A stretch of DNA of 40,294 nucleotides from Bacteroidales bacterium (GTDB lineage Bacteria > Bacteroidota > Bacteroidia > Bacteroidales > Muribaculaceae). Where the stretch lies: positions 1 through 40,294 of the forward strand of contig JAUNNJ010000016.1 of the NCBI GenBank assembly GCA_030531495.1. Direction: 5' to 3'. This document shows positions 1-40,294 of the stretch, piece by piece. A program made the translations under genes and the position numbers. The number at the start of each line of letters is the position of its first letter. Position 1 is the first letter of the stretch. The notes under the pieces are model-generated. The model saw nothing but the letters and a program-made list of their open reading frames with translations, did no database searches and had not been told where the DNA came from.

Positions 1-246
1 TTCGCGCCAGAGTTCTTTTACGTATTGACATCTCGGTATCGTCTTAACTTCTGAGCGACGCAGGAGCGATAACTTCTTAACTTCATAACTCCCATTCATC
101 TTTCACCAAAACACGAAAATTGTTCCAACTTCCGATATAGACCAGAAAAGTGGCGGTTTTTGGTCCAAAAGCGAACTCGATAATGGTGTTTTAGGTGTTT
201 CAGGTGTTTCGGGTGTTCCAGGTGATTCATGTATTTCAATGTGATT
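1..246. other. Gene-free stretch at the left edge
   Basis: No convincing gene was seen. Short open frames occur, for example on the minus strand over 96-329, but they have low-complexity composition caused by the 9-bp tandem repeat inside. The first 110 bases contain repeated TTAACTTC-type words. The useful content is the tandem repeat at 185-229 and the promoter that follows. Confidence 0.5.
185..229. repeat. 9-bp tandem repeat, five units (GGTGTTTCA type)
   Basis: Five consecutive 9-bp units read GGTGTTTTA, GGTGTTTCA, GGTGTTTCG, GGTGTTCCA and GGTGATTCA. A decayed sixth unit follows at 230-238. The array ends 18 bases before the -33 TTTG of the promoter for the secreted protein gene at 377. 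The unit is a multiple of three, so the minus strand reads as a His/Leu/Lys-rich open frame that is probably not a gene. Confidence 0.85.
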
Positions 247-278
247 TTTGCGAAAATTAAAAAAAAATCATATATTTG
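247..278 (+). promoter_or_regulatory. Bacteroidota-type promoter for the secreted protein gene
   Basis: TTTG at 247-250 and TATATTTG at 271-278 are separated by 20 bases, matching the TTTG/TAnnTTTG consensus. Transcription would begin near 283, giving a leader of about 95 bases to the start chosen at 377. Confidence 0.7.
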
Positions 279-376
279 CATCATCCGTGGTTTCAAGTGT
301 AATATGAAGTGATATGGAAACCATGGCAATTATTAACAAAAAGTTGTGCCCGACACCGATTAAGGGCTCTTACGCT

Positions 377-820
377 ATGAAATATCTATTGGCAGTCTGC
401 TTGATTCTCATTTTTGTTTGCTGTGTGGCAAAAACAAAACCAAAAGTCAACACCGACGTGGTGTTAGAAGGTGATATCAAAATCGAATTCAAAACTGGAA
501 GGATTTCACTACCAGCGGAAGTGCTCCCTGCCGAAACCATCAGCGTAAGGCGAGGCCAATCAATCGACTTCATCGGGCAAACCCACGCGTCGGTTGGACA
601 AGGATTTCAGGTGAATTACGACAGTGCATATTTTCAATGCCAACACCACAACATATACAGCAACCCTAAATCCATCGCCCGCAACGAATGTGGCGGCGAC
701 CGCGCCACTCTCACCTACAACCTCACTGCCATCAAGTCTGGAACCACCACAGTGACCTGCATCGACAACTGGCGTGGCGACACAGTGGGCACAAAAGACT
801 TCATCATCGTCATCAAATAG
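377..820 (+). CDS. Small secreted protein, chagasin/Ig-like fold suspected
   Basis: A protein of 147 residues with no confident family. The ATG at 377 is preferred because it opens directly with a signal peptide (MKYLLAVCLILIFVCC); the in-frame ATGs at 314 and 323 would add a polar extension in front of it. The adjacent Cys residues at the end of the hydrophobic stretch could be a weak lipobox. The mature part is rich in beta-strand-like segments and ends TTVTCIDNWRGDT followed by a strand, loosely like the C-terminal half of chagasin-type cysteine-protease inhibitors (I42). The NPTTG motif of that family is not clearly present, so this is only a suggestion. It is probably exported to the periplasm or surface. 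It lies alone behind its own promoter, and a weak hairpin follows it. Confidence 0.6.
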   Translation: MKYLLAVCLILIFVCCVAKTKPKVNTDVVLEGDIKIEFKTGRISLPAEVLPAETISVRRGQSIDFIGQTHASVGQGFQVNYDSAYFQCQHHNIYSNPKSIARNECGGDRATLTYNLTAIKSGTTTVTCIDNWRGDTVGTKDFIIVIK

Positions 821-847
821 CAATCGGGGGAGGAAGCCTGGTTTCAG

Positions 848-877
848 CCCTTCCATGAAGAAATGGAGGGGAGATTT
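848..877 (+). terminator. Possible intrinsic terminator
   Basis: CCCTTCCAT (848-856) can pair with ATGGAGGGG (863-871) with one mismatch around a six-base loop, followed by a weak T-rich stretch. It lies just after the secreted protein gene and before the cyuA promoter. Confidence 0.4.
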
Positions 878-933
878 TGGGGCGTTTTTCGGAATATTTG
901 GGGCAGAGTGGGGGATATCTATGGTTTTTATTG

Positions 934-941
934 TATCTTTG
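934..941 (+). promoter_or_regulatory. -7 box (TATCTTTG) for cyuA
   Basis: TATCTTTG matches TAnnTTTG, 55 bases upstream of the cyuA start codon. No clear TTTG is seen at the expected -33 position. Confidence 0.6.
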
Positions 942-995
942 CTTTTGGCAATCTTCAACCCAGATAGTTACTAAATACAATTCCATTATTCTGCG

Positions 996-2294
996 ATGAT
1001 ACATCAAAATGAGAGAAAACAAATCATAGACCTTATCAAGCGTGAGGTGGTGCCTGCTATCGGATGCACAGAGCCGATGGCTGTGTCGCTGTGCGTGGCA
1101 AAAGCCACCGAAACGCTGGGTAGCACCCCTGCTCGAATAGAGGCTTATTTGAGTGCCAACATTCTGAAAAACGCAATGGGCGTGGGCATTCCGGGCACTC
1201 ACATGGTGGGGCTTCCCATTGCCGTGGCACTGGGTGCACTTGTGGGCAAGAGCGAATACGGCCTTGAGGTGCTGCGCGATGTGACAGAAAGCGATGTGAC
1301 CCAGGGCAAACAATATGTGGACGAGAAACGCATCTCTATCCATCTGAAAGATGGTATTGAAGAGAAATTATACATAGAAGTGGTGGTGAGTGACGATAGC
1401 GGACACCATGCCACTGCCGTCATTGCACACGACCATACCCATTTCATCAAAATTGAGAAAGATGGTGAAACGCTGCTCAACAGGCCATTGATAAAAAATG
1501 ACAATACAGAACATTCCGACGACTGCGAACTATCGCTCCAGAAGGTGTTTGAGTTTGCCACTACTTCGCCACTTGTCGAACTTGAATTTATCAAGGAGGC
1601 GCGACGACTCAACGAGAACGCTTCGCGCGAAGCGCTGAAGGGCAACTATGGACACGCTCTGGGCAAGACGCTATCGCGCCCACTCGGACGTGGCATTATG
1701 GGCGACAGCATTTTCAGCCACATCCTCTCAGCCACTTCATCGGCATGCGACGCCCGTATGGCTGGCGCACCCATCCCGGTGATGAGCAACTCGGGCTCAG
1801 GCAACCAGGGCATCTCGTGCACGATGCCGGTGGTGGTGTATGCCGAAGAAAACCACAACACCGACGAAGAACTCACGAGGGCACTCATTCTGTCGCATCT
1901 CACAGCCATCTACATCAAGCAATCGCTGGGTAAACTTTCGGCCCTATGCGGATGTGTGGTGGCATCGACAGGCTCGGCTTGTGGACTCACTTACCTGATG
2001 GGCGGTGGCTACGAACAAGTGGCATATTCGGTGAAGAACATGATTGCCAACCTTGCCGGCATGGTATGCGACGGAGCAAAACCAGCATGCGCACTGAAGG
2101 TGACGAGCGGGGTATCGACCGCGGTGCTTTCGGCCATGCTCGCTATTCAAAACCGACACGCCACCAATGCAGAAGGACTCATTGAGGACGATGTGGACCG
2201 CTGCATACACAACCTCACACGCGTGGGTGGTGCCGGAATGAACGAAACCGACAAGATGGTGCTCGATATCATGACTCACAAAGCCAATAAATAA
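996..2294 (+). CDS. cyuA: L-cysteine desulfidase family protein (CyuA/YhaM, UPF0597)
   Basis: Predicted to break down L-cysteine to pyruvate, ammonia and sulfide with an oxygen-sensitive iron-sulfur cluster in the cytoplasm. The family is related to the alpha part of iron-sulfur L-serine dehydratases. At 432 residues it has the usual length. Family motifs are in order: the N-terminal AIGCTEP (Cys24), NSGSGNQGISC at about 265-275, the Cys-rich CGCVVASTGSACG at about 315-330, and a further Cys pair in the CDGAKPAC segment near 355-365. These cysteines are the probable cluster ligands. An esterase gene starts 5 bases after the stop, so the two are probably cotranscribed. Whether the substrate is cysteine or another small amino acid cannot be told from sequence alone. 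Confidence 0.9.
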   Translation: MIHQNERKQIIDLIKREVVPAIGCTEPMAVSLCVAKATETLGSTPARIEAYLSANILKNAMGVGIPGTHMVGLPIAVALGALVGKSEYGLEVLRDVTESDVTQGKQYVDEKRISIHLKDGIEEKLYIEVVVSDDSGHHATAVIAHDHTHFIKIEKDGETLLNRPLIKNDNTEHSDDCELSLQKVFEFATTSPLVELEFIKEARRLNENASREALKGNYGHALGKTLSRPLGRGIMGDSIFSHILSATSSACDARMAGAPIPVMSNSGSGNQGISCTMPVVVYAEENHNTDEELTRALILSHLTAIYIKQSLGKLSALCGCVVASTGSACGLTYLMGGGYEQVAYSVKNMIANLAGMVCDGAKPACALKVTSGVSTAVLSAMLAIQNRHATNAEGLIEDDVDRCIHNLTRVGGAGMNETDKMVLDIMTHKANK

Positions 2295-2299
2295 TCAGC

Positions 2300-2941
2300 A
2301 TGAAAGAGGAGATTGTAGAAATAGGCGGGCGCACATGCCACATCATCACGGGGAAGAATACCCCAAAATGCGTGCTTGTGAAGCCACTGTGCACCTTTGA
2401 ACGGAAACTCCTCCTTTATGAATGCGAACTCATCGAGCGCGAGGCGGGGGAGGGGTTTGTGATGTTCACCTTTGAGGTGGATGAAGGCGAACTCTGGAAA
2501 GATGGGGTGGGGCAGTTGTATGAATTCCTGACAAACCCGCTTTTCGACGCCATAAAGGCGCGCTACGCCCATTTACCCATTGTGATGGGCGGATATTCGC
2601 TCGGTGGACTGTTTGCGCTCTGGTGCGCCACTAAAAGCGAAATTTTCGACGCAGTGGCTGCGTGTTCGCCGTCGCTTTGGATGGAAGGCTGGGAAGAATA
2701 CTACGAAAGTCACCCGTCAAAAGCGAAATACATCTACCTGAGTCTGGGGAAGCGAGAAGAGAAAACCAACAAAATGCCTTTCAAGCTGGTGGGCGACAAA
2801 TGCCGCCGGCAACACCAACGCCACATAGCCGAGGTAGGGGAGAGGCGTTGCCATCTGCAGTGGCATGAAGGCGACCACTTCACCGACAGCGAAATGCGCA
2901 AAGCCAAAGGCTTCGCCTGGTGCATCAAAGCTTTGACATAG
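2300..2941 (+). CDS. Alpha/beta-hydrolase fold esterase
   Basis: A 213-residue cytoplasmic protein with no signal peptide. The nucleophile elbow is GYSLGG near residues 97-102 (Ser about 100), set in a hydrophobic strand-turn-helix (MGGYSLGGLFALWCA). The catalytic His is probably in EGDHF near residue 192. An acidic residue lies between them, in the stretch after SLGKREE, as in Esterase-D-like and small YqiA/YcfP-type hydrolases. The substrate is unknown. It is very close to cyuA (5 bases), which suggests a role in the same growth condition but not a specific reaction. A strong hairpin at 3070-3103 ends the transcript. Confidence 0.75.
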   Translation: MKEEIVEIGGRTCHIITGKNTPKCVLVKPLCTFERKLLLYECELIEREAGEGFVMFTFEVDEGELWKDGVGQLYEFLTNPLFDAIKARYAHLPIVMGGYSLGGLFALWCATKSEIFDAVAACSPSLWMEGWEEYYESHPSKAKYIYLSLGKREEKTNKMPFKLVGDKCRRQHQRHIAEVGERRCHLQWHEGDHFTDSEMRKAKGFAWCIKALT

Positions 2942-3069
2942 GGCGCCTTACCCACACTCTCAACCAAGACGGCGACGGCAAACTCTTCACCCCCCATCCC
3001 CCCCAAAATCACACTTATAGGTCAAAATATTGCCATTTGCTCCTAATGAACTGTTTGGAATAACAAAAG

Positions 3070-3103
3070 GAGAGGTCGCTTCGTGTGTGTGAAGCGACCT
3101 CTC
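3070..3103. terminator. Bidirectional terminator hairpin
   Basis: A perfect 13-bp stem: GAGAGGTCGCTTC (3070-3082) pairs with 3091-3103 around an 8-base GT loop. It lies between the convergent esterase (+) and Ig/dockerin (-) genes, with A-rich sequence before it and T-containing sequence after it, so it can serve both. Confidence 0.8.
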
Positions 3104-3132
3104 TTGTATGAGTTTGTAGTTTGATTAGAGGA

Positions 3133-4813
3133 TTATCCTAACACGATGTTGATGAGGGCGGTGACATCGGAAACATCAATGGAGCCGCTACCATCAAGGT
3201 CGCCAACTTCCAAAGACACACCAGCGCCATCAAGAACAGCATTGATAAGTGTTGTAACATCGGTTACATCGACCACACCGTCTTTATTGATATCGCCACG
3301 GAGCGCTGGAGTTGAATTATCCAACTTATATATGAGGAAGTTTTGCTGAGCAGTTGAATAGCAGCTGAAAATCTTACTTGAAGTATTATACTTCAAAATG
3401 TTACGAGTATATGAGCCTTGGAAAGTAACAATAGCTTCACCATTAGAGAATTCGATTTTTGCGCTTGCATTTTCATCAATAGCTGCTTTAGAACGCAAAT
3501 AGTTGCTTGACGAAGAGGCTGCACACAAATAGCCAGCGGAAGTGTTGAAAGCGAAAGTGCCCTCGATAGCTCCAGCTTCAAGAGTGACAACTTTCACTGT
3601 GTCGGAAGCCACAGTCACTTCGCTCTTATCAGCATTGAATGCGAAGCCTACAGTGGCAGTCATACGGTTGTTGGCAGTTTGAGCACTCATCAAGTTGGTG
3701 TGATTGGTGTTTGAGAACACCAGCTTGTCGCCAACTTTCAAATCATCGGTAGAGGTTACCAAAACATACTTGTCGCCCTTGATTGTTGGGTCGGTAACGC
3801 TTACTTACAGAGCAAGCAGCGCTTGATGCTTCATAATAGTCGTTACCTGCAAAAACTGCAGAGATAACTGTTGAACCAGCACCTACGAAGTGAACAACGC
3901 CGGTGTTTTCGTCTACTGTAGCCACTTTTTGAGAAGTGCTTGAGAAGGTGGCAACTGCACCATCAAGGCTTACTGTAGCTGTGAGAGTGACATCTGGGTC
4001 ACCAACCTTACCTTCAAGTTGGGTTTCTGAAATGGTGGTGGTTGTCTTAATCTTGTTGATTTGGAGGGTGTAGCTTGCTGTAGAAGCTTGGTATTCATCA
4101 TTGCCTGCGTAAGAAGCAGAGATGGTGGTGGTACCAGGTTTCAAGAATGTAACAATACCTGCAGTTGAAACTTCAGCCACAGCATTGTCGCTACTTGCGT
4201 AAGTGATTGTTGCACCAGCAGGACCGCCAGTCAGAGTTGCTGGAGTCTCGAGAGTGGTTTGCTCAGGATTCCATGTGCGAGTGATTTTCTTACCATCGTA
4301 AGTTTCACCAAAGCTCATAGAAGTTTCCTTCTTTGAAGGAGTTGTGCCTTCGGTGTAATACACAGTAATGCTCGTGAAATAGCAAGCATTGCTTGGTGTC
4401 TTCAAAGAGAAGTAAGTGTAATTGTTGCCTGAAAAATCAAATTCCATGGTAGCCGCAGTATTAGGCGACTTTACTTGTGTTGTAGGTTTAGCAGAAGTGC
4501 CACCATACATGGTGATTGCACGGCTAGTACCAGTCTGTTCGACCACAATCTTGGTGATTTTGCCAGGAATGGCATCCACATTATAAAAAGAGTTGGTAAT
4601 CGACTTTTTTGCTTGGATGCTCCCTGTATTTTCACCGGAGCCTTTTATCCATTGGGTATACCCGAACTTGATACCACCAACTGTAAACTCGCCATCACCA
4701 TAGGATGAACTAATGCCAGAACTCTCCTGATCGATGACGATGCTCTTATCCTCTGCAAACGACACACCCGCTGCCAGGATAGTTAACATCAAAGAAATAA
4801 ATATTTTCTTCAT
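3133..4813 (-). pseudogene. Secreted Ig-like repeat protein with C-terminal dockerin, frameshifted
   Basis: Reads as one gene in two frames. The first part (4813 down to about 3805) has a signal peptide (MKKIFISLMLTILAAGVSFA), a jelly-roll-like region to about residue 150, and two bacterial Ig-like (Big_2 type) repeats, with TTTISASYAGNDEYQAS and its counterpart TVISAVFAGNDYYEAS. The second part (from about 3803) continues with a domain of unknown type and a dockerin-like pair of calcium-loop repeats (GDINKDGVVDVTDVTTLI and GDLDGSGSIDVSDVTALI). The frames meet where TTAC is duplicated (3801-3808). Removing one copy restores a continuous frame reading ...CSVSVTDPTIKGD. It could be a true pseudogene, a reversible frameshift, or an assembly error. 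The original product would be an exported, probably surface-located adhesin or carbohydrate-associated protein. Confidence 0.75.
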
Positions 4814-4924
4814 GATTATTAATTGTTTTTATGTTTATGAATATAGTTGTTTTGTAAGTAATCCGTATCCTTGTTACTGTAGCAATCAATCTGCTGCAAT
4901 AACGAAAAAAAATCGTTAGGTGTG

Positions 4925-4932
4925 CAAAGTTA
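4925..4932 (-). promoter_or_regulatory. -7 box (TAACTTTG) for the Ig/dockerin gene
   Basis: The minus strand reads TAACTTTG, about 110 bases upstream of the start at 4813. The -33 region reads CTTGG, a weak match. Confidence 0.5.
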
Positions 4933-5004
4933 GTGAATATTTACAAAAACCAAGCACAATCCGCATAAATACTCAAAAAAAATGTGAGTCATTTTTCAAA
5001 AAGG

Positions 5005-5041
5005 ACAGCAGACAATCCACACAAAATGAATTGCCTGCTGT
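5005..5041 (-). terminator. Intrinsic terminator of the Na/Pi cotransporter gene
   Basis: On the minus strand ACAGCAGGCAAT (5041-5030) pairs with ATTGTCTGCTGT (5016-5005), 12 bp with one G-U, then CCTTTTTGAAAAAT. It lies 38 bases beyond the stop codon. Confidence 0.75.
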
Positions 5042-5078
5042 TTTGTAGATATCAGGGCAGCTTCTCCCTGCCTTATAT

Positions 5079-6764
5079 TTATACCTTTTGGCGTGCCTTT
5101 GCTTGCACCACGTTGAGCACATGGTCGCCGAGTTTTTCCATACCGTTCACGAGGTCGATATAGAACGCGCCAAGTTGGTAATCGTAAGCGCCTGCACTGA
5201 TTTGAATAAGGTTATTGTCGCGCAAAGAAGTGCGGAGACTATTGATTTCGCGCTCAGTTTCATAACTCTTCGAGATGTCGTGGCCTTCACCTTCAGGCGA
5301 CTTGAGTGTGGCAATCATTTGCTCAAGCGAAACCTCTACGAGCTTTTCCATTTCCGAAATGTGAATGCCTTGCTCTTCTGTGAAGTGAGTCTTGCAGTTA
5401 GTGCGTTTGCGAGAAAGTGTACGCGCCAAGTTGTAGCAGCAGTCGCCGATACTTTCAAGGTCGTCAACCTCACGAAGCATGCGCTGAATTTGGCGTTTGG
5501 AGTCATCAGACAAACGGCCTTCGCTCACCTGTTGTAGGTAGTGCGCAATTTCATATTCCATATTGTCGGTGATGGCTTCGTATTTTTCCACCCTCTTGAA
5601 AATGGCGTTGAATTCATCCTCTTTTTCAATGCCGTGCATGCTGGTCACCGTCTCAAAAGCCTTTTTGCAGCGCTCACCCATCAAAGCGATTTCCTTACGG
5701 GCTTCAAGGAGCGAGAGCTCTGCTGTTGAGAACAAGCCAGCAGAAATGTATTTGAGGCGAGGCTGATTTTCTTCGGTGTTCTTTTCGGGAAGCACACGGC
5801 ACACGAAACGCTCAATCTGTTTCACAAACCAGATGAGGAGCAGTGTGTTGAGAATGTTGAAGGCTGTGTGGAATGATGAAAGCAGGAAGAGGTCGTTGCT
5901 TTCCACATTCATCACATTGGCAACAAACCAACGAACTGCATCGCAAGCGGGATAGAAAATGAAGAGAACCACAATCACACCAAACACATTGAAGAACATG
6001 TGGGCAAGAGCGGCGCGACGCGCTTGGGTGTTGGCGGTGAGCGAAGCCATGAATGCAGTGATGGTGGTACCGATGTTCTGACCCATTGCCAAAGCAGCGG
6101 CCTGCTCAAAGCCGAAGCCAGGGATGTGCATATCAAAAAGCATCAGCGTGATGGCCATAGTGGCAGCTGAAGCTTGCACAATCATGGTCACAACCGCACC
6201 AACAAGTACGAAGAGCAAGATTGTGCCAAACGAGTCGACAGGCAGTGTGGCAAGCATTGATGCCACCATTTCGCCGATGTTGAGGTCGGTGGCAGAGTTT
6301 TGCAAGAACGACAGACCCATAAACAAGAATGAGAAGCCGAACACAAATTCACCGATGCTCTTACGCTTGCTGTTGCCCGAGAAGATGAGCGGCATGCCAA
6401 TCGCCAACATCGGGATGGCAAAGGCGGCAATGTTCACCTTGAAGCCTACAGCAGAAATAATCCAAGCAGTGACAGTGGTACCGATATTGGCACCCATAAT
6501 AACTCCGATAGACTGTACTAACGACATCAAACCAGCGTTGACAAACGACACAACCATCACGGTAGTTGCCGAAGACGACTGGATGAGTGCAGTAATAAAA
6601 ATACCGGTAAACACACCCATTACACGATTTTTGGTCATAGCAGCCAAAATAGCGCGCAGGCGTTCACCGGCGAATTTTTCAAGTCCCTCGCTCATAATTT
6701 TCATTCCGTAGAGGAATAGGGCGAGCGAACCCAAAAGAGAAAAAACGTTTACAAATGTATCCAT
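5079..6764 (-). CDS. Na+/phosphate cotransporter (NptA/YjbB type) with PhoU-like C-terminus
   Basis: A 561-residue inner-membrane protein predicted to import phosphate with sodium. The N-terminal 320 residues hold about eight to nine hydrophobic segments and the two inverted Na_Pi_cotrans repeats. The first has the signature QSSSATT (from about residue 62) followed by GANIGTT. The second has QASAATMAITL and GQNIGTTITAF near residues 200-235. Residues from about 345 to the end form helices typical of PhoU domains (charged, with the segment MLREVDDLESIGDCCYNLART), which are thought to regulate the transporter. Length and domain order match the family. It is expressed alone, with a near-consensus promoter upstream and a terminator behind. 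Actual substrate and direction are not proven by sequence. Confidence 0.9.
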   Translation of the reverse strand: MDTFVNVFSLLGSLALFLYGMKIMSEGLEKFAGERLRAILAAMTKNRVMGVFTGIFITALIQSSSATTVMVVSFVNAGLMSLVQSIGVIMGANIGTTVTAWIISAVGFKVNIAAFAIPMLAIGMPLIFSGNSKRKSIGEFVFGFSFLFMGLSFLQNSATDLNIGEMVASMLATLPVDSFGTILLFVLVGAVVTMIVQASAATMAITLMLFDMHIPGFGFEQAAALAMGQNIGTTITAFMASLTANTQARRAALAHMFFNVFGVIVVLFIFYPACDAVRWFVANVMNVESNDLFLLSSFHTAFNILNTLLLIWFVKQIERFVCRVLPEKNTEENQPRLKYISAGLFSTAELSLLEARKEIALMGERCKKAFETVTSMHGIEKEDEFNAIFKRVEKYEAITDNMEYEIAHYLQQVSEGRLSDDSKRQIQRMLREVDDLESIGDCCYNLARTLSRKRTNCKTHFTEEQGIHISEMEKLVEVSLEQMIATLKSPEGEGHDISKSYETEREINSLRTSLRDNNLIQISAGAYDYQLGAFYIDLVNGMEKLGDHVLNVVQAKARQKV

Positions 6765-6801
6765 ATTCCGCAGAATATCTCAAATTATAAAATTTATGTT
6801 A

Positions 6802-6833
6802 CAAATTTAATATAATTTAATTGAGTACACAAA
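6802..6833 (-). promoter_or_regulatory. Near-consensus promoter of the Na/Pi cotransporter gene
   Basis: On the minus strand TTTG (6833-6830) is followed after 20 bases by TAAATTTG (6809-6802). This gives a leader of about 30 bases to the ATG at 6764. Confidence 0.75.
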
Positions 6834-6981
6834 ATTTCTATGAAAAATGGGTGTTTTTCCTCTGCAAACCATTGCATTCACACAAGCATTCCCCGAGAAA
6901 GTCTGCGGGAATAATTGTGAAGTTTTGCAAATAATTATCACACAAAATGGCTGCTATGAAACAAATTATGAATTTTTATTG

Positions 6982-6989
6982 TATATTTG
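6982..6989 (+). promoter_or_regulatory. -7 box (TATATTTG) of the aldo/keto reductase gene
   Basis: TATATTTG lies 25 bases before the ATG at 7014. No good TTTG is seen at -33. Confidence 0.55.
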
Positions 6990-7013
6990 TAGTATAAACC
7001 TATTACAGAAAAA

Positions 7014-8018
7014 ATGAACTATAAAAAGACTTATGTTGCCAATCCCGACCGCTATGCCGAAGGGATGATGAAATATCGCCAGTGCGGCGCTTCGAGCATC
7101 GTGTTGCCGGAAATGTCGCTGGGGTTTTGGTGGAATTTCGGTGGCGTGAATGTGTACGAAGAGTCGTTGGCCAAGATGACTTACGCTTTCGACCATGGTA
7201 TTACCTGCTTCGACCTTGCCAACAACTATGGACCTCCGTTCGGCAGCGCTGAAGAAACGTTCGGCCGCATGTATGCCGACAATTTCCGTGCGCACCGCCA
7301 CGAAATGATTGTGACCACCAAAGCCGGCTACGAAATGTGGGAAGGTCCTTACGGATGCGGTTCTTCAAGAAAAATGCTAATTACAAGCCTCAACGAGTCG
7401 CTCCAGCGCATGAATCTCGACTATGTGGATATCTTCTATTCGCACCGCTACGATGGCGTGACACCCATTGAAGAGACCATGCAGGCTCTCGTGGACATCG
7501 TGCGCAGCGGAAAAGCTATCTATGTGGGGCTGTCGAACTATCCGGTCGACAAACTGAAACCAGCAGTAGAATATCTTGAGGCACGCGATGTGCATCCACT
7601 TATCTATCAAGGCAAGTACAACATGCTCACCCGCGACCCAGAAGTGGCACACTTCGACTTGATGACCAAAAAGCGTATGGGCTTCACGGCATTCTCCCCC
7701 GTGAACCAAGGTTTGCTCACCGGTAAATACCTCAACGGCATCCCTGCCGATTCTCGTGTCGGAAGTGCCAGCGACAGACTCAAGAGCTTAATTACTCCCG
7801 AACTGGTGGAGAAAATCTGCAAATTGAACGACTTGGCGGCTCAACGCGGTGAAAGCCTTGCCCAAATGGCTACAGCATGGGTGCTCCGCCGACCAGAGGT
7901 CACCTCGGTCATTATCGGCCCTCGCACCGTGGAGCAGATGCAAGATTCGCTCAAGGCGATGCACAGTGCACCGTTCACCGACGAAGAACAGCGCATCATC
8001 AACGAAATTCTGAAATAA
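7014..8018 (+). CDS. Aldo/keto reductase (YghZ/Gpr-like)
   Basis: A 334-residue soluble NADPH-dependent reductase of aldehydes or ketones. The usual catalytic tetrad is visible: Asp67 and Tyr72 (CFDLANNYG), Lys103 (VTTKAGYEM) and His144 (YSHRYD). The C-terminal cofactor-binding segment SVIIGPRTVEQMQDSL is also present. The N-terminus GFWWNFG and the GSSRK segment resemble the YghZ (L-glyceraldehyde-3-phosphate reductase) branch, also seen in potassium-channel beta-subunit relatives, so methylglyoxal or glyceraldehyde-phosphate detoxification is plausible but unproven. The start is supported by a -7 box 25 bases upstream. It is a single-gene transcript that converges on the accessory island to its right. 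Confidence 0.9.
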   Translation: MNYKKTYVANPDRYAEGMMKYRQCGASSIVLPEMSLGFWWNFGGVNVYEESLAKMTYAFDHGITCFDLANNYGPPFGSAEETFGRMYADNFRAHRHEMIVTTKAGYEMWEGPYGCGSSRKMLITSLNESLQRMNLDYVDIFYSHRYDGVTPIEETMQALVDIVRSGKAIYVGLSNYPVDKLKPAVEYLEARDVHPLIYQGKYNMLTRDPEVAHFDLMTKKRMGFTAFSPVNQGLLTGKYLNGIPADSRVGSASDRLKSLITPELVEKICKLNDLAAQRGESLAQMATAWVLRRPEVTSVIIGPRTVEQMQDSLKAMHSAPFTDEEQRIINEILK

Positions 8019-8094
8019 CCCAGGCATAGTGGAAAAGAGGTGGGGATGAAAAGCAAAAAATAAACATTTCTGTTATAACCCTCGCCAACATAGA

Positions 8095-8122
8095 AGGGAC
8101 ATGCCTTTAGCATGATAAACCC
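8095..8122. repeat. Dispersed repeat, copy 1 (AGGGACATGCCTTT...)
   Basis: AGGGACATGCCTTT followed by AGCATGATAAACCC. An inverted relative is at 19979-20006. Both lie in intergenic DNA. Confidence 0.55.
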
Positions 8123-8155
8123 TTGCCAGCCGCACAGCTACCGCGATAATACAAA

Positions 8156-8190
8156 CGATGCCCGCCAACCGTAACAGTTAGCGGGCATCG
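8156..8190 (-). terminator. Terminator between convergent genes
   Basis: CGATGCCCGCCAAC (8156-8169) pairs with GTTAGCGGGCATCG (8177-8190) around a 7-base loop. The one imperfect pair is a G-U on the minus strand RNA, favouring termination of the island operon, but it could also stop the aldo/keto reductase transcript. Confidence 0.75.
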
Positions 8191-8212
8191 CTGTTTAATA
8201 AATAACAATTCT

Positions 8213-8818
8213 TTATGAATTATACCATCCTGAAATTTGAAGGTAACATTTTTTTCCCGAATACGAATCTTTAGCCCACCAATTGGCTAAAGAAAGACGC
8301 ACAAGAGTACCTGCTGGGATATAAGACAATGGGGGTTGGAACCCCACAAAACTAATGTTGTTCCCATTATAGGAATATCTAGTTTTACCCATCATCTGAA
8401 ATTTCCTCAAAGGCCTCTTTGGACGCCAAAAACAAACGCTATGTTGAGGGACATCACCTTGGTCTATATATGGTGCATAATTCTCCAACTGTAAACACCC
8501 CTCAAAAACATCATCCAAATCACCCTCATACACATCACATATGCCTTCTATTGTTGACTCAAGCTGTCGCAAAGACATTTTTCTTAAATAATGAGCAGAA
8601 AAAACTTGGCAGTCTTCTACATGTGGCCTTGGTCTAGCATTCCAAGCCTTTCGATAGACCATATCGTATACTTCACCTATTTGATACGGTGCATCTTCTG
8701 TAAGATTTCTCCCACGAGAATCATGAATTCTGATATATTGCCCAGTCAAAAGACTTACTCCTCCACAACAAACACCGTTTTTCATTTTTGTCCTAGACAC
8801 TATTACTACTTCTGCCAT
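8213..8818 (-). CDS. Dual OB-fold domain-like protein, third gene of the DUF488 operon
   Basis: A 201-residue protein without signal peptide or membrane segment. It resembles the dual OB-containing family, recognised from the opening VIVSRTKMKNGVCCGG, then YIRIHD and the basic/aromatic segment DAPYQIGEVYDMVYRKAW. A second half rich in strands follows, ending in CYLQISGWYNS. OB folds usually bind nucleic acid or oligosaccharide, and this family often lies beside DUF488 genes. The molecular role is not known. It starts 1 base after the stop of the upstream DUF488 gene, so translation is probably coupled. The AT-rich codon use of the whole operon differs from its neighbours and suggests acquisition. 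Confidence is good that it is a gene and moderate for the family. Confidence 0.65.
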   Translation of the reverse strand: MAEVVIVSRTKMKNGVCCGGVSLLTGQYIRIHDSRGRNLTEDAPYQIGEVYDMVYRKAWNARPRPHVEDCQVFSAHYLRKMSLRQLESTIEGICDVYEGDLDDVFEGCLQLENYAPYIDQGDVPQHSVCFWRPKRPLRKFQMMGKTRYSYNGNNISFVGFQPPLSYIPAGTLVRLSLANWWAKDSYSGKKCYLQISGWYNS

Positions 8819-8819
8819 A

Positions 8820-9299
8820 TTATAAATTTATTACTTCACAATTATACAATTCCTGCATTTTTTTTGCCAACAAAGAACGATGGCAAGCATTATGGTTTGA
8901 TTCCACACAAAAAATAACTACATTTTTTGCAGACAAATCCTCTAAGCGACTTTTAAAATCATTGAAATCAAAAGACTCCAAAACCTTTTCGCAATAGCAT
9001 TTTACAAAAGCATTTCCAAGAACACTTCTACACTTTTTTGTTAAATGATTAGTTTTATCTACCTCCCATTGTTTTTCTCTAATCTCTTTTGTTGGAGCCA
9101 AATTCTTCTCATATAAGTAGTTGATTCCTAATCTTTTCAATCTTTCTTGTAAATATAAACTATTTGCGAAAGTATACAATCTACCTCTTACACCTCTTCT
9201 TTGCCTCACATCACAAAAAACATCAATATTATGTTCTATCAAAGCAGAGAAAAACTGTTGTTCCGTCATACCATAAACACCAATCGTAAAAATCTTCAT
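8820..9299 (-). CDS. DUF488 family protein, second of a pair
   Basis: A 159-residue protein of the DUF488 family, which has no established reaction. Family landmarks are FTIGVYGMTEQQFFSAL at the start (in place of the usual TIGHS), FCDVRQRRGVRGR (the conserved DVR plus a basic loop), and near the C-terminus VVIFCVESNHNACHRS with the conserved Cys, Glu and Cys-His-Arg. This Cys/His cluster looks like an active or metal site. It is a divergent paralogue of the next gene upstream, from which it is separated by 9 bases. Keeping two copies suggests they form a heterodimer or act on two related substrates, which is inference. Confidence 0.8.
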   Translation of the reverse strand: MKIFTIGVYGMTEQQFFSALIEHNIDVFCDVRQRRGVRGRLYTFANSLYLQERLKRLGINYLYEKNLAPTKEIREKQWEVDKTNHLTKKCRSVLGNAFVKCYCEKVLESFDFNDFKSRLEDLSAKNVVIFCVESNHNACHRSLLAKKMQELYNCEVINL

Positions 9300-9308
9300 A
9301 TCTAAATA

Positions 9309-9872
9309 TTAATGAGTTTTAACAGAAGAAAAGGTGGTGATTTCACCAAACAAGTCCATTTGGTTTTTCCCTCCTAGAACTTCATTGATCACTTCGGTTT
9401 GACTCTTTAACACATAATCTTCACTGTGATTTTTTACAATATGCATCATCACAACACCTTTCTCCTTCAAACACACACCAATCAACTTCGAACGATGGCA
9501 GTGCGAGGGATCTGATTCACTACACATAACACATACGGGGATGCCAAGTTCATTGGCATGAACCAACCGAGCAACCCCTTGCTGAAAAGTCGAATCTCGT
9601 TGCATTTTAGAATAATCCATCTTTCCATTTGTCTTAAACGAATCATCTTTTGGCAAGCCTCCTATTACATCACCCATATACAAATACTTTATATCGCCTG
9701 TTGATTCAATAGTAGATTTCAAAACTTCTCTATTAAAATGGGGATAGAATTTTGAATATGGAACCGATCTGACATCAATTAAATATTTAATGCCAAATTT
9801 ATGAAGCACAAAGACCAACTCTTCAATTGTCTTGCCTCCATGCCCAATAGAATAAAGGTTTGTATTATCCAT
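9309..9872 (-). CDS. DUF488 family protein, first gene of the island operon
   Basis: A 187-residue protein, the more canonical of the two DUF488 proteins. It has LYSIGHGGKTIEELVFVL, then LIDVRSVPYSKFYPHFN (DVR with a basic/aromatic loop) and VCVMCSESDPSHCHRS near residues 115-130. A tail of about 50 residues follows. The ATG at 9872 fits the family's usual start, yet a -7 box (TAACTTTG) ends only 5 bases upstream, so the mRNA may be leaderless. It heads the three-gene operon running to 8213. The function of the family is unknown; the paired Cys and Cys-His-Arg motifs suggest an enzyme acting on nucleotides or nucleic acid, which is inference. Confidence 0.82.
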   Translation of the reverse strand: MDNTNLYSIGHGGKTIEELVFVLHKFGIKYLIDVRSVPYSKFYPHFNREVLKSTIESTGDIKYLYMGDVIGGLPKDDSFKTNGKMDYSKMQRDSTFQQGVARLVHANELGIPVCVMCSESDPSHCHRSKLIGVCLKEKGVVMMHIVKNHSEDYVLKSQTEVINEVLGGKNQMDLFGEITTFSSVKTH

Positions 9873-9877
9873 ATTTT

Positions 9878-9885
9878 CAAAGTTA
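9878..9885 (-). promoter_or_regulatory. -7 box (TAACTTTG) directly abutting the DUF488 start codon
   Basis: The minus strand reads TAACTTTG with only 5 bases between it and the ATG at 9872-9870. No clear TTTG is found near -33. If used, the transcript would begin at or within a few bases of the start codon. Confidence 0.5.
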
Positions 9886-10026
9886 CAAAAAAAACGATTA
9901 TATTTGATAAAATAAGCAAAAATCGTGCCACTTTTTTGAGTAAAAAAAGCTTACACAATTTTGTTAAACTTCACTAATTTTGTCTCTATTTGCTACTCAC
10001 AAGAAATAACATATACAAATTTAGCG

Positions 10027-10034
10027 TACTTTTG
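10027..10034 (+). promoter_or_regulatory. -7 box (TACTTTTG) of the TerB-like gene
   Basis: TACTTTTG lies 22 bases before the ATG at 10057, which decides against the upstream TTG start at 9961 in the same frame. Confidence 0.55.
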
Positions 10035-10056
10035 TAAAAAAAAAGCACAGAAAAAT

Positions 10057-10389
10057 ATGGATTTCAATCATTCTCAAAAAATTTCAATAATGCGAGTTCT
10101 TCTCGATATCATATACGCAGACAGCAGAGTTGACTACAGAGAAACCCAACTTTTCGAAGACCTGTTAATAAAACTCAATCTTTGCAAAGACGATGCGAAA
10201 TTGATTGACAAAAAATCGGCAATTCTATCATTAACTGACATTAAGGATTTCAACGAACAGCAGAAATGTTTTTTTGCATCACTTATGGATAAAATGATTA
10301 AAATTGATAATGATATTGACGAAAACGAAATAGCTATCTACAACATCGTTTTTGATTATTGTAAAATTCCCTTGCCTTTCACAGAATAA
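10057..10389 (+). CDS. TerB-like small acidic helical protein
   Basis: About 110 residues, predicted all-helical and acidic. Two similar segments, LLDIIYADSRVDYRETQLFEDLL and MIKIDNDIDENEIAIYNIVF, each place an acidic cluster after a hydrophobic helix. This is the pattern of TerB/tellurite-resistance-like domains, where acidic residues coordinate metal. TerB-like proteins are frequent in stress and defence islands. It is divergently transcribed from the DUF488 operon, shares its AT-rich composition and may belong to the same acquired block. The start at 10057 is chosen because the -7 box lies just upstream. It could instead be an unrelated small protein of unknown function. Confidence 0.6.
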   Translation: MDFNHSQKISIMRVLLDIIYADSRVDYRETQLFEDLLIKLNLCKDDAKLIDKKSAILSLTDIKDFNEQQKCFFASLMDKMIKIDNDIDENEIAIYNIVFDYCKIPLPFTE

Positions 10390-10407
10390 GGCTTAATATA
10401 ATAAATA

Positions 10408-10440
10408 TCCATGCGCCCCAAATCAGGTGGTGCGCATGGA
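10408..10440. terminator. Bidirectional terminator between convergent genes
   Basis: TCCATGCGC (10408-10416) pairs with GCGCATGGA (10432-10440). On the minus strand it is followed by TATTTATTATATT, suitable for ending the acyl-CoA synthetase transcript. Confidence 0.7.
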
Positions 10441-10451
10441 ACAGATAGGGG

Positions 10452-12146
10452 TTATGCGTTGTCTTTTTGGCGGATTTCTACGCGGCGAATCTTTCCGCTG
10501 ATGGTCTTTGGCAATTCGTGTACGATTTGCACCACGCGTGGATACTTGTAAGGGGCGGTGGTTTGCTTCACGAAGTTTTGGATATCCTTCACGAGTTCGG
10601 GCACTTCCTTACCCTTATATTCCACACCGAATTCGATGCCTGGAGTGTTTTCAAACTCTTTGCTGAGCACGATGGTGGCCTTCACTGCCATACCGCGCAC
10701 CTCGTCGGGCACACCTGTAACGGCACATTCCACCACGGCTTCGTGCTTCATGAGCGCATTTTCTACCTCAAACGGGCCTATGCGATAACCCGACGACTTG
10801 ATTACATCATCTTTGCGGCCAACAAACCAGTAGTAGCCGTCTTCGTCGCGCCAAGCGATATCTCCAGTGTGGTAGATGTTGTCGTGGTAGTATTGATGAG
10901 TGAGTTCTGGGTCGCGGTAATAGCCCAAAAACAATCCTTCGGGGCGATAGCCGTGAGTGCGCACAATAATCTCACCTTGCTGGCCATCTTCTGCTACAAG
11001 TCCGTCGGCAGTAACGAGGTCGATATCATAGCCGGGATTCGCCTTGCCCATTGAGCCTGGACGTGGCTCCACCCAAGGATATGTGCCCACAGTGGCAGTG
11101 GTTTCGGTCTGGCCGAACGCCTCGTGGAGCTTGATGCCGGTGAGCTCATACCATCGGTCGAACACATTGGGATTGAGCGCTTCGCCGGCGTTGGTGCAAT
11201 ATTTGAGCGATGAGATATCGTATTTCTTCACATCTTCGCGGATGAGGAAGCGATACACAGTGGGAGGTGCACAGAAAGATGTGATATGGAATTTCTCAAT
11301 CATCTCAAGCACATCCACAGGCTTGAACTTTTCAAAGTCGTAGACAAACACGTTGGCGCCCACAATCCACTGACCGTAGTATTTGCCCCACACTGCCTTG
11401 CCCCAGCCAGTGTCGGCGAGGGTGAAGTGGAGGCTGTTTTCATCGAGGTTATGCCAATATTTTGCGGTGATGATATGGCCGAGTGGATAGCGGAAGTCGT
11501 GAGCCACCATCTTTGGCTCACCGCTAGTGCCACTGGTGAAGTACATCAGCGAAATATCGTCGGAGCCAAGTTGCATTTCGGGTCGTACGAAGGCTGGCGC
11601 ACTCTCAATGCCTGCATTGAAATCCGACCAACCTTCAGGCACCTTGGGGCCAATGGAAATGTAATTCTTTACCGATGGGCATTTTGGCGCCGCTTTTTGT
11701 ATGTGGTTGAGCACCACATCGTCGCCCACAGCCACGATGGCACGGATGGTGGCAGATTCGCAGCGGTAGACAATATCTTCATCGGTAAGCAAGTGTGTGG
11801 CAGGAATTACCACTGCGCCCAACTTGTGGAGCGCAGTAATGGCAAACCAGAATTGATAACGGCGCTTCATAATGAGCATCACCATGTCGCCACGGCCAAT
11901 GCCCAACTGTTGGAAATAGGCAGCCGTCTTGTCGCTCTCGCGCTTGATATCGGCAAAAGTGAACTGCTTCACCTCCCCTGCCTCGTTGGTCCAGAGGAGA
12001 GCCTTGCGGTCGGGTTCAATCCGTGCCCATTCGTCCACTACATCGTAGGCAAAATTGAATCCAGGTAAGTCTTTTATGTGGAAATTAGCCATAAAATCTT
12101 CGTAAGATTCGAATTCCACCTTATCTAAAAATCGTTCTAACAGCAT
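10452..12146 (-). CDS. AMP-forming acyl-CoA synthetase (medium-chain type)
   Basis: A 564-residue ANL-superfamily enzyme that activates a carboxylic acid with ATP to an acyl-adenylate and then to acyl-CoA. Motifs in order are: the P-loop YFTSGTSGEPKMV (about 202-214), EAFGQTET (adenine and Mg site), YHTGDIAW, the hinge GRKDDVIKSSGYRIGP, and the C-terminal catalytic lysine in PKTISGKIRR (about Lys552). The lack of signals and the WGKAVWGKYYGQW segment suit medium-chain or aromatic acid ligases rather than acetate ligase. The XRE-cupin regulator gene ends 40 bases upstream and is probably cotranscribed. This pairing of an XRE-cupin gene with an AMP-ligase gene is frequent in Bacteroidales. The exact acid is unknown. 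Confidence 0.9.
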   Translation of the reverse strand: MLLERFLDKVEFESYEDFMANFHIKDLPGFNFAYDVVDEWARIEPDRKALLWTNEAGEVKQFTFADIKRESDKTAAYFQQLGIGRGDMVMLIMKRRYQFWFAITALHKLGAVVIPATHLLTDEDIVYRCESATIRAIVAVGDDVVLNHIQKAAPKCPSVKNYISIGPKVPEGWSDFNAGIESAPAFVRPEMQLGSDDISLMYFTSGTSGEPKMVAHDFRYPLGHIITAKYWHNLDENSLHFTLADTGWGKAVWGKYYGQWIVGANVFVYDFEKFKPVDVLEMIEKFHITSFCAPPTVYRFLIREDVKKYDISSLKYCTNAGEALNPNVFDRWYELTGIKLHEAFGQTETTATVGTYPWVEPRPGSMGKANPGYDIDLVTADGLVAEDGQQGEIIVRTHGYRPEGLFLGYYRDPELTHQYYHDNIYHTGDIAWRDEDGYYWFVGRKDDVIKSSGYRIGPFEVENALMKHEAVVECAVTGVPDEVRGMAVKATIVLSKEFENTPGIEFGVEYKGKEVPELVKDIQNFVKQTTAPYKYPRVVQIVHELPKTISGKIRRVEIRQKDNA

Positions 12147-12186
12147 GTTGTTTGTAGTCTAAATTCTAAAAATCGTTGGTGTGTCT

Positions 12187-12750
12187 CTATTTATTTGCAA
12201 TTAGAGAAAGAAATTCAAGAGGCTGATTGTCGAGCGCCTGCATGTAGTGGGGTAATCGCGCATCAAACACAATGCTATCGCCAGGGTTAAGCACAATCAC
12301 TTTATTGGCAATGTGCAGCTCCTCGCGCCCCGAAACCACATAGTTGAACTCCTGACCAGGGTGTGAGTTTGGCTTTGCTGTGGCGTTGTTGTCGGGCTCA
12401 AGCGTCACACGGAATGGGTGCATAATGCGGTCGGCAAACCCTTCTGCCAGCGACTCATAGCTGTAAGCCTTCGAACGCTCCACACGAGCGCCCTTGCCGG
12501 CACGAGTCACATAGTACGAACTCATGCGAGGTGAAGTGCCAAAAAGCAGTTCAGGCACCTGCACACCATAAATCGAAGCAAGATTCTGAATAAAACTGAT
12601 GGGGATATCATGCTCACCGCTTTCATAGTTGAGGTAAGTTTCCACCTCCACACCGCAAGCCTCAGCCACTTCTTCTGGTGAAAGTTCAAGTGCATCGCGC
12701 AGACCGGCAAGCCTGCTCGCCACTTGCTGAATATTTTCTCTATCGCTCAT
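12187..12750 (-). CDS. XRE-family transcriptional regulator with cupin sensor domain
   Basis: A 187-residue DNA-binding protein. Residues about 8-65 form a helix-turn-helix (LSPEEVAEACGVEVETYLNYE). Residues about 105-185 form a small cupin with HPGQEFNYVVSG and LNPGDSIVFDARLPH, the usual two motifs, probably binding a small ligand. It is likely to control itself and the acyl-CoA synthetase downstream, perhaps sensing a fatty or aromatic acid. A perfect inverted repeat, ACACGC-CCA-GCGTGT (12800-12814), lies at its transcription start and is the best operator candidate. Length and domain order are typical for the family. Confidence 0.88.
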   Translation of the reverse strand: MSDRENIQQVASRLAGLRDALELSPEEVAEACGVEVETYLNYESGEHDIPISFIQNLASIYGVQVPELLFGTSPRMSSYYVTRAGKGARVERSKAYSYESLAEGFADRIMHPFRVTLEPDNNATAKPNSHPGQEFNYVVSGREELHIANKVIVLNPGDSIVFDARLPHYMQALDNQPLEFLSLIANK

Positions 12751-12799
12751 ATCTAAATATTATATAGTAAGTATGTGTTAAATTTCGTCTAAATATTCC

Positions 12800-12827
12800 A
12801 CACGCCCAGCGTGTAATTGCAAATATA
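12800..12827 (-). promoter_or_regulatory. Promoter -7 box and inverted-repeat operator of the XRE-cupin operon
   Basis: The minus strand reads TATATTTG at 12827-12820. Just downstream is ACACGC-CCA-GCGTGT, a perfect 6-bp inverted repeat with 3-base spacer at 12800-12814. It covers the expected transcription start, so a bound dimer would block initiation. Confidence 0.55.
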
Positions 12828-12982
12828 AAGATTTCAAACAGAAATCATATATGTTTTTCAAAAAAAAATAGCTTATTTCTCACGATTTGGTGGTTTTTGT
12901 GCAAATCATTGCACAAACCACCCACAAAATGAGCAAAATAAAATGTAATAAAATGTTTAAATCAGAAAAAAACAAATAAACC

Positions 12983-13332
12983 CTATTGGGCGAGAATCAT
13001 GCTGATAAGAGCCGTCACATCGCTCACACCCACACTTTCATCACCATCAATGTCACCTTTTATACTGAAATCCATTTCAATAATTGGATTGAAAAATCGC
13101 CATTGATTAGCTGAAGCATACGCATCTTTGCTCCCTATGGGCACATACAGCGTAATGTCTCTCCACCCCAAATTAAAAGAGGCACCACTACAACTTTTTC
13201 CGCTATATACAATAGCAGTATCACCAGCCACATCGTAAATGAAATTATCAATAGTAATCCATGTGGCGTTCACATCACAGGTCAAGAATGAAGCCACTAC
13301 GACCAAAATCAAGAAAAAAGTCTATATTTCAT
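12983..13332 (-). pseudogene. Internally deleted LRR/BspA-like protein with dockerin end (copy 1)
   Basis: The N-terminal part (TWITIDNFIYDVAGDTAIV, typical of BspA-like proteins) is joined directly to the usual C-terminal LRR end (ITLYVPIGSKDAYASANQW) with all LRR repeats missing. A half dockerin (GDIDGDESVGVSDVTALI) follows. The signal peptide from the ATG at 13332 (MKYRLF...) is out of frame by one base at a run of six T (plus-strand A, 13314-13319). A seventh T would give MKYRLFFLILVVVASFLTC. The -7 box of copy 2 (TAAATTTG) is mutated here to TAAATGTG (13372-13365). All three defects point to a dead gene. The first 130 bases lie in the 297-bp direct repeat. Confidence 0.7.
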
Positions 13333-13477
13333 TTCTTCCAGTTTTTTTCGAGGAATTCTATTTGCACATTTATTGACTTTTCACGAATATCTGTGGGCCA
13401 ATATAAAAATCAATGGTGGATAATCGGCTTGGAATGCTTAGAATTTATATCCTGCGCCTATATTGATGCCTGCATCA
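13181..13477. repeat. Direct repeat, copy 1 (about 297 bp)
   Basis: Roughly 95 percent identical by eye to 15468-15766, in the same orientation. It spans the 5' end of an LRR gene and the last codons of the gene before it (GINIGAGYKF). The two copies bracket the AlbA_2-like gene. Confidence 0.85.
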
Positions 13478-13730
13478 GTCTTCTTTTGCGAGTTTTTCGA
13501 CCTTAATGTGCTCGCGTTCACTCTTGGGAACCATGTTATACAGCTTATTGAAGATGTGATATGCACCACCACACAGCGCGCTGGTCACAATGGCAAAACA
13601 TATTGATGCAAAAGCAATGTCGTGAGTGCCATTTTTCACAAATGGCAAATACAAGGTAGGAGATCTGAATGCAGCCACCAAGTATTGCTGACAGCATGAA
13701 GTATTTCTCGCTATTATCCTTTCTATTCAT
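13475..13730 (-). pseudogene. Small two-segment membrane protein, frameshifted
   Basis: One frame gives the start (MNRKDNSEKYFMLSAILGG, from 13730) and another gives the end (LYLPFVKNGTHDIAFASICF... to SEREHIKVEKLAKED at 13475). Both halves make sense as one protein of about 80 residues with two hydrophobic segments, so a one-base frameshift near 13670-13690 is likely. The family was not recognised. The stop lies right at the edge of direct repeat copy 1. Confidence 0.5.
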
Positions 13731-13748
13731 CGATGTAAAATATCAGGA

Positions 13749-15053
13749 TTAATTCAGAAGGCCTTTGCCACGGAGGGATTTCAATATGTTGTAGGTCGTG
13801 GATTTCTTTCGGTTAATCTTTTCGCACAACTCATCAACAGTTGGTTTGACTTCTCCAGACATAAGTTCTATGACCTGCTTCTCCAAGTCGGTAAGCCCAG
13901 GGCTGTTTGCAGAATGACCTTTCCTCAAAAGGGTGATGTTGAACATTCCTTCGATTTCGTATTGAGGCTCTGGCAAACCGGCATTAAGCATAAGTTCCTG
14001 CATTCTGGCTATGCCTGAGCCGACATGCTCAACAAGGTTCATTCGCATGAACAGGCTGAAAATGTATGGATTGCGAGAAAGACTTTTCCTGCCGAAATGT
14101 CTTGCGACCAAAGGAAGAAGTCCTCCTGGGTTTGTTATCTCAATCCTGTCATCGTACATCTCCACATTGGTGAAGGCTCCCTGCTCGTAGTAGTCTCTAT
14201 GGGCGAGGGCATTTATCAATGCCTCACGGAATACATCAAGAGGCATTTCCCACTTCTCTGTACGTGCCCCTGTACCTTTGATTTCATATTCGAGCATCAA
14301 CTTGTCCTGAAGCCAGCTAAGAGCCTGCTCGTATTGGGCAACTAGAGGTCCGCCGAAAGTCTTGTCATCAATGATATGCAGCTTGTCTGTTCCTTTGAAC
14401 TGGGTGCATCTGACCACAGCGTGAAAGAATAGATTCTCTGGTTGCTTGTCAAAAAACAGTATAGCACCACGCTTTACATCGCCATTTTCCGTAAATGCCT
14501 GCAGGTTTTCAAGCAGCTGCTCGTCATCCACATTATTGGAAATATGAGCCTCACGCCTGAATGCTTTCAACGTGTCTGCATCCAAATGGTCATAGATGTT
14601 GTACTTTCTGTTGGGTATCGAGTCATAGTATATCTTCTCCGCTTGCTGGAACAGCTCTCGGATTTCTTCCACATTCGTGAGTTTCTGGCTGTTGGCACCT
14701 TCTCTAACGAAGACACTGCCTCCAAAGAAGTATGGCACTTGTCTTCCGGCAGGAACTTCCACAACCCAAATCTCTGCTCCATCCACCTCTACAGGGTACA
14801 GTTCGCAGTGAAGCGCTGGTGAGATCTCACCGATAGAGCCTTGGATTGCTGACCGCTTGGAATTATCTATGGTAGTGCCCTTGATTGTTCCGTGGTCATC
14901 TATGCCAATAAGTACATAGCCACCTGCTGCATTGGCGAAGCTGCATACCTCTTCCGTTATATCACGTACTTTCTGAGGCACGGAAACTTTGAAATCTACA
15001 TTGTAGGACTCCCCTCGTTCTGCCATCCTACGTATGTCTTCTGCTGTAATCAT
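13749..15053 (-). CDS. AlbA_2 (Schlafen-type) and HATPase-like regulator with C-terminal winged helix
   Basis: About 434 residues from the ATG at 15053 (MITAEDIRRMAERGES). That start is preferred to 15110 because the promoter lies between them. Domains in order: AlbA_2/divergent-AAA-like nucleic-acid binding domain (about 10-130, with SYNVDFKVS, CSFANAAGGYVLIGID and VFVREGANSQKL); a linker; an HATPase_c_4-like module (about 260-360, FREALINALAHRDY and DRIEITNPGGL); and a C-terminal winged helix (LTDLEKQVIELM... to the end). The layout is that of proteins annotated as RecG-like or ATP-binding transcriptional regulators. Palindromes overlapping the promoter suggest autorepression. It sits between two direct repeats inside a scrambled region, which suggests it arrived by recombination. 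The target is unknown. Confidence 0.85.
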   Translation of the reverse strand: MITAEDIRRMAERGESYNVDFKVSVPQKVRDITEEVCSFANAAGGYVLIGIDDHGTIKGTTIDNSKRSAIQGSIGEISPALHCELYPVEVDGAEIWVVEVPAGRQVPYFFGGSVFVREGANSQKLTNVEEIRELFQQAEKIYYDSIPNRKYNIYDHLDADTLKAFRREAHISNNVDDEQLLENLQAFTENGDVKRGAILFFDKQPENLFFHAVVRCTQFKGTDKLHIIDDKTFGGPLVAQYEQALSWLQDKLMLEYEIKGTGARTEKWEMPLDVFREALINALAHRDYYEQGAFTNVEMYDDRIEITNPGGLLPLVARHFGRKSLSRNPYIFSLFMRMNLVEHVGSGIARMQELMLNAGLPEPQYEIEGMFNITLLRKGHSANSPGLTDLEKQVIELMSGEVKPTVDELCEKINRKKSTTYNILKSLRGKGLLN

Positions 15054-15079
15054 AACATTGATGCTTTCTAAATCTTTTG

Positions 15080-15087
15080 CAAAGATG
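15080..15087 (-). promoter_or_regulatory. -7 box (CATCTTTG) of the AlbA_2-like gene
   Basis: The minus strand reads CATCTTTG, one base off TAnnTTTG, 26 bases upstream of the ATG at 15053. The first GGAATTCC palindrome begins 11 bases further upstream, between -7 and -33. Confidence 0.45.
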
Positions 15088-15098
15088 CATACTTTCCA

Positions 15099-15271
15099 TT
15101 GGAATTCCAATATTACTTTTGGAAAATTCCAATATTTTAATGATTTTTATTGGAAATTGCGAGATAATAATGCTTTTGAATTCCAAAAACAGGGCAATTA
15201 GCAGCTTGATAGCCTATATCTTCCTGTAAAGCGGATTGTTTCCAACGGAATTCCAAATAGGGATTGGAATA
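15099..15271. promoter_or_regulatory. Array of GGAATTCC-type palindromes upstream of the AlbA_2-like gene
   Basis: TTGGAATTCCAA (15099-15110) and TTGGAAAATTCCAA (15119-15132) are perfect palindromes with centres 21 bp apart. Further sites are a half site TTGGAAATT (15150-15158), TTTTGAATTCCAAAA (15174-15188), GGAATTCC (15247-15254) and TTGGAAT (15264-15270). The first overlaps the promoter. This looks like a multi-site operator for a dimeric DNA-binding protein. Confidence 0.65.
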
Positions 15272-15374
15272 AGGGAAGAAAAATCCTAATGACAACCAAG
15301 AGAGAGTCCATTTTTAACCATCCCTGTGTAATTTTCCGGTGGCTTGACAACACAGAGAGACTGTGGCTTTGGCC

Positions 15375-15619
15375 TCAGCGTGATGCGGTCAACGCCCTGA
15401 CGTTTGGTCTCGTCGCACATGCCGGCATAGGTCTGTTGTTGCAAATAATCGACCCTGGAATGACGACGGCACCACTACAACTTTTTCCGCTATATACAAT
15501 AGCAGTATCACCAGCCACATCGTAAATGAAATTATCAATAGTAATCCATGTGGCGTTCACATCACAGGTCAAGAATGAAGCCACTACGACCAAAATCAAG
15601 AAAAAAGTCTATATTTCAT
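15375..15619 (-). pseudogene. Truncated LRR/BspA-like gene (copy 2)
   Basis: Carries the same N-terminal region as copy 1 (TWITIDNFIYDVAGDTAIV) and continues two strands further (GAVVIPGSI), as expected at the first LRR. It then runs into unrelated sequence at about 15460 and stops. The ATG at 15619 is out of frame with the rest by one base at six T (plus-strand A, 15601-15606), as in copy 1. The -7 box TAAATTTG (15660-15653) is intact. The unrelated sequence after the break (15300-15460) was not recognised; one minus-strand frame reads CDETKRQGVDRITLRPKPQ. Confidence 0.65.
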
Positions 15620-15766
15620 TTCTTCCAGATTTTTTTCGAGGAATTCTATTTGCAAATTTAATGACTTTTCACGAATCTCTGTGGGCCAATATAAGAAATC
15701 AATGGTTGTTAATGGGCTGGCAGTGCTTAGAATTTATATCCTGCGCCTATATTGATGCCATGCATC
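15468..15766. repeat. Direct repeat, copy 2 (about 298 bp)
   Basis: Partner of 13181-13477. It includes the start of the truncated LRR gene and the 3' end of the outer-membrane protein gene. Because it includes an intact gene end and an intact -7 box, it is probably closer to the ancestral arrangement. Confidence 0.85.
15653..15660 (-). promoter_or_regulatory. -7 box (TAAATTTG) of LRR gene copy 2
   Basis: The minus strand reads TAAATTTG, about 34 bases upstream of the ATG at 15619. The matching position in copy 1 (13372-13365) reads TAAATGTG. Confidence 0.5.
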
Positions 15767-16401
15767 TGTCTCTTTGATGGCAATTCCAAAAATTCGTTAT
15801 CAATTCTCACATTTCGTACAGAACTGTAAACATCAAGATTGCTCCAAGAATACCCCGTCCAAACCGACCATTTTCCAAATTCTACGACTAAAGATGTTTT
15901 TGAGTGGAAGAAACATGCTGTTGCACCTGTGTTTTTAGAATACATCACACTGGGGTCTACATAAACCCCTGACATGTTTGGGACAGCGCTATACTTTAAA
16001 TTTTTGTTGGTGGGAACAGGAAGTGTAATACCACAGTCTTCTTTAATTCTCAAACGAATTGAGCCATCTCTCTTCTGCCAAACCACGGGGCTTTGCAGTT
16101 GCACTCCACATTTAAACAATATTGCATCGTGCAGGTCTTCTGTTTCCCACACCATACCATTGTGAATAAATGATTTAGCGGTATTGCCAAAATCCCCTAA
16201 ACCACAAAAACTCAAACCAATCCCCGCATATTCGACTGGGAAATAATTGATTCCGCATTCAATTTCCCAATCAATGCTATTATAGGATGCAACCTCAAGT
16301 TTTACCTGCCAATGCCCCCGTTTTATTGGCTCATTGGCAAAACAACATATAGTTGAGAGAAAAAGAACAACAAGCGTATAGATTCGATAAGTATATTTCA
16401 T
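15727..16401 (-). CDS. Secreted protein, likely outer-membrane beta-barrel
   Basis: About 224 residues from the ATG at 16401, chosen because it begins a good signal peptide (MKYTYRIYTLVVLFLSTICCFA). An in-frame ATG at 16446 would add 15 polar residues. The mature protein alternates strands rich in aromatic residues and ends GINIGAGYKF, with the terminal Phe typical of outer-membrane barrels recognised by the BAM complex. No family was recognised. Its last 40 bases lie in direct repeat copy 2, and the same C-terminal codons survive as a remnant at copy 1, so the gene was once duplicated together with its LRR neighbour. Confidence 0.65.
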   Translation of the reverse strand: MKYTYRIYTLVVLFLSTICCFANEPIKRGHWQVKLEVASYNSIDWEIECGINYFPVEYAGIGLSFCGLGDFGNTAKSFIHNGMVWETEDLHDAILFKCGVQLQSPVVWQKRDGSIRLRIKEDCGITLPVPTNKNLKYSAVPNMSGVYVDPSVMYSKNTGATACFFHSKTSLVVEFGKWSVWTGYSWSNLDVYSSVRNVRIDNEFLELPSKRQMHGINIGAGYKF

Positions 16402-16525
16402 TGTTTTAGTAATGATTTTACTTGATGACGTTTTCTTAACATTCATGCTTCGAGGTTCATATTAGTGGACATTGCTCTATACATCGCCGTCAAAGCATCT
16501 TTTCTGGGAAAAACAAATCCCGATA

Positions 16526-16990
16526 TCAATCACCAGTAATGCCCTCCTCGTAATTTTCGATGGCAGTGCGCCAGATGGAGGGGAGTGGTTCGGTGGTGGT
16601 GGTCGCTCGATTGATGTAGACCAGCACTTGCGAACATTGACATTTCACCTCCTGGTTGTCGGCATTGATGATGCGATGCACCAGCGTGAGGCTTTTGGTG
16701 CCGATATGCACGCATTGCGTGAGCACCACAATATGCTCGTAATAATTGATGGGCACGAAGTAATCTGTTTTCGCGCTTGCCATCACCACATTCACATCCT
16801 CCCAGTGAAACTTCTTATTCCTTACCTTGCGGAAATAATCCATCTTAGCAAGGTCGAAATAATTATAATAGGTGCCGTTGTTCACTCGGCCCTGCATATC
16901 GTAGTCGTTGTAGCGCAACTGCAATTCCGTCACACAGCGAAACGGCTTATCAATCACACCACAGTATTTTGTAATCTTATCGTCGCCCAT
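16526..16990 (-). CDS. Acyl-CoA thioesterase, hotdog fold (YbgC/4HBT type)
   Basis: A 154-residue cytoplasmic thioesterase. The family signature is clear: LRYNDYDMQGRVNNGTYYNYFDLAKMDYF near residues 25-53, where the YND and GRVNN segments contain the residues that position the thioester. The usual GHVNN reads GRVNN here, so the His is replaced by Arg. It would hydrolyse acyl-CoA or an acyl carrier thioester; the chain is unknown. The only plausible start is the ATG at 16990, since the next Met is inside the catalytic motif, and a near-consensus promoter ends 4 bases upstream, so the mRNA appears leaderless. A terminator isolates it from the esterase upstream. Confidence 0.82.
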   Translation of the reverse strand: MGDDKITKYCGVIDKPFRCVTELQLRYNDYDMQGRVNNGTYYNYFDLAKMDYFRKVRNKKFHWEDVNVVMASAKTDYFVPINYYEHIVVLTQCVHIGTKSLTLVHRIINADNQEVKCQCSQVLVYINRATTTTEPLPSIWRTAIENYEEGITGD

Positions 16991-16994
16991 ACTG

Positions 16995-17027
16995 CAAATT
17001 TACAAACTTTCGCCAATTTCTCCCAAA
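16995..17027 (-). promoter_or_regulatory. Near-consensus promoter abutting the thioesterase start codon
   Basis: On the minus strand TTTG (17027-17024), 21 bases, TAAATTTG (17002-16995). Only 4 bases separate the -7 box from the ATG (16990-16988), implying a leaderless transcript. Confidence 0.65.
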
Positions 17028-17108
17028 AAAACACACACGCATCAGCCATTTAGCCACTCCAAATTTCGGGGAAACCGAGGATTTCAGTATTTTCCGCCAG
17101 AGCCAAAA

Positions 17109-17160
17109 TCGGTCGTAAGAACAGGAAATGCATGACTGCACCCATGATTCTTACGACCGA
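17109..17160 (-). terminator. Long-stem terminator of the CE2 esterase gene
   Basis: TCGGTCGTAAGAA (17109-17121) pairs perfectly with 17148-17160 around a 26-base loop that has a smaller GCATG/CATG pairing. On the minus strand a short T run (TTTTGG) follows. It lies just beyond the stop at 17185. Confidence 0.65.
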
Positions 17161-17184
17161 TTGATTACATATTTGAGCGCTCTG

Positions 17185-18252
17185 TTATTCGTTGAGGAGG
17201 CGGCTGAGGAGGGGCAGGAGTTCACCCGCCATGATTTCGTGCTGACGTGCTGATGGATGCCAACTGCCGCCGTAGCCAAATGTGCCGTCTTGAGTTGTCA
17301 TGTCGAAGCGGTAAGTGGCAATGCCCTGCGCTGTAAATTCCTTCTGCAGCTCGTCGAGCACCTTGATTTGCTCTTTCAAATAGTCGCCCCAGAGCATCGA
17401 ACCTGTGAGCATCACAATCTTGGCTTGTGGTTGCACCTCGTGCAGATGCAAGATGAATTTGCGATAAGCTGCTTTATATAGGTTGATATCGTGGTTTTTG
17501 GTGCTCAAGTCGTTGGTGCCCAAGTTCACGCAAATCACCTCTGGACGGAATTTGCTGTGGTCCCATTTTTGGGAAGCGTCGTAGAGGCAGGTATAGTCGT
17601 ACCAGTCGCTCATGTTGTCGGCATCGCCTTCGCGCTTGCCGTTGTAGTTGCGATACACTCCAATGCCTGAGCGAGCGGTGCAATGCTCCTCTGCATCGAG
17701 CATGCGGCACAGCAGTGAAGCATAAGTGAGGTAGTGGTTTTCGGTGGAATCTGCAAAGCCACATTTTTTGTTCAGGCTCTCGTTGCCATAGCCACAAGTG
17801 ATGGAATTTCCGATAAACTCAATGCGGTGCTTCGGACGCTTTGGAGGAGCCACAAGTCGGGTGTCGCCTTCCAAAAGGAAACCGCGAAACTCTGGCTTCT
17901 TGGCATAACCTTCATAGCAAAGATACACGCGAGCGGTGTGTGCCTCGTTAGTGGGCAGTCCGCTGGCAAGGGTAATCACCGAATCGGTAGGAGAGAAAAA
18001 GATTTTGCGCACGGGAAGATTGTCAACAGCCACCACAAAGTAGCCACTGTTAGGTTTTGCCTCCATTGCAAGCCCCGTACCCTCAAAGTTGACGGCAATC
18101 TGCACGCCCGGATACACAAAATAGGGACGCTCGGGATTAGTAAAATTCACACGACCTGTGTACTGAATGTTTTCATTCGCAGGGCTCACATGCACAGCAG
18201 CCGTAGCCGACACAGCAAAGCAAGCCACAAAAGCCAAAAATATCTTTCTCAT
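17185..18252 (-). CDS. Secreted SGNH esterase, carbohydrate esterase family 2-like
   Basis: 355 residues with a signal peptide (MRKIFLAFVACFAVSATAA). Residues about 22-135 form a beta-rich jelly-roll domain and residues about 143-350 an SGNH hydrolase, the CE2 arrangement. Block I is GNSITCG (Ser150; Asn replaces the usual Asp of GDS), block III is LGTND (245-248) and block V is WHPS (His332). In CE2 enzymes a lone Ser-His dyad is common, which fits. The likely job is removing acetyl groups from plant or host polysaccharide outside the cell or in the periplasm. It is alone on its transcript, with a terminator behind. The GH30 enzyme elsewhere in the window suggests the organism uses hemicellulose or galactan-type glycans. 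Confidence 0.82.
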   Translation of the reverse strand: MRKIFLAFVACFAVSATAAVHVSPANENIQYTGRVNFTNPERPYFVYPGVQIAVNFEGTGLAMEAKPNSGYFVVAVDNLPVRKIFFSPTDSVITLASGLPTNEAHTARVYLCYEGYAKKPEFRGFLLEGDTRLVAPPKRPKHRIEFIGNSITCGYGNESLNKKCGFADSTENHYLTYASLLCRMLDAEEHCTARSGIGVYRNYNGKREGDADNMSDWYDYTCLYDASQKWDHSKFRPEVICVNLGTNDLSTKNHDINLYKAAYRKFILHLHEVQPQAKIVMLTGSMLWGDYLKEQIKVLDELQKEFTAQGIATYRFDMTTQDGTFGYGGSWHPSARQHEIMAGELLPLLSRLLNE

Positions 18253-18332
18253 ATCTTTTTGAATTAATCTAATAGGTACTATATGTTATCAATAACAATT
18301 ATTTAAGCGGCATTGTCAAACAAAGACCACTA

Positions 18333-19625
18333 TCAAATAATACAAGAAACTGCATATAATGGGTAATTAGTCATCCATTCTTGATCTCGATATGGCGACA
18401 TCGACAAGCGGACACCATGCAGCCCGGGGTTAGCTTCGACAAACAAGCGCAAACTCTTGGCACGCAAATTTTCTTCAGCCTTCACTTCTACAGGGATGAC
18501 TTTATCAGCCACTTGTAGCAAAAAATCGATTTCGCCCGAAGAGTTTTCTGCCGACCAGTAATACACATCCAAATCTCGCCCGTAGGCCTTAAACTGTTGT
18601 AGCACATATTGCTCTGCAAATGCGCCTTTCGCATCAAGGAACAAAGCGTTCCCGTCAATCATCACTTGGGGCGAAAGCTTGCTCATGGCCACCATGAGCC
18701 CGATATCAAGCATAAATAATTTGAAAGCGGAAAAATCTTCATATGCCGAAAGCGGGAGCAATCCTTTTTTTGTGCGATTCACCTTATACACAAGCCCTGC
18801 ATCGCGTAGCCATTCAATAGCAAGTTCAAATTCTCGCGCCCTTGCACCATGCTTTAGTGTGCCGAATATAAACTTCTTATTCTCACGCGCAAGTTGACTG
18901 CGGATAGAATTCCATACCATGCGTATGCGTGGCACTTCTGCAGTAGGGGCATGCTTAGAGAAGTCATTATCATAAGTGTCGAGAATTGCATTTTGCACAC
19001 GCCGCACTTCAGTGAAATCACGCGTGTCAATATATGCTTGAACTGGCTCTGGCATACCACCCACATAATAGTATTTCAGTAAATAATCGCGAATTCGCTC
19101 CGAAAGAGGATTCAAAAGCGCCCACTGCTTGCGCTGAATGCAATCAACCAACGAAGATTGGCCTTCTGCCATAAGAAACTCTATAAACGACATTGGGTGA
19201 ACATCAACAAAATCGACTTTGCCAACGGGAAACGAATCATTCTTATTATTGGCAATACCCAACAACGACCCCGCAGCTATCACATGGAGGTCGCGTCGCT
19301 TCTCACAAAAATATTTAAGCGAGGTCACACCGCGTGGAGCTTCTTGAATTTCGTCGAGCAAGAGAAGCGTTGAGGGGGCAAGATGTTTTCCTGAATATAA
19401 TTCTATTGTAGATATTATGCGCTCCATATCGAAATCTTGGACAAAAAGCGCTTTCATCGGTTCATCATCTTCAAAATTAAGATAGATGAAGTCGTCGTAG
19501 CATCTTGCAGCAAATTCTTTCATCAGCCAAGTCTTGCCAACTTGCCTTGCACCTCGCAAAATGAGCGGTTTCCTGTTTTTTCGGTTTTTCCACTCAATCA
19601 ATTGATTTATTTGCGTTCGTTCCAT
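18333..19625 (-). CDS. AAA ATPase with DUF4143 (PD-(D/E)XK-like) C-terminus, copy A
   Basis: A 430-residue cytoplasmic protein. Walker A GARQVGKTW is at about 25-33. Walker B LLLLDEIQEAP lies near 88-98, and a sensor region AAGSLLGIA near 118. The C-terminal DUF4143 region carries GEIDFLL and VIPVEVKA (about 365-381), matching the D and E-x-K parts of the PD-(D/E)XK nuclease fold, although activity is unproven. The family is abundant and variable in Bacteroidales and its role is unknown. The gene has a near-consensus promoter and an array of three 32-bp direct repeats immediately upstream. It is not in an operon. A second, divergent copy lies at 38335-39708. Confidence 0.85.
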   Translation of the reverse strand: MERTQINQLIEWKNRKNRKPLILRGARQVGKTWLMKEFAARCYDDFIYLNFEDDEPMKALFVQDFDMERIISTIELYSGKHLAPSTLLLLDEIQEAPRGVTSLKYFCEKRRDLHVIAAGSLLGIANNKNDSFPVGKVDFVDVHPMSFIEFLMAEGQSSLVDCIQRKQWALLNPLSERIRDYLLKYYYVGGMPEPVQAYIDTRDFTEVRRVQNAILDTYDNDFSKHAPTAEVPRIRMVWNSIRSQLARENKKFIFGTLKHGARAREFELAIEWLRDAGLVYKVNRTKKGLLPLSAYEDFSAFKLFMLDIGLMVAMSKLSPQVMIDGNALFLDAKGAFAEQYVLQQFKAYGRDLDVYYWSAENSSGEIDFLLQVADKVIPVEVKAEENLRAKSLRLFVEANPGLHGVRLSMSPYRDQEWMTNYPLYAVSCII

Positions 19626-19649
19626 AAATTAGATACAAATTTCCTTTGG

Positions 19650-19681
19650 CAAAATTATGAAAAAAAGATGATGAAAGCAAA
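19650..19681 (-). promoter_or_regulatory. Promoter of AAA-DUF4143 copy A
   Basis: On the minus strand TTTG (19681-19678), 20 bases, TAATTTTG (19657-19650); the ATG is at 19625. The -33 element touches the first unit of the repeat array at 19681. Confidence 0.7.
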
Positions 19682-19776
19682 AAGTTCCGCCTGAAAAGTG
19701 TAGAATTTTACAAAAGTTCCGACGTAAAAGTGTAAAAAACAACAAAAGTTCCGACGTAAAAATGTAAAAAATGGCT
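19680..19776. repeat. Three 32-bp direct repeats upstream of AAA-DUF4143 copy A
   Basis: Units begin at 19681, 19713 and 19745, with a shared core AAAGTTCCGACGTAAAAGTG (the first unit differs at four bases) followed by A-rich sequence. The period is exactly 32 bp, close to three helical turns. The array starts at the -33 element and extends upstream, as an operator or activator site would. Confidence 0.8.
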
Positions 19777-20314
19777 AAGAAGAACCGTCCCCTTTAGCCA
19801 TAGCTTGGCTTAAATCTGCCCTCCCACAAACTAACCACGCCTGCGGCGAAAACCAATTTGCTTGTCATATCTGGCAGAAAAGCTCGGCGGTTTTTGGGGT
19901 CACGAATTTAGCGAATGTATCGAATTTTGGGTTATCGGCTTTCCGCTTCGCTCCGCGATGATTTTTTTGGGATTTTGCGGGGTTAACATGACAAAGGCAT
20001 GTCCCTACCGAAGTGGGGTGGTAGTATTGAAATGTTTATATCTTGTTTATCGCCTTGCGGAGGGTGGTGGCCTTCCGCAAGGAAGGTGGTGGGATGAGTG
20101 CGAGATTTTACTGGGAGCTTGCTCACAAGGAAAATCATGCGCTCATACCGCCAGGTGCTTCAGCACCCACCCTCCACAAGGGGTTTTCTCGGTTTTTGTG
20201 AGTCTACCCCCACCTTTTTTCCAAAGATTCCATGCCAGGCAGGTTGGGGGGGGGCGAAAAAAGAGGCTCTGGAAAAATCCTGAGCCCCTATATGTTTTTC
20301 TTGTGTACAACTTC
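19777..20314. other. Gene-free stretch between AAA copy A and the nucleoside kinase
   Basis: No credible gene was seen. The open frame over 19862-20509 runs antisense through the kinase end and has no recognisable content. The region holds a dispersed repeat (19979-20006), a hairpin CCTTGCGGA/TCCGCAAGG (20053-20061 with 20074-20082) and a G-run at about 20244-20253. The hairpin may end the nucleoside kinase transcript on the minus strand, but no T run supports this. Confidence 0.4.
19979..20006. repeat. Dispersed repeat, copy 2 (inverted)
   Basis: Its reverse complement reads AGGGACATGCCTTT followed by GTCATGTTAACCCC, close to 8095-8122. The word has internal inverted symmetry (CATGACAAAGGCATG), as short genome-wide repeats often do. 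Confidence 0.55.
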
Positions 20315-21982
20315 TTAAATGGCGCCGCCACCCATGAATTCGCGCAAGAGGCTGGTCTTGGGCACATCGCGTGGACTGATGGGCTCGAAGCACTGCAAGA
20401 AGGTGAGCAGACGGTGAGCCTCAGAATGCTCTGGCACATTTGGCGCCACTTGTTCGAGAATTGGAAGCGCGTATTGCTTCATCACTGGCAATTCGCACAC
20501 GATACTTGAATTGAAGATGGCGTCGGCATTTTCCTGATATGGGAAAATCCACTTTTCCTCGCCCTTGCGTACGCGTGGCCAGCGGTTGATGGTTTCCTGT
20601 GCACTGTAGCCACGGCTCTTGTAGTCGCGCACGATGCAGCGCAGCAAGCGGCAGTCGCTGGTTGAAATCCAGTTGTGGTCGTCGATGTTGAGTGTTGCGA
20701 GTGCTGATACGTAGATACGGAACTTTTGCTCTTCAGGTATGAACTGGGTGAGTTCGGGGTTGAGGCAGTGAAGACCTTCAAGCAGTAGCACATTGTCGGC
20801 CTCAAGTCGAAGTGTATTGCCACGATATTCACGCTTACCTGTTTCAAAATTGTAGGTAGGCATTTTCACCTCCTTGCCCTCAAGCAGTTCTTTCATGTGC
20901 TGATTAAAGAGAGCGAGGTCCACAGTGTGGATATTTTCGAAATCGTATTCACCATTTTCATCAAGAGGTGTGTCGACACGGTTCACGAAATAGTTATCGA
21001 GCGAAATCATCTTTGGGCGCAAGAACTTGGTGACCAAGTGTGTGGCAAGGCGTTTGGTCGATGTGGTTTTACCGCTCGACGAAGGACCTGCAATGAGCAC
21101 AATGCGCGCGCCACCTCGCTTGAAGCGGTCGGCAATTTGAGTGGCAATGGCGCTAAGCACCTGCGAGTGGATAGTTTCGGCAATATTGATAATTTCCGAC
21201 ACACGCTTCGCCTTAATGGCCTTGTTGAGTTCGCTCACATCGCTCACATTGATAATGTGGTTGATGGCCTTGCGCTCCATGAAAGCATTGAAAATCTTTT
21301 CGTGCTTACCGGCTTTTGCTGGCACACTCGGATTCTCGGAATCGGGGCAGAGCAGCAGCATGCCGTCTTTATAAGGCACCAAGTCGAAGGTGTCGATGTG
21401 CCCAGTGGTTGGAGCCAAAGGACCTTGGAAACTGTCGATGATATTGTCAAGTTCGTAATAAACGGTGTAGAGCTGCTTTGAATAAGAAAGGAAACGCACC
21501 TTGTCGTTCATGCCGCGCTTGCGGAACATATCGAGCACTTCAATAGTGGGGCGCTCGTGGCGGATGAAAGGCATATCTGCTGCAATAATTTCTTTCACAC
21601 GCTGCTTAAGCGCTTTCACAGTGGCGCCATACACGCGCGAGTGGTTGTGCTTAAAGGTGCAGAAATAGCCCTTGCCAATAGCATGAGGTACGGCCAGTCG
21701 CTCATCTGGGAAAAGGTCCTTAGTGGCCTTGTGGAGAATCATGACCAACGAACGAGTATAGGTGCGGCGTCCAGAGGTGGAACTTCGATCTATAAATTCA
21801 ACGTGCTTCGGCCCATAGAGAGGATAAGCAAGATGCTTGTCGCGATTGTTCACCATCACACTGATGGGACGGAATTTGATACGTTCTTTAATACGTTCGT
21901 ACACATGTTGCAGCGTTTCGCCACCTTCTACATCAACATATTCACCGATATTGGTGCAAAAGATTTTCAATTCGTTGTCCAT
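20315..21982 (-). CDS. Nucleoside kinase (uridine kinase-like) with N-terminal TGS-type region
   Basis: A 555-residue cytoplasmic protein. Residues 1 to about 65 resemble a TGS/ubiquitin-like domain. The region to about 200 resembles the threonyl-tRNA-synthetase editing fold (FCTFKHNHSRVYG). From about residue 280 there is a P-loop kinase of the uridine kinase/phosphoribulokinase family with GPSSSGKT (about 297-304), PKMISLDNYF and LLEGLHCLNP. This three-part protein is a regular Bacteroidota gene annotated as nucleoside kinase, expected to phosphorylate uridine or cytidine for salvage, though its true substrate is uncertain. The length is typical. A -7 box lies 40 bases upstream. It stands alone between intergenic regions. 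Confidence 0.85.
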   Translation of the reverse strand: MDNELKIFCTNIGEYVDVEGGETLQHVYERIKERIKFRPISVMVNNRDKHLAYPLYGPKHVEFIDRSSTSGRRTYTRSLVMILHKATKDLFPDERLAVPHAIGKGYFCTFKHNHSRVYGATVKALKQRVKEIIAADMPFIRHERPTIEVLDMFRKRGMNDKVRFLSYSKQLYTVYYELDNIIDSFQGPLAPTTGHIDTFDLVPYKDGMLLLCPDSENPSVPAKAGKHEKIFNAFMERKAINHIINVSDVSELNKAIKAKRVSEIINIAETIHSQVLSAIATQIADRFKRGGARIVLIAGPSSSGKTTSTKRLATHLVTKFLRPKMISLDNYFVNRVDTPLDENGEYDFENIHTVDLALFNQHMKELLEGKEVKMPTYNFETGKREYRGNTLRLEADNVLLLEGLHCLNPELTQFIPEEQKFRIYVSALATLNIDDHNWISTSDCRLLRCIVRDYKSRGYSAQETINRWPRVRKGEEKWIFPYQENADAIFNSSIVCELPVMKQYALPILEQVAPNVPEHSEAHRLLTFLQCFEPISPRDVPKTSLLREFMGGGAI

Positions 21983-22021
21983 GACAAATGAGTAAAAAAA
22001 TGAGTTTTTGGTTAGTTTTTA

Positions 22022-22029
22022 CAAAGGTA
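22022..22029 (-). promoter_or_regulatory. -7 box (TACCTTTG) of the nucleoside kinase gene
   Basis: The minus strand reads TACCTTTG, 39 bases upstream of the ATG at 21982. There is no good TTTG at -33. Confidence 0.5.
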
Positions 22030-22234
22030 AGGATATTATTTGAAATAACGCCCTTACGCAACCCACTTTTCGCCTCAATCCCGAAATTTAAAAAAAATCT
22101 AAAAAATCCCACCACCTGTTTGCAATCAGAATATTGCATTTTTAAGCAAACCATCCAATACGAGAATTTGTTAAAAATACCAAACACAAATCGTAATTTT
22201 ATGCATAACACACCAAAATGTGGCGCAATATGTA

Positions 22235-22242
22235 TAATTTTG
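22235..22242 (+). promoter_or_regulatory. -7 box (TAATTTTG) upstream of RNA element copy 1 and LRR protein 1
   Basis: TAATTTTG fits TAnnTTTG. Starting near 22247 would give a leader of about 335 bases that contains the whole RNA element before the LRR start codon. Confidence 0.5.
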
Positions 22243-22308
22243 TTGATGAAATCCATTTATCAGTCCAAACTGGTGGAATAGACAGGATTTATCAACGACA
22301 TAATATTC

Positions 22309-22565
22309 AGAAAGCGTTTCGCTTTTTCCTTTTAAAGAAAATCGCCAAATTTTTCTATGTACGAAGGACAAAAGCAGCAAGAAATGCTTGCGTTTGTATA
22401 TAACACTCTTTAGGATGGGGCAAATATATAGGGCGTGAGGGTGAGCTGTGAGTTTCGTACAGGGCGTTTGGCGATGCCTCTTTAAAGATGAACAGTGACA
22501 TTTCCTCACGCTTTCGTTGTATTATAACCAAAATAAAGGAGTGTTTCAAGGGGGGGATGAGAAGC
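22309..22565 (+). ncRNA. Candidate structured leader RNA, copy 1
   Basis: First of three related elements. It opens with an AAAGCGTTTCGCTTT hairpin (22311-22325), then TCCTT able to pair with AAGGA. ATCGCCAA (22341-22348) pairs with TTGGCGAT (22468-22475). A variable middle follows, then a block ATGCC...ATTTCCTCACGCTTT and a last hairpin GTTTC (22543-22547) with GAAGC (22561-22565) around a G-rich loop. The LRR start codon is 16 bases further on. The middle arm differs strongly in sequence from the other copies. Confidence 0.6.
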
Positions 22566-22581
22566 ACGTTGATCAGGAAAA

Positions 22582-25500
22582 ATGAAAAAACTATTGACAG
22601 CAGCACTGCTTGCTTTCCTATCTCTGGGAATGGCGCATGCCGACGTAGTGCTCAATGACGAAAACTTCCCCGACCCCAATTTCAGAGCATTCATCACACA
22701 GCGAACCGGTGTCGCCGAAGGCGGAACACTCACCAACGCCATCATCGCAAACCAAACAGACTGGTACAGCAACGGGCAAAACCTTGTAAACAAATCACTG
22801 ACCAACTTAAAAGGCATTGAGCAATTTACATCTCTACGCTATCTGAATTGCAGCAAGAATCAACTCACTTCACTGGATTTGAGCAACAATAAAGCGCTGA
22901 AGTATCTTTCGTGCTACAACAACAAACTTGAAACTCTTAACATCAACGGATGTTCCGCCATCACCTATTTGTATTGTTACGCAAATCAGTTAACATCACT
23001 GGATGTCTCAACGAACACAGCACTGCTACAACTATATTGCTACACCAACAAATTGACTTCTATAAACATAAGCAACAATCTGAATCTTACCATTTTCCAA
23101 TGCGGAAATAACCAAATCAAATCACTTGACGTGACAAAAAACACCGCATTAACGAATTTGAACTGCCGAGACAATAAAATTTCCTCACTCGACGTGAGCA
23201 ACAATACAGCATTAACCACTCTTGTGTTTTATGGAAATTTACTCACTTCAATAGATGTAAGCAAAAACACAAAATTGACGACGCTGTCTTGCTACAGCAA
23301 TCAACTGACTTCACTCGATGTAACAAAAAATACTGCACTGACCACACTTTATTGTCGAGACAACAAACTCACATCAATTGATGTGACGAAAAACACAGCA
23401 CTAACCTCATTTTATTGCAACGAAAATCAACTCTCCACACTGGATGTAAGCAAAAACACTGCATTAACCATATTACAATGCACAGCCAATCACCTTACCT
23501 CTCTGGATGTGAGTAAAAATACAGCTCTGACAGAGTTAAACTGTCGAGGTAACAAAATCACATCTCTGGATACGCGTAACAATGCAGCATTGTCAACATT
23601 GGCATGCTATGATAATCAACTTGCATCAATCGATGTAAGTAAGAATACAAACTTGAAAATACTCACTTGCGACAATAACCTACTCACATCACTGGATATA
23701 AGCAATAATACGAAACTGGATACTTTAACATGCTATTACAACCAACTCACATCACTGGATGTGAGCAAGAACACTTCGCTGGTTTTGCTATATTGCCAAT
23801 TCAATCACCTTACCTCGTTGGACGTAAGTAAAAACAAAGAAATTAAATACTTAACTTTCGACTCAAATGACATCAGTTCTATAGATTTGAGCAACAACAC
23901 AAAACTTGAGATACTAAAAACCAACCATAACAAACTCCCAAAATTGGATTTAAGAAACAATCCACTCATCACAAGTCTCACGGCCGCACACAACATGCTG
24001 ACCGATGTGGATGTAACAGGGTTGACACAACTAACACACTTCTGCGTCAGCTTTAACAAGGGCTTAAAAGAAATCAAGGGTTTGGAGACTTGCACCTCCT
24101 TGAATGAACTTTTTGTGAACGACGACAACTTTTACGCCCTCGATGTAAGCAACAACACAAAACTGAAAACACTGCACACACAAAACAACCATCTCATACA
24201 AGTGGATGCGACACCTCTCACAATTGACTGCATAATTCCTTACGACATTACTTATTACCATAACGACACCTACGATGGCTATGGATGGGGCGGAACAAAC
24301 CAAACACGCACCATGCCCGCAACTCGTGAAAATGTGGATGCCGACGGCAGTGGTGTGAAGGAGTGGTTTGTGGTGAAAATGCCTGTTGACGCCGCAGTGC
24401 CCGACGGGCTCGGAAAGAAGGAAACATTTGTGAACGATGCATCAAAAAAACTCAATGTGGTGGAGATTGAAACACAGGGCGTGTACTCGAAGGTAATCGA
24501 TGGTGTCACTTATTTCTACCTCCCTATTGACAATGCTCCAGAAAAGTTCTCGTTCACCTACAACATCAATCATCTTGCAAACAAAAACTATGGAATGTTT
24601 GCAGACCCTAACGCTAACGGAAGTCGAAGATACATAGGATATGACGGAGAAACGATGGATGCGCTATTGCAAGTAATCATCACTCCAAGATATCCTTCTG
24701 CCACATTCTGGATGGATGGCGAATATCGCTCCACTTTCATCCCAGAGCAAAAATTGAACACCTACAAGAACACTATCGCACTCGATGGCGTGTTTGACCA
24801 AGGCGACAAGACCTACGATGGCAACACATACACCATCACTCGCAAAGCCGCGAACAGCGACGACGAAACAACTGTGGCTACAGTGGCGCTCCAACTCGTA
24901 GAGCCAGCAGAAGGCGATGCCTACTACACCTATACCGTCGCTTACCCTAACGGTTCATGGGCTGCGAACACTAACCAGGAGAACCGCTGGGACAATGTGC
25001 CTACTGTAAATAATGGTGTCGTGACCGATGGCATCAAAGTGTGCGACTATTTCGCCGCATCTACAACCGACGGTGGCGACAAGGCTGGCACCTACACCTA
25101 CAGCGTGAAGGAAGACCATTTTGCCAACAACTTCGTGGTGCCAGTGTATGCCGCGACCACAACAGTGACTCTCGTGACCGACCATAGCGCTTGGAAAGCC
25201 GACCAAAATGTGGTGGGCTATACCTTCGACGAAATCAACAGCGAAGACGAAGACCACCACGTGCTCAACCTGCCTAAGGGCGTGGCTGCCGAACACAGCG
25301 AATTCTACAACACCACATTCAAGTACCACTCGCTCTACCGCTATGGCAACATCGTGGAAAAATTCATCATCGGACGAAACGAAACGCTCTCGTTACCATA
25401 CTACCTTGAATTCGGCGAACAAGGCGAGGCAAGCAATGAGCTCCGCTACGTGTATGGGATGCATGTCATCTCTCCCTACGGCGAAAACTCTTACGGTACC

Positions 25501-26157
25501 AACGAAGTGGTGGTTCCTAAGGCTATCATCACGATAGAATCCACCGACCTCGCCAAGTCGGAATACACATTCCATGAAGGCAGCCGCTACTATTCATGCT
25601 TGCTCAACCTTGGGTTTATGCAGAGCGTGGATGCTTTCACCACCCAGTCGGGCGGCTACCGTGTGTGGCGCAACTGCGACAGCGAGGATGAGGAACACAC
25701 TGAGCTATTAGGCCGTGCCAACGACTACATGTTCTACAAGAACATGGACCTCACAAGCCATGCGGCGGAAGTGAAGGAAGTAGGAAGTCAGCAGTTGAGC
25801 GTGACCAACGCATCAGGCACCGTGTTCCCTTACACCAGCGGCACATTTGGCTCATCGGCAACTACTCCGAAAGCCTCTTTCCTTGCACGCGCCTACTACA
25901 AGGCCTCTCCGAAATCCAGCGCTGCGAACATGAAGAAAGCACCAGCAACCACCTACTACTATGTGGCTGAAGCCCTCGTTGACGTGGAATGGAACAATGT
26001 GGTGACAGGTGTGAGCGATGTGGCAGACAAACAGGTGAGCAGCATTCGCTACTACGATCTCGCCGGCCACAGCAGCACAAAGCCATTCTGCGGCGTGAAC
26101 ATCGTGGTCACTAAATACACCGACGGCAGCAGCGTGTCGACAAAGATACTGAGATAA
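22582..26157 (+). CDS. Giant secreted LRR protein 1 (internalin/BspA-like)
   Basis: 1191 residues with a signal peptide (MKKLLTAALLAFLSLGMAHA). Residues about 75-540 contain about 22 LRRs of 21 residues with consensus LTxLxCxxNxLTSLDVSKNT; about 16 keep the Cys. The DNA is accordingly a run of imperfect 63-bp repeats. From about 560 to 1140 it is strand-rich and holds Ig-like or jelly-roll domains of no clear family. The last 50 residues (YYDLAGHSSTKPFCGVNIVV to KILR) form a C-terminal domain shared with LRR protein 2 and reminiscent of Bacteroidota secretion or sorting tails. It is probably surface-exposed and binds host or microbial partners. Expression is likely governed by the long leader containing the RNA element. 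Confidence 0.85.
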   Translation: MKKLLTAALLAFLSLGMAHADVVLNDENFPDPNFRAFITQRTGVAEGGTLTNAIIANQTDWYSNGQNLVNKSLTNLKGIEQFTSLRYLNCSKNQLTSLDLSNNKALKYLSCYNNKLETLNINGCSAITYLYCYANQLTSLDVSTNTALLQLYCYTNKLTSINISNNLNLTIFQCGNNQIKSLDVTKNTALTNLNCRDNKISSLDVSNNTALTTLVFYGNLLTSIDVSKNTKLTTLSCYSNQLTSLDVTKNTALTTLYCRDNKLTSIDVTKNTALTSFYCNENQLSTLDVSKNTALTILQCTANHLTSLDVSKNTALTELNCRGNKITSLDTRNNAALSTLACYDNQLASIDVSKNTNLKILTCDNNLLTSLDISNNTKLDTLTCYYNQLTSLDVSKNTSLVLLYCQFNHLTSLDVSKNKEIKYLTFDSNDISSIDLSNNTKLEILKTNHNKLPKLDLRNNPLITSLTAAHNMLTDVDVTGLTQLTHFCVSFNKGLKEIKGLETCTSLNELFVNDDNFYALDVSNNTKLKTLHTQNNHLIQVDATPLTIDCIIPYDITYYHNDTYDGYGWGGTNQTRTMPATRENVDADGSGVKEWFVVKMPVDAAVPDGLGKKETFVNDASKKLNVVEIETQGVYSKVIDGVTYFYLPIDNAPEKFSFTYNINHLANKNYGMFADPNANGSRRYIGYDGETMDALLQVIITPRYPSATFWMDGEYRSTFIPEQKLNTYKNTIALDGVFDQGDKTYDGNTYTITRKAANSDDETTVATVALQLVEPAEGDAYYTYTVAYPNGSWAANTNQENRWDNVPTVNNGVVTDGIKVCDYFAASTTDGGDKAGTYTYSVKEDHFANNFVVPVYAATTTVTLVTDHSAWKADQNVVGYTFDEINSEDEDHHVLNLPKGVAAEHSEFYNTTFKYHSLYRYGNIVEKFIIGRNETLSLPYYLEFGEQGEASNELRYVYGMHVISPYGENSYGTNEVVVPKAIITIESTDLAKSEYTFHEGSRYYSCLLNLGFMQSVDAFTTQSGGYRVWRNCDSEDEEHTELLGRANDYMFYKNMDLTSHAAEVKEVGSQQLSVTNASGTVFPYTSGTFGSSATTPKASFLARAYYKASPKSSAANMKKAPATTYYYVAEALVDVEWNNVVTGVSDVADKQVSSIRYYDLAGHSSTKPFCGVNIVVTKYTDGSSVSTKILR
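22840..23920 (+). repeat. 63-bp coding repeats of LRR protein 1
   Basis: About 17 consecutive imperfect 63-bp units encode the best-conserved LRRs. Adjacent units can be very alike (for example around 23290-23400), giving substrate for recombination that changes repeat number. Confidence 0.75.
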
Positions 26158-26183
26158 TTAATTTTATCTGTTTTTTCCTGACG

Positions 26184-26222
26184 AGAGTGGTGGCTCAAGC
26201 ATTGAGTCGCCACTCTTATTTT
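26184..26222 (+). terminator. Terminator of LRR protein 1
   Basis: AGAGTGGTGGCTCAA (26184-26198) pairs along all 15 positions (two G-U) with 26202-26216 around a 3-base loop, followed by TATTTTTGG. Confidence 0.85.
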
Positions 26223-26364
26223 TGGATTTACCCACCTCCTACGACAATGAAGCATCACAAGTCAGGTGCGTTGTTGCGCATCATTACGCAAGTAAGTAAA
26301 TCGTTTGCATACTTTTTTTTTACCTTATTTTTTCGAAAAAATATCACGCAGTCGTAATTTTTAG

Positions 26365-26372
26365 TAACTTTG
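26365..26372 (+). promoter_or_regulatory. -7 box (TAACTTTG) upstream of RNA element copy 2 and LRR protein 2
   Basis: TAACTTTG implies a start near 26378 and a leader of about 360 bases. Upstream, AGTAAATCGTTTGCAT (26295-26310 region) is shared with the sequence ahead of element copy 3. Confidence 0.55.
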
Positions 26373-26432
26373 GGTGCGAAAATGGCTTGTTTCTGATTAT
26401 TTTAGAACAAGTGTTTTTTCACAAACATGTTA

Positions 26433-26696
26433 GTGAAAGCGTTTCGCTTTTTATCCTTTTAAAGAAAATCGCCAATTTTTCAACGTACGAAGGACGAAAA
26501 GTAGCAAGAATCGCTCTCGCGGACTTGTGCATACTATTGCTATTTTGGTGTAGGGTGGCAAGCGACGAGAGCAAGCTGCATAGAAAAATATCCCAAAGCG
26601 TTTGGCGATGCCGATAAAAGATGATGGCGGCATTTCCTCACGCTTTTGCTTTTTATAATAGGAATATAGTTTTGTTTCAAAGGGGGAATGAGAAAC
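26433..26696 (+). ncRNA. Candidate structured leader RNA, copy 2
   Basis: Same order as copy 1: GAAAGCGTTTCGCTTTTT, TCCTT/AAGGA, ATCGCCAA (26468-26475) with TTGGCGAT (26602-26609). The variable arm is closed by GCTCTCG (26513-26519) with CGAGAGC (26566-26572). A hairpin ATGCC/GGCAT follows, then CACGCTTTTGCTTTTT, and a last hairpin GTTTC (26674-26678) with GAAAC (26692-26696). It lies in the leader of LRR protein 2. Confidence 0.65.
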
Positions 26697-26738
26697 ATCA
26701 ACCAGAAAGACTTCGGCCTTTCCTATAAAACATCACAA

Positions 26739-29700
26739 ATGTTTAGGAAAATTTTTACTCTATTTGTTGCGCTATCGCTATTTGCGCAACTGAAAGCTCA
26801 AGAAGTATTGATTAATCCACAGACATTCCCCGATGATAATTTCAGGAATTTCGTGGCAACCAAACTCACACATGCCAACCCCGACTTCTTCACAGAAGAA
26901 GAGGCTGCGGCTATCGACACGATTCTGTGTACCAAATCTGAAATCGGTTCGCTCCAGGGTGTTGAGAATTTCAAAAATCTCCACTATCTTGCATGCGACT
27001 CCAATCAAATTGAATCGCTCGACCTTTCGGCCAACAAGAAGCTCTACGCGCTGTTCGCCACCTACAACCAGCTCACATCAATCAATATCACGGGCGCCGA
27101 TGCTTTGCGACAGATGCGCGTGGACCACAACCAGTTGGCTGGTCAGTTCGTGATTCCTCACAACAAATTCACTTGGTTTTGCGTGGGCGACAACCAAATC
27201 ACCCATTTCGTGAACCTTGATGGCGAACGTGTAGACTTGAACTATCTAAAGAGTGCCACAATGGTGTACGCCTTCACCAACCCTCTGGACGAGAGCTACA
27301 AGGATTTGAATCTGAGCGGAATGACCAAGTTGAAATACATCTATGTGCAAAACTTGGGGCTTCGCTCTGTTAACTTAGAAGGCGATAAAGAAATCTACAT
27401 TCTTCGATGCGAACAAAACGAAATCTCGAATCTGGATGTTTCAAAATTCCCTAACTTGACCCACTTCTACTGCAACAACAACCAGCTTTCACAACTTAAC
27501 GTGAGCGACAACCTAAAATTGCGCCAACTGATTTGTAACAACAACGCTGGCATCACTCACCTCGATGTGACAAAGAACACGCAATTGATTAAGCTCTACG
27601 CCAACGATTGCGCCCTTGAAGGCGAGATTACGCTCAACAGTAAGAAGTTCGAGGACATTCGCCTGCAGAACAACAATCTTACTGCCATCCACGGTCTTAC
27701 TGGTGCATCAGAAGAAGCAGAAGGTTCGCAATTTTGGGTGTATGCCAGCAACAATAATTTCACCAATATTGATGTATCAAACAACCCCAAGTTGACACGA
27801 CTATTCGTGCAAAAAAACAAAATTTCAAGCATCAACATCGAAGGTTCAAAGGCTAATCTGGAATGCCTCTATTATGGTGCTAACCAAATGACTGAAATTG
27901 TACCAGTGACGGATTGCCCTAAAATGACGCAACTCTCTTGCGGTGACAATAAATTTGTGGGCGACGACCTCACTTACGATGTGAGCAACTGCCCAAATCT
28001 GACGATAATCTCCGCAGTTAACGACAATCTTACCCATATTGATTTGACCCACAACCCCTTGCTGAAAACAATCAACTTGGCTAAAAACGATATCACTTCG
28101 TTGGATATTAGCAAAAATAAATATATTGAAACACTGAACATTTATCAAAACAAGTTGACAGCACTCGATGTAAGTGCACAGGATTCGCTCATACAGCTCA
28201 GTGCCTACAGCAACTCAATTAGCAGCATCGATCTTCAAAACAACAAAAAATTGAAGATTCTTTCACTTGGTAGCAATAACATTTCCGAACTCAAAATTTC
28301 ACACCTTGAGGATCTTGAAATACTCAACTTTTACAACAACGAAATCACCGAACTTGATTTAAGCAATAACCACAAACTCAAAACAATCAAAATCCAAAAC
28401 AACCACCTTTCTTCTATCGACATATCAGCATGCGACTCTCTGAAATCATGGCAAGCTTTGAATCAAAAAATATATGTTACCGCATATCCTGTGACAGATG
28501 GTAATGGCAATGAGATTTGGGCTGTGAACATGTCGCCAGTGTTTAAAGACGCACAAGCATTTGAAAACTTCACACTCTCTGGGCAATCGGCTACGAATTT
28601 CAAGAAAAGCTACAACTACGATGGCGCCAGCGGACATGAAGGCATGTACTACGTGTTCCCAAGAAGCAAGACCTACAAAACAATGCCTTTTGAAACGACA
28701 GCCAACAAGGACGACAAAAAGCTCACCGGCTGGCTCTACATTGCCAACGGTAATTCCGACTTCAACATCGCCCTCGAACACAACTCAAGAGTTTCGGCAT
28801 ATAAAGAACAAGGTTATGGATGGAGAACAAATCGCGGATATGAAAACTGCCTCAAAAATATCCTGACGCTCACCCTCAACACTGCAAATAAAGAATCACT
28901 TGCAGGCACCACACGCACTGTCACCTTGCGTGATGTGAACAAGGACGAAACAGAACCAGAGACAATTGCAACCATATCGTTTGACGCCGACGGTTCGGGA
29001 CACTACACCATCAACTACAATCCAGATTCTAACATATCATACCCTAACCACCGCTACGACGACGAAGCATTACCAACAGAGGGCAATGTGGAAGATGGAA
29101 TCAAACTCGTACACTACACCACATGCAGCGCATGGTATTCAGAGCAACCATACGAAACTTTCGGCTATACCATTAAAGAAGGATATGAAAACGAAGTAAA
29201 TTACGATGTTTTCTTTGCGAGGTTAAACGGTGCAGCATATCATTGTTTGACTAATGATGAGGTAAAGGACGACAATGATGGAAGCCACGAATTGACGACC
29301 AATAAATTTGAGGTGGTGACACCAAACGAAAATGCAGAACAATGGTCACTTATTATTATCCATGAGGAAGTGGAAGAAATCACTCCTGAAGAAGATGAAA
29401 CCACCGTTTTCCCTTATATCTTCAACCCATCAGATATTAAAGATGTAACGACTGACGGAAGAAGAGAGTTCTGTGGAAAAATGAAAGTTGGAAACAACTA
29501 CTATGCCGCTGAAGGTCAATGGGAAAATCACTATAGCGACGCCGAGTTCCCCTCACTCTCACTCACTACCGACGAAGTGGGTACAAGTGAAGCTACATGG
29601 AAAGACGGTGACCGCACCGACCGCACTGCATTTAAAGCAATCGCTTCTTTCCACACCAATGAAACTCCATACTACTATCGCTTATGGCGCGTCAAAGATG

Positions 29701-30164
29701 GCGTAAAGGTTCTACTCAACAACGAGCCTGAAATCACTGGCGAAGGATGGGGAACAACCTATTGCAACATTGCAGACGAATATCCAGAACAAGATGCAAG
29801 CGTAACAGATATCTATTTGGACAACAAGCCCAGTGAAGACAACCCTGTCACCGTCACCTACATTGCTCGAGGCTATTTCCATTTGAATGGAGGCCCATAC
29901 GCACCAGCATTATTTGCGAATAAAGCAAACGGCTATGATAACTACGAAGAGAGATACTTCGTTCGCGAATACGCTGTTCAGGTGACTTACGACGGCAACA
30001 ACATCGTGACTGGCGTGACCGATGTCAACTGTTACAAGAGTGTGACCTCTGTGCTGTATTACGACCTTGCTGGCCACTGCAGCAAAAAGCCTTTTGAAGG
30101 TGTGAACATTGAGGTTACCCGATTCAGCGACGGTAGCACTGTGTCAGCGAAAATATTGAAATAA
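26739..30164 (+). CDS. Giant secreted LRR protein 2 (internalin/BspA-like)
   Basis: 1141 residues from the ATG at 26739, which opens a signal peptide (MFRKIFTLFVALSLFAQLKAQ). The in-frame ATG at 26688 lies in the conserved hairpin of the RNA element and is not favoured. Residues about 60-600 contain irregular LRRs (for example ILNFYNNEITELDLSNNHKL), more divergent than in LRR protein 1 and mostly without the Cys. A strand-rich region follows. The end (YYDLAGHCSKKPFEGVNIEV to KILK) matches the C-terminal domain of LRR protein 1. Probably exported to the surface by the same route. The two genes are a diverged tandem pair that kept the same leader element and the same tail. Confidence 0.85.
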   Translation: MFRKIFTLFVALSLFAQLKAQEVLINPQTFPDDNFRNFVATKLTHANPDFFTEEEAAAIDTILCTKSEIGSLQGVENFKNLHYLACDSNQIESLDLSANKKLYALFATYNQLTSINITGADALRQMRVDHNQLAGQFVIPHNKFTWFCVGDNQITHFVNLDGERVDLNYLKSATMVYAFTNPLDESYKDLNLSGMTKLKYIYVQNLGLRSVNLEGDKEIYILRCEQNEISNLDVSKFPNLTHFYCNNNQLSQLNVSDNLKLRQLICNNNAGITHLDVTKNTQLIKLYANDCALEGEITLNSKKFEDIRLQNNNLTAIHGLTGASEEAEGSQFWVYASNNNFTNIDVSNNPKLTRLFVQKNKISSINIEGSKANLECLYYGANQMTEIVPVTDCPKMTQLSCGDNKFVGDDLTYDVSNCPNLTIISAVNDNLTHIDLTHNPLLKTINLAKNDITSLDISKNKYIETLNIYQNKLTALDVSAQDSLIQLSAYSNSISSIDLQNNKKLKILSLGSNNISELKISHLEDLEILNFYNNEITELDLSNNHKLKTIKIQNNHLSSIDISACDSLKSWQALNQKIYVTAYPVTDGNGNEIWAVNMSPVFKDAQAFENFTLSGQSATNFKKSYNYDGASGHEGMYYVFPRSKTYKTMPFETTANKDDKKLTGWLYIANGNSDFNIALEHNSRVSAYKEQGYGWRTNRGYENCLKNILTLTLNTANKESLAGTTRTVTLRDVNKDETEPETIATISFDADGSGHYTINYNPDSNISYPNHRYDDEALPTEGNVEDGIKLVHYTTCSAWYSEQPYETFGYTIKEGYENEVNYDVFFARLNGAAYHCLTNDEVKDDNDGSHELTTNKFEVVTPNENAEQWSLIIIHEEVEEITPEEDETTVFPYIFNPSDIKDVTTDGRREFCGKMKVGNNYYAAEGQWENHYSDAEFPSLSLTTDEVGTSEATWKDGDRTDRTAFKAIASFHTNETPYYYRLWRVKDGVKVLLNNEPEITGEGWGTTYCNIADEYPEQDASVTDIYLDNKPSEDNPVTVTYIARGYFHLNGGPYAPALFANKANGYDNYEERYFVREYAVQVTYDGNNIVTGVTDVNCYKSVTSVLYYDLAGHCSKKPFEGVNIEVTRFSDGSTVSAKILK

Positions 30165-30422
30165 TCAATCGTTTTTAGTAGTAGTTTATAAACAAAAAAA
30201 CTTAGTATTTTAGTTTTTTTCATGACAAAGGAGTGGAGACTGTGAAGTTCCCACTCTTTTTTTCATTAATTATGAAGTGAAATCTTTAAATATAAAGCAT
30301 TTACACATATAATTCCAGCCACATTACAAATTAGTAAATCGTTTGCATGAATTTTTTGTGCATTTTTTAGGCAGGAAATGTGATGAAACAAGTTTTTTAC
30401 AAACATTTTCAACAACATGATA
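30165..30422 (+). other. Intergenic stretch after LRR protein 2
   Basis: Contains the terminator at 30231-30263, then AT-rich sequence leading to RNA element copy 3. No gene was seen. Confidence 0.5.
30231..30263 (+). terminator. Terminator of LRR protein 2
   Basis: GAGTGG (30231-30236) pairs with CCACTC (30251-30256), extended inside by GACT/AGTT, and is followed by seven T. Confidence 0.75.
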
Positions 30423-30671
30423 GTGAAAGCGTTTCGCTTTTTATCCTTTAAAGAAAATCGCCAATTATTTTTCACGTGCGAAGGACAAAAAGTAGTAAGT
30501 AGCTCTTATGCCGACTCCATCCTCAAAGCAGGGTGGAAAGGCATAAGGGTGTGTGAACTCAAAGATATATCCCAAGCGTTTGGCGATGCCTCTTTAAAGA
30601 TGAACAGTGGCATTTCCTCACGCTTTTTTTATGTCCATAGTATGTAACGTTTCGATGGAGGGATGAGAAAC
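30423..30671 (+). ncRNA. Candidate structured RNA, copy 3 (no large gene behind)
   Basis: Same order of parts: GAAAGCGTTTCGCTTTTT, TCCTT/AAGGA, ATCGCCAA (30457-30464) with TTGGCGAT (30580-30587). The variable arm is closed by CTTATGCC (30505-30512) with GGCATAAG (30540-30547), and inside it CCATCC pairs with GGGTGG. Then ATGCC/GGCAT, AAGCG (30574-30578) with CGCTT (30621-30625) followed by a T run to 30630, and a last hairpin GTTTC (30649-30653) with GAAAC (30667-30671). No LRR gene follows. Confidence 0.65.
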
Positions 30672-30676
30672 AAAAA

Positions 30677-30799
30677 ATGAACACAAAAAAAGACTATAAT
30701 TCAACAATGCGTCAACACAAAAGAGAAGGGGAAACAGCCAATCCCCGAATTCAACATAAAAAACAACAACAGTATCGCTGTTGTAAAAATTCTTTGTAA
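30677..30799 (+). CDS. Possible 40-residue peptide gene after RNA element copy 3
   Basis: Starts at the position where the LRR genes start relative to the element (6 bases after it). The product is basic and Gln/Asn/Lys-rich (MNTKKDYNSTMRQHKREGE...) with no signal peptide. It could be a decayed remnant of a third LRR gene, a real small protein or chance. A terminator at 30893 closes the transcript. Confidence 0.2.
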   Translation: MNTKKDYNSTMRQHKREGETANPRIQHKKQQQYRCCKNSL

Positions 30800-31059
30800 G
30801 TAGTTCTTTAAAGTAACCTTTTTACCAAAGAAAACGCACAGATCGCTTATATTGAATCCCAAAATTCTTTGTCTAAAACATAGCGATTGTACACATGCTT
30901 CCATTGTGAAATGGAGGCATGTTTTTTTCATGCGAATAGGCCAGCGTGTTTCGTTGGAAAAATCCATTTGGGGCAAGAAGAACTGGGCAACCACAAAATA
31001 GCAGTTGTCCATCCCTTTTATTGTATGCACACTTTCTTCCTGGTGTCTTGAAGTGATTT
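30800..31059. other. Gene-free stretch before the GH30 gene end
   Basis: Holds a plus-strand terminator (30893-30929). A minus-strand open frame over 30701-31030 exists but runs through the terminator hairpin and has no recognisable family. Confidence 0.4.
30893..30929 (+). terminator. Intrinsic terminator behind RNA element copy 3
   Basis: ACATGCTTCCATT (30893-30905) pairs with AATGGAGGCATGT (30910-30922; one G-U) and is followed by seven T. It shows that something upstream on the plus strand is transcribed, although only a tiny open frame lies there. Confidence 0.8.
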
Positions 31060-33327
31060 TTAGTGGAGGATGAGGTTGATGAGGGTGGTGACGTCGCTCA
31101 CGTCGACTGTGCCGTTGCCGTCGATGTCGGCCAATTGAATATCAGTTGGTGCACTGCCTAAAATCATGTTGATAAGGGTGGTGACGTCGCTCACATCGAC
31201 CTGTCCGTCTTTGTTTACATCGCCTTTAAGAAAGGGGTCTTTCAAGTCTACTACGAGGGTGGCGATTGAGCGTGCCGGAATCACCATGCGGTCGGTGGCG
31301 GTGTGTGTGGCCGAAAGTTTCAGGTTGGAGGTGCTGCTGGTCACATAACGGCTGATTTTGTCCACTTCTTTGTTGATGCCACGCAGACGGAGGCTGGTGT
31401 AACGGCGCACACCTGAAGTGTTCACATACACTATCACGAGCTTGTCGTTCTCTGGCGAGATGTAAGCCGATGCAAGGATATTGTTCATTTCGGCGCCGCC
31501 TTCGAGCTGCACGCGCTTGTAGCCTGGGCGGATAAAGAGGCTGTAGTTGCCGAGTGCCCAAAGTGTTTTCTGTGCTTCTACGGTGCCTCCGTTTTCGAGA
31601 CTCGCATAATCGTCGCCATTGCTTGGGCGAAGGCGCACGAGCATGAAGCGGTCTTTCTGTCCGTATTGTTCGCGGTCGAATGCTGTCCAGAAATTCCAGG
31701 CAGGCATATCGCCGAATGCCAAATCGCAGTGAATCACCTTGCCCATAAAGAGGGCTATATCCATGTATGTGGCCTTGTCGTAGCTCGACGGGAAGCCGGT
31801 TTCGGTCGATGGCTCGGCATCGAGCAAGCTCCATTCGGTCTGCATCACCTCTAAGCCTTTGTCTTTGGCTGCATCGCGTGCCTTTTCGCGAACGTGGCGT
31901 AGGTCGCTGTTGGTGCTGAAAGTCCAATAACTGTGGGCTGCCACCGCAGGATACACATTCGAGAGGCCAGAAACATCGTTGCTGCCGCCGCCGAAGAATG
32001 CGCTAATTTGGTTAGTGCCACGAGAATAGGAAGAGCCGCTATAAAGTTTGTCGAGCGACGATGCCTCAGGAATCATAATCTTAGTGGTAAGACCCTGGTT
32101 GACGAACTCGGTGTTGAGCGCACGGGTCATACCAGCCACGTCGCCATTGGTCCATGGCGAGCCTTCTTGTCCGTTTCTCCAATCGAACTGTGGCTCGTTG
32201 ACTGGCGACACGAACGAAATATTGTAGCCTTCGTCCACAAAGTGTTTTGTGGTGGTGGCGAGGAATTTTGCAAACTTGGGGAAATTGCTGCTAGCGAGGT
32301 TGCACGACACAAACAGGCTGTTGTTGGCGTTCGCCTTGCCATTTTTTGTGTAATAGATTGGCGCAGAGTTGCTAAAGAGTGTAAAGTGCTCCACACCATA
32401 AGCCTTTGCCTTCTGCATAAAATATTGCTGCCCTGCCTGACGGGACCAGTCGTAGGTACCGTCGGCTGTGAGGAAGCAGTCGGCGCGTCGAGTTTCGTCC
32501 TCAATATTACTGTTGCTGCCTTGCGATGCACTGCCTGCGCCCAAATTCACGCGCCAGTTCGAAAGCCCGATACCGGTGGCAGCGCCAGAGGCGTCGATAG
32601 TGCGGCTAAAAAGCATTTTCGCAGCCTTTTCTCGCTCTGTGTTTGAGAAATACTTGCCCACATAATCGGCCATCCAGCAGTCGCTGGCGCCGAAATGGTG
32701 TATGGTCTGATAAGTGACAGAAGGGTCGACAGCGACCACTGCATCTGGAATATCAAGGTCGGAGAGGGTCACATCGTCGATGTAATAGCCGATTTCTCCC
32801 CAACCGGTGCGAGGATTATCCCAATTACAGCTATACACGAAATAAATTTCGTTGATGGTCTGTCCGTTGAACTTTTCGGCCAAGTCGATTACTACACGTT
32901 CCCATTGACCTGTTGATGCAAGTTTTTCCAGATACACCTGATTGGCCTCTTCGTAGCCATTGATGCCCACACGGAAATCTTTTGGCTGCTCGGTGCGAAG
33001 CATAAGAAACGTGAGATAGCGATGGTCGTAGTCCACCGCCACTGGCTGCGTCAGCTTCAGGCTCACCATATTGCCATACCAGTCGGCATTGGCCACATTC
33101 ACCGCGCCAAGGCATTTTGCAGAAGAATTGATACCATCGCGCAGCGGATTGAGCATGACGGAGGGTGGGGTAGAGAAGAGGGATGAGTTGGTGCTTGCCA
33201 AACTGATAGTGGAGCCTTGCTCTACACCATTTTCAAAATTTGCCACATTCATTTGAGCGCTTGCGCACACATTCCACGAAAGCGCCACTGCTGCGGCAAA
33301 CGAAAATATTCTAGAATTTTTGTTCAT
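31060..33327 (-). CDS. Secreted glycoside hydrolase family 30-type enzyme with C-terminal dockerin
   Basis: 755 residues with a signal peptide (MNKNSRIFSFAAAVALSWNVCASA). Residues about 25-195 form a beta-sandwich that may bind carbohydrate (ending GEIGYYIDDVTLSDLDI). Residues about 205-660 form a GH30-like barrel plus side domain. The acid/base Glu is in PVNEPQFDW (about 378) and the nucleophile Glu in MQTEWSLL (about 498). The start QTIHHFGASDCWM is also typical. The likely substrate is a beta-1,6-galactan or xylan side chain. The last 65 residues hold two dockerin-like loops (GDVNKDGQVDVSDVTTLI and DIDGNGTVDVSDVTTLI). No cohesin is seen in the window. It is transcribed alone from a near-consensus promoter. 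Confidence 0.85.
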   Translation of the reverse strand: MNKNSRIFSFAAAVALSWNVCASAQMNVANFENGVEQGSTISLASTNSSLFSTPPSVMLNPLRDGINSSAKCLGAVNVANADWYGNMVSLKLTQPVAVDYDHRYLTFLMLRTEQPKDFRVGINGYEEANQVYLEKLASTGQWERVVIDLAEKFNGQTINEIYFVYSCNWDNPRTGWGEIGYYIDDVTLSDLDIPDAVVAVDPSVTYQTIHHFGASDCWMADYVGKYFSNTEREKAAKMLFSRTIDASGAATGIGLSNWRVNLGAGSASQGSNSNIEDETRRADCFLTADGTYDWSRQAGQQYFMQKAKAYGVEHFTLFSNSAPIYYTKNGKANANNSLFVSCNLASSNFPKFAKFLATTTKHFVDEGYNISFVSPVNEPQFDWRNGQEGSPWTNGDVAGMTRALNTEFVNQGLTTKIMIPEASSLDKLYSGSSYSRGTNQISAFFGGGSNDVSGLSNVYPAVAAHSYWTFSTNSDLRHVREKARDAAKDKGLEVMQTEWSLLDAEPSTETGFPSSYDKATYMDIALFMGKVIHCDLAFGDMPAWNFWTAFDREQYGQKDRFMLVRLRPSNGDDYASLENGGTVEAQKTLWALGNYSLFIRPGYKRVQLEGGAEMNNILASAYISPENDKLVIVYVNTSGVRRYTSLRLRGINKEVDKISRYVTSSTSNLKLSATHTATDRMVIPARSIATLVVDLKDPFLKGDVNKDGQVDVSDVTTLINMILGSAPTDIQLADIDGNGTVDVSDVTTLINLILH

Positions 33328-33368
33328 GATAAAGGTATCGTAGGGATTGTTTGCTGTTTGCTTCTATA

Positions 33369-33401
33369 CAAAGATAGAATAATTATGCTCAAAACCACAA
33401 A
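33369..33401 (-). promoter_or_regulatory. Promoter of the GH30 gene
   Basis: On the minus strand TTTG (33401-33398), 21 bases, TATCTTTG (33376-33369). This gives a leader of about 38 bases to the ATG at 33327. Confidence 0.65.
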
Positions 33402-33503
33402 AGTTTTCCCTTGCGGATGCACTTTTGAACCAATAGAGCAATAAATTGCTACAATAAGAGAAAAATCTGAACAGAATATCACGCAAAATCAAGCACAAAT
33501 CGT

Positions 33504-33511
33504 TAACTTTG
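33504..33511 (+). promoter_or_regulatory. -7 box (TAACTTTG) of the SIS/PfkB/TPR operon
   Basis: TAACTTTG overlaps the in-frame ATG at 33509, so translation must begin downstream, at 33545. Confidence 0.6.
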
Positions 33512-33544
33512 CATCTATATTTAGCAAGCAAGAAAAGCGAAGAT

Positions 33545-34144
33545 ATGATAGATATAAAGCAATCAATGAGAGAAGTTCTCGCAGCCGAAAGCCGCGCGAT
33601 TGAAAGCATACCCGTAACCGATGGCTACGAAAAAGCCATCCAACTCATAGTGGAAGCCAAAAACCGAGGCGGTAAGCTGGTGACTTCGGGCATGGGAAAA
33701 TGCGGACAAATAGCCGAAAACATTGCCACCACTTTTTGCTCCACAGGTGTGCCAGCGGTATTTTTACACCCAAGCGAAGCGCAGCACGGCGACCTTGGCA
33801 TTCTACAGCCTGCCGATGTGATGCTGCTGCTCTCCAACTCGGGCAAGACCAGTGAAATCGTGGCTCTGGTGCAACTGGCAAAAGAACTCTATCCCGACCT
33901 TCGCTTCATTGTTATCACCGGCAATGCCGACAGTCCACTCGCACAGGAAAGCGACATCTGTCTGCTCACCAGCGGCGCTCCAGAGGTGTGTCCTTTGGGC
34001 CTCACACCCACCACCTCCACCACAATGATGACCGTGATGGGAGATGTGCTGGTGGTGAACACGATGCATGCCACAGGCTTCACTCGCCAGCAATATGCAC
34101 TCAGGCACCACGGCGGTTATCTGGGCGAGAAGAGTCGCCGATGA
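33545..34144 (+). CDS. SIS-domain sugar-phosphate isomerase (KdsD/GutQ-like, no CBS domains)
   Basis: 199 residues from the ATG at 33545; the earlier ATG at 33509 lies inside the -7 box. It matches the SIS half of D-arabinose-5-phosphate isomerase, which converts ribulose 5-phosphate for Kdo synthesis in lipopolysaccharide. Visible motifs are SGMGKCGQIAENIATTF, HPSEAQHGDLG, LLLSNSGKTSEI and PLGLTPTTSTTMMTVMGD. Full-length KdsD is about 320 residues with two CBS domains; these are absent here and the protein ends with HHGGYLGEKSRR, the usual SIS-CBS junction. SIS-only versions are seen in Bacteroidota. It heads an operon with a PfkB-like protein and a TPR protein. Another hexose-phosphate isomerase function is possible. 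Confidence 0.8.
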   Translation: MIDIKQSMREVLAAESRAIESIPVTDGYEKAIQLIVEAKNRGGKLVTSGMGKCGQIAENIATTFCSTGVPAVFLHPSEAQHGDLGILQPADVMLLLSNSGKTSEIVALVQLAKELYPDLRFIVITGNADSPLAQESDICLLTSGAPEVCPLGLTPTTSTTMMTVMGDVLVVNTMHATGFTRQQYALRHHGGYLGEKSRR

Positions 34145-34199
34145 CACCAACCAAAGAAAGGGGAAAACGACTTAATCAAGGATTTCAATAAAAACATAT

Positions 34200-35147
34200 A
34201 TGCGTAAGATAATTGCAATCGGAGAATCGGTTCTCGACACACTGTATCGCGACGGACAACCCATCAAGGCAATGGTGGGTGGACGAATCGCCAATGCCAC
34301 AGCATCGCTTGGTATGACCGGGCTACCGGTCACATTCTGCAGCGAATGCTGCACCGACAGCGTGGGCGACCTCGTGGTAGACTTTTTCAAGAGCCACCTT
34401 GTGGACACCAAATCCATCGACCGCTACACCGATGGCTCTACACAACTTTCGGCTATCTTCCTCGGCGAGAACGGCGACAAGATTGTGAACTATGGTGTGT
34501 ATCCCAATTCCGACCGATTCAACGTGGTGTGGCCTCGTATCGACGAGGGCGACATCGTGCTCTTCGGCTCGCTCTACGCCATTGAGCAGCCTCAGCGCGA
34601 ACGCGTGTACGAACTGCTTAGCTACGCAGCCGAACGCAAGGCGGTGATGGTGTATCTGCCGGGATTCCAACACGGCATCAACTTCCGCATCACACGCGTG
34701 CTGACTGCAATTCTCGAAAACTTTGAACTGTCAAGCGTGATTGTGGCGCACGAGCGCGATATCGCCGACATTTTCCCTGGCGAAAGCGCCATAGACGCCT
34801 ATCACAACCACCTCGAATACTATTGCCCATGCTTCATCTATATCGCTGCCGACGGTGGCATAGATGCATTCGTGGAAAAAGAACATTGGCACTTCGACAA
34901 CCCTAATCCAGTGGCAGAAAACTGGCTGGGATGGCAATCTGGGTTCACTTGCGGTGTGATTTGCGGCTTGCTGAAAGCGGGCATCACCGCAGAACAAATG
35001 CGCACCCTCGACAAAGCAACGATGCAGGACATCGTGAATACTGCACTTACACTCGCCAACAACGCAGCTGGCGACACCAACTGCATCGACCCCGATATGG
35101 CCGAAAAAATGCGCTTAGCCATCAGCGAAGCCGAAACCAAAGAATAA
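34200..35147 (+). CDS. PfkB-family sugar kinase homologue lacking the GAGD motif
   Basis: A 315-residue cytoplasmic protein of the ribokinase/PfkB fold. The N-terminal signature is intact (IAIGESVLDTLY, then GGRIANATASLGMTG near 27-41). The second signature, normally DTxGAGDxF with the catalytic Asp, reads ENWLGWQSGF at about 240-249, so the Asp is replaced by Ser247. It may be inactive, act on an unusual substrate or serve as a regulatory partner. It begins 55 bases after the SIS isomerase gene and ends 18 bases before the TPR gene, so the three probably act together. The strong conservation of the rest argues against a decaying gene. Confidence 0.8.
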   Translation: MRKIIAIGESVLDTLYRDGQPIKAMVGGRIANATASLGMTGLPVTFCSECCTDSVGDLVVDFFKSHLVDTKSIDRYTDGSTQLSAIFLGENGDKIVNYGVYPNSDRFNVVWPRIDEGDIVLFGSLYAIEQPQRERVYELLSYAAERKAVMVYLPGFQHGINFRITRVLTAILENFELSSVIVAHERDIADIFPGESAIDAYHNHLEYYCPCFIYIAADGGIDAFVEKEHWHFDNPNPVAENWLGWQSGFTCGVICGLLKAGITAEQMRTLDKATMQDIVNTALTLANNAAGDTNCIDPDMAEKMRLAISEAETKE

Positions 35148-35165
35148 AATCTAATTCAAGCTATT

Positions 35166-36161
35166 ATGGAGCATCTGCTTATCGACGTATCGACCCCAAC
35201 ATTCCAGACCGATATTTCAAGACTCACATCGGTGGCAGAGGAGACCGGCAACGAACCCGATTTCCTCTCTCTCAACACACAACAGCGACAAGACTTGACG
35301 GTGTGGTGGGTGCGCTACCTCATGCTTCACGACCGCGACAGTGAAGCCGCTTCATGCATCGACAACGCCGTGTTCAACGACGAAATCGACGAATGGCCTT
35401 TGCTGTTCCACAGTTGGCTATGGCTGGCGAGAATGAGCACATTTATCAAAAACAGCGATTACATTCTGGCACTGGGATCGGCAGAAAACGCCCTCAACGT
35501 GCTCGTGGAAGTGACCAACAAGCGCAATGAAGACTTTCTCGCCATTCTTGCATCACTGCTCTACAACCTTGCCATCGTGCATAGCCAAACCGACGACAAC
35601 AGTCGTGCAGTGAAGGAGCTAACCAAGGCACAGAAACTTCTGGAACGACTCGTGAAACGCGACAGCGCTCGCTTCTCGGCAATGCTCGTACACGCAGTGG
35701 AAGCATCGACAAGCATCTATAAAAACCGTGCCAACCAAATGAACATCCTGGCACACTACCAGCACACCACCGAACTCTACACCACCATGCTCAACGAGGG
35801 TGGGGCAGAGAAAACTCGTGAAGCGCTGGAAAACCTCATCGACTCGCTCAAAAACGAGGGCGACCTGCTCCTGCAAATGGGCAACGCCCGTGGCGCTGTG
35901 AAATTCTACACCAAGAGCCTGCGCTACCAAAAGAAAATCAGCAACACGATGGGCGAACGCGAACTCACGCTCTCTATAGCGCTGGCAAAGGCGCTCATTC
36001 GCCTGGTGAACCGAAGAGCAGCGGCCGAGCAACTTCTCAACTCGCTCCTTCCACTGGCACAGCGACTCGAAGCCACAAAGGAAATAGCGGAGATAGAACA
36101 GCTGCTCAACAACCGCAACAAGAATTTCAACATCATGACTATGCTCAAGGGATTGAGCTAA
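35166..36161 (+). CDS. TPR-like helical repeat protein
   Basis: A 331-residue cytoplasmic protein with no signal peptide. The predicted all-helical sequence has TPR-type helix pairs, for example ASLLYNLAIVHSQTDDNSRA, LLQMGNARGAVKFYTKSL and a C-terminal leucine-rich helix. No enzyme motif is seen. TPR proteins act as scaffolds, so it may bring the two upstream proteins (SIS isomerase and PfkB-like) together. That is inference from the shared operon. The gap to the PfkB gene is 18 bases. Transcription could end before the new promoter at 36240. Confidence 0.65.
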   Translation: MEHLLIDVSTPTFQTDISRLTSVAEETGNEPDFLSLNTQQRQDLTVWWVRYLMLHDRDSEAASCIDNAVFNDEIDEWPLLFHSWLWLARMSTFIKNSDYILALGSAENALNVLVEVTNKRNEDFLAILASLLYNLAIVHSQTDDNSRAVKELTKAQKLLERLVKRDSARFSAMLVHAVEASTSIYKNRANQMNILAHYQHTTELYTTMLNEGGAEKTREALENLIDSLKNEGDLLLQMGNARGAVKFYTKSLRYQKKISNTMGERELTLSIALAKALIRLVNRRAAAEQLLNSLLPLAQRLEATKEIAEIEQLLNNRNKNFNIMTMLKGLS

Positions 36162-36239
36162 AAATAAGGCCGCCTAATACAATTCGTTGAAAACTTTGTT
36201 TTATACGAACTATATTTTTTTGCATAATTAAAATTTCAT

Positions 36240-36247
36240 TAATTTTG
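36240..36247 (+). promoter_or_regulatory. -7 box (TAATTTTG) of the beta-barrel/metallophosphoesterase pair
   Basis: TAATTTTG lies 64 bases before the ATG at 36312. A TTTG (36219-36222) lies 17 bases upstream of it, slightly closer than usual. Confidence 0.55.
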
Positions 36248-36311
36248 CGGATGTAGCCAACATTTATCATGTGTTGGGCATCAGAAAAAGCAAAACAATA
36301 ACTCTCATCAT

Positions 36312-37031
36312 ATGCGAAAATTCATTACAGCAATCACAGCGATGCTCGTCGCATTCGGCGTTTCGGCACAGGAAACCAACTTCTGCGGCGAAACTAAATT
36401 CGACAGCATCCATTCCAACGAAGTGGTGGCGTATGCCCAAGTGGGCACAAACACCGTTTCGGGATTTTACATGGGCGCTACAGGGCTCTACACCCGCCAT
36501 TTCAACGACAAATGGTCGGTGGAAGGCGGAGCAAATCTGCAAATGAAGAAAAACCTCGTAGGCCTATCGGCACGCGGTATCTACCATTTCACATGGACCA
36601 AGCACAGCGATTTCTTCGCCAGTGGAAAACTCATGTTTAACAGTTACACCAAATATCATGCCAACGAATACATCGGCAACTTATCGCTGAACTGGCAGAC
36701 CTCTTATTTCGACATGACACTTGGTGGCTCACTTATCCACTGGACTTCAATGGGAAGCGGCTACACCGAACCAATTACGCTCACGTTTGGAATCGGTGCG
36801 AACATACGCCGACGCAACAACCCTTGGAACATCGGCTTCTTCTTCCGCAACTACGACGATTTCTACTACGAAAACTGGAACATCAACTGGGGCGTACGAT
36901 TCTACTCTCCACTACCACACACCAAACTCAAACTTTTTGGTGAAATAAATGTGCGGCCAGCAGGCTCTATGTCACAGCTCGCCACCAGATATGAAACTCA
37001 CGTTAAATTAGGTATTAAACACGTATGGTAA
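36312..37031 (+). CDS. Outer-membrane beta-barrel protein
   Basis: 239 residues with a signal peptide (MRKFITAITAMLVAFGVSAQ) and about ten alternating strands rich in aromatic residues (for example FFFRNYDDFYYENWNINWG), ending in an aromatic residue (KHVW). This is the pattern of a small outer-membrane barrel. The family and cargo are unknown. Its last codons overlap the start of the metallophosphoesterase gene by 7 bases, so the two are translated together. Both products are exported, and they probably work at the cell envelope. Confidence 0.75.
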   Translation: MRKFITAITAMLVAFGVSAQETNFCGETKFDSIHSNEVVAYAQVGTNTVSGFYMGATGLYTRHFNDKWSVEGGANLQMKKNLVGLSARGIYHFTWTKHSDFFASGKLMFNSYTKYHANEYIGNLSLNWQTSYFDMTLGGSLIHWTSMGSGYTEPITLTFGIGANIRRRNNPWNIGFFFRNYDDFYYENWNINWGVRFYSPLPHTKLKLFGEINVRPAGSMSQLATRYETHVKLGIKHVW

Positions 37032-38200
37032 TGATTACATCTACAATATTCCGCAAATCACGCCTTCGTTCACTCGCAATAGCAGTGGCAAGCGTGGCAA
37101 CCATCGCCTTCACATCATGCTCCAAAGTCGACCCGGCAGGCGTGCTGCTCGCCGGAACGGCAGTGAACGACCGCGTGAAAATGAGTTTGCTCTACTGGAG
37201 CGAATATGGCGATTCATACGACACTACAACGGTAAAGGACCTTGACTTTGACTTCATAGAGGACGAAAAAGGCGAAATCATCGATGTGATATACAAAGGC
37301 GAGCCACAAGCCTACTCTTTCCTCATCGGCGCCGACAGCCACACCCTCTATGACACTGGCCGCATGCGCGAAATGTTTGAGATTGCACGACGCGACAACG
37401 ACATGTTTGTGTGCCACCTCGGCGACATCGCCGAAACACAGCCACAATACTACGCAGCTGTGAAAAACGTGGTCGACTTCTACAAGCAAAAACAGCATGG
37501 CGGCAAACCATTCTTTGTGGTGCCTGGCAACCACGACATCACCCGCAACGGATGGGCACTGTTCACCGAAGTGTTTAAGGCATCGTACTACGACTTCTGG
37601 ATTCTCGCCGACTTCACACCCGACCGCAGAACGGCAATCTACGACCACTTCATCTTCCTCGACACAGCGTCGGGCACACTGGGCAAAGAGCAAATCGACG
37701 CCATCGAAAACGGTGCACTCCTCGAAAGATTACTCCCTAACGGAGAAGAAGCGTACTTCAAAGTGAGAAACCGCTTCGTGTTCACTCACACCAACTTCTT
37801 CCGTCCACGCTTCACACAATTCTCATCCACATTCTGCCGCGAAGAAATGTACTTCCTCCTCAACAAAACCAAAGAGTGGAACACCACCATGGTATTTGCC
37901 GGACACGTACACGCATGGGATCACCGATTCATCGACGGCGTAGAGCACCTCACATTCGACGCCATGTCGGAGCGCAACAGCAAGAACCCTGGCCCATACC
38001 TCATCCGCGTCAACGTATCCAAAGACGGTAAGGCCACATGGGAAAAGGTGCAAATGAACTACGTCAACAACACCGGATATCCCGAAAACGACTACCACCA
38101 CCTGCAGTGGGAAGTAGACTCAGGCCTCCGCGTAGGCCTCACATTGGAAGAATTCATGGGCTACACCGAAGACAAAGTCGACGCCCGCCTCGACCCCTAA
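37025..38200 (+). CDS. Metallophosphoesterase lipoprotein
   Basis: 391 residues with a lipoprotein signal (lipobox AFTSC, Cys32). It has the calcineurin-like metal-binding motifs in order: ADSHTL (about 101-106), LGDIAE, GNHDITRNGW, THTNFF and GHVHAW, so two metal ions are expected. It would hydrolyse a phosphoester, perhaps a nucleotide or lipid headgroup, in the periplasm or at the inner face of the outer membrane. The start could be 37025 or the ATG at 37031; both overlap the previous gene. It is cotranscribed with the beta-barrel protein. A bidirectional terminator follows. Confidence 0.85.
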   Translation: MVMITSTIFRKSRLRSLAIAVASVATIAFTSCSKVDPAGVLLAGTAVNDRVKMSLLYWSEYGDSYDTTTVKDLDFDFIEDEKGEIIDVIYKGEPQAYSFLIGADSHTLYDTGRMREMFEIARRDNDMFVCHLGDIAETQPQYYAAVKNVVDFYKQKQHGGKPFFVVPGNHDITRNGWALFTEVFKASYYDFWILADFTPDRRTAIYDHFIFLDTASGTLGKEQIDAIENGALLERLLPNGEEAYFKVRNRFVFTHTNFFRPRFTQFSSTFCREEMYFLLNKTKEWNTTMVFAGHVHAWDHRFIDGVEHLTFDAMSERNSKNPGPYLIRVNVSKDGKATWEKVQMNYVNNTGYPENDYHHLQWEVDSGLRVGLTLEEFMGYTEDKVDARLDP

Positions 38201-38280
38201 TCCCCCCCAATCGGCCAAACATAGGAACGTCGGACACCGACGCCACACACAGGGGACACACCCCCACACCATACACAAAA

Positions 38281-38317
38281 GCGGGAGGCTCGCTCATCAC
38301 CAGAGCGACCCTCCCGC
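38281..38317. terminator. Bidirectional terminator between convergent genes
   Basis: GCGGGAGGCTCGCTC (38281-38295) pairs with 38303-38317, 15 positions with one mismatch, with AAA before and TTT after. It closes the metallophosphoesterase transcript and AAA-DUF4143 copy B. A degenerate relative of the same sequence is at 39903-39945. Confidence 0.85.
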
Positions 38318-38334
38318 TTTCACATCTCATGCCA

Positions 38335-39708
38335 TCACACCTCAGGCGCAGCTATTGCCGGCATTATTAAATCGCCCGCATTTGTCGAATCACGGTTGAG
38401 AAACATACAAAAATAAATTGGCATATAAACCAAACCTTTGTCTGCAGTCACCTCTCGCTCATTACTAAAAACAATGGCTCTCTCTATATTGTATGCAGAC
38501 AAAAATCTATCTAAAGCGCTATGTTTTTTATAGTCTTTACCCGACTTTATTTCAAGAGGTAAAACCGAAAGACTTTCATAGTCATCAACCAGATAATCAA
38601 CTTCGCCGTTCTTCTTGTTGTCGTAATAATACAAAGGAAATCCGTGAGCATGCAATTCCTGTGCCACCACCGACTCGTATACTGTGCCTAAATTAACACT
38701 TCGCTCATCCTGCAGAATAGCATTTATATTATTGCCATACAACAGCTTTGTAAGTATTCCCACATCATTGAGATACAATTTCAAAAGGTTTTTCGTTCCA
38801 GTTTCCAACAGAGGAAAAGAAGGATTGCTTACAGCTTTCACCTCCAATGCAATACCCGATGCCGTAAGATATTCGAATTCATCTGCATAGTCGGCAAAAG
38901 AGCGATGTCCTTTTTTTCCTTCAATATCCTTTATGATTACGCGCTTCTTCTTGCTCTCTAAATTAGACGGAACCATATCGTAGATGCGACGAATCATTAA
39001 TTTATGCGCTTCATCGTGTTGAGAAGCGTCTATTCTATACAAATCGTGAATGTATTGTTGCAGCCTTCTACAAAGTACGATATTCCGAGTGCTAATAAAG
39101 GTGTTGACTACTTCGGGTAAACCGCCAATAAGAAGATAATTTTTAAATTGGCGCAACATATAATCATGTAAAGCCTCAGATAATGATTCTCGTTGTTCAA
39201 AACATCTTTTAGCTTCATCTACAACGTTTGCCCCACACCCCATGGCAATAAGGAACTCCTCGAAATCCAAAGGATACATCTCCTCTATTGCAACACTTCC
39301 AATTGGAACCGATGGCGTTTGAGATAACGCGACACCTAACTGTGAACCACTGGCAATATAAGTGAAACGTCCCTCTTGGTTCAAAAATTTCAGCATGGTC
39401 AATAATTTGGGATAACTCTGAATTTCATCCAAAAAAACAAGCGTATCCTCTTTGGTTCCCAAACGATCACCTGCTAAAGAACTGAGTTGGAGATGAAAAT
39501 CATGCAAACTATTCACCTTTGAAAACACCCTATCCCCCTCACTGTCTTCTTTCAAGTTAATCTCTATGAAATTTCTGAACAACTTTTGCCCAACATAACG
39601 AATAATATAAGATTTACCTATCTGACGAGCGCCGTTCACAAGAAGAATCTTATTTGGCTGAGTCTTCAAAAACGTCTCAATATTTTGCGCATATTTTCGA
39701 TACAACAT
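38335..39708 (-). CDS. AAA ATPase with DUF4143 (PD-(D/E)XK-like) C-terminus, copy B
   Basis: About 457 residues from the ATG at 39708 (MLYRKYAQNIETFL). The in-frame ATG at 39750 is rejected because the -7 box lies downstream of it. Walker A NGARQIGKSY is near 25-34. Walker B LVFLDEIQSYPK is near residue 85-96, and YIASGSQLGVA near 118. The C-terminal PD-(D/E)XK-like part has GEVDYLV and VLPLEIKSGKD. The family function is unknown. It has a near-consensus promoter with three 33-bp repeats directly upstream, echoing copy A although the repeat sequence is unrelated. It converges on the metallophosphoesterase gene. Confidence 0.85.
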   Translation of the reverse strand: MLYRKYAQNIETFLKTQPNKILLVNGARQIGKSYIIRYVGQKLFRNFIEINLKEDSEGDRVFSKVNSLHDFHLQLSSLAGDRLGTKEDTLVFLDEIQSYPKLLTMLKFLNQEGRFTYIASGSQLGVALSQTPSVPIGSVAIEEMYPLDFEEFLIAMGCGANVVDEAKRCFEQRESLSEALHDYMLRQFKNYLLIGGLPEVVNTFISTRNIVLCRRLQQYIHDLYRIDASQHDEAHKLMIRRIYDMVPSNLESKKKRVIIKDIEGKKGHRSFADYADEFEYLTASGIALEVKAVSNPSFPLLETGTKNLLKLYLNDVGILTKLLYGNNINAILQDERSVNLGTVYESVVAQELHAHGFPLYYYDNKKNGEVDYLVDDYESLSVLPLEIKSGKDYKKHSALDRFLSAYNIERAIVFSNEREVTADKGLVYMPIYFCMFLNRDSTNAGDLIMPAIAAPEV

Positions 39709-39731
39709 ATCTTTGTTCTTTTTCTTTTCTA

Positions 39732-39762
39732 CAAAAGTAGTCATTTTCAAACAAATAGCAAA
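39732..39762 (-). promoter_or_regulatory. Promoter of AAA-DUF4143 copy B
   Basis: On the minus strand TTTG (39762-39759), 19 bases, TACTTTTG (39739-39732). It sits between the two in-frame ATGs and fixes the start at 39708. Confidence 0.7.
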
Positions 39763-39764
39763 GA

Positions 39765-39846
39765 TTTTGAGAATTATTCCATGTTTTTAACACCAATTTT
39801 TGAGAATTATTCCATAACTTTAAAGCCTATTTTTGAGAATTATTCC
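39765..39846. repeat. Three 33-bp direct repeats upstream of AAA-DUF4143 copy B
   Basis: TTTTGAGAATTATTCC begins at 39765, 39798 and 39831, so the period is 33 bp. The array starts 2 bases upstream of the -33 element. The 17 bases between units are not conserved. Confidence 0.85.
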
Positions 39847-40045
39847 CAAATATATGTTAAATAGCCGCGTTATTATTAATATATAAAAACAAGTTTACAC
39901 CGAGAGGCTCGCTCATCACCCCAAGCGACCCACCCGCTTTCACATCCCCATCCCCCCGACTCCCACCCACCCCCATAAACCAGTTGCCCCATAACCCCAT
40001 AGCCTCATTGCCTCGAAAACTCGTTGCCCCGTAAAAAAACACCGA
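39847..40045. other. Gene-free stretch with a decayed terminator-like copy
   Basis: 39903-39945 repeats much of the terminator sequence of 38283-38325 (GGCTCGCTCATCACC, then AGCGACC, then CCCGCTTTCACATC) but pairs poorly. After it come degenerate TTGCCCC/CCCCATA words. No gene was seen. Confidence 0.5.
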
Positions 40046-40129
40046 TTTTATTCAATTTAATCGCCATACTGAACAAAAACCACACTTTTTTATTCAATAC
40101 AAGCAATTTTTTAAACAAAAACCATTATT
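40046..40129. repeat. Two 42-bp direct repeats upstream of the third AAA-type start
   Basis: TTTTATTCAAT (40046-40056 and 40088-40098) and AACAAAAACCA (40072-40082 and 40114-40124) recur at exactly 42 bp, close to four helical turns. The 15 bases between the two blocks differ. The array runs into the -7 box at 40126. Confidence 0.75.
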
Positions 40130-40133
40130 TTTG
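40126..40133 (+). promoter_or_regulatory. -7 box (TATTTTTG) of the last gene
   Basis: TATTTTTG lies 20 bases before the ATG at 40154. There is no clear -33. Confidence 0.5.
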
Positions 40134-40153
40134 CAAGAAATATCCATCCCATC

Positions 40154-40261
40154 ATGAGAACGACGATTGCCAACCAAAAAAGAGAACGTGACGAATTACT
40201 TGGCCAACGATATTTGTCGCGTCACACAAATTACGATTTCGAAATCATTGCTGTCCGGTAA
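40154..40261 (+). pseudogene. Decayed N-terminus of a third AAA/DUF4143-type ATPase
   Basis: The first 28 residues (ANQKRERDELLGQRYLSRHT and nearby) look like the N-terminus of a Bacteroidales AAA ATPase family whose next segment normally leads to a GPRR-type Walker A. Here the frame stops after 35 residues (TAA at 40259-40261) and no frame in the remaining 33 bases gives the expected continuation. The window ends soon after, so it is either truncated or a remnant. Its own repeat array and -7 box are still in place. Confidence 0.4.
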
Positions 40262-40294
40262 AACTCGTAATAGCACAAAATACCACCCCGGAGC

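What the first reader, a model, noticed from the sequence alone, without database searches (positions are those of the whole stretch)
22309..30671. A roughly 250-nt structured RNA element in three copies, leading two giant LRR genes
Seen directly: three same-strand elements (22309-22565, 26433-26696, 30423-30671) share blocks in the same order. These are a GCGTTTCGC hairpin, TCCTT/AAGGA, ATCGCCAA pairing with TTGGCGAT over about 120 bases, an ATGCC block, CACGCTTT, and a final G-rich-loop hairpin. The ATCGCCAA strand lies inside the TCCTT/AAGGA loop, so the two helices would form a pseudoknot. In copies 1 and 2 a -7 box upstream puts the element in a 335-360 base leader. This looks like a regulatory leader (riboswitch or attenuator) not explained by any gene. 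I do not know a named family that it matches.
Basis: partly seen in the sequence, partly recalled or inferred. Interest (0 to 1): 0.78.

Follow-up and report, generated by a model that had tools for sequence, protein, structure and literature searches.

The report
New pseudoknotted RNA leader in Bacteroidales
The three repeated stretches are copies of an apparently undescribed family of large, knotted RNA elements that sit at the start of messenger RNAs in many gut bacteria of the order Bacteroidales, often ahead of surface-protein genes, and probably help decide whether those genes are expressed.

Summary
A covariance model built from 18 elements outside this genome finds all three window copies (E 5e-25, 3e-15, 7e-11), four more in the same genome, and matches in 65 of 101 same-genus and 85 of 344 Bacteroidales genomes, the window's own included. 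No Rfam 15 family matches. In a tree-aware covariation test 10 of 20,301 column pairs are significant, all in the proposed structure; five further long-range helices rest on partner-permutation tests. The element fills the 5' leader: -7 box in 90 of 97 (12 of 97 on the reverse strand), ORF of at least 100 aa within 200 nt downstream in 74 of 94 (control 14 of 88), U-rich tract after the last helix in 86 of 100 (background 11.6%). Downstream genes vary: LRR proteins, lipoproteins, small HTH-like proteins. Best reading: an orphan, riboswitch-like attenuator leader whose terminator-like stem is interlocked with a multi-pseudoknot core. Signal and direction of control are unknown; no expression data.

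The parts
22233..22242 (+). copy 1: -7 box TATAATTTTG (fits TAnnTTTG at 22235-22242)
   Evidence: pattern match; box upstream in 90 of 97 elements with 160 nt available, 12 of 97 on the reverse strand; the -7 consensus is recalled
22243..22295 (+). copy 1: P0 hairpin (TTGATGAAATCC...GGATTTATCAA), first structure of the transcript
   Evidence: complementary arms; P0 segments fold better than mononucleotide shuffles, mean z -2.4, n=89
22297..22302 (+). copy 1: GACATA motif
   Evidence: [AG]ACATA within 40 nt before the core in 51 of 100, at -80..-40 in 0 of 100
22312..22513 (+). copy 1: core of the RNA element, best conserved of the three copies
   Evidence: R1 hit 99.8 bits, E 5.1e-25
22312..22319 (+). 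copy 1: Py 5' strand AAGCGTTT (pairs 22382-22389 AAATGCTT)
   Evidence: helix-level permutation test z -5.8, n=58
   Evidence: own -8.70 vs permuted -6.18+-0.19 kcal/mol over 99 elements
22331..22338 (+). copy 1: P2a 5' strand TTTAAAGA (pairs 22479-22486 TCTTTAAA), variable-sequence helix
   Evidence: 6 of the 10 significant covarying pairs lie in P2a
22341..22348 (+). copy 1: P2b 5' strand ATCGCCAA (pairs 22468-22475 TTGGCGAT)
   Evidence: sequence; near-invariant in most hits, partly by the search pattern, but changed on both strands in L219-L222, L236, L249 and at one pair in L257 (by inspection)
22358..22365 (+). copy 1: P3 5' strand TGTACGAA (pairs within 22453-22461 TTTCGTACA)
   Evidence: 2 significant covarying pairs
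22431..22440 (+). copy 1: PT 5' strand GGGCGTGAGG (pairs 22504-22512 CCTCACGCT)
   Evidence: permutation test z -10.2, n=58
22499..22505 (+). copy 1: PK3 5' strand CATTTCC (can pair GGGGATG 22553-22559 in the P9 loop); shares CC with PT
   Evidence: own -8.02 vs permuted -6.94+-0.15 kcal/mol, n=100; PK3 and PT share bases in 63 of 66
22504..22516 (+). copy 1: PT 3' strand and U-rich tract (CCTCACGCTTTCG), terminator-like end, weak in this copy
   Evidence: at least 5 T in the 8 nt after the core in 86 of 100 elements vs 11.6% of background windows
22543..22565 (+). copy 1: P9 hairpin with G-rich loop, just before the start codon at 22582
   Evidence: sequence; local folding of the tails is hardly better than shuffles (mean -8.8 vs -7.8 kcal/mol), so P9 rests on the arms seen here and on PK3
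22582..26157 (+). gene led by copy 1: 1191-aa LRR protein with signal peptide-like N-terminus
   Evidence: ORF, LRR_4 E 3e-35
26365..26372 (+). copy 2: -7 box TAACTTTG
26437..26645 (+). copy 2: core, diverged in the middle arm (P3 3' strand and PT 5' strand)
   Evidence: R1 hit 48.3 bits, E 7.2e-11
26674..26696 (+). copy 2: P9 hairpin with G-rich loop
   Evidence: sequence
26739..30164 (+). gene led by copy 2: LRR protein; the likelier start is 26739 (signal peptide-like MFRKIFTLF...) rather than 26688, which lies inside P9
   Evidence: ORF 26688-30164, LRR_4 E 8.6e-22; start choice is inference
30427..30625 (+). copy 3: core, 5' and 3' blocks intact, middle arm diverged, no -7 box, only a 40-aa ORF starting within 200 nt downstream
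   Evidence: R1 hit 64.3 bits, E 2.9e-15
30649..30671 (+). copy 3: P9 hairpin with G-rich loop
   Evidence: sequence

Best explanation
Each copy is a cis-acting leader RNA of about 300 nt belonging to a widespread, apparently undescribed family. Transcription starts a few bases after the -7 box, so the RNA begins with hairpin P0. The core folds as a rod (P2a-P2b-P3-P3b) whose two strands are threaded by three long-range helices: Px and Py join the extreme 5' end to the inside of the rod, and PT joins an internal GCGUGGG strand to the last strand CCCACGC. PT is followed by a U-rich tract, so a correctly folded core ends in a terminator-like stem about 50-80 nt before the start codon. Readthrough RNA adds a tail whose G-rich strand (in a hairpin, P9, in the window copies) can pair with CAUCGUUCC (PK3). 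PK3 and PT use three or four of the same bases, so they compete. The likeliest mechanism is attenuation: the folded core, stabilised or destabilised by an unknown signal (ligand, ion or protein), sets the balance between stopping at the U-tract and reading into the gene, with PK3 marking the readthrough state next to the start codon. Shown here: conserved structure, covariation, promoter-to-gene geometry, U-tract, shared bases. Inferred: transcription start, termination, switching, the existence and nature of the signal.
For: Family and structure: R1 hits; stored-structure count 90.0% of cells paired and 830 doubly changed cells vs 258.3+-17.5 in shuffles, 0 of 500; tree-aware test 10 of 20,301 pairs significant, all 10 in P2a, P3 or P5-7. 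Helices that the model did not contain: Px -8.70 vs -6.18+-0.19 kcal/mol, PK3 -8.02 vs -6.94+-0.15; Py z -5.8 and PT z -10.2 on 58 elements under 75% identity, 0 of 2000 permutations as good. Leader geometry with controls: -7 box 90 of 97 vs 12 of 97 on the reverse strand; ORF of at least 100 aa starting within 200 nt on the same strand 74 of 94 (median 65.5 nt) vs 14 of 88 reading away upstream. No second box between element and ATG in 82 of 84. Terminator-like end: 86 of 100 vs 11.6% background. PK3 and PT share bases in 63 of 66. 29 further loci outside the alignment: box 26 of 29, U-tract 24 of 29 (counted with the last two core bases), ORF of at least 40 aa 27 of 29.
Against: No single pair of PT or Py is significant in the tree-aware test (E 27 and worse); these helices rest on helix-level tests, which related sequences can inflate: a pairing I do not propose (5' strand with the middle strand) reached z -2.8 in the same test, and the rival pairings P4 and P1 reached z -7.7 and -2.9. 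P8, also supported (-10.98 vs -7.92+-0.26), overlaps the P7 hairpin and is not placed in the model. The tail before the start codon folds hardly better than its shuffles (-8.8 vs -7.8 kcal/mol; 71 of 73 own and 94% of shuffled tails reach -2 kcal/mol), so P9 as a general feature is weak. A terminator whose strands lie 63 nt apart (copy 1) is unusual. Downstream genes share no pathway, so no ligand is suggested. Copies 2 and 3 are diverged in the middle arm. There are no expression, probing or termination data.
Confidence: 0.57

Rival explanations
1. An independent small-RNA gene: the -7 box and the PT/U-tract are its own promoter and terminator, it acts in trans, and the downstream gene is incidental.
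For: A promoter-like box and a terminator-like end bracket the core; window copy 3 and the first of two tandem elements in L095 lead no gene of 60 aa or more; in L008 and L168 the start codon is far away (195 and 170 nt).
Against: An ORF of at least 100 aa starts downstream on the same strand in 74 of 94 with tight spacing, against 14 of 88 in the control; only 2 of 84 have a second -7 box before the ATG; PK3 ties the core to a strand beyond the U-tract.
Confidence: 0.17
2. A leader bound by a protein or another macromolecule (RNA chaperone, ribosome, autoregulation), or a stabilising or thermosensing 5' UTR, without small-molecule sensing.
For: Diverse downstream genes and no common pathway; the conserved tail strand lies close to the start codon.
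Against: The genes do not encode one recurrent protein that could autoregulate (25 of 55 families listed); the many long-range helices are more than a stability hairpin or thermometer needs (inference).
Confidence: 0.2
3. A dispersed repeat or mobile element that happens to sit in intergenic regions.
For: 0-17 matches per genome, tandem copies in L095, matches by DNA similarity in two plasmid records and one phage record.
Against: Copies within a genome are divergent (the three window copies with flanks share 75% mean column identity); the fixed promoter-to-start-codon geometry is not that of a random insertion. Element ends, target sites and transposases were not systematically searched.
Confidence: 0.03

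Closest known systems
Riboswitches with intrinsic-terminator expression platforms (general kind; recalled)
   Same: 5' leader position, conserved structured core, terminator-like stem with U-tract, competing pairings
   Different: no ligand known, no coherent gene set, and the terminator-like stem is itself a pseudoknotted helix of the core; no match to any Rfam 15 model
c-di-GMP and other second-messenger riboswitches (recalled)
   Same: several copies per genome ahead of diverse surface and regulatory genes
   Different: no Rfam hit; structures compared only from memory; signal unknown
Bacteroidales-1 (RF01693), Bacteroides-1 (RF01694), Bacteroid-trp (RF01692), Flavo-1 (RF01705); names from the motif table in PMC2864571, passages read
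   Same: structured RNAs of Bacteroidota
   Different: the Rfam 15 scan shows no match at gathering threshold in the window, and only tRNA and SRP matches in 16 other loci with the element; two Bacteroidota motifs that appear without an Rfam number in the rows shown (Bacteroides-2, GUCCY-hairpin) could not be compared
Candidate structured RNAs from human microbiomes, PMC8040213 (passages read)
   Same: 3161 predicted RNAs, some in Bacteroidetes
   Different: the Bacteroidetes examples in the passages read are 40-132 bp and near other genes; the supplementary list could not be opened, so an unnamed fragment of this element may be in it

Membership tests
Any Rfam 15 family | covariance-model score above the gathering threshold | tested here: not met
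   0 hits in the 40,294-base window; best sub-threshold hit in 22200-30720 is 22.0 bits against a cut-off of 58.7; only tRNA and SRP hits in 16 other loci with the element
Riboswitch | located in the 5' leader of the regulated gene | tested here: met
   -7 box 90 of 97 (control 12 of 97), ORF of at least 100 aa within 200 nt downstream 74 of 94 (control 14 of 88); second set 26 of 29 and, for 40 aa, 27 of 29; inferred from sequence, not from RNA-seq
Riboswitch | conserved structured core with covariation | tested here: met
Riboswitch | expression platform with mutually exclusive states | tested here: inconclusive
   PT and PK3 share bases in 63 of 66; switching not observed; tail hairpin hardly better than shuffles
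Riboswitch | direct binding of a small molecule or ion | not testable with these tools
   needs in-line probing or ligand screens
Riboswitch | downstream genes that make sense for one ligand (usual, not obligatory) | tested here: not met
   55 Pfam families among 84 downstream proteins; LRR_5 in 13, LRR_8 in 12, LRR_4 in 8
Intrinsic terminator or attenuator | stable stem immediately followed by a U-tract | tested here: met
   PT z -10.2; at least 5 T in the 8 nt after the core in 86 of 100 vs 11.6% background
Intrinsic terminator or attenuator | RNA 3' ends at the U-tract | not tested
   no Term-seq data at hand
HEARO/OMEGA RNAs, group I/II introns, T-boxes (considered from memory) | match to their covariance models, or for OMEGA an adjacent IscB/IsrB/TnpB gene | tested here: not met
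   no Rfam hit (that these families are in the library is recalled); no such nuclease among the 25 of 55 Pfam families listed for 84 downstream proteins

The most novel reading that the evidence does not exclude
A new riboswitch class (or a catalytic or otherwise signal-sensing RNA) for an unidentified general signal of Bacteroidales, in which the terminator stem is woven into a multiple pseudoknot and which sets a cell-surface programme (LRR adhesin-like proteins, lipoproteins, polysaccharide export, small DNA-binding proteins) across the order, with relatives in other orders of the class and in Lentisphaerota.
Probability: 0.42. Interest if true: 0.92.

Novelty: new variant of a known kind. 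Interest (0 to 1): 0.82.

Why it matters
Large, intricately folded bacterial RNAs that no library names are few, and several of those worked out proved to be ribozymes, metabolite sensors or large scaffolds (recalled). This one occurs in a quarter of the Bacteroidales genomes sampled (85 of 344), with 4 matches in a Bacteroides fragilis genome and 17 in a Parabacteroides genome. That makes a widespread regulatory RNA of gut bacteria directly testable in culturable commensals. If it is a sensor, its ligand would point to a signal that these bacteria use to change their surface.

Tried and rejected
Rejected readings. (1) Local hairpin AAAGCG-TTT-CGCTTT and closing helix P1 (5' AAGCGT with 3' ACGCTT), which model R1 still contains: P1 scores z -2.9, no better than a pairing nobody proposes (5' strand with middle strand, z -2.8), and by sequence it breaks in L024, L030, L051, L110 and L133, where Py and PT hold. 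(2) A helix between 5' TTTATC and 3' GATAAAC: attractive by eye in one family, does not covary (inspection only). (3) RNAalifold on the first MAFFT alignment gave 22 pairs with the variable arms misaligned. (4) Single-sequence folds: copies 1 and 3 fold better than shuffles (z -3.72, -3.29), copy 2 does not (z -1.27, 22 of 200 shuffles as good). (5) Coding explanation: the ORF on the minus strand across copy 1 (22171-22509) was taken for chance because compensatory changes and indels dominate; no coding test was run. (6) Mobile element: see rivals.

Results against the reading: Px, Py, PT, P8 and PK3 are supported by permutation only; no PT or Py pair is significant in the tree-aware test. For Py plus PT, 14 of 500 shuffles reach the number of doubly changed pairs. 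The loose ORF rule (40 aa, 92 of 100) is met by 34 of 88 in the control direction. The U-tract count (93 of 100) included two core bases favoured by the model; without them it is 86 of 100. The anchors TCGCCAA and TTTGGCGATGCC are invariant among the pattern-found elements by construction. In the phylum sample only 4 of 295 other genomes matched, at 39-45 bits. Two matching MAGs are titled Lachnoclostridium and Paenibacillus (L062, L070); I suspect wrong titles but did not test it.

Rows dropped: 145 pattern matches were cut to 38 for a first look by requiring CACGC downstream, run on all loci then held with a further 5' motif, gave 42, 39 of them distinct. Searches then searched the window and 153 of the 159 loci without these filters; the six left out are stretches of the window. 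One search was given 97 sources chosen because they had matched; duplicates (L160, L165, L171, L172), the cut-off match L065 and the weak L033 and L120 were left out. Of 88 downstream ORFs, 84 went into the family scans; four doubtful ones (L056, L086, L178, L185) were left out. Two of ten paper searches were unused. Papers were seen only as search listings and passages.

Full report
What was checked. The three elements of the finding are present at the stated places. Copies 1 and 2 each lead a long leucine-rich-repeat gene (22582-26157 and 26688-30164; LRR_4 E 3e-35 and 8.6e-22). No Rfam 15 family reaches its gathering score anywhere in the window, and the best sub-threshold hit in 22200-30720 is far below its cut-off (22.0 against 58.7 bits).

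A family, not a local repeat. A DNA comparison showed further copies in the same genome and in 5 of 60 other genomes. Reading these revealed fixed blocks with changing sequence between them. From 18 elements, none from the window's genome, I built covariance model R1 (A3). R1 recovers all three window copies at E 5.1e-25, 2.9e-15 and 7.2e-11. In the window's genome it has 7 matches at E <= 0.1: three in the window and one each on contigs C29, C41, C26 and C22, the last only at E 3.2e-4. A further diverged copy on C13 was found by DNA similarity and as a weak match (L017; E 0.032).

Distribution (the window's genome is counted in each sample). Same genus: 65 of 101 genomes at E <= 1e-3, 33 of 48 good-quality ones. 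Order: 85 of 344 at E <= 1e-4, 55 of 193 genera. Phylum sample: 5 of 296, that is 4 others, all in the same class but outside the order. Named genomes: Bacteroides fragilis Q1F2 4, Bacteroides caecigallinarum An496 4, Xylanibacter rodentium 3, Parabacteroides sp. An277 17 matches at E <= 1e-3 (names). As a control, all 117 genome-contig loci already contained both anchors: R1 matched 56 of 60 Bacteroidota loci, 1 of 1 Lentisphaerota, 2 of 4 titled Bacillota and 0 of 52 others (matches at E <= 1e-5 taken). Of the 25 viral-contig loci, four matched (L150, L151, L153, L159). Five whole genomes from other phyla had no match. The Lentisphaerae MAG has two weak matches (31.4 and 26.9 bits) that keep much of the layout, among it a PT stem with U-tract, in different letters (inspection).

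Structure. R1 was used to align 101 matches. On the stored structure 90.0% of cells pair. Cells with changes on both sides number 830 against 258.3+-17.5 in 500 shuffles, and 107-276 when the partners are slid. Because that alignment is fitted to the model and the sequences are related, I also ran a tree-aware test: FastTree tree, each column's substitutions placed anew on branches, G-test with average-product correction, 150 null alignments. Of 20,301 column pairs, 10 have E < 0.05, and all 10 are pairs of the structure (P2a six, P3 two, P5-7 two). By inspection it is replaced on both strands in distant members (CUUAGGAA/UUCCUAAG in L219 and L220, UCCGCCAA/UUGGCGGA in L222, CUGGAC/GUCCAG in L236 and L249).

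Pseudoknots. Five long-range helices that the model did not contain were tested by pairing each element's strands with its own or with other elements' partners. On 58 elements under 75% identity and 2000 permutations: Py (5' AAGCGUUU with internal AAAACGCU) z -5.8; PT (internal GCGUGGG with 3' CCCACGC) z -10.2; the alternatives P4 and P1 z -7.7 and -2.9; and a pairing not proposed (5' with middle strand) z -2.8, so values near -3 are not support. By sequence, L030 and L051 keep Py as AAGCAUUU/AAAUGCUU and PT as GUGCGGG/CCCGCAC, and L024 keeps PT as AGUGGGG/CCCCACU, where P1 cannot form. I therefore take Py and PT as the main fold, with P4 as a possible alternative state and P8, which overlaps P7, unplaced. 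No single PT or Py pair is significant in the tree-aware test, and the column count for Py plus PT is above its shuffles only moderately for some measures (26 doubly changed cells vs 6.1+-2.2, but 14 of 500 shuffles reach the number of doubly changed pairs).

Leader geometry. Of the 97 elements with 160 nt upstream, 90 have TAnnTTTG there, 85 of 97 within -80..-31, against 12 of 97 on the reverse strand. Of the 94 with 500 nt downstream, 74 have an ORF of at least 100 aa starting within 200 nt on the same strand, median 65.5 nt, against 14 of 88 reading away upstream. By the looser 40-aa rule it is 92 of 100, but 34 of 88 in the control. Only 2 of 84 have another box between element and ATG, one of them window copy 2. 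At least 5 of the 8 bases after the core are T in 86 of 100, against 11.6% of 2292 background windows. PK3 and PT share bases in 63 of the 66 elements where both are stable. The tail as a whole folds hardly better than its shuffles, so the P9 hairpin, plain in the window copies, is not established as general. In 29 loci from the order search, none in the alignment, a box lies upstream in 26, the U-tract (counted with two core bases) is there in 24, and an ORF of at least 40 aa in 27. For B. thetaiotaomicron the passage read in PMC7366714 gives an average and median of 52 and 32 nt, which I take to be 5' UTR lengths; a leader of about 300 nt would be exceptional there.

Genes led. 84 of 88 downstream ORFs were scanned: 55 Pfam families, the commonest LRR_5 (13), LRR_8 (12), LRR_4 and LRR_EndoS (8 each); then Glug and PEGA (3 each), CotH and DUF6140 among those with 2. 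53 of 88 have a hydrophobic N-terminal stretch by a crude rule and 15 a lipobox-like motif. Eight lead a protein with the pattern MxHIGxxIK...IDTxLLxRI, mostly of 69-87 aa; two of them were tested and have no Pfam match. The B. fragilis copy at 5.12 Mb leads a Poly_export/SLBB protein. There is no common pathway, which suits a general signal rather than feedback by one metabolite (inference).

Reading. The conserved fold, the promoter-to-gene geometry and the terminator-like end argue for a cis-regulatory leader. Diverse genes, many copies and a complex fold recall orphan riboswitches (recalled). The shared bases of PT and PK3 give a plausible switch: PT with its U-tract stops transcription, while readthrough allows PK3. 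This mechanism is inferred. A trans-acting small RNA or a protein-bound leader remains possible.

Window copies. Copy 1 keeps every helix of the model. Copies 2 and 3 share an upstream block (26289-26330 and 30327-30368, 79%) and a diverged middle arm, and copy 3 has neither a -7 box nor more than a 40-aa ORF. Copies 2 and 3 may stem from one duplication, copy 3 now being a relic (inference).

Literature. Eight answered searches and passages of PMC8040213, PMC11109978, PMC2864571, PMC7366714, PMC10994844 and PMC6429828 showed no description of this element. Supplementary motif lists, most subscription papers and preprints were not available, so it may exist there unnamed.

Noticed in passing
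window 31060-33327 (-): A GH30-family glycosidase with a C-terminal type I dockerin (Glyco_hydr_30_2 E 1.2e-101, Dockerin_1 E 1.4e-10) converges on copy 3.
   Followed up: no
window 26289-26330 and 30327-30368: A 42-nt block (AGTAAATCGTTTGCAT core) repeated at 79% upstream of copies 2 and 3, not reported for copy 1: a possible regulator site or the edge of a duplication.
   Followed up: no
L020, L045, L048, L063, L072, L079, L099, L124: A family of small HTH-like proteins (69-87 aa; a 232-aa form in L072) with the pattern MxHIGxxIK...IDTxLLxRI, repeatedly led by the element; the two tested have no Pfam match. A recurrent partner gene that may help to find the signal.
   Followed up: partly
L219 and L220 (other orders of Bacteroidia): Two distant genomes have a short form of the element ahead of similar small proteins of about 70 aa (MEAATYFPNFEYPASEVSKYI.. 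and MTSADQFPDFDYTAGQLSKFL.., read by eye).
   Followed up: no
L095 4146-4364 and 4661-4884: Two tandem elements about 300 nt apart in Bacteroides caecigallinarum; only the second leads a gene of 60 aa or more (DUF6140 type). Perhaps a double switch.
   Followed up: no
L153 (IMG/VR contig), 2754-2943: An element with its own versions of Py and PT on a viral-labelled contig, ahead of a prepilin-like gene (MKRKRNFTLIELLVV..). The contig may be cellular, perhaps Lentisphaerota (inference).
   Followed up: partly
L021, L031, L042 (one MAG, bin_9): Several copies with nearly identical 5' flanks, two of them ahead of similar membrane-anchored proteins, suggesting that leader and gene spread together.
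   Followed up: no
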